Of a stretch of 32,508 nucleotides of DNA, positions 1 to 32,508 are shown piece after piece. The position numbers were made by a program, and so were the translations under genes. Position 1 is the first letter of the stretch; every line of letters begins with the position of its first letter. The stretch is taken from assembly GCA_945865815.1 (NCBI GenBank), contig CAMBFR010000045.1, forward strand, positions 1 to 32,508, in the 5' to 3' direction. Under the pieces are notes generated by a model. That model did no database searches, was not told the origin of the DNA, and saw only the letters and a program-made list of their open reading frames with translations. This stretch comes from Candidatus Sulfopaludibacter sp. SbA3. Its GTDB lineage: Bacteria; Acidobacteriota; Terriglobia; 20CM-2-55-15.

Positions 1-1
1 C

Positions 2-30
2 CGTAGTTCCGGAATTCGGGGTGCGTCCCC
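2..30. repeat. Right half of a palindromic intergenic element, cut by the window edge
   Basis: The sequence CGTAGTTCCGG followed by AATTCGGGGTGCGTCCCC matches the loop and right arm of the complete palindrome at 32449-32508. The left arm would lie outside the window. It sits just downstream of the cyclophilin stop codon, so it could serve as a terminator for that minus-strand gene. Confidence 0.7.
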
Positions 31-45
31 ACAATCCCGGTCCCC

Positions 46-741
46 CTACGGGACGATGCGGGCGGTTCTCGTGAAATCCAGATTCGGGAAGTCTTTCGTC
101 AGGTACGCGTTTCCCTGGGCATTGATCAAGCCCTGATTCGGGCTTTCGCCGTATTCGGCATTGAACTGATCGACGATCTCCATGCCCTGGATGACCGTTC
201 CGAACGGTGAGAACCCCTGGTTGTCGAGGAACGAGTTGTCGCCGTAGCTGATAAAGACCTGCGTGGTGCGGGTGTTCGGTCCCCTTGTCGCGAAGCTGAT
301 CGTGCCGCGGGCATTCGGCTGCATCACGGGATCATCCATAATGCTGGCCTCTTCCCATACGGGGTTGAGCGCGGGATTTCCGCTGATTCCGAATTGCACC
401 ATGAAGGGCTGCGGTTCACGGATCACCCTGAAGAACCGCGTTTCGTCAAAGAAGCCGTTCTTGACCAGGTTATAAAACCGGTCCGCCCCTCTTGGCGCCC
501 AGTCCCGATGAACTTCGATGGTGAAGTCGCCCTTGCTGGTCGAGAACAGCACCTTGTACATGGCGGGCGCCGTCTCGTTCATGGCCGGGCTGGCCGGATC
601 CATCAGCGGTCCGCCGGCCGCAGGTGCCGCCGTCTGTGTTTGTGCAGCCGCCGGTTCCTCCTCGGCGGCGCATGCCTGCGCGAACAGGGCAGTAAAAACG
701 ATAAGAGTTCCAAGTGTCAGCAACTGTTTCCGAACCATCAT
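46..741 (-). CDS. Cyclophilin-type peptidyl-prolyl cis-trans isomerase, predicted lipoprotein
   Basis: The 231-residue protein begins with a signal peptide ending in a lipobox (FAQAC) and a Pro/Ala/Thr-rich linker. A cyclophilin domain follows, with motifs such as FYNLVKNGFFDETRFFRVI, FMVQFG, ARGTISFAT and TTQVFISYGDN. The family catalyses cis-trans isomerisation of X-Pro bonds, and the leader implies it acts outside the cytoplasm as a folding catalyst. The ATG at 741 was chosen because GGAGG lies 7 nt upstream; an ATG at 774 would add 11 residues without a ribosome-binding site. It is divergent from the exported hydrolase at 812. The family call is firm; the cellular client is unknown. Confidence 0.93.
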   Translation of the reverse strand: MMVRKQLLTLGTLIVFTALFAQACAAEEEPAAAQTQTAAPAAGGPLMDPASPAMNETAPAMYKVLFSTSKGDFTIEVHRDWAPRGADRFYNLVKNGFFDETRFFRVIREPQPFMVQFGISGNPALNPVWEEASIMDDPVMQPNARGTISFATRGPNTRTTQVFISYGDNSFLDNQGFSPFGTVIQGMEIVDQFNAEYGESPNQGLINAQGNAYLTKDFPNLDFTRTARIVP

Positions 742-774
742 TCCGTATCCTCCGGTACGAGAGCATATAACCAT

Positions 775-803
775 TTTTCATTCCTGAAAACCCGTACTAT
801 ACT
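775..803 (+). promoter_or_regulatory. Candidate sigma70-like promoter for the exported hydrolase
   Basis: TTTTCA at 775-780 and TATACT at 798-803 are separated by exactly 17 nt, matching four and five of six consensus bases. The expected transcription start falls near 810 and the gene's ATG is at 812, with no Shine-Dalgarno sequence. The message may be leaderless or nearly so. Confidence 0.45.
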
Positions 804-811
804 GCGCCGCT

Positions 812-2146
812 ATGAACCCGATGCGACTTGCTGTTACCGCTATTGTTGCGGTTGCCGTTCTGGCTCTTCCGCAAATCGTTGCTCAGAACCGTCCAGGCAG
901 CGTCGATGCGGCGTTCCAGAAGTTCTGGGCCGCGCGTTCCACAGCCGATGCCGAGCGCATGGCCGATGAAGTGACGAAGTCCGGCGTCAACTTCGAAGAG
1001 GCCCTGCGCCGGTTGAAGGCCGGCCGGACCTATGCGGCCGAAAAGACCGGCGTGGTGAAGCTATCGACCACGGCCAGCGGAACCGAATACCACTACGCAC
1101 TCAACGTTCCGGCGAACTACGATCCGGCGCGGCGCTACCAGGTTCGTTTCCAGCTCCACGGCGGCGTCGGCGGCCGGGCGACAAATGAGCCACGCGGCAC
1201 GGGCGAGATCGGGGCGCTTGCAGGAGCCGAGCAGTTCTACGTGATCCCTTATGCGTGGCAGGACGCTCCATGGTGGGGTGACGACCAGGCTCTCAACCTC
1301 GAGAGGATTGTGGATGCCATCAAGCGAAGCTACAACATCGACGAGAACCGCGTTGTAGTTTCCGGCGTGTCCGACGGCGGCACGGGCGCGTTCTATATTG
1401 CGATGCGGCGGACCACGCTTTTCGCGAGCATCACGCCGCTGAACGGCTTCATCATGGTTCTCTCGAACAACGATATCGACGACGGCACAATCTCCCCAAA
1501 CAACCTTCGTAACAAGCCGATGTTCATCATCAACGGCGGCCGCGACCGGCTGTATCCGATCTCGAATACGGAACCCTTCGTGAAGCACCTGATGGCCGGC
1601 GGCGTGAATATCGCGTATCACCCGCAGCCGCAGGCCGAGCACAACACGGCGTGGTGGCCGCAGATGAAGGATACGTATGAGAAATTCGCCGCCGAGCATC
1701 CGCGGGATCCGCATCCGGACAAGCTGACGTGGGAAACCATGGGCCTGAAGCACAACCGGGCTCACTGGCTCGTCATCGATCAGCTTGGCGCGCAGCCCGG
1801 TGAAGCAAAGGCTTTGCCCGACCTGAATTCGGTCGGCGTTTTCGGCACGCTTGCCAGGTACGGTCCCGGCGACCTCTTTTCCAGGAATGCCGCTGCCGGC
1901 CGCGTGGATCTCGTGCGTACCGGCAATACGATTGAAGCAACAACGAAGGGTGTTTCCGCGTTTACCCTGCTCTTGTCACCCGATAAGTTCGATTTTAATC
2001 AGCCGGTGAAAGTCACTGCAAACGGGAAGACGGTGTTCGAAGGCCGTGTGCAGCGCAGTGTTGCAACGCTCATGCGATGGGCCGGCCGTGACAACGATCG
2101 AACAATGCTTTATGGCGCCGAACTGAAGATCAATCTGGCGAAGTAA
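812..2146 (+). CDS. Exported alpha/beta-hydrolase (esterase/depolymerase-like)
   Basis: The 444-residue protein has a signal peptide (about residues 1-25, ending near IVAQ). A region with an oxyanion-type HGG motif (residues 116-118) is followed by a nucleophile elbow GVSDG with Ser187. Probable triad partners are Asp245 in NGGRDRLYP and His277 in AEHNTAWWP, which is the order and spacing expected of an alpha/beta-hydrolase of the esterase D/PHB-depolymerase/feruloyl-esterase type. About 150 residues after the His form a C-terminal domain I do not recognise. The substrate cannot be read from sequence. The gene is divergent from the cyclophilin and convergent with the small ORF at 2204-2344. 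Confidence 0.8.
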   Translation: MNPMRLAVTAIVAVAVLALPQIVAQNRPGSVDAAFQKFWAARSTADAERMADEVTKSGVNFEEALRRLKAGRTYAAEKTGVVKLSTTASGTEYHYALNVPANYDPARRYQVRFQLHGGVGGRATNEPRGTGEIGALAGAEQFYVIPYAWQDAPWWGDDQALNLERIVDAIKRSYNIDENRVVVSGVSDGGTGAFYIAMRRTTLFASITPLNGFIMVLSNNDIDDGTISPNNLRNKPMFIINGGRDRLYPISNTEPFVKHLMAGGVNIAYHPQPQAEHNTAWWPQMKDTYEKFAAEHPRDPHPDKLTWETMGLKHNRAHWLVIDQLGAQPGEAKALPDLNSVGVFGTLARYGPGDLFSRNAAAGRVDLVRTGNTIEATTKGVSAFTLLLSPDKFDFNQPVKVTANGKTVFEGRVQRSVATLMRWAGRDNDRTMLYGAELKINLAK

Positions 2147-2164
2147 AAGCAGGTTTCCTGGGTA

Positions 2165-2209
2165 AATTGAATTCGGAAATTCAATTCGGGACGCACCTCG
2201 AATTCAATT
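2165..2209. repeat. Palindromic intergenic element between convergent genes
   Basis: Outer arms AATTGAATTCG (2165-2175) and CGAATTCAATT (2199-2209) are perfect inverted repeats. They enclose a variant of the local core, GGGACGCACC flanked by AATTC and GAATT. The element lies between two converging genes, so a bidirectional terminator role is plausible. It belongs to the same family as the elements at 2-30, 4385-4409, 9937-10000, 27577-27611 and 32449-32508. Confidence 0.65.
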
Positions 2210-2344
2210 CTTCTTCAGTTCTTCGAGCCGGGCTTCGATTTCGCGAATCTCGGCAACAACCTGGGCCGTAGCGCTGCCGCAAGTATTGGTCGCGATGGCC
2301 CATAATTTCTGCAGCCGCGCCATCAATTCTTCCTCTTTGCTCAC
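2204..2344 (-). CDS. Small acidic, probably helical protein (46 aa), unknown function
   Basis: A GTG start four nucleotides after the aminotransferase stop codon opens a 46-codon frame, starting VSKEEELMARLQKLWAIATN and ending in a heptad-like helix EIREIEARLEELKKN. The composition (Glu/Lys/Leu, regular i/i+4 hydrophobics) is typical of a real short coiled-coil protein, and the position suggests translational coupling. No clear Shine-Dalgarno sequence and no recognised family. The stop codon falls inside the palindromic element. The gene is probable but unproven. Confidence 0.5.
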   Translation of the reverse strand: MSKEEELMARLQKLWAIATNTCGSATAQVVAEIREIEARLEELKKN

Positions 2345-2348
2345 GCCG

Positions 2349-3446
2349 CTATTTGGCCCGGACGGCTTTTACCGTTTGGGCCAGCCTGTTGATTCCGTCT
2401 TCAATTTGAGCGGGCGCCAGGGCGCAATACGGCAGGCGCAAAAAGCGTTCGCCGCCTCCGTTTGGAAAGAAAGCCAGGCCATCGGACAAATTCAGATTGC
2501 GGCGGGCCGCTTCGGTTCTCACATCGCTGGTCAGGGTTCCCGGAGGCAGCGTGAGGGAAAGAAAGAAGCCGCCGTCGGGCCGTGTCGTTTCGGCGTCGGG
2601 CATGTATTGATCGAGCGCGCGCAAACAAGCGTCAAGACGCGGCGCGTAGAGCGCTTTCAATCGCTCGATTTGCGGCGGAAGCAAACCGCGGCGGCACCAT
2701 TCATACGTGATGCCGTGGGCCAGATAGCCGGGAGAAATGTACGTATCCTCGGCCACCTTCGCCACCTTGGCGAGAATATCCGCGTTTCCCAGCATGAATC
2801 CCATCCGCACACCCGGCGCAATGAGCTTGGTAAACGAACTCATGTGCAGCGTGCGCGCCGGAGCCAGCGAAAATAACGTTGGCTGGGCGGCGCCCTTATA
2901 GCGCAGCAGCCGGTAAGGCGCGTCTTCCAGGATCATGAAGTTGTGACGTTCAGCCAACTCCACAATGCGTTTGCGCTTTTCCGCCGAGCAGGTCGCGCCG
3001 GATGGATTCTGAAAGTCCGGAATCACATAGAAGAATTTCGGGACCCGCTTTGCGAGAGCGGCTTCCAAAGCTTCCACATTCGGGCCATCCGCTTCCAGTG
3101 GAATCCCCACCACCTCGGCGCCATGCCGGCGAAGAAGCGTAATGGTGCGGTCATATGTGGGCGATTCGCAGAACACGACGTCGCCCGGCCGCAACAAATG
3201 CCGGCATAAGAACTCGATGAGTTCCAGCGAGCCGTTTCCGGTCAGCACCTGCTCGGGCTGAACTCCCTGCCATTGAGCGATCCATTGGCGCAGCGGCGCA
3301 TATCCCAGTGCGGGGCCGTATTGCATAATCGCCGTGCCGTTTTCTTTCAATATGGAAGTTGCGGCGTCCAGAATCTCGGCTAGTGGAAAAGACTCATCCG
3401 CCGGAACGCCGCGTGTGAAATTGATTGTCTGTGAAGATGTGCTCAT
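2349..3446 (-). CDS. PLP-dependent aminotransferase, class I/II (MocR/2-aminoadipate-type fold)
   Basis: The 365-residue protein has the fold-type I aminotransferase layout: the substrate-side YGPALGYAPLRQWIA region near residue 45, the PLP-contacting motif PDFQNPSG (143-150), Asp175 in LEDAPYR for the pyridine nitrogen, and the Schiff-base Lys207 in SSFTKLIAPGVRMGF. It lacks the N-terminal GntR domain of MocR regulators, so it is likely a free-standing enzyme related to LysN/KAT-like 2-aminoadipate aminotransferases. Amino-donor specificity is undetermined. It lies 21 nt downstream of the SpoIIE-type phosphatase on the same strand and is followed by a small ORF, so the three may be cotranscribed. 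Confidence 0.88.
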   Translation of the reverse strand: MSTSSQTINFTRGVPADESFPLAEILDAATSILKENGTAIMQYGPALGYAPLRQWIAQWQGVQPEQVLTGNGSLELIEFLCRHLLRPGDVVFCESPTYDRTITLLRRHGAEVVGIPLEADGPNVEALEAALAKRVPKFFYVIPDFQNPSGATCSAEKRKRIVELAERHNFMILEDAPYRLLRYKGAAQPTLFSLAPARTLHMSSFTKLIAPGVRMGFMLGNADILAKVAKVAEDTYISPGYLAHGITYEWCRRGLLPPQIERLKALYAPRLDACLRALDQYMPDAETTRPDGGFFLSLTLPPGTLTSDVRTEAARRNLNLSDGLAFFPNGGGERFLRLPYCALAPAQIEDGINRLAQTVKAVRAK

Positions 3447-3467
3447 AATTTTATGTATTCCAAAAAA

Positions 3468-4367
3468 TCAGGTCCGTTTGATAACCACGAGGCTGATATC
3501 GTCTGTGGGCGCCGCAAAGCCAAGCGCGTCTGCCTTGATCGCCTGAAAGATCTCCCGGGCCCCCTGATGCTTGATGGCGCGAATTGTCCCCTCCAGCCGT
3601 TCCTGAAAGTACGACTCCGCGCCTCGCGCGTGCTCCAGCAGTCCGTCCGTGTAGAGCAGCAGGATGTCGCCCCTCCCCATGAGACGCCATTCGTTCAACT
3701 CGTATTGATCCTTGAAGCCAAGGGCGCTCTTCGTTTTGCTCCGGTCGATGACATCATTCGAAGGCAATGTGCCGATCGGCGGAAACGATGTACAGAGGTC
3801 CGGGCTGACCTCCATGAATCGATCGTGCTCGTTGGAGAAAACGACCGGAGGCGGATGCGCGGCGGAAAGAAATCGGAACGTCGTATCCTGCGCAATTTCG
3901 CCATAGATCATGGTGACGAATTTCTCCCGGCTCGAAGACTGGTAAAGCCTTGAGTTGAGATTTTCGAACAGCCGTTTCGTGATGTGCCCGAACATATCCA
4001 GCTCGTATAACGAACCGAGCAGGAATGCCTGGTGCAGCATGGCCGCCATCATGGCATCCGTGATCTGATGTCCCGATACATCCATGAGAGCGATTCCCGC
4101 CCTCGTCCGGCAACGCTCCAGGTTGGCCACGACATCCGGCCGTCCATCGAGTTGTCCCTGCCTGATCCTTGCCTGCAGGTCATACCGCTTCTTGAAGTCG
4201 ACGTAAATAATGTGATCGCCACCGGCGACTCCGTTGAGGGGTATGGTGTCGCCGAAAACATCAATGCCCTCCAGCGTCGGTATTTCACCCGGCAAGGGCT
4301 TGATGTATTTTGCAATCTCCTGGAAGTTCTTCAACTCGCCAGTTAAGTCTGTCAATGGGTCAGTCAT
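3468..4367 (-). CDS. SpoIIE/PP2C-like serine/threonine protein phosphatase
   Basis: The 299-residue protein is a single SpoIIE-type phosphatase domain with the metal-binding aspartates in GGDHIIYVD (about residue 51), ALMDVSGHQ (Asp96), LLLYTDGLLE and the C-terminal PTDDISLVVIK. There are no transmembrane segments and no sensor (PAS/GAF/HAMP) domain, so it probably acts in the cytoplasm on a phosphorylated partner, as in partner-switching or kinase-opposing circuits. No anti-sigma or STAS partner lies next to it. The start at 4367 has only a weak ribosome-binding site. A half-palindrome lies just upstream. Confidence 0.87.
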   Translation of the reverse strand: MTDPLTDLTGELKNFQEIAKYIKPLPGEIPTLEGIDVFGDTIPLNGVAGGDHIIYVDFKKRYDLQARIRQGQLDGRPDVVANLERCRTRAGIALMDVSGHQITDAMMAAMLHQAFLLGSLYELDMFGHITKRLFENLNSRLYQSSSREKFVTMIYGEIAQDTTFRFLSAAHPPPVVFSNEHDRFMEVSPDLCTSFPPIGTLPSNDVIDRSKTKSALGFKDQYELNEWRLMGRGDILLLYTDGLLEHARGAESYFQERLEGTIRAIKHQGAREIFQAIKADALGFAAPTDDISLVVIKRT

Positions 4368-4384
4368 GTTTCTGTAGATCCGAA

Positions 4385-4409
4385 GATCTGGGGACGCACC
4401 CCGAATTCC
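4385..4409. repeat. Half copy of the GGGG-N5-CCCC palindromic element
   Basis: AGATCTGGGGACGCACC and CCGAATTCC follow each other here. The left part matches the left arm of the 9937-10000 element and the right part matches the left arm of the 32449-32508 element. No complementary arm follows, so this is a solo half-element upstream of the phosphatase gene. Confidence 0.6.
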
Positions 4410-4463
4410 TGCAGTGTTCGAAAAGATTACAGAATCAAGAGGGCGTCCCAGGAGTTCTAAAAC

Positions 4464-4799
4464 TCAACTGGGGTTTTGCATCGGTCCCGGCGGCAACCTG
4501 TCGAGGACGATCTGCAACTTATCGAGAATAAGATGTAGCAGATGCAGCGCCTGTTTTCGAAAATCTCTGAGTTCTCTTATGGAATCCTGGTAAAACACTT
4601 CGAACCGGTCCATCCGTTCCGACTGATGGATAAGCAATTGAGACTGCATCTCCTGCAATCGAACGACGTGAGCCGTAATACCTCTGGACCAGGTTTGAAA
4701 TTCCACACGGTCCTGACGATCCTGTTCCTGAGCCGCAGCCAGACGCGCCTGGCTTGCCGTGATGAAATCCATGGTTCGATTCAATTCTTCGGGTGTCAT
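4464..4799 (-). CDS. Coiled-coil protein of unknown function (111 aa)
   Basis: The frame is open upstream to 4940, but that extension runs through repeat sequence. The ATG at 4799 (MTPEELNRTMDFITASQARL) is preceded by AGAGGA at a short distance and begins the ordered part. Residues 5-95 are rich in Gln, Arg, Glu and Leu with heptad character (LAAAQEQDRQDRVEFQTW, QLLIHQSERMDRFEVFYQ), predicting a long alpha-helical coiled coil, followed by a short Pro-rich tail. There is no signal peptide or membrane segment. No family is recognised. It sits downstream of an Hsp70-like gene on the same strand, separated by a dispersed repeat. Confidence 0.7.
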   Translation of the reverse strand: MTPEELNRTMDFITASQARLAAAQEQDRQDRVEFQTWSRGITAHVVRLQEMQSQLLIHQSERMDRFEVFYQDSIRELRDFRKQALHLLHLILDKLQIVLDRLPPGPMQNPS

Positions 4800-4922
4800 G
4801 CTTCCTCTGATCGGTAACGCAAAGGACCAAAACAATATATCGCGATGTCCTTTCCGAAGGAAGCCCCTGCCGCCCGGGAGCGCTGATGCTCGACTAAACA
4901 TGTCCTTCTCCCCTCGGGAGCA

Positions 4923-4958
4923 TGGCGGCTGCGAATGCAAGCCCGACAGGGCGCAGCC
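4923..4958. repeat. Dispersed single copy of the 46-bp hairpin repeat
   Basis: This segment carries GGCTGCGAATGCAAGCCC, then GACA, then GGGCGCAGCC. It matches the core of the tandem unit at 6308-6491 except for one base in the inner loop (GACA for GATA). The GCTGCG/CGCAGC and GCCC/GGGC arms are intact, and the ATGGC/GCCAT flanks add further pairing. It lies between the Hsp70-like gene and the coiled-coil gene. Confidence 0.75.
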
Positions 4959-4968
4959 ATCACGCTCA

Positions 4969-4992
4969 GGTGGCCGAAGGGCCGGATGAGGG
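4969..4992. repeat. Partial copy of a REP-like repeat abutting the Hsp70 stop codon
   Basis: GGTGGCC, GAAGGGCCGGATGAGGG: this is the reverse complement of the outer segment of the repeat at 30536-30641, with one base missing. It directly abuts the stop codon of the Hsp70-like gene, a position suited to transcript-end protection or termination. Confidence 0.6.
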
Positions 4993-6258
4993 TTACAGTT
5001 CCAGCGCGCGCAAAGCGAGGCCTTTTGCTACGGATGTAAATTCGCTCCCGCTCGAAATCTTTTCCGCTCCGAAGCGTTCCTCGAAAATTCGACGCACGGC
5101 GGGCACAAGAGAAGATCCCCCGGTGAGAAAGATCCGATCCACTTCGGAACTGCCTATTCCGGTTCGAGCCAGCAGTCGATCGACACAGTCGCGGATTTTC
5201 TGCATCTCTTCTTCAATCCACGCTTCAAACCGGGTCCGCTGAATGTTGCGGTCAATCTGGACGTCGCCATCCTGAAAACGAAACCGCGCCGCGGTGTCCG
5301 AAGACAGCCCTGATTTGGATGCCTGAACCGCCTGATGGAGATTAAACCCCAGATCATTCTGAATAATCTGCAGGAGCGCAGCGATTTTCCGGGGCTCGAG
5401 CGAGTGGGCCTGAATGCTGCGCAGCATCTGGATTGTTTCATTCGATTTCAGGAATGAGAGGTAATGCCAGCGCTCCAGATCGGAGTAGACCCATGCCGGC
5501 ATGGGAAGAATCTTATCGATCGACCGGTATTCCGAACCGCGGCCCAACTCGGGAGAGACCAGGTTTCGTACGATCCGGGCATCGAACGCGTCGCCGGCCA
5601 GCGCCACGCCTTCCGTTCCCAGAATGCCTCCGCCGGACTCGCGGCGCTTGCGGGCTCCGGGTCCGACGTGCAGCAGGGAGAAGTCGCTGGTTCCTCCGCC
5701 GAAATCACCGATCATGATGAGTTCGTCGTGGCCGAGTGTGCTCTCGTAAAAGTATGCGGCCGCCACGGGTTCGTACTCGAAAACAACAGGACCGATGCCC
5801 GCCTTGTTCAGCGCCCACTTCAGCCGTTCCAGCGCGAACGTGTTATCGGCTTCGTCATTGGCATTCGAATATCGGATCGGCCTGCCCACAACGACAGGTC
5901 CTTCGAATGAGCCGAACTGGGCTTCCGCCTGCGCGCGCAGGTCTCGAAGAATGATCGTAATGAGCTCTGCGAGCGTGTACTGGCGTCCGAAGACACTGGT
6001 GGCCGAGAACAGGCGGCTGGCGAGAAACGATTTCAGCGACTGTATGAGCCGGCCCTTTTCATCCGCGGCGAGATATCGCTCAATGGCAACCGGCCCGGCA
6101 GCCGCCGCGGTTTTGGGCTCGAAGTAGAGGACCGATCGATAGGTTTCCGTGCCGCCGGCGCTCGACCGAAAAAGCACCGTTTCGGAAGTTCGATTCTCAT
6201 ACGCAACGGCAATCGAGCTGTTCGTTGTTCCGAAGTCGAGACCAATGGCTTTGCGCAT
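4993..6258 (-). CDS. Hsp70-family ATPase lacking a canonical substrate-binding domain (YegD-like)
   Basis: The 421-residue protein has the actin/Hsp70 ATPase core: phosphate-1 motif AIGLDFGTTNSSIAVAYE at the N-terminus, phosphate-2 motif GDFGGGTSDFSLL (about residues 184-196) and the adenosine motif FLTGGSSLVPAVRRIF near the C-terminus. It ends about 30 residues later, so the beta-sandwich substrate-binding domain and lid of DnaK (about 630 aa) are absent, as in the YegD-type subfamily. It may be a specialised chaperone or regulatory ATPase. The ATG at 6258 is used here; an in-frame TTG directly before it (6261) is the alternative. Upstream lies the tandem hairpin array; downstream is the coiled-coil gene on the same strand. 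Confidence 0.88.
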   Translation of the reverse strand: MRKAIGLDFGTTNSSIAVAYENRTSETVLFRSSAGGTETYRSVLYFEPKTAAAAGPVAIERYLAADEKGRLIQSLKSFLASRLFSATSVFGRQYTLAELITIILRDLRAQAEAQFGSFEGPVVVGRPIRYSNANDEADNTFALERLKWALNKAGIGPVVFEYEPVAAAYFYESTLGHDELIMIGDFGGGTSDFSLLHVGPGARKRRESGGGILGTEGVALAGDAFDARIVRNLVSPELGRGSEYRSIDKILPMPAWVYSDLERWHYLSFLKSNETIQMLRSIQAHSLEPRKIAALLQIIQNDLGFNLHQAVQASKSGLSSDTAARFRFQDGDVQIDRNIQRTRFEAWIEEEMQKIRDCVDRLLARTGIGSSEVDRIFLTGGSSLVPAVRRIFEERFGAEKISSGSEFTSVAKGLALRALEL

Positions 6259-6307
6259 CAACAGACAGCATAGCCTCGATAGTGCAAGTTCCGTTTCGAT
6301 TCAGTAG

Positions 6308-6491
6308 AATGAGCGGCTGCGAATGCAAGCCCGATAGGGCGCAGCTGTCAAGTAATGAGCGGCTGCGAATGCAAGCCCGATAGGGCGCAGCTGTCAAGTA
6401 ATGAGCGGCTGCGAATGCAAGCCCGATAGGGCGCAGCTATCAAGTAATGAGCGGCTGCGAATGCAAGCCCGATAGGGCGCAGCTATCAAGT
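6308..6491. repeat. Tandem array of four 46-bp hairpin repeats
   Basis: Four head-to-tail units begin at 6308, 6354, 6400 and 6446. They differ only at one position (CAGCTGTC in units 1-2, CAGCTATC in units 3-4). Each unit contains GCTGCG paired with CGCAGC and, inside that, GCCC-GATA-GGGC, giving a compact nested hairpin, followed by TCAAGTAATGA. There are no spacers, so it is not a CRISPR. The array fills the intergenic region between the divergent Hsp70-like and DUF4159 genes. Near-identity of the units implies recent expansion. Confidence 0.95.
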
Positions 6492-6522
6492 AATGGCGGA
6501 CCGGCTGACACAGAGAAAATTC

Positions 6523-7356
6523 ATGAAGAAGATCGCCTTCCTGCTGCTTCTCGTTCTGGTTCCGGCAACCCTGCTCGTTTCGCTGTACGAAGTATTCGCG
6601 GCGGATCCGGACGCCGATCCTCCGGAGTTCTACTTCACACGTCTGGTCTATTCCGAGAACTCCCAGATGCGTCGTGGTTTCACGATGCCGAAGCCGGACT
6701 TTCAGTTCACGTGTCCGGAATTCGGCGGCGGAAATTTCTTTCCGCGTCAGGGCTGGGGTTGGGCCACCGATTATCCGGGCGGCGATTGTAAATTCATGGG
6801 CGCCGTACATCGCTTGACCGGCATACGCGTCCACGAGGACCCGAATGTGGTTGCGATCATGGACGACGAGCTCTTCCAGTTTCCGTTTGTCTACGCTGTC
6901 GAAGTGGGCGGCATGGGACTCAGCGACCGCGAAGCCGCGCGCCTTCGCGAGTATCTCCTGCGAGGCGGCTTTATGCACGTCGACGATTTCTGGGGATTAC
7001 GGCAGAGAGGGAACTTCGAAGCGCAAATGAGGAAAGTGTTTCCCGATCGTCTGATCGAGCGCCTGCCTCTCACGCATCCGATATTTCATACCTTCTTCGA
7101 TATCGAAACAGTGATGCAGATTCCCAACAGGGGTAACGGCTGCTTCGGCGGCCCAACATGGGAGTCGCGGGACGACACGATGCCGGCAATTTATGGAATC
7201 TCGGACGACGAGGGCCGTGTCATGGTGGCGGTGACCTACAACTCGGACCTCGGAGACGCCTGGGAATACATGGATCTGCGCTGCTATCCCGAGATCTACT
7301 CCGGCTATGCCTACCGCGCCGGGCTAAACTTCATGATCTACGCGATGACGCATTGA
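6523..7356 (+). CDS. Exported DUF4159 domain protein
   Basis: The 277-residue protein starts with MKKIAFLLLLVLVPATLLVS, a signal peptide or N-terminal anchor. The rest matches the DUF4159 pattern known from Acidobacteriota, Bacteroidota and Planctomycetota: an EFYFTRLVY strand, a Trp/Asp-rich WATDYPGGDCKFMGAV segment, PFVYAVEVGGMGLSD, LREYLLRGGFMHVDDFWG and LTHPIFHTFFD, resembling a GATase-like alpha/beta fold. The biochemical role of the family is unknown. ATG 6523 is preferred to 6493 because the earlier codon lies at the edge of the tandem array without a ribosome-binding site and would add a charged leader before the signal peptide. No MoxR/DUF58 partner genes of other DUF4159 loci are present. 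Confidence 0.82.
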   Translation: MKKIAFLLLLVLVPATLLVSLYEVFAADPDADPPEFYFTRLVYSENSQMRRGFTMPKPDFQFTCPEFGGGNFFPRQGWGWATDYPGGDCKFMGAVHRLTGIRVHEDPNVVAIMDDELFQFPFVYAVEVGGMGLSDREAARLREYLLRGGFMHVDDFWGLRQRGNFEAQMRKVFPDRLIERLPLTHPIFHTFFDIETVMQIPNRGNGCFGGPTWESRDDTMPAIYGISDDEGRVMVAVTYNSDLGDAWEYMDLRCYPEIYSGYAYRAGLNFMIYAMTH

Positions 7357-7363
7357 TTGGTTC

Positions 7364-8446
7364 TTACGAGAGACCTTCCGGAAAAAAGACCCGCTGAAAA
7401 AACCAGAACGTGCCGGCGGCGATCACCACGATCGAGCCGGCGAACGCGAGCCGCCGCCATGCCTGCTCGTTGCGCGATTTCAGCGCCGCAAGCGCCAAGG
7501 CGACGGCTACCACTACAAGCAGCTGTCCGATTTCCACGCCCAGGTTGAACGAAAACAGGGACCAGCCCAGTGCCTGCGACGGCAGGTTCATTTCGCGCAG
7601 CACGTTTGCGAACCCAAATCCGTGTATGAATCCGAAAAACAGGGCGATCCAGGCCCGCATGTCGCGTCCGCCCTGGGCGAGAAGATTGTCGGCGCCTACG
7701 TAAACGATGCTCAATGCGATGGCGGGCTCAATAATGTTTGCCGGGGGGCTCAGGAGGTTGAGCGCCGCCAGCGACAGCGTAATGCTGTGCGCGATCGTGA
7801 ATGAAGTCACAACGAGCAGAAGCCGGCGGATGCTTCCGCCGAGCAGCAACAGGCCCACAAGAAACAACAGGTGATCGGGACCGATCAGGATGTGATGAAT
7901 GCCGGAAGGTACAAACCGCCGCACTACGGCGAATACGCCCTGGCGCGTGCCGGCGAAGTATTCCGTCGAAGCGTGGTTGGCATCGAGAATGAGCTGGGAT
8001 GTGAGTTCGTCGTTCTCGTACACGTTGACGAAGGTCTGGTGCACTGGATCGTAAGGGAACATGGCCGTCGTCACCGTGACCATGCCGGGCATGGCATCCA
8101 CCGCATAGCGAATGCTGAAGCGAAGCGACTGCCGGTCTGTCAGGATTTCGGGCGCTGACCACTCGCCTGTCAGCACGCGGCCGTCCGCGGCAATTTCCAG
8201 TCGCGAAGCCAGCAGCGTGCGAATCGCTTCCGCGCGTTGTGCGACGACGGCGGGCTCGAGCAATCGTTCAATCGGCGCGAGTCCGATGTCGTGCGCGATG
8301 TCGAAAATGTGAGCGACCAGGGATACCTCGACCATGCGTGGCCGAAGCTGGAGGTCCAGGAAACTGAATGGCACGGGATGGGCAGCCGCCGGCCGCGCAA
8401 ACAGCAGCGCGGCGGCCAGCAATATCACCCTGCCGCGGTATCTCAT
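7364..8446 (-). CDS. HupE/UreJ-family integral membrane protein
   Basis: The 360-residue protein has a cleavable signal peptide (MRYRGRVILLAAALLFARPA, then AAAHP), an extracytoplasmic domain of about 170 residues, and a C-terminal membrane domain of six or seven helices. The domain has the HupE/UreJ signature: HHILIGPDHLLFLVGLLLLG, SFTIAHSITLSLA, YVGADNLL, FGFIHGFGFA and FNLGVEIGQ. Conserved His and Asp residues inside helices suggest transition-metal (Ni/Co) handling, but this exported-domain subtype has no established substrate. ATG 8446 gives a clean signal peptide; ATG 8470 would add eight residues. It is convergent with the DUF4159 gene. Confidence 0.85.
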   Translation of the reverse strand: MRYRGRVILLAAALLFARPAAAHPVPFSFLDLQLRPRMVEVSLVAHIFDIAHDIGLAPIERLLEPAVVAQRAEAIRTLLASRLEIAADGRVLTGEWSAPEILTDRQSLRFSIRYAVDAMPGMVTVTTAMFPYDPVHQTFVNVYENDELTSQLILDANHASTEYFAGTRQGVFAVVRRFVPSGIHHILIGPDHLLFLVGLLLLGGSIRRLLLVVTSFTIAHSITLSLAALNLLSPPANIIEPAIALSIVYVGADNLLAQGGRDMRAWIALFFGFIHGFGFANVLREMNLPSQALGWSLFSFNLGVEIGQLLVVVAVALALAALKSRNEQAWRRLAFAGSIVVIAAGTFWFFQRVFFPEGLS

Positions 8447-8515
8447 GGCGCGAATTCTACTCCTAATCATTAAGGAAAATTCATAGACTCTTCAGAATCG
8501 AGCCCGTTCCCGCGA

Positions 8516-8524
8516 TGGTACAAT
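8516..8524 (+). promoter_or_regulatory. Candidate extended -10 promoter for the cytochrome lipoprotein operon
   Basis: TGGTACAAT is an extended -10 (TG-N-TACAAT) located 44 bases before the ATG at 8568. No convincing -35 box is seen, which is normal for extended -10 promoters. An AGGAGG ribosome-binding site follows just before the start codon. Confidence 0.4.
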
Positions 8525-8567
8525 CCGGCAGCCTGTCCTTTCGGAAATAGTCATTTCAGGAGGCCTT

Positions 8568-9161
8568 ATGCGCACATACCTTTCACTTTTTGCAGCAAGC
8601 GTTTTGGTTCTTTTCGCCGCCGGGTGCACTGCACCTGAACCGCCTCCGCCCGCTGCTCCGGCCACGGATTACAAGCCTACAGCCACCATTAAGGAGATCA
8701 TGGATTCGATGGTCGATCCCAGCGCCGACGTGATCTGGGAATCCGTTGCCACTTATGTTTCCGCCGCCGGGATCGAAGAGAGGGCTCCCAAGAACGACGA
8801 GGAGTGGGCAGTGGTCCGGAGGAACGCCATCATTTTGATGGAAAGCAGCAACCTGCTGGCGATTCCCGGCCGCCATGTCGCCAAGCCCGGCGAGAAGGCC
8901 GAAGATCCCGCCGTCGAATTGTCGCCCGAGGAGATTGACAAGTTGATCCAGGAGGACCCGGCGGCCTGGACACAACTCGCGCACGGCCTTCAGGAATCGG
9001 TTGCGCCGGTGCTGGAGGCAATCGACAAGAAGAGCGCGGAAGGTGTGTTGTACTCCGCCGACAAGATCGACATTGCATGTGAAAACTGTCACTTGAAGTA
9101 CTGGTACCCGAACGACAAGAGGCCGGGAGCCGAGCCGGCATCCGCGCCCGAGTCGAAGTAA
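8568..9161 (+). CDS. Predicted c-type cytochrome lipoprotein (class II/cytochrome c'-like)
   Basis: The 197-residue protein has a lipoprotein signal peptide with lipobox FAAGC (Cys20) and a Pro/Ala linker. A mainly helical domain then ends with a single covalent haem motif CENCH (residues 171-175) close to the C-terminus. One CXXCH in the last helix of a helical bundle is the arrangement of class II cytochromes (c'/c556). It should act on the outer side of the cytoplasmic membrane as an electron carrier or gas/redox sensor; the function is inferred. AGGAGG precedes the ATG. The cupredoxin-like gene follows 16 nt downstream and the two are probably cotranscribed. Confidence 0.78.
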   Translation: MRTYLSLFAASVLVLFAAGCTAPEPPPPAAPATDYKPTATIKEIMDSMVDPSADVIWESVATYVSAAGIEERAPKNDEEWAVVRRNAIILMESSNLLAIPGRHVAKPGEKAEDPAVELSPEEIDKLIQEDPAAWTQLAHGLQESVAPVLEAIDKKSAEGVLYSADKIDIACENCHLKYWYPNDKRPGAEPASAPESK

Positions 9162-9177
9162 GCATCAGGAGGCAGTA

Positions 9178-9930
9178 ATGAAAGCTAATATTCATCTGTT
9201 GACGACGGTGTCGTTGGCCGCGGCTATCGTCGCGGCTGCCGTAGCCGGTGGGGGTTGGACTGCGTCCGCGCAGACGTCTACCGGAACAATCCGAGGGCGG
9301 ATCCGCCTTACGGGAAAGTCGCCGGGCAATGCGATCATCCGGATGGGCCGAGATCCCAAGTGCGCTGAAATGAACCGCGGCAAACGCATCCTTCAGGAAT
9401 CCGTTGTTACGAGCGCCGACGGCGGACTGGCAAATGTCTTCGTCAAGCTTCAGGGAAAGTTTCCGCAAACTCCGGTTCCTGCCGCGCCGGTGGCAGTCGA
9501 TCAACGGAGTTGTGTCTACATTCCCCGCATGGTGGGCGCCCGCGTCGGCCAGACGGTCGAGATCAAGAACAGCGATCAACTGCTGCACAACGTTCACGCC
9601 ATATCCGACCTGACCAACGGCTTCAACGTCGGCCAACCAATCGCAGGATTGGTCCACAAATTCGTGCCGAAAGCTGAGGAAATGGTCCGCGTCAAATGCG
9701 AGATCCATAGCTGGATGACGCTTCTTATCGGCGTGGTGAATCACCCGTACTTTGCCGTCAGCGGCAATACCGGCAGCTTCGAGATCGCCCGCGTCCCTCC
9801 GGGAACCTACACGGTCGAAGCCTGGCACGAACAGTACGGCATGCTTACAAAAACGGTTCGCGTCGCAGCAGGCGCCGCCGCGACAGTTGATTTTGCCTAT
9901 ACCGGCGCCGAAAAACCCGCAGCCAGGTAA
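9178..9930 (+). CDS. Exported cupredoxin-like / carboxypeptidase-regulatory-like domain protein
   Basis: The 250-residue protein has an N-terminal signal peptide (to about residue 31, TASAQ) and then a beta-rich region. A blue-copper-like site can be read: His137 in LLHNVHA, then Cys174, His177 and Met180 in VKCEIHSWM, the Cys-x2-His-x2-Met spacing of amicyanin-type proteins. The last 60 residues (GSFEIARVPPGTYTVEAWHE) are a carboxypeptidase-regulatory-like Ig repeat. It probably binds copper and transfers electrons outside the cytoplasm, plausibly with the cytochrome encoded just upstream. AGGAGG precedes the ATG. Copper binding is inferred from the ligand pattern only. Confidence 0.8.
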   Translation: MKANIHLLTTVSLAAAIVAAAVAGGGWTASAQTSTGTIRGRIRLTGKSPGNAIIRMGRDPKCAEMNRGKRILQESVVTSADGGLANVFVKLQGKFPQTPVPAAPVAVDQRSCVYIPRMVGARVGQTVEIKNSDQLLHNVHAISDLTNGFNVGQPIAGLVHKFVPKAEEMVRVKCEIHSWMTLLIGVVNHPYFAVSGNTGSFEIARVPPGTYTVEAWHEQYGMLTKTVRVAAGAAATVDFAYTGAEKPAAR

Positions 9931-9936
9931 CATTGG

Positions 9937-10000
9937 GGAGATCTGGGGACAGACTCCGAATTCCGTAGTTCAGGAATTAGGAGTCTGTCCCCAGATCTCC
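9937..10000. repeat. Long palindromic intergenic element (28-bp arms)
   Basis: Arms 9937-9964 and 9973-10000 are inverted repeats with a single mismatch, around the 8-nt loop GTAGTTCA. The core GGGGACAGACTCC pairs with GGAGTCTGTCCCC. The loop and its flank (GTAGTTCAGGAATT) are the same as in the palindrome at the end of the window, although the arm sequences differ. It lies between the cupredoxin-like and small membrane protein genes and could form a very stable RNA hairpin. Confidence 0.9.
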
Positions 10001-10020
10001 GATCTCCCCCGAGGTGACTT

Positions 10021-10479
10021 ATGAAGGGATTGCTGAAATGGCCATTGATCGCCGCGGCAGTTGTTGTTGTCCTGCGGGTCGTACTGGAGAGGGCCGGATC
10101 GCCGGATTCGCTGAATAACATTTTCAGCGTTGTCATATTGTACGTGCTGATCTGTCCTCTTTACTTTGCGTTCCGGATTGCGAACAGCGAAACAGCGCGT
10201 CCATACCTTGCGCTGTTAAAGACCACGGCGCTCTATGCCGCGCTGGCCCGCGCCATGGTCATTCCCACCTACTGGCTGGCCTACATCTACAGCTGGCAGC
10301 AACCGCGATTCAGCGCGGCCCAGGGCGGCGTTGTTGGCCCGGATGTCACGCCGCTCACGGCGTATGTAGTGGTCCCACTCCTTGCAGCCGCTGCATGGAT
10401 TGTTTTTTCAGTCGTTGCCGGCGGAGGACTCGGTTCGATCGTTATTGCAGTGAAGCGCAGGTCGGCAAAAAAGGCGTAA
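10021..10479 (+). CDS. Small integral membrane protein, unknown function
   Basis: The 152-residue protein has about four hydrophobic segments (near residues 5-22, 33-52, 65-88 and 110-135) and a basic C-terminal tail (AVKRRSAKKA). No family is recognised. The start is supported by GAGGTGA upstream of ATG 10021. It follows the cytochrome and cupredoxin-like genes in the same direction, but a strong palindrome separates it from them, so cotranscription is uncertain. A membrane partner or anchor for those redox proteins is possible but speculative. Confidence 0.65.
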   Translation: MKGLLKWPLIAAAVVVVLRVVLERAGSPDSLNNIFSVVILYVLICPLYFAFRIANSETARPYLALLKTTALYAALARAMVIPTYWLAYIYSWQQPRFSAAQGGVVGPDVTPLTAYVVVPLLAAAAWIVFSVVAGGGLGSIVIAVKRRSAKKA

Positions 10480-10559
10480 GCCAGGTGAAGCGAGGACCAC
10501 GAGGGCGGCCGCAGCAGATCAGATCATCTTCTTGATCCCGAGTTTCCTTTATACAGAAC

Positions 10560-12992
10560 CTATTCGCTGCGAAGCGCGACCATCGGATCCACGGCAGTGG
10601 CTCGGCGCGCGGGAATCCACGAAGCCGCCAGCGCGACCACGATCAATAAAGCGGCGGCCCATCCGATTGTTGCCGGATCGAGTGGTTCGACCTCGAAGAG
10701 GATGCCTGAAAGCAGGCGCGAAAACGGAATCGAGGCCAGGCCGCCAATCGCGAGGCCGATTGCCGCCATCGCCGCGCCCTCTTTGAGAATCATCCAAAGG
10801 ATCGTGCCGCGCTCTGCGCCGAGCGCGAGACGAATTCCGATCTCATTCCTGCGCTGGCTGACTGAGAATGCAAGCACGCCTGCCACTCCGACGGTCGCGA
10901 TGGCGAGCGCGAGCAGCGCAAACAAGCCAATCAATGCCGCGTTGAGTCTTTGCGGGGCAAGCGTTTCGTCGCGGATTTCCTCCAGCGTCTGGACGTGATC
11001 GACAGGACGGTTCGGATCCAGCTGCCGGATTGTTTCCACCACGCGCAGCGCAAGCCCGTCCGGAGACCCGGCCGTCCGCACCAGCAGCGTGGATTGTGCC
11101 GATACCTGCTTGTCGGGCTGATACAGCGTGTGCATTGGAGCCCTTTCGATGCCATCGGCCCGGGAGTCGGCCGCAACACCGACCACTTCCGCCGGCATGG
11201 ACCAATTGCCGTTGAACAACCGCCAGCTTATGCGTCGGCCGATCGGGTCCTGTTCTTTGAAGTAATAGCGCGCCATCGACTCGCTGAGAATTGCCACCCG
11301 TGGCGAGTCTGCCATGTCACCGGGCAGAAAGGCGCGTCCGGCTCGTAATGTCGTGCCAATGGTTTCGAAGTAACCTTCGCTCACGATTCGACTCACCAGC
11401 ATCGGTGCAGATGCGGCTGCGTCAGGGTTCATACCATCGTTACCATCAATGCGAATTTCACGCCTTACCGGGAATGATCCCGCCAGCGGTGCGGCTGAAG
11501 CCATTGCCACCGACTCGACCGTGTTCTCTTCCTTGACGCGATTGATGAGATCCTGCGAAAACTGCAATTGCCGTGCGTCCTGATCGGTGAAATCGGGCGT
11601 CTCAAGGCTGAGTACGTTCGAGAGGTCGAATCCGGGATCCACGGCGTACAACTGCATCAGGCTTCGCGTCAGCAGTCCCGCCCCGATCAAAAGCATGAAG
11701 GATACCGCCAGCTGGCTGACCACGAGCGCCTGCTGTGCGCGCCGCCGCTTCAAGGTTGCGGTTGCGCGGGCGCCGGCGGCCATCGACGAGACCGGATCGG
11801 TCAGGAATTTCAGGCGTGGAACCCACGCGAACAGTATTGCGGTTCCCGTGGAGACCAGAAGCGTGAATGCGAGCACGGAGCCGTCGAGAGCGATCTCTCC
11901 GGTGCGCGCGGTGAAACGGGCCGTATACGCGATCAGCAGGTCGAGACCGGCAATGGCGAAGGCGACTCCAAGGAGTCCGCCGAACAACGAGAGCATCAGG
12001 TTTTCTGCGAGCAACTGCCGCCGCAGGCTGCCGCGCGGAGCGCCAAGTGCGGCACGCACCGCCATCTCCCGCTCTCGTTGTGTAAGCCGCGTGAGCGTCA
12101 GATTCGCAACGTTGGCGCAAGCTATGATCAGAACAAGAGCAGTCGTGCCGAGCAGGATCAGCAGGGTCGGGCGGGCGCCCGCAGTCAATTCATCCTTCCA
12201 TGGCGTGACGACGACATCGTAGCCGCGCGATTCCGGATACGACGCGGGATACTCCGCGTGAAGCCGCGAAGCAATCTGACGCAACTCGGCCTGTGCCTGT
12301 TCCACTGTGGCGCCTGGCGCAAGCCGCGCATACACATCGGTCATGCGATGGATGCGCTCGTCCTGCATCGACGCGCCCATGTAGTGGTCGTTGGCCGCGT
12401 AGTTGACATAGAAGTCCTGGATCCGCTCGGTCGCGTAGTGCGACCCGGGCTCGAGAATGCCGACGATGACAGCCCTCTTCACCGTAAGATCCAGGACCTG
12501 GCCGACGATCGTGGGATCCGATCCGAATACGCGCTGCCAGTATCCATGAGTCAGCACCACAACAGGCGGCGCCGACCTGCTTTCATCTTCGGCAACAAGC
12601 ATCCGGCCCGCGAGCGGCCGCATTCCAAGGATCTCGAAAAAATTGGCCGTCACGAGGCCGCCGGTGGCGCGATGCGGGTCTCCGTGGCCCAGAACGTTGA
12701 ACGTCCAGTCGCCGAACTCGACAAACTCGTCAATGGTGGTCGACTGCGATCGATAGTCGGCAACCTCTGCAAACGAAAAATTGGTGTTCTCGACGCCTGC
12801 CCGAACCGCGGGCTGGCGAAGATGCATGATGCGGTCCGCCTGCGGGTACGGCAGCGGCCGGAGAAGTACTCCATTAATGATGCTGAAGATTGCGGTGTTG
12901 GCTCCGATTCCCAGGGCCAGCGTCAGGACGACCGTAGCCGCGAAGCCGGGCGTTCGCCGCAGACTCCGAAGTCCATATTTCAGATCGCGCAT
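10560..12992 (-). CDS. MacB/FtsX-type ABC transporter permease of the acidobacterial duplicated orphan permease (ADOP) type
   Basis: The protein of about 810 residues begins MRDLKYGLRSLRRTPGFAAT, the typical ADOP/MacB-PCD opening. It has one helix, a large extracytoplasmic domain (GLVTANFFEILGMRPLAGR, FGSDPTIVGQVL), three helices (FtsX domain 1), a second periplasmic domain and a final FtsX domain ending PARRATAVDPMVALRSE. This two-module, roughly 800-residue layout without a fused or adjacent ATPase is characteristic of Acidobacteriota paralogues and suggests export or mechanotransmission in the envelope. ATG 12992 fits the family N-terminus; ATGs at 13001 and 13010 are alternatives. It is divergent from the ABC-F gene. 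Confidence 0.9.
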   Translation of the reverse strand: MRDLKYGLRSLRRTPGFAATVVLTLALGIGANTAIFSIINGVLLRPLPYPQADRIMHLRQPAVRAGVENTNFSFAEVADYRSQSTTIDEFVEFGDWTFNVLGHGDPHRATGGLVTANFFEILGMRPLAGRMLVAEDESRSAPPVVVLTHGYWQRVFGSDPTIVGQVLDLTVKRAVIVGILEPGSHYATERIQDFYVNYAANDHYMGASMQDERIHRMTDVYARLAPGATVEQAQAELRQIASRLHAEYPASYPESRGYDVVVTPWKDELTAGARPTLLILLGTTALVLIIACANVANLTLTRLTQREREMAVRAALGAPRGSLRRQLLAENLMLSLFGGLLGVAFAIAGLDLLIAYTARFTARTGEIALDGSVLAFTLLVSTGTAILFAWVPRLKFLTDPVSSMAAGARATATLKRRRAQQALVVSQLAVSFMLLIGAGLLTRSLMQLYAVDPGFDLSNVLSLETPDFTDQDARQLQFSQDLINRVKEENTVESVAMASAAPLAGSFPVRREIRIDGNDGMNPDAAASAPMLVSRIVSEGYFETIGTTLRAGRAFLPGDMADSPRVAILSESMARYYFKEQDPIGRRISWRLFNGNWSMPAEVVGVAADSRADGIERAPMHTLYQPDKQVSAQSTLLVRTAGSPDGLALRVVETIRQLDPNRPVDHVQTLEEIRDETLAPQRLNAALIGLFALLALAIATVGVAGVLAFSVSQRRNEIGIRLALGAERGTILWMILKEGAAMAAIGLAIGGLASIPFSRLLSGILFEVEPLDPATIGWAAALLIVVALAASWIPARRATAVDPMVALRSE

Positions 12993-13067
12993 TATCTCCA
13001 TGCCATGCAAATGTACTCGCGCCCGTGGAAACTGTGAACGAAATTGGTGTTACGCTAACAGGTTGTC

Positions 13068-14705
13068 ATGATCTCTTTTTCCCGCATTAACAAGCAGTAC
13101 GGACGGCAGGTGCTGTTCGTCGACGCGTCGTTTCAGCTCAACCCGGGCGAAAAGGTGGGACTGGTCGGTCCCAACGGCTCGGGCAAGACTACGCTGTTCC
13201 GCATGATCGTCGGCGAAGAGGGGGCCGACGAGGGCGATGTCTCCGTGCCGAGAAAGCTGACCATCGGTTACTTCCGGCAGGACGTGGAAGAAATGTCGGG
13301 CCGCTCTGTGCTCGACGAGGCAATCGCCGGGAGCGGCCGCGTTGGCGGCCTGCACCATGAACTCGAATCCCTGCAGCATGCCCTCGGAGACCCGGCGCGC
13401 TCCGCGGAGATGGACACGATACTGGCGCGCTTCGGCGAAGTGCAGGAAGAGTACGAGCACTTCGGCGGCTACGCGCTCGAGAGCCAGGCTCGCGAAGTGC
13501 TTCTCGGCCTTGGTTTCGACGATGAACGGATCGACGGCGATGTGGGAGCGCTCTCCGGCGGCTGGAAGATGCGGGTGGCGATGGCTCGCGTGCTGCTCGG
13601 ACGCCCGGACGTGCTCCTCATGGACGAACCCACCAACCACCTGGATATCGAGTCCATAGTCTGGCTGGAGACTTTCCTGAAGTCGCTTCCCGGCGCGCTG
13701 CTGATGACTTCGCACGACCGCGAATTCATGAACCGCATTGTCACGAAGATTGCCGAGATCGACGCCGGCGAGATCACCATCTACTCGGGCAACTACGACT
13801 TCTATGAACGCGAACGCGGTATCCGCGAAACCAACCGCGAGGCGGCATACGCCCGGCAGCAGGCAATGCTTGCGAAGGAGCAGCGCTTTATCGATCGTTT
13901 TGCCGCGCACGCTGCCAAGGCGGCGCAGGTGCAAAGCCGTGTAAAGGCGCTCGACAAGATCGAAAAGATCGAGTTGCCGAAAAAGCGCCGCGTGGTGAAT
14001 TTCAGCTTCCGCCAACCTCCGCGGTCCGGCGACCAGGTCGCGGCGATCGAAGACCTCCGCAAGGCATACGGCCGCCGCGTGGTCTTCGACGGGCTGACGA
14101 TCAACATCCGCCGCGGCGAGCGCTGGTGCGTGATGGGAAAGAATGGAGCCGGCAAGTCCACGCTGCTCAAGATGGTGGCCGGGGCGCTCGATCCGGATTC
14201 CGGGGCGGTCCGTCTTGGCGCGAGCCTTCAGATGGGCTATTTCGCCCAGCAGGCGCTCGATCTGCTCAATCCCGAACTGACAATCGAAGAGCAGCTTCGC
14301 AACGACTTCCCGGATGAAACGATCGGCTCGCTGAGAAGCCTTGCCGGTGCGTTCCAGTTTTCAGGCGATGACATCGACAAGAAGATCCGCGTCCTCTCCG
14401 GCGGCGAAAAGACGCGCCTGGTCATGGCGCGAATGCTTCTGAACCCGCCCAACTTCCTAGTACTCGACGAACCGACCAATCACCTCGATGTCGCCACCAA
14501 GGAGATGCTGATCGAGGCGCTGAAGGACTTCGAAGGCACCATGCTTTTCGTGTCGCACGACCGCGCGTTCCTGCGCGCGCTCAGCAACCGGGTTCTGGAA
14601 CTGGGAGGCGAGAGCGGCACCGATGTCCATGCGCACGCCTATCCGGGTTCCTACTCGGAATACGTCATCCGCACCGGCCACGAGGCGCCCGGCGTTCATC
14701 ACTGA
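13068..14705 (+). CDS. ABC-F family ATPase (translation factor type)
   Basis: The 545-residue soluble protein has two ABC domains in tandem: Walker A GPNGSGKTT and KNGAGKST, signatures ALSGGWKMR and LSGGEKTR, Walker B VLLMDEPTNHLD and LVLDEPTNHLD. They are joined by a charged helical linker (YERERGIRETNREAAYARQQ onward) of the P-site tRNA-interaction motif type. No membrane segments are present, as expected for ABC-F proteins, which act at the ribosomal E site or as antibiotic-protection factors; which subtype this is cannot be decided. The DUF3820 gene follows after five nucleotides and is probably cotranslated. Confidence 0.93.
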   Translation: MISFSRINKQYGRQVLFVDASFQLNPGEKVGLVGPNGSGKTTLFRMIVGEEGADEGDVSVPRKLTIGYFRQDVEEMSGRSVLDEAIAGSGRVGGLHHELESLQHALGDPARSAEMDTILARFGEVQEEYEHFGGYALESQAREVLLGLGFDDERIDGDVGALSGGWKMRVAMARVLLGRPDVLLMDEPTNHLDIESIVWLETFLKSLPGALLMTSHDREFMNRIVTKIAEIDAGEITIYSGNYDFYERERGIRETNREAAYARQQAMLAKEQRFIDRFAAHAAKAAQVQSRVKALDKIEKIELPKKRRVVNFSFRQPPRSGDQVAAIEDLRKAYGRRVVFDGLTINIRRGERWCVMGKNGAGKSTLLKMVAGALDPDSGAVRLGASLQMGYFAQQALDLLNPELTIEEQLRNDFPDETIGSLRSLAGAFQFSGDDIDKKIRVLSGGEKTRLVMARMLLNPPNFLVLDEPTNHLDVATKEMLIEALKDFEGTMLFVSHDRAFLRALSNRVLELGGESGTDVHAHAYPGSYSEYVIRTGHEAPGVHH

Positions 14706-14710
14706 TCCTG

Positions 14711-14932
14711 ATGGACGATCTGACCGAACTCGCAAACACACGAATGCCCTTTGGCAGATTCAAGGATCGCTATCTTGTCGATCTGCCCGAGGAGTATCTC
14801 GTCTGGTTTTCGCGGCAAGGCTTTCCTGAAGGAAAGCTGGGAAGAATGCTCGCGGCGATGCTCGAAATCAAAATCAACGGTCTGGAGAGACTCCTCGCTC
14901 CGCTGCGCCGGCGGAGCGAGGAGCGAAAATGA
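14711..14932 (+). CDS. DUF3820 family protein
   Basis: The 73-residue protein matches DUF3820: MPFGRFKDRYLVDLPEEYLV, then WFSRQGFPEGKLGRMLAAM, then a basic tail. Members are small cytoplasmic proteins, some linked to quorum-sensing-regulated virulence (PvfC-like), but no biochemical role is established. The start lies five nucleotides after the ABC-F stop without its own ribosome-binding site, so translation is likely coupled. The last twelve codons contain a perfect 13-bp hairpin that probably ends the transcript. It is convergent with the DUF6152 gene with a single base between the stop codons. Confidence 0.85.
   Translation: MDDLTELANTRMPFGRFKDRYLVDLPEEYLVWFSRQGFPEGKLGRMLAAMLEIKINGLERLLAPLRRRSEERK
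14891..14923. terminator. Perfect 13-bp hairpin at the junction of convergent genes
   Basis: CTCCTCGCTCCGC (14891-14903) pairs perfectly with GCGGAGCGAGGAG (14911-14923) around a 7-nt loop. It lies inside the last codons of the DUF3820 gene and 10 nt beyond the DUF6152 stop on the other strand. There is no U-tract, so it may act as a processing/stability hairpin or a Rho-independent-like block for both transcripts. Confidence 0.55.
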
Positions 14933-14933
14933 A

Positions 14934-15944
14934 TTAGTTGCGCAGAAACTGACGGGCCGTTTCAAGATCACACTTCTCATTCGAGTGCGGCATGGTGGGC
15001 CGGTAGAGCCACTGTCCGGACCACTCCACCGGCTTGGCCAGATACACGGCATCTTCGATCACGCCGGAATAGAGCAGGCTCTTGCCATCCGGACTGAGGC
15101 GGAAGCGTTCAATCAGGCTCTTCTGCGTGCTGCCGGGCAATGAAGTGGAAAGGCCGTTTGCGTGTTCCTTGAAATTGGCAGTCTCCACGACGAGCGTGTC
15201 TCCCTCCCATCGCCCCACGGAATGCCCTTGCAGGAAGGTTTCGCCGGCGGGCGGATGCTTACGACCGTCGAGAAAAACAGTGCGTTCGGAGTCCATCCAG
15301 TCCACCTTCATCACAACGCGGTCACGTTGAACAGTGATGGTATTGGCGACGGGGTAGAACATCAGCGCCGGCGCTCCAATGGGAATACAGTCCTTCTGTG
15401 TCGTTGCTTTTGGATCTACGTTGGTCATGGCGGCCTTGCCCTTTTCGGTCACGGGCCAGTTCCTCGAGCCGCCAAGGAATGCATTGAATTCCGTGCGTGG
15501 CGAGAACCAGGTGCCTGCAATACTGGTGGCCGTGTCATTTCTAGCCTCATAGATACTGCGCGAGCCGATATTCAATGGATAGTACGCCCCGTCCCGCTTG
15601 ACGAGATCTTTTCCCAGGATCAGCGTATCGGGGTTGTTCCGTCCGGGGTTGCCGGTAATCGTCACCACGTCGCCGACGGCTAACGAATTCTTGTTAAAAC
15701 CGAGCCCATTCAACACCGATGCGGCGCCCGCTTCGACTTCCATCGCTGTGGTTGACCCATCGGCCTTTCTGATCTGAAGGGTCATGTAAACATGCGGATT
15801 TCTGAACTTGTATTCCGTGATTGTACCGGTCACTTTGACTTCCTGCTGCGTGTTGAACGCGGCGGCGCTATGGTGCGCAAGAGCCGGAGAGGCAACCGGC
15901 AGCGACATGGAGCAGGCCAGGACGACTGTGGCGATCTTATTCAT
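14934..15944 (-). CDS. Exported DUF6152 family protein
   Basis: The 336-residue protein has a signal peptide (MNKIATVVLACSMSLPVASP, then ALA) followed directly by HHSAAAFN and the OB-like segment VKVTGTITEYKFRNPHVYMT and VGDVVTITGNPGRN. This His-His start plus 'FRNPH' pattern is the hallmark of DUF6152. A C-terminal region of about 200 residues contains GRWEGDTLVVETANFKE and LIERFRLSPDGKSLLY, typical of acidobacterial and proteobacterial exported proteins. Function unknown; an extracytoplasmic location is likely. ATG 15944 was chosen because GGGAGA lies 5 nt upstream. It is convergent with DUF3820. Confidence 0.82.
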   Translation of the reverse strand: MNKIATVVLACSMSLPVASPALAHHSAAAFNTQQEVKVTGTITEYKFRNPHVYMTLQIRKADGSTTAMEVEAGAASVLNGLGFNKNSLAVGDVVTITGNPGRNNPDTLILGKDLVKRDGAYYPLNIGSRSIYEARNDTATSIAGTWFSPRTEFNAFLGGSRNWPVTEKGKAAMTNVDPKATTQKDCIPIGAPALMFYPVANTITVQRDRVVMKVDWMDSERTVFLDGRKHPPAGETFLQGHSVGRWEGDTLVVETANFKEHANGLSTSLPGSTQKSLIERFRLSPDGKSLLYSGVIEDAVYLAKPVEWSGQWLYRPTMPHSNEKCDLETARQFLRN

Positions 15945-15967
15945 TGTTTTCTCCCGCGATGTTTTTC

Positions 15968-16006
15968 CCAAAATACACTTGGTTCGCCCGATATGCTATC
16001 TATGCA
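15968..16006. repeat. Left copy of a 39-bp direct repeat flanking the orphan antitoxin
   Basis: Starting CCAAAATAC, continuing TTCGCCCGATATGCTAT and ending TATGCA, this segment matches 16365-16403 at 33 of 39 positions with no gaps. It lies 24 bp upstream of the DUF6152 start. The insert between the copies (16007-16364) contains an inverted repeat and the antitoxin gene, as expected for an insertion that duplicated its target. Confidence 0.7.
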
Positions 16007-16118
16007 TTCGTTCCACCCTGTGGGCGCGGGGCTTTACGCCCCGTGCCAGGCTCCAACAAGAACTTTTCCCTTTGAACTTTGCACGGGGCTGAAGCCCCGC
16101 GCGCACAGGTAGAACGAA
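16007..16118. repeat. Imperfect inverted repeat (about 39-bp arms), MITE-like
   Basis: Left arm 16007-16046 (TTCGTTCCACCCTGTG, then GCGCGGGGCTTTACGCCCCG, TGC) and right arm 16081-16118 (GCACGGGGCTGAAGCCCCG, then CGCGCACAGGTAGAACGAA) are near-complementary. Each arm also contains its own small hairpin (GGGGC/GCCCC). The 34-nt spacer is AT-richer. There is no coding capacity. It lies where a toxin gene would be expected after the antitoxin stop codon. Confidence 0.75.
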
Positions 16119-16121
16119 GGT

Positions 16122-16358
16122 CTACCACGAAGCCCGCTTCAGTGTGCGGCGTCCGGCTGCCCTGACAAACGGATCGGCATCCTCGCCGATGCCAGCGCAA
16201 ACCTTGTTCATAGCCTCCGTCACGGCGTCCGGTGCGTGCCGAGCAAGATACTCCGCAATGGCTTCGCTGTAGAGTCCACTGCGTGTCTTGTTCGCATGGC
16301 GAGCGTGACGTTCCGCCTCTTTGAAAACCTCATCCGGTATTGAGATCACTGTCCTCAT
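16122..16358 (-). CDS. Orphan ribbon-helix-helix antitoxin (MazE/CopG-like)
   Basis: The 78-residue protein starts MRTVISIPDEVFKEAERHAR, an RHH DNA-binding strand and first helix. The second helix is RSGLYSEAIAEYLARHAP, and the C-terminal tail ends AGRRTLKRASW. That tail closely resembles antitoxins of MazEF/PemIK-type operons, where it normally overlaps the start of a toxin gene. Here the stop codon is followed by an inverted repeat and no toxin frame, so the antitoxin looks orphaned or the toxin was lost. It is divergent from yceH, with only the right 39-bp repeat copy between them. Confidence 0.8.
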   Translation of the reverse strand: MRTVISIPDEVFKEAERHARHANKTRSGLYSEAIAEYLARHAPDAVTEAMNKVCAGIGEDADPFVRAAGRRTLKRASW

Positions 16359-16364
16359 GATTGG

Positions 16365-16403
16365 CCAAAATACTCCTCATTCGCCCGATGTGCTATTTAT
16401 GCA
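16365..16403. repeat. Right copy of the 39-bp direct repeat, upstream of yceH
   Basis: Starting CCAAAATAC, continuing TTCGCCCGATGTGCTAT and ending TATGCA, this matches 15968-16006 with six mismatches. It occupies nearly all of the space between the divergent antitoxin and yceH genes, so it probably carries the yceH promoter region. The left copy would then be the duplicated target. Confidence 0.7.
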
Positions 16404-16418
16404 GTGGAGAAATATACG

Positions 16419-17054
16419 GTGGATCATTTATTGAATGACGTTGAGGTCCGCGTGCTCGGCTCGTTGATCGAAAAAGAGATCACGACGCCGGACTACTATC
16501 CGCTTTCGCTGAACGCATTGACGAACGCGTGCAACCAGTCGTCGAATCGCAGTCCGGTTGTGCGCTTCGACGAGAGCACGGTTGCCGAGGCGGCGGATAG
16601 TCTGCGTGAAAAGCGCCTCGTTCGCCTGGTGGACCGGGGCGACTCGCGAGTAACGAAGTATCGCCATGTGATGGGCGAAACCCTGAGCCTGGATGCGCGG
16701 CAGATCGCGGCAATGTGCGTGCTGATGCTTCGCGGGCCCCAGACCGTGGGCGAAATTCGAACGCGCAGCAATCGTGTGCATGATTTTTCGAGTCTCGAGG
16801 AAGTGGAGACGGTTCTGAATTTGTTGATTGCCCTGGAGCCTTTTCCGCTGGCCGTGCGCCTGCTACGGCAGACGGGCCAAAAGGAAGTTCGCTACGCGCA
16901 CCTGCTTTCCGGCCCGTCCGTGGAAGTCGCGTCCGATGTCCAGGCCGGCGTCGACCGTGTTGCCAAACTCGAGGAGACAACCGAACGGTTGCGCGAGGAC
17001 GTGGAAAATCTTAAAAAACAATTCGAGCAGTTCAGGAAGCAGTTCGAATCATAG
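16419..17054 (+). CDS. yceH: YceH family protein (DUF480), tandem winged helix
   Basis: The 211-residue protein aligns throughout with YceH/DUF480: VRVLGSLIEKEITTPDYYPL, LNALTNACNQSSNRSPVV, RVTKYRHVMGE, VLMLRGPQTVGEIRTRS and KEVRYAHLLSG, then a C-terminal coiled coil (TTERLREDVENLKKQFEQF). The fold is two winged helices, suggesting nucleic-acid binding; the role is not established. GTG 16419 was chosen because GGAG lies 9 nt upstream and the N-terminal length then equals that of E. coli YceH; GTG 16404 is the in-frame alternative. The FrnE-like gene follows after 16 nt and is likely cotranscribed. Confidence 0.9.
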   Translation: MDHLLNDVEVRVLGSLIEKEITTPDYYPLSLNALTNACNQSSNRSPVVRFDESTVAEAADSLREKRLVRLVDRGDSRVTKYRHVMGETLSLDARQIAAMCVLMLRGPQTVGEIRTRSNRVHDFSSLEEVETVLNLLIALEPFPLAVRLLRQTGQKEVRYAHLLSGPSVEVASDVQAGVDRVAKLEETTERLREDVENLKKQFEQFRKQFES

Positions 17055-17070
17055 ATACTGAACGAACCAT

Positions 17071-17688
17071 ATGACCAAACCAATCACACTGGAAGTATTC
17101 ACCGACTTCGTCTGACCCTGGTGCTATCTCAGTACCGGGCGTATTGAAAAGCTGAAGCGCAATTTCGATATCGACGTGCAGTGGGTGTTCTTTCCTCTTC
17201 ATGCCGACACTCCCGCCGAAGGCCTGCCGTTGAAAGACCTGTTTGCCGGACGAGGTCTGGACCTCGAAGCCATGCACACCCGCATGAAAGGTCTGATGGA
17301 GTCTGAAAAACTCCCCTACGAACGCCGGACGCACACCTACAACAGCCGCCTCGCCCAGGAGCTTGCCAAATGGGCGGACTCGCAACCGGGTTTCGAAGCC
17401 ATTCACGACGCCCTCTACAAAGCCTACTTTGTTCACAGCCGGAACATCGGCGATTCCAAAGTGCTCGTAGCGGTGGCGGAGTCGGTTGGCCTTGTCCCGG
17501 ATGAAGCCCGCGAAGTGCTCACCGAGCGCACTTTCAGAGAGGCGGTCGATGCTGATTGGGAGAAAGCGCGCCGGTCCGGCATCACCGGCGTGCCGAGTTT
17601 TGCCGCTGGCGGCAATAAGGTGGTTGGCGCACAACCCTACGAAGTGCTCGTAAAGTTGCTCGAAGCGGCGGGAGCACAGCCACGTTGA
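17071..17688 (+). CDS. FrnE/DsbA-family thiol oxidoreductase with in-frame UGA at the catalytic Cys: probable selenoprotein (UPWC)
   Basis: From ATG 17071 the frame reads MTKPITLEVFTDFV, TGA (17113-17115, codon 15), PWCYLSTGRIEKLKRNF, and continues uninterrupted to 17688. This gives 205 residues, the usual length of FrnE-like DsbA-family proteins (thioredoxin fold with helical insertion, C-terminal GITGVPSFAAGGNKVVGAQP with the cis-Pro loop). In the family this motif is DFVCPWCYL, so the TGA replaces precisely the first, nucleophilic Cys of CXXC. The remainder shows no decay. A SECIS-like hairpin follows (see 17123-17152). The simplest reading is UGA as selenocysteine; a sequencing error or a fresh nonsense mutation is the alternative. 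The protein has no signal peptide and would be cytoplasmic. It lies 16 nt after yceH. Confidence 0.8.
17123..17152 (+). other. Candidate bacterial SECIS element after the in-frame UGA
   Basis: CAGTAC (17130-17135) pairs with GTATTG (17141-17146), with one G-U pair, around the 5-nt loop CGGGC. The stem extends downward through T-A, one C x A mismatch, T-A, a bulged A, T-A, C-G and G-C to 17123/17152. Twenty nucleotides separate the UGA from the apical loop; in E. coli fdhF it is 18. The loop carries G at its second position, as known bacterial SECIS loops require a G in the first two positions. Position, stem length and loop all fit, but this has not been tested by folding software or conservation. 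Confidence 0.6.
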
Positions 17689-17697
17689 CCTGGACGG

Positions 17698-17877
17698 CTA
17701 CATTCCAGACGGCCTCAACTTGGCGGACCTGCGCCCGCCCAGGCGCACTCGGGCTTTCAGCGCCGGCTCGTCGACTGCGCGGCCTTCCTCTCTGGCAAAC
17801 ATTGTCTGGACCAGATCGTCGGGCCTTGGCAGGCTGCCGGTATGTGTCGTCAGAAGCCGCTCGGTACTCCGTCGCAT
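17698..17877 (-). pseudogene. Truncated MetE-family (cobalamin-independent methionine synthase-like) N-terminal fragment
   Basis: A minus-strand frame of 59 codons starts MRRSTERLLTTHTGSLPRPD and continues DLVQTMFAREEGRAVDE and PALKARVR. This is the conserved N-terminus of short MetE-like/UROD-fold methyltransferases of about 370 residues. After ARVR the sequence becomes unrelated and stops within 14 codons, so at least 85% of the gene is missing. It is too short to be an enzyme and is best read as a deletion remnant. The 301-base gap between the FrnE-like gene and the next CDS (17689-17989) contains nothing else that I can support. Confidence 0.65.
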
Positions 17878-17989
17878 GAGTGGCGACGATTATGATCCTT
17901 CCCGGCTGAGCTGCTACTGCCCGGGAAATTCTGTAGTGGTCTAATTCGGGGAAGGGAATTGCGTGAATTGCGGTGGCAGTCTTTGGGTT

Positions 17990-18424
17990 TTACGGTTCGA
18001 GTGCATCCCATCCGGAAGGTACTGCAATCTCCTGGACCAGAGAGGTCGTTATGACGTTGCGTCCGACAAGAAATTCATTCTGCCCTGTGACCGGATCCTG
18101 AACTACTTTAGTGATCATCTCAGCGGGCTGGGGAGCGATCTCCATTTTCATCCCCAGGTAGATGCCGCCGCTCCTCAGTAATGAACCGCCTAATGTGCTG
18201 CCCGTCAGCACAGCCGGAGTCCACTCCGGAAAGAATCGGCCGCCACGCACAAGAACCTCTCCCGTGCGCCCGCACAGGACCGTAATTTCATAAACGCTGT
18301 TCTGCGTGCGAACCGTGAGCGTCTCCAGTTCCGCCATCTGGTCAATCCGGATACCCCTGGGCGCCGGTTCGGCGGACCAGGCATTCAGCATCGCGGCTCT
18401 AGGCACCCGGGTGCTTGTGTCCAT
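17990..18424 (-). CDS. Hypothetical protein (144 aa)
   Basis: No family is recognised. The protein is beta-rich, with IDQMAELETLTVRTQNSVYE, then ITVLCGRTGEVLVRGGRFFP and LLRSGGIYLGMKMEIA, and a C-terminal half ending VITTSLVQEIAVPSGWDALE. There is no signal peptide or membrane segment. The frame stays open to 18952, but that part is antisense to the kinase gene, so ATG 18424 was chosen; it has no strong ribosome-binding site. It is divergent from the kinase across about 120 bp. Codon use looks like that of neighbouring genes, supporting a real CDS. Confidence 0.6.
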   Translation of the reverse strand: MDTSTRVPRAAMLNAWSAEPAPRGIRIDQMAELETLTVRTQNSVYEITVLCGRTGEVLVRGGRFFPEWTPAVLTGSTLGGSLLRSGGIYLGMKMEIAPQPAEMITKVVQDPVTGQNEFLVGRNVITTSLVQEIAVPSGWDALEP

Positions 18425-18547
18425 ATCGTCTAATTTTCGGATTGCGGACCCATCATTCAGCACACAAATAGGATGCCACAGCGGCTGGAACGATGCACCC
18501 TTAACCTGCGGGCTCCCGGTTGGTGTAAACTGAGCCGGTTTTTTTCT

Positions 18548-21334
18548 ATGCCAGTACCGATCCACACCAAACTCGGCGCCTACGAAGTCACCAGCCATAT
18601 CGGCTCGGGCGGCATGGGCGAAGTCTATCGAGCCCGCGACAGCAAGCTCGGACGCGACGTAGCCATCAAGGTATTGCCCGACCAGTTCGCCCGCGATCCC
18701 GAGCGGTTGGCTCGTTTTCAGCGTGAAGCCAAGTTGCTGGCCTCCTTGAATCATCCCAATATCGCCACTATTCATGGGCTGGAGCAATCCGGGGGCACGC
18801 ACTTTCTGGTGATGGAACTGGTGCCGGGCGATACGCTGCTCGAAAAAGTGGCCGGTGGCCGGCCTGTTCCGGTCGAGGAAGCCTTGACCATCGCCAGGCA
18901 GATTGCCGAGGCCCTCGAAGCGGCGCACAACAGCGAAAAGGGAGTCATTCACCGGGATTTGAAGCCGGCCAATGTGAAGGTGACTCCCGAAGGCCGCGTG
19001 AAGGTGTTGGATTTCGGCCTGGCCAAGGCTTTCGCGGCAGAACCTACGCAGGAAGAGGCCGGCAATTCGCCGACGCTAAGCATGGCGGCAACGGTGCAAG
19101 GCGTCATCATGGGCACCGCCGCATACATGTCGCCCGAACAGGCTCGCGGCAAGCATGTAAACAAGGCGACGGACATATTCGCCTTCGGCGCGGTGTTGTA
19201 CGAATTGCTCACGGGGAAGCAGGCGTTTCAAGGGGACGACGTCAGTGACATTCTGGCCGCGGTGATCCGGGCGGAGCCGGACTGGACGGCGCTGCCGGCG
19301 GAGGTTTCGCCGGCGATTCGCGCTGTCCTGGCGCGGTGTCTCGCGAAGGACCGCGGGCAGCGCATGCGCGACATCGGTGATGTGCAGCTCGTGTTGAACG
19401 GCGCGTTCGAAGCGCCGGCCCAGCCGGCCGGGGCCGCCACGCCATCGGCTGCCGCGTCACGCCCGCTCTGGAAGCGCGCCATTCCGATCGCTGCGGCCGT
19501 CGTCGCGAGCGCGTTGGCCGGCGGCGCCGTATGGACGCTCACGCCTCCCGCGCCCTCATCGCCAGTGACGCGCTTCGCCCTTGCGCTTGGCGAAGGCCAG
19601 CAATTCGCTATCACCAACGCCCAGCTGCTGGATGTTTCCCCGGACGGCACGCGGCTTGTCTACGCGGCCGGCAACCAGTTGTACCTGCGGTCCATGTCGG
19701 ACCTCGAGGCGAGGCCACTGGCGGGCACACAGCAGGCGCCATCAAACCCAGTCTCTCCGGTGTTTTCCCCGGATGGCCAGTCCATCGCCTTCTATTCAAC
19801 GGTGGACCAGGCGATTAAGAAGATCGCGGTCAGCGGCGGAGCGGCGATCACGCTCTGCCCGGCCGACGGAACAGCTCTGGGGCGGATGAACTGGGACGCC
19901 GGCGGAATCGTCTTCCATCAGTTCGGCAAAGGCATCATGCGCGTCTCGGCGAATGGCGGCCAGCCGGAAACGCTCGTTGGCGTGAAGGAAGGCGAGGTAA
20001 TGCAGAGCCCTCAGGTATTGCCGGGTGGCGAGTGGCTGCTGTTCACCTCAGCCACGGGCGCCCCTGGCAATATGACGGCCGATACCTGGGACAAGGCGCA
20101 GATCGTCGTGCAGTCCTTGAATTCCTCGGAAAGAAAGACTCTTGTCTCGGGCGGCAGTGACGGCTTTTACGTGCCCAGCGGACACATCGTGTACGCAGTT
20201 GGCGGCGTCCTGTTCGCCGTGCCATTCGACCTGTCGCGCCTCGCCGTCACGGGTGGACCGGTACCCGTCGTCGAGGGCGTCCGGAGGTCATTAATCATCA
20301 CCAACCGATCCGCAGTTGCGCAGTTCAGCGTCTCCAGCACCGGGTCCCTCGTGTTTGCGCCAGGCCCGGTGTCGGTGTCGACATCTTCTCCGATGAGTAT
20401 TGGCTTCTTCGATCGCAAAGGCGGAGGGGAACTGCTGAAAATCGCGCCGGGCTTCTACCAACTGCCGCGCATGTCTCCCGACGGCAAGCGCATCGCGGTC
20501 GGGAGCGACGACGGCAAAGAGGCCAGCATCTGGATCTATGATCTGTCCGGAACCAGTTCGATGCGGCGGCTCACCTTCGAGGGGCAAGGGCACAACCGGT
20601 TTCCGGTCTGGTCCCCGGATAGCCAGCGCGTCGCGTTCCAGTCGGATCGTGAAAAAGACCTGGGCATCTTCTGGCAGCGCGCCGACGGCGCCGGGATAGC
20701 GGAGCGGCTGACCATGGCGGACGAGGGAAGTTTTCACATTCCGGAATCGTGGGCCGCGGGGGCCGATGGCGAGCGCTTGCTGTATAACGCGGGCAAAGGC
20801 GGGGAGACGGCGCTGTGGGCGCTCTCGCTGAAAGACGGGAAGGCCGCGCCTTTCGATGCCGTCCGGTCGACGGCCGCCGCTCTGACCGGCGCCGTGTTTT
20901 CTCCGGACGGGCGCTGGGTCGCCTATGCTTCGCGGGAGGGACGGACCTCGAGTGCGGTCTACGTGCAGCCGTTTCCGCCGACAGGCGCGAAGTATCAGAT
21001 TTCCAGGGATGCGGACGATGGCCATCATCCGATATGGTCGCCGGATGGCCGGGAACTCGTGTTCACGCCGGGCGCGTTCAGTCGATTGGATGCGGTGCGC
21101 GTGGCCACGCAACCGAGCTTCACGTTCGGCGAAGCCGTGCCGGTCCCCCGCACTTTCCAGAACACCGGTCCGGCGTTGGAACGGCCGTACGATTTCAGCC
21201 GGGATGGCCAGCGCTTTCTCGGGCTGGTCGACACGGCGGTGACGCAGGGCGGGGCGACAGCCGCTCCGCGGATTCAGGTCGTCCTCAACTGGTTCGAGGA
21301 GCTGAAGGCTAAGGCGCCCACCGCAACCCGGTGA
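18548..21334 (+). CDS. Hanks-type serine/threonine protein kinase with C-terminal TolB/WD40-like beta-propeller
   Basis: The 928-residue protein starts with a complete kinase domain: glycine loop IGSGGMGEVYRARD (residues 18-31), Lys41 in VAIKVL, HRDLKPAN (135-142), DFG (155-157) and SPEQARG in the activation/P+1 region (195-201). A Pro/Ala linker and one membrane helix (AIPIAAAVVASALAGGAVWT) follow. About 570 extracytoplasmic residues contain PD40/WD40-like repeats such as VSPDGTRLVYAAG, FSPDGQSIAFYS, MSPDGKRIAVGSDDG, WSPDSQRVAFQSD and FSPDGRWVAYASREG. This is a common acidobacterial receptor-kinase layout: propeller sensing outside, phosphorylation inside. ATG 18548 begins directly before the kinase; an upstream extension to 18473 has no family support. 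Confidence 0.93.
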   Translation: MPVPIHTKLGAYEVTSHIGSGGMGEVYRARDSKLGRDVAIKVLPDQFARDPERLARFQREAKLLASLNHPNIATIHGLEQSGGTHFLVMELVPGDTLLEKVAGGRPVPVEEALTIARQIAEALEAAHNSEKGVIHRDLKPANVKVTPEGRVKVLDFGLAKAFAAEPTQEEAGNSPTLSMAATVQGVIMGTAAYMSPEQARGKHVNKATDIFAFGAVLYELLTGKQAFQGDDVSDILAAVIRAEPDWTALPAEVSPAIRAVLARCLAKDRGQRMRDIGDVQLVLNGAFEAPAQPAGAATPSAAASRPLWKRAIPIAAAVVASALAGGAVWTLTPPAPSSPVTRFALALGEGQQFAITNAQLLDVSPDGTRLVYAAGNQLYLRSMSDLEARPLAGTQQAPSNPVSPVFSPDGQSIAFYSTVDQAIKKIAVSGGAAITLCPADGTALGRMNWDAGGIVFHQFGKGIMRVSANGGQPETLVGVKEGEVMQSPQVLPGGEWLLFTSATGAPGNMTADTWDKAQIVVQSLNSSERKTLVSGGSDGFYVPSGHIVYAVGGVLFAVPFDLSRLAVTGGPVPVVEGVRRSLIITNRSAVAQFSVSSTGSLVFAPGPVSVSTSSPMSIGFFDRKGGGELLKIAPGFYQLPRMSPDGKRIAVGSDDGKEASIWIYDLSGTSSMRRLTFEGQGHNRFPVWSPDSQRVAFQSDREKDLGIFWQRADGAGIAERLTMADEGSFHIPESWAAGADGERLLYNAGKGGETALWALSLKDGKAAPFDAVRSTAAALTGAVFSPDGRWVAYASREGRTSSAVYVQPFPPTGAKYQISRDADDGHHPIWSPDGRELVFTPGAFSRLDAVRVATQPSFTFGEAVPVPRTFQNTGPALERPYDFSRDGQRFLGLVDTAVTQGGATAAPRIQVVLNWFEELKAKAPTATR

Positions 21335-21386
21335 ATCCGGTGCGATTGCCAAAGCTCTCTGCCGGCATTTGCCCGCGCGGTGTGAC

Positions 21387-21456
21387 GAAATCGCGCACCA
21401 AACCACACTTTCCCAGAGCGGACGCCCGGTGCTGCCGCACTGCGCTCCGCCGCCCA
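21387..21456. repeat. Direct repeat copy A (70 bp), left of BrnT/BrnA
   Basis: GAAATCGCGCACCAAACCAC begins a 70-bp segment that matches copy C (24287-24356) with three mismatches, and the corresponding part of copy B closely. It contains an imperfect hairpin around GTGC-TGCC-GCAC. It lies 52 bp after the kinase gene. Homology stops exactly where copies B and C continue into the hrpB start region. Confidence 0.9.
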
Positions 21457-21488
21457 TCCAAATTTCCCTAAGCTGAATTAATCTTGCC

Positions 21489-21517
21489 TTGAATGGTGTG
21501 TATTTGGTGTGTACATT
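21489..21517 (+). promoter_or_regulatory. Candidate brnTA promoter with operator repeats in the spacer
   Basis: TTGAAT (21489-21494) and TACATT (21512-21517) are 17 nt apart. The spacer carries two copies of GGTGTGTA (21495-21502 and 21506-21513) with an 11-bp period, one helical turn. That arrangement suits dimers of an RHH antitoxin such as BrnA. The predicted transcription start coincides with the brnT ATG, so the message may be leaderless. Confidence 0.4.
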
Positions 21518-21523
21518 GGTCTC

Positions 21524-21808
21524 ATGCGTCGTGGTTTTACATGGGATGAGGATAAGGGGGAGAAAAACCTTCGCGACCACGATGTGGCTTTCGATGAAGC
21601 GACAGAGGCATTCTATGATCCCAACCGAGTTGAGCTCTTCGACGAAGGGCATTCCGAAGATGAGGGCCGCTATGTTGTCATTGGGTTTTCCGCCGCCGGC
21701 CGGCTACTGTTCGTGTCTTTCAAGCCTCTCGATAACAAATTGATCCGCATCATTCATGCCCGTGTCGCGGAACGTAAATGGAGCAAGGTTTATGAAGAAA
21801 ACAACTAG
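21524..21808 (+). CDS. brnT: BrnT-family ribonuclease toxin
   Basis: The 94-residue protein matches BrnT: RGFTWDEDKGEKNLRDHDVA, FDEATEAFYDPN, EGHSEDEGRYVVIGFSAAGR, LLFVSFKPLDNK and LIRIIHARVAERKWSKVYE. The family has a RelE-like fold and cleaves RNA; the conserved His, Arg and C-terminal region of the fold are present. ATG 21524 gives the family N-terminus; GTG 21509 would add five residues. It overlaps the antitoxin gene by 17 nt, the usual tight toxin-first order of brnTA. It lies between direct repeat copies A and B. Confidence 0.88.
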   Translation: MRRGFTWDEDKGEKNLRDHDVAFDEATEAFYDPNRVELFDEGHSEDEGRYVVIGFSAAGRLLFVSFKPLDNKLIRIIHARVAERKWSKVYEENN

Positions 21809-22109
21809 TCCGACTTTCCAGCCGACGTCCAAGGCTCGCGTGGTTGCGCGTAATCGACGTACGCAAGTCGCTCTCGATGCAAGGGAGCCGCGCAACATCA
21901 AGGTACGCACAAATATCCACCTGGATCTGGATGTGATTAACTTTTTCAAAGACCGCGCCAAGGCGCCCGGAGCGTTGCCGTATCAAACACAAATCAATGC
22001 GGAACTGCGGAAGCTTATGGCGCGATCCGGTTCGGCGGAACTCGACGATATCCTGCAAAATGAAAAACTGATCCTTGCGATAGCGAAGCGTGTCAAGGAA
22101 CTCGCCTGA
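21792..22109 (+). CDS. brnA: BrnA-family ribbon-helix-helix antitoxin
   Basis: The 105-residue protein has a basic, flexible N-terminus and a C-terminal RHH/BrnA region: NIKVRTNIHLDLDVINFFKD, then APGALPYQTQINAELRKLMA. The 'PYQTQINA-LR' helix is characteristic of BrnA. It should neutralise BrnT and repress the operon by binding the promoter repeats. ATG 21792 is preceded by AAGG and lies within the end of brnT. Thirty C-terminal residues (LDDILQNEKLILAIAKRVKE) extend beyond the usual antitoxin as a predicted helix. Confidence 0.85.
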   Translation: MKKTTSPTFQPTSKARVVARNRRTQVALDAREPRNIKVRTNIHLDLDVINFFKDRAKAPGALPYQTQINAELRKLMARSGSAELDDILQNEKLILAIAKRVKELA

Positions 22110-22112
22110 TCT

Positions 22113-22283
22113 AAATTGGGCACCAAACCACACTTTCCCAGAGCGGACACCCGGTGCTGCCGCACTGCGCTCCGCCGCCCAACACGGATGTCTTGTTGAC
22201 GCTTCCCATTTACGAAATCGAGAACGATATCGTCGCTGCTCTGGCCGCGACTCGGCGGCTTGTGCTGCAGGCGCCGACAGGGT
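22113..22283. repeat. Direct repeat copy B (171 bp): duplicated hrpB upstream region and first 29 codons
   Basis: This segment is colinear with 24288-24458 (copy C), with nine mismatches in 171 positions and no gaps. It includes the hrpB TTG start region and the codons down to LVLQAPTG, ending inside the Walker A motif. Beyond GGGT the two sequences diverge abruptly. It is therefore a dead 5' hrpB remnant. Its upstream 70 bp also match copy A. Confidence 0.95.
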
Positions 22284-22326
22284 TCGCGGCGGCCTGTGGC
22301 CGCGCGCGAGGAGTGAATGGCCAAGG

Positions 22327-22372
22327 TTGCTAATATTCACGAAACACTCTATATTCACAACTGCTGTGAATA
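22327..22372 (+). promoter_or_regulatory. Promoter and palindromic operator of the AbiE-like pair
   Basis: TTGCTA (22327-22332) and TATATT (22350-22355) are 17 nt apart, matching four and five of six consensus bases. A perfect palindrome TATTCACA-ACTGC-TGTGAATA (22352-22372) overlaps the -10 and the expected start site. An extra half-site ATATTCAC at 22333-22340 repeats 22351-22358 with an 18-bp spacing. This is the layout of an autorepressed antitoxin promoter. No Shine-Dalgarno sequence precedes the ATG at 22384. Confidence 0.55.
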
Positions 22373-22383
22373 AGCGTCATTTA

Positions 22384-23424
22384 ATGAATATTAAAGGGCC
22401 CTTGGACAAAGAGGTCCTCCGGGTACTCCGGGAGATCCCGGGAGTCACGACCGAGCCAACCGCCTTTACCAAGCGGCGCCCGGACATCGTGATCCGTGCC
22501 GGAGACGTCACCCACGTCGTCGAGGTCAAAGCCCAACGGCTGACGAACGCCGCTGCCGCCCGCCAAATTGTCGAGTACGCGCAGTACCTGCCGAAGGGCA
22601 CACATCTGCTCCTGGTTGCCCGCACAACCACCGAGGAGGCGCGGCGCCTGCTTGAAGAGCAGGGGATCGGGGTCATCGACGCCCAGGGAAACATGCGCGT
22701 CGAGTTTCCCGGTCTGTTCCTCTGGACCGAGGGCAGGCTAGCACCTGCAACCCGTGAGCGTCAGAAGGAACCTCCGGTGAAGCTCACAGGCAAGGCTGGG
22801 ATCGCTGCCCAGGCGCTTCTCCATGAACCGCAGCGAAAGTGGCAGGTTCACGATCTAGCGAAGGCGGCCGATATCTCGGTGGGGTTGGCGCACCGCATCC
22901 TGGCGCGCCTGGAGCGTGAGAACTTGGTGGAGGTTGGAGGCGCCGGACCAAAGCGGACCCGGCGAGTCGAGAACCCCACGGCGCTACTCGATCTGTGGGT
23001 GGAGGAGATACGCGACCGCGGGGTCAAGCAGCTCCGGGCATTCCGCCTCGCCCGCGACCCGCGGGCACAGGCGAAGACTCTGAGCCGCGCCCTGACAGAC
23101 GCGAAGATCGAGCATGCCGTCACCGGCCCTGCCGGCGCCGCCCGGCTCGCGCCGTTCATTACAGCAATTCCGGTCACAGACATCTGGGTCGCGGACACAG
23201 TGCCGCTGAACGACGTAGCCGCCGCCGCCCACGCCGACGTGGTCCAGGAAGGCCACAATATCGTGCTGCGGCAGGCCAAAGGAGACGCGCCTCTGGCGTT
23301 CCGCACGAAAGTGGACGATGTCTGGACAGCCGACCCGTTCCGGCTCTTCCATGACCTGCGCCAGGACCCCCGGCGTGGCCGTGAGCAGGCAGACCGGCTC
23401 CGCCAGGAGGTCATCGGCTTTTGA
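22384..23424 (+). CDS. AbiEi-type antitoxin/regulator with an N-terminal PD-(D/E)XK-like segment
   Basis: The 346-residue protein has an N-terminal segment with a nuclease-like pattern: RRPDIVIRAG (Pro33-Asp34) followed by HVVEVKAQ (Glu47-x-Lys49) and an alternating beta/alpha region to about residue 115. A winged helix-turn-helix follows (QALLHEPQRKWQVHDLAKAA, DISVGLAHRILARLERENLV, residues 140-185), then a C-terminal domain of about 150 residues. The wHTH, plus an overlapping nucleotidyltransferase gene, fits the AbiEi antitoxin role in type IV TA/abortive-infection systems. ATG 22384 was chosen because the upstream frame runs through the repeat and the promoter. C-ending codons are stronger than in the neighbours, suggesting transfer. 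Nuclease activity is unproven. Confidence 0.72.
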   Translation: MNIKGPLDKEVLRVLREIPGVTTEPTAFTKRRPDIVIRAGDVTHVVEVKAQRLTNAAAARQIVEYAQYLPKGTHLLLVARTTTEEARRLLEEQGIGVIDAQGNMRVEFPGLFLWTEGRLAPATRERQKEPPVKLTGKAGIAAQALLHEPQRKWQVHDLAKAADISVGLAHRILARLERENLVEVGGAGPKRTRRVENPTALLDLWVEEIRDRGVKQLRAFRLARDPRAQAKTLSRALTDAKIEHAVTGPAGAARLAPFITAIPVTDIWVADTVPLNDVAAAAHADVVQEGHNIVLRQAKGDAPLAFRTKVDDVWTADPFRLFHDLRQDPRRGREQADRLRQEVIGF

Positions 23425-24266
23425 GCAAGCGCCATTACACTCACTACGACGAGGTTACGACGGCACGCTGCGAGCGCGTCCTCGTGACGCTCCTTGGCGA
23501 CATCGGTCCGTGGAGCCAGCGGGTATACCTCGCCGGTGGGCTCGCGCCCCGCTACATCGTGGGGATACTTCCCGAAGGGGCGCGCCCCCACGTCGGAACG
23601 ACCGACGTCGACCTCGTTATCGGACTGGCCGTTGAGGGCGAGAGTTCAGAGGCGTACAGGACGCTGGAGAACAACCTGAAGAAGGCGGGGTTCGAGGCCG
23701 AGTCGTCCTTTCGGTGGATGAAGAAAGTTGAGGGTATAACCGTCATCGTTGAGTTCCTCTGCGAGACCGACCAGGTCGAGCCAGGGAAGATCTTCAAACC
23801 GAAGGATGGGACTGGCTCGGGCCTCGGCGCCTTCAACGTCCGCGGCGCACAGCTCGTGACCCGGGACTACGTGGAGCGCGAGATCGAGGCCGACCGCCTC
23901 GACGGCGGCGGCCGTTCCAAGGTCATTGTGCGCGTCGCCAACATCCTTTCATACACGGTGCTGAAGATCCTGGCCTTCCAGGACCGCCATGAGAACAAGG
24001 ATTCGTACGACCTGATTTACTGTCTGCTGAATTTCGGTGAGGGTCCGGAGGAGGCGGGACGGAGCGGGGCGCGTAGCGCCATCCGGAGCGATACGCAGGT
24101 CGAAGAGGCGCTGCGCCTCCTCTCAGAGCGGTTTGCGAACGCCGATCGGGACGGCCCGCGCGCCTACGGCGCCTTCCTCGCGGATGCAGGCGACGACGAG
24201 GAGAGAGCGCGTCTGCGTCAGGAGGCCGTGGCCGTCATTCGCGACTTTCTGGCAGCAATGCGATGA
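23421..24266 (+). CDS. AbiEii-like nucleotidyltransferase toxin
   Basis: The 281-residue protein has the minimal nucleotidyltransferase signature: GG at residues 39-40 (VYLAGGLAPRYIV) followed by GTTDVDLVIGL with Asp62 and Asp64, and a third acidic candidate Glu111 in TVIVEFLCE. Downstream, KILAFQDRHENKDSYDLIYC (residues 182-201) is the second conserved AbiEii block. Such toxins transfer nucleotides to RNA targets such as tRNA acceptor ends, or bind GTP. It starts at a TTG that overlaps the upstream TGA (TTGA), so translation is coupled to the antitoxin gene. High, C-biased codon use as in its partner. The stop is 20 nt before repeat copy C. Confidence 0.8.
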   Translation: MSKRHYTHYDEVTTARCERVLVTLLGDIGPWSQRVYLAGGLAPRYIVGILPEGARPHVGTTDVDLVIGLAVEGESSEAYRTLENNLKKAGFEAESSFRWMKKVEGITVIVEFLCETDQVEPGKIFKPKDGTGSGLGAFNVRGAQLVTRDYVEREIEADRLDGGGRSKVIVRVANILSYTVLKILAFQDRHENKDSYDLIYCLLNFGEGPEEAGRSGARSAIRSDTQVEEALRLLSERFANADRDGPRAYGAFLADAGDDEERARLRQEAVAVIRDFLAAMR

Positions 24267-24286
24267 GCAACGCCGTAGGAATTTAT

Positions 24287-24458
24287 GAAATCGCGCACCA
24301 AACCACACTTTCCCAGAGCTGACGCCCGGGGCTGCCGCACTGCGCTCCGCCGCTCAACACGGATGCCTCGTTGACGCTTCCCATTTACGAAATCGAGAAC
24401 GATATCGTCGCTGCTTTGGCCGCGACTCGGCGGCTTGTGCTGCAGGCGCCGACCGGGT
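24287..24458. repeat. Direct repeat copy C: functional hrpB upstream region and 5' end
   Basis: The first 70 bp match copy A with three mismatches and positions 24288-24458 match copy B with nine. This copy is continuous with the intact helicase gene, so it is the functional right-hand copy. The segment includes the hrpB TTG start at 24371. Confidence 0.95.
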
Positions 24459-26914
24459 CCGGCAAGTCCACGCAGGCGCCGCAAATGCTGCTCAAGCACG
24501 GACTGCTCGGCGATGGACAGGTGGTGATTCTGCAGCCGCGGCGGCTGGCGGCGCGATTGCTCGCATCGCGCGTGGCATATGAACTCGGCGTGGAACTTGG
24601 CCGCGAGGTCGGTTACCAGGTGCGATTCGAGAATGCCACCAGCCGGGCGACTCGCATCAAGTTCGAGACCGAGGGAATTCTGCTGCGGCAGTTGATTCAG
24701 GATCCGGCGCTCGGCGGTATTCAGGCGCTGATATTCGATGAGTTCCACGAACGGCACCTTTACGGCGACATCACGCTCGCCCGAGCGCTCGACATCCAGG
24801 AACAAATTCGGCCGGACCTGCTCATCATAGTGATGTCCGCAACGCTTGATGCGGGCGCGCTTCAGAAGTATCTCCAGCCATGCACTGTCCTGACTTCCGA
24901 AGGCCGAACGTTTCCAGTGAATGTGGAGTATCTCCCACGCCGGTTGGGAAGCAACGGGCCACCGGTGTGGGAACTCGCGGCCGACGCATTTTCCAAATAC
25001 TCCCGCGCGGGAGGCGGAGACGTTTTGGTCTTCATGCCCGGTGGATATGAGATCAACCGGACGATCGAAGCCATCCGTCTGCAGAAGGAATCCAGGGGCT
25101 ACGTTCTCCTCCCTTTACACGGCGAGTTGGCGCCACGAGATCAGGACGCGGCGGTCGCCAGATACGATCAGCCGAAAGTGGTGGTAGCGACGAACGTCGC
25201 GGAGACGTCGATTACCATCGACGGCGTCCGGTTGGTCATCGACGGCGGCCTCGCAAGGATTCCCCGTTACGATCCCAATCGCGGGATCAACACGTTGATG
25301 GTGGAGCGGATCAGCCGGTCCAGCGCCGAGCAGCGCACCGGCCGTGCAGGAAGGACCGCGCCGGGGCAGTGCATCCGCCTTTGGTCCGAGCCCGAGCACG
25401 ACGAGCGCGCGGCGCAGGAACTGCCGGAGATCAAGCGGCTCGATCTGTCGGAAGTGATTCTCACGCTCAAGGCCGCCGGAGTCGAAGACTTGCACAAGTT
25501 TCGGTGGCTCGAGGCGCCGAATGATCTGGCCCTGAATCACGCCGAGGAACTGCTGCTCGATCTGGGCGCGCTTGAGAATCAACCCGGACAGACACGAATC
25601 ACGGAACTTGGCCGGCGCATGCTCGCGTTTCCCGTGCATCCGCGTTACTCGCGCATGCTGCTCGCGGCCGCGGAATATGGATGCGTCTACGAGGCATGCC
25701 TTGTGGCGGCGCTGACGCAGGGCCGGGAATTGCTGCTGCGCAATCCGAGTCCGGATGTAGCCGGGGAGCGTGAGGACCTGTTTGGCGGCAAGGGCGCATC
25801 CGACTTCCGGATTCTGATGCGCGCCTACGATTACGCAACAACCAATCAGTTTCGAATGGATGCGCTTCGTAAAATCGGTATTCACGGTGTGACGGCGCGC
25901 CAGGTCGGTCCCTTGCACGAACAGTTTCTGCGAATCGCGAAAGACGAAGGTCTCGATGTGTCGCCAAAGCCGGCGAAGCCTGTGAACGACGAAGCGCTGC
26001 AGAAGTGCATCCTGATTGGTTTCAGCGATCGCGTCGGCCGAATGGACACAGGAACGCTCCGGTGCGATCTCGTGCACGGCCGGCGCGGCACGCTCGCGCG
26101 TGAAAGCGTTGTGCGGGAGAGCCCGCTCGTTGTCGTGGCGGAGATTCGCGAAATCGGCGGGCGTCCCGGCGAAGTGAACACGATTCTGTCGCTCGCCACT
26201 GCGATCGAAGAGAAATGGCTTCGAGAACTCTTTCCGGCCGATATCCATTCGGAATTGCGCGTCACATTTGATTCCACGAACCGGAGAGTGGCGGCGGCCG
26301 AAGTGTTGCGCTTTCGGGATCTCGATCTGTCGGCCAAACGTACAGAACCGGCTCCGGCAGATGCCGCGGCCCGGTTGCTCGCCGAAGAGGTGATTGCGGG
26401 GCGGCTGCAGTTGCCCCGGTGGGATCACGGCGTCACGCAATGGATCACGCGGTTGAATCTGCTCGCCGGCTGGTGTCCGGACCTTCAACTGCCGCCGATT
26501 CATGACGAGGCCCGGCGGCATATCATCGAGCAGGTTTGCCTAGGGGCGCTGAGCTACAAGGATCTCAAGGACCGCGAAATCAAACCCGTCGTCATGTCGT
26601 GGCTGTCCGCTCCTCAGCGCGAACTCGTCGACAAGCACGCGCCGGAACGCGTGAGTCTTCGCAACGGCCGCACGCCCAAAGTGACCTATGACGCGGATGG
26701 GCGGCCTTACATTTCACTGCGAATACAGGAGCTGTTTGGAGTGACCGAGACGCCGAGGATTGCGATGGGCCGTGTGCCGCTCAGCGTGCACATCCTTGCG
26801 CCAAGCATGCGGCCCGTGCAGGTGACCGAAGACATGGCCAACTTCTGGCGCGAACACTACCCGCGGATCAAGTCCGAGTTGCAGCGGAAGTATCCGAAGC
26901 ACGAGTGGCGCTGA
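24371..26914 (+). CDS. hrpB: ATP-dependent RNA helicase HrpB (DEAH/RHA family)
   Basis: The 847-residue protein has all superfamily-2 motifs: [10 protein letters not shown] (residues 26-34), II as [34 protein letters not shown] and [20 protein letters not shown]. The HA2-like domain and the HrpB-specific C-terminal domain follow ([38 protein letters not shown]). Length and C-terminus match HrpB rather than HrpA. It is a cytoplasmic RNA helicase of uncertain physiological role. The TTG start at 24371 is the only plausible one, since no ATG or GTG lies between it and the in-frame stop at 24320. Its 5' end is duplicated as repeat copy B. The 3' end overlaps cysE tail-to-tail by 47 bp. Confidence 0.93.
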
Positions 26915-27518
26915 GTTCATTCTCTTCGTTGGAAATGGGTACTGGAATCGAGCGGGCGCCCGGCACCGTTGGCTTCAAGGGCAGGTCGACGCGGGCGCCA
27001 TCAAGTTTCACGAGCCGTCCGGGCGTGCCGATCACGGTGCAATTGCCGGGCACGTCGTGCATCACGATGAACGAATTCGCGCCGATCTTGCTGTTCGCGC
27101 CCACGACGATCGGGCCCAGCAGCGTGGCGCCCGTGCCGATGAACACGTTGTTGCCGAGAGTCGGATGGCGCTTGCCCTGATGTTTGCCCGTCCCGCCCAG
27201 TGTCACGTTGTGAAACATGACGCAGTTGTCGCCGATCTCGGAGGTCTCTCCAATGACGACACCGGTTCCGTGATCGATGAAGAAATTCCTGCCGATCTTC
27301 GCCCCCGGATGAATCTCAACGCCCGTCCAGAACCGGGCAAGCACCGACAGGAAGCGCGGAATTACCGGGATGTGGAGGCTTGTGTGCAGGAAATGAGCGA
27401 GCCGATGCAGCCAGATTCCATGAAGCGGTGTGTGGCACAGTGCGGTCTCCGCGTAGCTCTTCGCCGCGGGATCATTCTGAAGAACGGCCTTAAGGTCACC
27501 CCACAAAATATTCGACAT
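26868..27518 (-). CDS. cysE: Serine O-acetyltransferase (CysE/EpsC type)
   Basis: The 216-residue protein has the short SAT layout: helical N-terminus ([37 protein letters not shown]), then a left-handed beta-helix of hexapeptide repeats ([80 protein letters not shown]). Catalytic His and Asp lie in FIDHG. It makes O-acetylserine from serine and acetyl-CoA for cysteine synthesis. The last 15 residues are encoded over the 3' end of hrpB, and this Ser/Thr/Ala-rich tail is not conserved in the family, suggesting that the stop moved into the neighbouring gene. No cysK follows. Confidence 0.92.
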
Positions 27519-27527
27519 CTGCGGAGC

Positions 27528-27557
27528 AGTATAAGTAATGTCCTCACCTGCTACAAT
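27528..27557. promoter_or_regulatory. Overlapping divergent promoter candidates for cysE and the DUF1080 gene
   Basis: On the minus strand, TTGTAG (27556-27551) and TATACT (27533-27528) are 17 nt apart and would start transcription just before cysE. On the plus strand, TGCTACAAT (27549-27557) is an extended -10. The two share bases, so the genes may compete for polymerase. Both calls rest on consensus matching only. Confidence 0.35.
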
Positions 27558-27576
27558 GTTGCGGCCAATTCGGCAG

Positions 27577-27611
27577 GGGTGTAATTCGGGGTCAGACCCC
27601 GAATTACACCC
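27577..27611. repeat. Perfect palindromic element, 17-bp arms
   Basis: GGGTGTAATTCGGGGTC (27577-27593) is exactly complementary to GACCCCGAATTACACCC (27595-27611) around one central A. The core GGGGTCAGACCCC with GAATT flanks puts it in the same family as the other palindromes of this window, in a loop-less version. It lies in the 5' leader of the DUF1080 gene, about 20 bp before its ribosome-binding site. Confidence 0.92.
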
Positions 27612-27642
27612 ACAAACTCAGTTCGGAACACAGGAGGTCATG

Positions 27643-28236
27643 ATGAAACGCGCATCCGCAATCACGATGGGAGTACTGGTCCTCGGGTTGGTTGCTTTCC
27701 AATATTCTTACGAGGCGGCCGGCCAGGGCACGGCGGGATGGACCACTCTTTTTGACGGCAAAGACCTGTCGGCGTTCAACAAGGTCGGCGATGCGAATTG
27801 GGAACTCGTGGACGGCCTGGTTCAGGCCAATAAGGGCAGCGGGTTCCTGGTTACGAAGACGCCATATGGCGACTTTGAAATGAAATTCGAATTCTGGGTG
27901 ACCGACGATGCCAACAGCGGCGTCTTCATTCGTTGCTCAAGTGCGACGGAAATCAGCACTATGACCGGCTATGAAGTGAACATCTACGACAAGCGTCCCG
28001 ATCAGACTTACAGAACGGGCGGCATTGTGGACGTGGCCAAGCCGTCCAGCGTCATCAATACCGGCGGCAAGTGGAACACTTATGAGGTCCGGGCGCAGGG
28101 CCCAAGGATGATCATTACCTTGAACGGTACGCGCACAGTCGATGTCCAGCACCAGGCGCATCTGCGCGGTTTTATCGGGCTTCAGTATGGCGCCGGCATC
28201 GTGAAGTTCCGGAACGTTCAGATCCGGACGCTGTAG
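27643..28236 (+). CDS. Exported DUF1080 (3-keto-disaccharide hydrolase-like) protein
   Basis: The 197-residue protein has a signal peptide (MKRASAITMGVLVLGLVAFQ, cleavage near AAGQ) and one concanavalin-like DUF1080 domain: WTTLFDGKDLSAFNKVGDAN, LVTKTPYGDFEMKFEFWVTD, NSGVFIRCSS, YEVNIYDKRPDQ, GKWNTYEVRAQG and LRGFIGLQYG. Members hydrolyse 3-keto-glycosides or bind glycans outside the cell; which applies here is unknown. The second of two adjacent ATGs (27643) is placed 5 nt after AGGAGG, the first (27640) only 2 nt. The coiled-coil gene follows after 14 nt. Confidence 0.87.
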   Translation: MKRASAITMGVLVLGLVAFQYSYEAAGQGTAGWTTLFDGKDLSAFNKVGDANWELVDGLVQANKGSGFLVTKTPYGDFEMKFEFWVTDDANSGVFIRCSSATEISTMTGYEVNIYDKRPDQTYRTGGIVDVAKPSSVINTGGKWNTYEVRAQGPRMIITLNGTRTVDVQHQAHLRGFIGLQYGAGIVKFRNVQIRTL

Positions 28237-28250
28237 GAGGACTGGAAGTC

Positions 28251-28520
28251 ATGGGAGATTCGGGAGAAGGGCTGATCGACGCAGAGGCGAGGATTCAGGA
28301 GCGCATGGAGGAACTGCAAATGAGCCGCGAGCAGGAGCGCAAGCCTGCGATCAAGAACAAGGAAGAACTTCGGCAGATCGAATCGTTGAAATTGGCCCGC
28401 AAGGAAATGACCAGTCAGCTCGAGAAAGCAACGCACCAGGCTCGAAAGGCGCAGATCAATCACGCGCTTGCAGACATCGATCGCCGGATTAACGAGCTTT
28501 CGGCTGCGATCGGGCGGTAG
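28251..28520 (+). CDS. Small coiled-coil protein of unknown function (89 aa)
   Basis: Almost the whole protein is predicted helix with heptad repeats rich in Glu, Lys, Arg, Gln and Leu (EARIQERMEELQMSREQERK, SLKLARKEMTSQLEKATHQA, LADIDRRINELSAAIG). No signal peptide, no membrane segment and no recognised family. AGGAGG lies about ten nucleotides upstream of ATG 28251, and the gene follows the DUF1080 gene by 14 nt in the same direction, so the two are probably one operon although one product is exported and the other is not. It is convergent with the ABC ATPase, 3 nt apart. Confidence 0.65.
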   Translation: MGDSGEGLIDAEARIQERMEELQMSREQERKPAIKNKEELRQIESLKLARKEMTSQLEKATHQARKAQINHALADIDRRINELSAAIGR

Positions 28521-28523
28521 CGT

Positions 28524-29312
28524 TTACCAGAGGTTGTAGTATCCGTCGCGTTCGGACAGCTGCAATGGCCGGCCGAACAATGCCGACAGCCTCGACTCCA
28601 CCAGCACCTGGCGCACGGGGCCGTCGGCTGCAATGCGGCCGCGGTCCATCAACACCACTCGCTCAATCTCCGGTATCAGGTCGGAAAGATGGTGCGTGAC
28701 CATCACGATTCCGATTCCGGATTGTGCGAGCTTCCGCAGGATCAGCCGCAATTCGTGTTGCGCGTGCAGGTCCAGTGCGATAGACGGCTCGTCCAGTATC
28801 AACGCGCGCGGATCGTGCACGAGCGCGCGGGCCAGCAGCACGCGCCGCGCTTCACCCGACGACATCTCGTCCGTGTATCTGTCCGCGAGGTGAGAGACCT
28901 CCAGCATCGCCATTGCGCGGTCGGCGCGTTCCCGCATCTTCGAAGTCACTTCCTGATGGGGCCAGATTCCAATACTGGAAAAGAATCCCGAGAGCACGAT
29001 GTCGCGTCCCAGAAACTCCCGCGTGCATGCGGTCATCAGATCGCTCGATACAATTCCGAGCAGCGTGCGCAACTCCGACACGTCCCATAATTCCCGGCCA
29101 AGCACGCGCACCGATGAACCATCGAGGAGCATGGGATGACACTCCCTTGTAACGGCTTTCATCAGCGTGGACTTGCCACAGCCGTTGGGCCCAAGGATGG
29201 CCACATGCTCCCCGACGCCGATCTTCAAGGAAACATCATTCACGGCGGCTGTGCCGCCGCGCATGACGGTCACGTGCTCGAACTCTATTAAGGCGGTATG
29301 ATTTACGTTCAC
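28524..29312 (-). CDS. Stand-alone ABC-type ATPase (ModF/YlmA-like)
   Basis: The 262-residue protein has Walker A GPNGCGKST, a signature in the form MSSGEARRVLLARAL (SSGEA replacing LSGGQ), Walker B ALILDEPSIALD and the switch His in MVTHHLSDLIPEI. The signature variant and the DIVLSGFFSSIGIW segment resemble ModF/YlmA-type ATPases, which are often encoded without a permease. None is present here. It may couple to an unlinked transporter or have a non-transport role. The start is GTG 29312. It is divergent from the aminotransferase, whose first possible ATG is 13 bp away. Confidence 0.85.
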   Translation of the reverse strand: MNVNHTALIEFEHVTVMRGGTAAVNDVSLKIGVGEHVAILGPNGCGKSTLMKAVTRECHPMLLDGSSVRVLGRELWDVSELRTLLGIVSSDLMTACTREFLGRDIVLSGFFSSIGIWPHQEVTSKMRERADRAMAMLEVSHLADRYTDEMSSGEARRVLLARALVHDPRALILDEPSIALDLHAQHELRLILRKLAQSGIGIVMVTHHLSDLIPEIERVVLMDRGRIAADGPVRQVLVESRLSALFGRPLQLSERDGYYNLW

Positions 29313-29346
29313 GAATACATCTTAAATGGTGGTGGTTGCAATCGTC

Positions 29347-30513
29347 ATGGCTAAAACCGATTCATTGATGTTCATCACAAACCGTCCCGACAAAACTTTC
29401 GTGCGGGGCGAAGGCTCCTGGCTGTACGACTCGGAGGGGCGGGCCTATCTCGATTTCATCCAGGGATGGGCGGTGAACTCGCTTGGCCATTGCTCGCCTG
29501 TGATGCGCGATGCGCTCGCGTCGCAGGCCTCCATCGTGATCAACGTCAGCCCGGCCTACTACAACGAGCCTATGCGCCGGTTGGCGGATTTACTGGCGCG
29601 TCTTTCCGGGCTCGAGCGCGTGTTCTTTGCCAACAGCGGCGCCGAGGCGAACGAAGGCGCGATCAAGCTCGTGCGCAAATGGGGATCGGTAAAACGCGGC
29701 GGAGCTTATGAGATCGTGGTCTTCGAGGATGCGTTTCACGGCCGTACGCTGGCAACCATGTCGGCGTCCGGCAAGCCGCAGTGGAAAGATCTCTACGAGC
29801 CCAAGGTGCCCGGCTTTATCCGCGTGCCGAGAGAGGATCTCGGCGCCGTCCGGCGAGCAATCGGTCCGAAGACCGGCGCGGTAATGCTGGAGCCCATACA
29901 GGGCGAGTCGGGAGTTGTGCCGTTTTCGGATTCCTTTCTTCGCGATCTGAGGAAACTTACCGAGGAACTCGGCGTCCTTCTCGTGCTGGATCAAATCCAG
30001 ACGGGAATCGGCCGCACGGGCCGGATGTTCTCGTTCGAGCACTCGGGCATTCGTCCCGACATCATGACGCTGGGCAAGGGCATTGGAGGCGGCGTGCCGC
30101 TGGCTGCGCTGGTTGCGCGCGAGGAAGTAAGCCTGTTCGAGGTTGGCGATCAGGGCGGGACATTCAATGGCAATCCGCTGATGACCGCGGTCGGCTACGC
30201 CGTCGTCAAAGAAATTTCACAGCCCGCGTTTCTCGCCCGTATAGAGGAGAACGGCGATTATCTTGCGATGCAACTCCGGGCGCTTTCGCAGGAACTTGGA
30301 CTCGGCGAAGTGCGGGGAAAGGGTCTTCTGCTCGCAATGGATCTGGGCCGCGACGTAGCCTCGAAAGTTGCGGAAAATGCGCTTGAGGCCGGACTGCTCG
30401 TCAACGCGCCGCGTCCAGCCACATTGCGCTTCATGCCCGCGCTCAACGTTACGCGTGATGAAATCGACCAGATGCTCAAGATACTGCGGCAGGCGATCCA
30501 GTCGACCGGCTGA
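29347..30513 (+). CDS. Class-III PLP aminotransferase (acetylornithine/GABA transaminase family)
   Basis: The 388-residue protein has the family motifs: DFIQGWAVNSLGHCSPVM, FFANSGAEANEGAIKLVRKW (residues 93-112), FEDAFHGRTLATMSASG, LEPIQGESGV and the Schiff-base Lys244 in TLGKGIGGGVPLAALVA. Length and motifs are ArgD-like, making acetylornithine transamination in arginine synthesis the first guess, but no other arg gene is nearby. The usual DE[VI]QTG motif reads DQIQTG here, a Glu-to-Gln change next to the PLP-binding Asp215 that may mark a different substrate. ATG 29347 matches family length; ATG 29326 would add seven hydrophobic residues. Confidence 0.85.
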   Translation: MAKTDSLMFITNRPDKTFVRGEGSWLYDSEGRAYLDFIQGWAVNSLGHCSPVMRDALASQASIVINVSPAYYNEPMRRLADLLARLSGLERVFFANSGAEANEGAIKLVRKWGSVKRGGAYEIVVFEDAFHGRTLATMSASGKPQWKDLYEPKVPGFIRVPREDLGAVRRAIGPKTGAVMLEPIQGESGVVPFSDSFLRDLRKLTEELGVLLVLDQIQTGIGRTGRMFSFEHSGIRPDIMTLGKGIGGGVPLAALVAREEVSLFEVGDQGGTFNGNPLMTAVGYAVVKEISQPAFLARIEENGDYLAMQLRALSQELGLGEVRGKGLLLAMDLGRDVASKVAENALEAGLLVNAPRPATLRFMPALNVTRDEIDQMLKILRQAIQSTG

Positions 30514-30535
30514 AGCGCGACGGCGAAACATTCAA

Positions 30536-30641
30536 CCCTCATCCGGCCCTTCGGGCCACCTTCTCCCAAAGGGAGAAGGACTTCCCGGCAGGTCCGTCCC
30601 TCTCCCTCTGGGAGAGGGTGCCGCGAAGCGGCGGGTGAGGG
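30536..30641. repeat. Composite REP-like repeat between convergent genes
   Basis: Four hairpins follow each other: GGCCC-TTC-GGGCC (30545-30557), CCTTCTCCC-AAA-GGGAGAAGG (30559-30579), CCCTCTCCC-TCT-GGGAGAGGG (30598-30618) and GCCGC-GAA-GCGGC (30620-30632). The outer CCCTCA and TGAGGG also pair. The type is widespread in bacterial genomes. It lies between the aminotransferase and mutS-like genes and likely acts as a bidirectional terminator. A partial copy is at 4969-4992. Confidence 0.85.
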
Positions 30642-30648
30642 CTCCCCT

Positions 30649-32442
30649 TCACACCTTCAAGCCAACAGCCCGCATAAGCTCCAGGGCATTGCTTTTCTGA
30701 ACTACGCCCGGATGAAGCCGGTAGTCGAAAACCATCTTTCCATTTTCCAGGTGATCCTGAAAGTGAACGTTCGCGGCTCGCGGCGCGAGGCCATCGGCGA
30801 CCTTTGCAAGCGCCAGGTCGTGAGTTGTCACGAGGCCGATCGCTCCACGCTCCACCAGGCTTTTCACCACAGCCTCTGCCCCGATGGCGCGATCGTGCGA
30901 GTTCGTTCCGTGAAGAATTTCGTCCAGGAGGAAAAGCACCGCCACCGGTCCCTCCGTCAGTTCCATGATGCTGCGCAGGCGAAGAATCTCCGCGTAGAAC
31001 TGTGAGGTTCCGTCCTGAAGGGAGTCCTGCACGCGCAGGGTTGCTCCCATCGCCAGTGGGGAGAGGCGGAAACGTTTCGCTCTCACCGGCGCTCCCGCGA
31101 GCGCCAGCGCAACGTTCACTCCAACGGTGCGGAGCAGCGTGCTTTTGCCGGACATGTTGGATCCGCTGACCACCAGGAGTTGAAGATCCTGCCCGAGGCG
31201 AACCGTATTCGGGACCGAACGGTTTTGCGGGAGAAGCGGATGCCGCAGCTCGTCGCCTTCGAAGCAGGCGCGGTCTTCGACGATTTCCGGAAATGGATCT
31301 TCCGGATGCTCGTAGGCGTATCCCGCCAAAGAACACAAGGCTTCGATTTCGCCGATCGCGTCGAGCCAGTGCTCAAGCGCGGCGCCACAGTCCCGCCGCC
31401 ACGCCTCGATGGCGAAGGTCCACTGCGTGGACCAGAGCATCAGATTGCCGAGCAGCGTGAACGCGTGATTCAGCCGCGAATTCAGCATGTCGATGCGCCG
31501 GATCAGGCGGGCAATCTGTTTCGATGGCGGCCGGCCGTTCGTATCGAATGTGCGGCGTAATTCCCGGAGCCTGGGAGATCTGAATTCCTCGCGCTCGAGC
31601 CGGGCGAGGACCAGGGAAATAATTTCCAGTTCCCGCTCAGGCTTCTCGACGCTCTCGATGACTTCGCGCACGCGTGTCCGGTAGTGCAGGCCGAAAGCCC
31701 CGGCAAGAATCAGCGCGATGATAGCCGGCCAGATGTTTCCATTCACAAACCAGAAGTCGATCTCGGTGTAGTAAACGAAGACGGCAATTATGGGAGCGAT
31801 CACGCGGGCTGGAGGTGACTGGAGCACCGGTGGCGCGAGGCCCCAGCGCGTCATCAGTTCGGGATGCACGGTGGCTCGCATTTCGGGGCCGAGGACGGCC
31901 AGCGCCTCCCGAAGGTCGATATTGTTGCGAAGCTCATCGACGCACTGCTGGCGCATGCGGATTTCGCCTGTCGGCGCCGGCGCGGACAGCCACTTCGCCA
32001 GCTTCTCCTCACCCGAGCGCGTTCGCGCCGTGGAGATCAGCTCAAAGAGCGAGTCCTTGCCGAAAATGTCGAGCGCGGCGGCATAAAGATGGTTTTCAGC
32101 GGCAGACGTAACGGACGGCGCGCCGCCCATCCCTCCCATCCATCGGTCTTCGATGCGCGCCAGGCCGCGCTCATAGAAGGCTACCGAGCGCTGTGCGCGC
32201 CGCAGGCGTGTTTCGATGTGCGAGCGGGCTATCGCGATACCGAGGAAAATCAGAATCGGAGACAGCGCCATCCATACCGGGATGAGATCCAGTCTCAGCG
32301 CCATCCACAGCATCGCAAAGAAGACGAACCATGCGGCCAGCCGCACGATATTCAGCATCCGGTCGAACTTCTTGTAGCGTTCGACGGATTCACGCCGTGC
32401 CGTCAGCCGTTGTTTGTATTCTTCAGATGGATTGGAATTCAT
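30649..32442 (-). CDS. Membrane-anchored MutS-related ATPase
   Basis: The 597-residue protein has two N-terminal hydrophobic helices (about residues 34-50 and 55-72), another pair near 214-250, a helical lever/clamp-like region (260-370) and a C-terminal MutS-type ATPase: Walker A GSNMSGKST (427-434), the segment QDGTSQFYAEILRLRSIMEL, Walker B VLFLLDEILHGTNSHDRAIG, and the switch GLVTTHDLALAKVAD. Mismatch-recognition domain I (Phe-x-Glu) is missing, so it is not a classical MutS. Membrane-anchored MutS-like proteins of this length occur in several phyla with unknown function. The ATG is 7 bp from the terminal palindrome. Confidence 0.87.
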   Translation of the reverse strand: MNSNPSEEYKQRLTARRESVERYKKFDRMLNIVRLAAWFVFFAMLWMALRLDLIPVWMALSPILIFLGIAIARSHIETRLRRAQRSVAFYERGLARIEDRWMGGMGGAPSVTSAAENHLYAAALDIFGKDSLFELISTARTRSGEEKLAKWLSAPAPTGEIRMRQQCVDELRNNIDLREALAVLGPEMRATVHPELMTRWGLAPPVLQSPPARVIAPIIAVFVYYTEIDFWFVNGNIWPAIIALILAGAFGLHYRTRVREVIESVEKPERELEIISLVLARLEREEFRSPRLRELRRTFDTNGRPPSKQIARLIRRIDMLNSRLNHAFTLLGNLMLWSTQWTFAIEAWRRDCGAALEHWLDAIGEIEALCSLAGYAYEHPEDPFPEIVEDRACFEGDELRHPLLPQNRSVPNTVRLGQDLQLLVVSGSNMSGKSTLLRTVGVNVALALAGAPVRAKRFRLSPLAMGATLRVQDSLQDGTSQFYAEILRLRSIMELTEGPVAVLFLLDEILHGTNSHDRAIGAEAVVKSLVERGAIGLVTTHDLALAKVADGLAPRAANVHFQDHLENGKMVFDYRLHPGVVQKSNALELMRAVGLKV

Positions 32443-32448
32443 GTGTGG

Positions 32449-32508
32449 AATTGGGGGGACGCACCCCGAATTTCGTAGTTCAGGAATTCGGGGTGCGTCC
32501 CCCCAATT
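32449..32508. repeat. Perfect palindromic element, 24-bp arms, at the window end
   Basis: The left arm starts AATTGGGGGGACGCACCCCG and ends AATT (32449-32472). The right arm 32485-32508 is its exact reverse complement. The 12-nt loop is TCGTAGTTCAGG. The same loop and right arm open the window at 2-30, and the loop also recurs at 9965-9974. It lies directly upstream of the MutS-like gene and may extend past the window. Confidence 0.93.

Follow-up and report, generated by a model that had tools for sequence, protein, structure and literature searches.

A predicted FrnE-like selenoprotein with a UPWC active site in an acidobacterium

The locus and its reading frame

We analysed a stretch of 32,508 nucleotides from Candidatus Sulfopaludibacter sp. 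SbA3 (contig CAMBFR010000045.1), called the window below. The features of interest, all on the plus strand, are:

16404 to 17054, +: upstream neighbour, a DUF480 (YceH-like) gene that ends 16 nt before the ATG of the predicted selenoprotein gene
17071 to 17688, +: predicted selenoprotein gene for an FrnE-like DsbA-family thiol:disulfide oxidoreductase of 205 residues, with Sec15 (frame, Pfam, orthologues, fold)
17113 to 17115, +: in-frame TGA, predicted to be read as selenocysteine, residue 1 of the UPWC active site (alignment of orthologues and Cys homologues)
17122 to 17124, +: TGC codon of the resolving Cys, C18 of UPWC (translation; invariant in the alignment)
17123 to 17152, +: SECIS-like hairpin (synonymous constraint, pairing, covariation)
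17123 to 17125 with 17150 to 17152, +: outer helix of the hairpin, GCU/AGC
17129 to 17135 with 17141 to 17147, +: upper stem of the hairpin, UCAGUAC/GUAUUGA
17136 to 17140, +: hairpin loop, CGGGC
17590 to 17595, +: GVP loop codons, V174-P175; the invariant P175 is predicted to be the cis-Pro that faces the active site (cis geometry as expected from the family)

The frame begins with ATG at 17071, runs for 14 codons (MTKPITLEVFTDFV) to the TGA at 17113 to 17115 and stays open for a further 190 codons from PWCYLSTG onwards. Its final stop, at 17686 to 17688, is also TGA, so that a single gene would read this codon in two ways. A preliminary description of the DNA had proposed this uninterrupted frame and had placed the internal TGA at the first Cys of a CPWC motif with the second Cys kept; translation confirms the frame, and relatives do carry Cys at that position. 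C18 is the sole Cys in the translation. Mechanical ORF calling at the locus yields only a 170-aa ORF with a GTG start at 17176, the shorter product that had been foreseen. The Pfam DSBA score is 119.3 bits for the read-through product, over the full domain and above the cut-off of 25.6, versus 79 bits for the short ORF, which places the read-through product in the DsbA family (PF01323).

Co-transcription of the DUF480 gene with the selenoprotein gene is possible in this genome only. A yceH/DUF480 neighbour was found beside no orthologue among the related loci. Because the adjacency is absent there, we do not regard the DUF480 gene as part of the system and dropped the operon argument.

Orthologues, Cys homologues and the Sec machinery

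Close orthologues occur in 7 of the 299 genomes sampled from the class (this genome included), all in one family and at 68 to 100% identity, and each of the seven has exactly one internal TGA, at the identical codon. A scan of GTDB contigs yielded 11 further TGA loci with at least 51% identity and the close-orthologue signature (51 to 78%); all 11 have TGA at this codon, although one, L051, is probably the same gene as L022. Their hosts are one acidobacterium (L051, 78%) and alpha-, beta-, gamma- and deltaproteobacteria, the proteobacterial contigs being named as Burkholderiales, Rhodospirillaceae, Gammaproteobacteria, Deltaproteobacteria or undetermined. L051 and L022 also point to an acidobacterial origin of the window. 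Cys homologues start at about 50% identity (from L061 on), with TGC or TGT at the site. Homologues thus have either Cys or UGA there, as the preliminary description had anticipated, and the in-frame UGA aligns with a redox-site Cys in the manner of bacterial selenoproteins. A search of a phage collection gave distant matches only, at 30% identity or less.

These alignments bear on two alternatives. The locus could be a pseudogene in which a nonsense mutation chanced on the active-site Cys codon; the frame is indeed interrupted, and a single-base change turns TGC or TGT into TGA. Conservation of the TGA across phyla refutes this, since the identical codon is present in the seven family genomes and in proteobacterial orthologues at 51 to 65% identity whose downstream frames are intact, and synonymous sites immediately past the TGA are frozen (see below). 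We therefore treat a nonsense mutation as excluded and give a pseudogene extremely little weight. Chance is likewise excluded as the origin of the TGA, because every close orthologue found has it at the identical codon; the earlier claim that its position is not random holds. Since the assembly is a draft in 193 contigs, a sequencing or assembly error for TGC or TGT might be suspected. It is refuted by the identical TGA in independently assembled orthologues, which leaves this explanation with a virtually nil probability.

The genome itself (4.34 Mb, 98% complete) has the full Sec machinery for which a search had been suggested. tRNA-Sec lies on contig C16 (69.9 bits; ARAGORN confirms SeC, anticodon tca), selB on C43 (386.9 bits), selA on C13 (564.4 bits) and selD on C15 (L017, C15:15603-16520; 362.2 bits). 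This selD contains one in-frame TGA, in SAGUAGK, like known Sec-containing SelD, and is itself a selenoprotein gene. Weaker tRNA-Sec matches (L002-L005) were checked and rejected as ordinary tRNAs.

An internal TGA would also be accounted for if the codon had been generally reassigned, to Trp or Gly for instance, or if translation re-started at GTG 17176 and gave a short protein; the GTG-initiated ORF does exist. Both are contradicted by the genuine tRNA-Sec/selB system of the genome. Reassignment is further at odds with the gene's own terminal TGA and with homologues that carry Cys at the site, neither Trp nor Gly; a re-start would leave out an N-terminal strand and active site that are conserved and belong to the fold. 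General reassignment is thus excluded, and we judge these explanations together to be exceedingly improbable.

Across hosts, selB was found at E 5e-72 or better in every genome of the class sample with the TGA form, although this co-occurrence has little power within the class because selB exceeds the cut-off in 213 of the 299 genomes. Outside the family of the window, selA, selB or tRNA-Sec was found in 8 of 10 TGA-form genomes, and selA or selB in 5 of 14 genomes with the Cys form. The comparison of Sec and Cys hosts gave p=0.007 when pooled and a weakly significant p=0.047 without the window's own family (Fisher), the tRNA-Sec search having covered only some hosts. Among the nearest gammaproteobacterial Cys hosts, five of six are without selA, selB and tRNA-Sec. 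Two MAGs holding TGA orthologues, L052 (3.3 Mb) and L055 (2.8 Mb), count against the association, as selA, selB and tRNA-Sec were not found in them; incomplete bins or mis-binned contigs are the likely explanation.

In a maximum-likelihood tree the 16 TGA rows of the clade form one group (support 100/98) together with 11 Cys rows, which come from gammaproteobacteria and Planctomycetes and are nested among the Sec forms. A second FrnE-like TGA set in the class, with UPFC, UPYC or UPWC at the active site, is placed separately, elsewhere in the tree (L029 and L031, both in the window's family, and L030, L032, L037 and L038). The G-loop hairpins of this set differ from the hairpin of the UPWC clade, and two of its genes belong to family members that yielded no UPWC orthologue.

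A conserved hairpin after the UGA

At the nucleotide level, codons +1 to +12 past the TGA are nearly frozen (CCC TGG TGC TAT CTC AGT ACC GKG CGT ATT GAR). We measured synonymous identity, that is, codon identity among amino-acid-identical codons, in these codons and in the remaining gene. For six sequences from acidobacteria it was 0.84 versus 0.47 (0 of 20000 permutations), and when each lineage was represented by a single sequence, 0.67 versus 0.44 (p=0.008). No such freezing was seen in the Cys homologues (0.46 versus 0.42, p=0.26).

The frozen codons can pair as a hairpin. Across orthologues its five-base loop is mostly CGGGC or CGUGC, 21 to 25 nt past the UGA, and the GCU/AGC helix below is weaker. 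Standard pairs fill 95% of the pair cells, versus 24 to 41% for slid partners. Four pairs changed on both sides, of which three depend on one divergent sequence (L030), and this counts against the covariation. So does, for the hairpin as a whole, an alternative hairpin of lower energy in L021-L023. Folding energy compared with synonymous-codon shuffles reached p<0.05 in only two of six sequences (L023, L024); energy alone is thus not decisive, and synonymous-site conservation is decisive instead. Other Sec-type relatives have different hairpins with small G-containing loops at roughly similar distances. Lying directly after the UGA and with a small G-containing apical loop of its own, the element has the features of a bacterial SECIS and is predicted to act as one.

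We propose that SelB with Sec-tRNA-Sec would be positioned by this hairpin just downstream of the UGA at 17113 to 17115, so that the UGA would be decoded as selenocysteine. The terminal UGA at 17686 to 17688, without a SECIS, would act as a normal stop. The frame, the motif, the machinery, the TGA in orthologues, the constraint at the RNA level and the FrnE-like model together support the selenocysteine reading of the earlier description, and we put at about 0.96 the probability that 17071 to 17688 encodes a selenoprotein, an FrnE-like DsbA-fold oxidoreductase made by SECIS-directed UGA decoding.

Selenocysteine might instead be inserted inefficiently, with the UGA serving mainly as a selenium-dependent attenuator of expression and not catalysis. 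To our knowledge, read-through of UGA in bacteria is never complete, which speaks for such a role. However, selenocysteine would sit at the nucleophile position and the resolving Cys is invariant, as catalysis would predict, and we consider attenuation very unlikely.

The predicted enzyme and its family

In an AlphaFold2 model with Cys in place of Sec (mean pLDDT 95.6, pTM 0.91), helix 16-31 starts right after residue 15, and strand 176-179 follows the GVP loop (P175). The nearest solved structure by both sequence and fold is D. radiodurans FrnE (DR_0659, PDB 5cnw/5coh; 74 bits; TM 0.89 as the best fold match, within a range of 0.86-0.90), which argues for the FrnE subfamily; SCO1869 is also among the best structural matches. 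The two proteins share a DsbA-like fold and a CPWC-type active site, and the protein of the window differs in its predicted Sec instead of the first Cys. It also differs at the C terminus: D. radiodurans FrnE has a CXXXXC motif that regenerates the active-site Cys (PMC8945050), whereas C18 is the only Cys here. CXXXXC is also absent from some FrnE proteins (PMC8945050). Since it is missing, the Sec15-Cys18 pair would have to be recycled by another reductant.

D. radiodurans FrnE is described as a cytoplasmic disulfide reductase whose loss causes sensitivity to cadmium and diamide (PMC8945050). No signal peptide was seen in the predicted selenoprotein, which is probably cytoplasmic as well. In the proposed reaction the Sec15 selenolate would attack disulfides or sulfenic acids of substrates and Cys18 would resolve the Sec15-substrate intermediate; by analogy with D. 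radiodurans FrnE, the enzyme may work on such substrates as a reductase or isomerase.

No NCBIfam selenoprotein model recognises the read-through protein. The best, the Rcas_1661 family thioredoxin-like (seleno)lipoprotein NF041057, shows a weak likeness through a C-terminal thioredoxin-fold match; at 47.6 bits, far under the 190-bit cut-off, membership of this DsbG-like family was rejected. With even the best model so far below its cut-off, the gene would in all likelihood be mis-annotated, as a truncated ORF or a pseudogene.

The preliminary description called this a new selenoprotein. That stands for the gene itself and not for the family. We take COG2761 to be the FrnE cluster. Among the new selenoprotein families of a 2005 Sargasso Sea survey is a 'DsbA-like protein, COG2761, UxxC', with nine sequences and a SECIS (PMC1088965), and the 2008 GOS survey listed DsbA 1 (PF01323, UxxC) with 63 sequences (PMC2398784). 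DsbA-like selenoproteins also appear in a 2006 bacterial survey, which separately gives three selenoprotein families for Acidobacteria. According to a 2026 review, 'DsbA-like protein form 1' is predicted with high confidence and not experimentally verified (PMC13188914). The gene resembles these published proteins in Pfam family, UxxC motif and downstream bacterial SECIS, and differs in its host, a presumed soil acidobacterial family. Judged by Pfam family and motif, it would belong to the same subfamily. Because the family was already published, we regard the gene as a well-supported addition to a known, biochemically unproven family.

At slightly under even odds, Acidobacteriota and several proteobacterial classes might have in common a recoding unit, either ancient or spread horizontally, that consists of the UPWC FrnE gene and a SECIS with hardly any variation (CUCAGUACCGKGCGUAUUGA). 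Sec would then look ancestral in the clade, with Cys having repeatedly taken its place, mostly in lineages that no longer have the Sec machinery. Recognising the gene as a selenoprotein gene would restore a redox enzyme to a bacterial family. It also offers a clean test case, in which close enzymes from related lineages have Sec or Cys at one position and the SECIS is simple and highly conserved.
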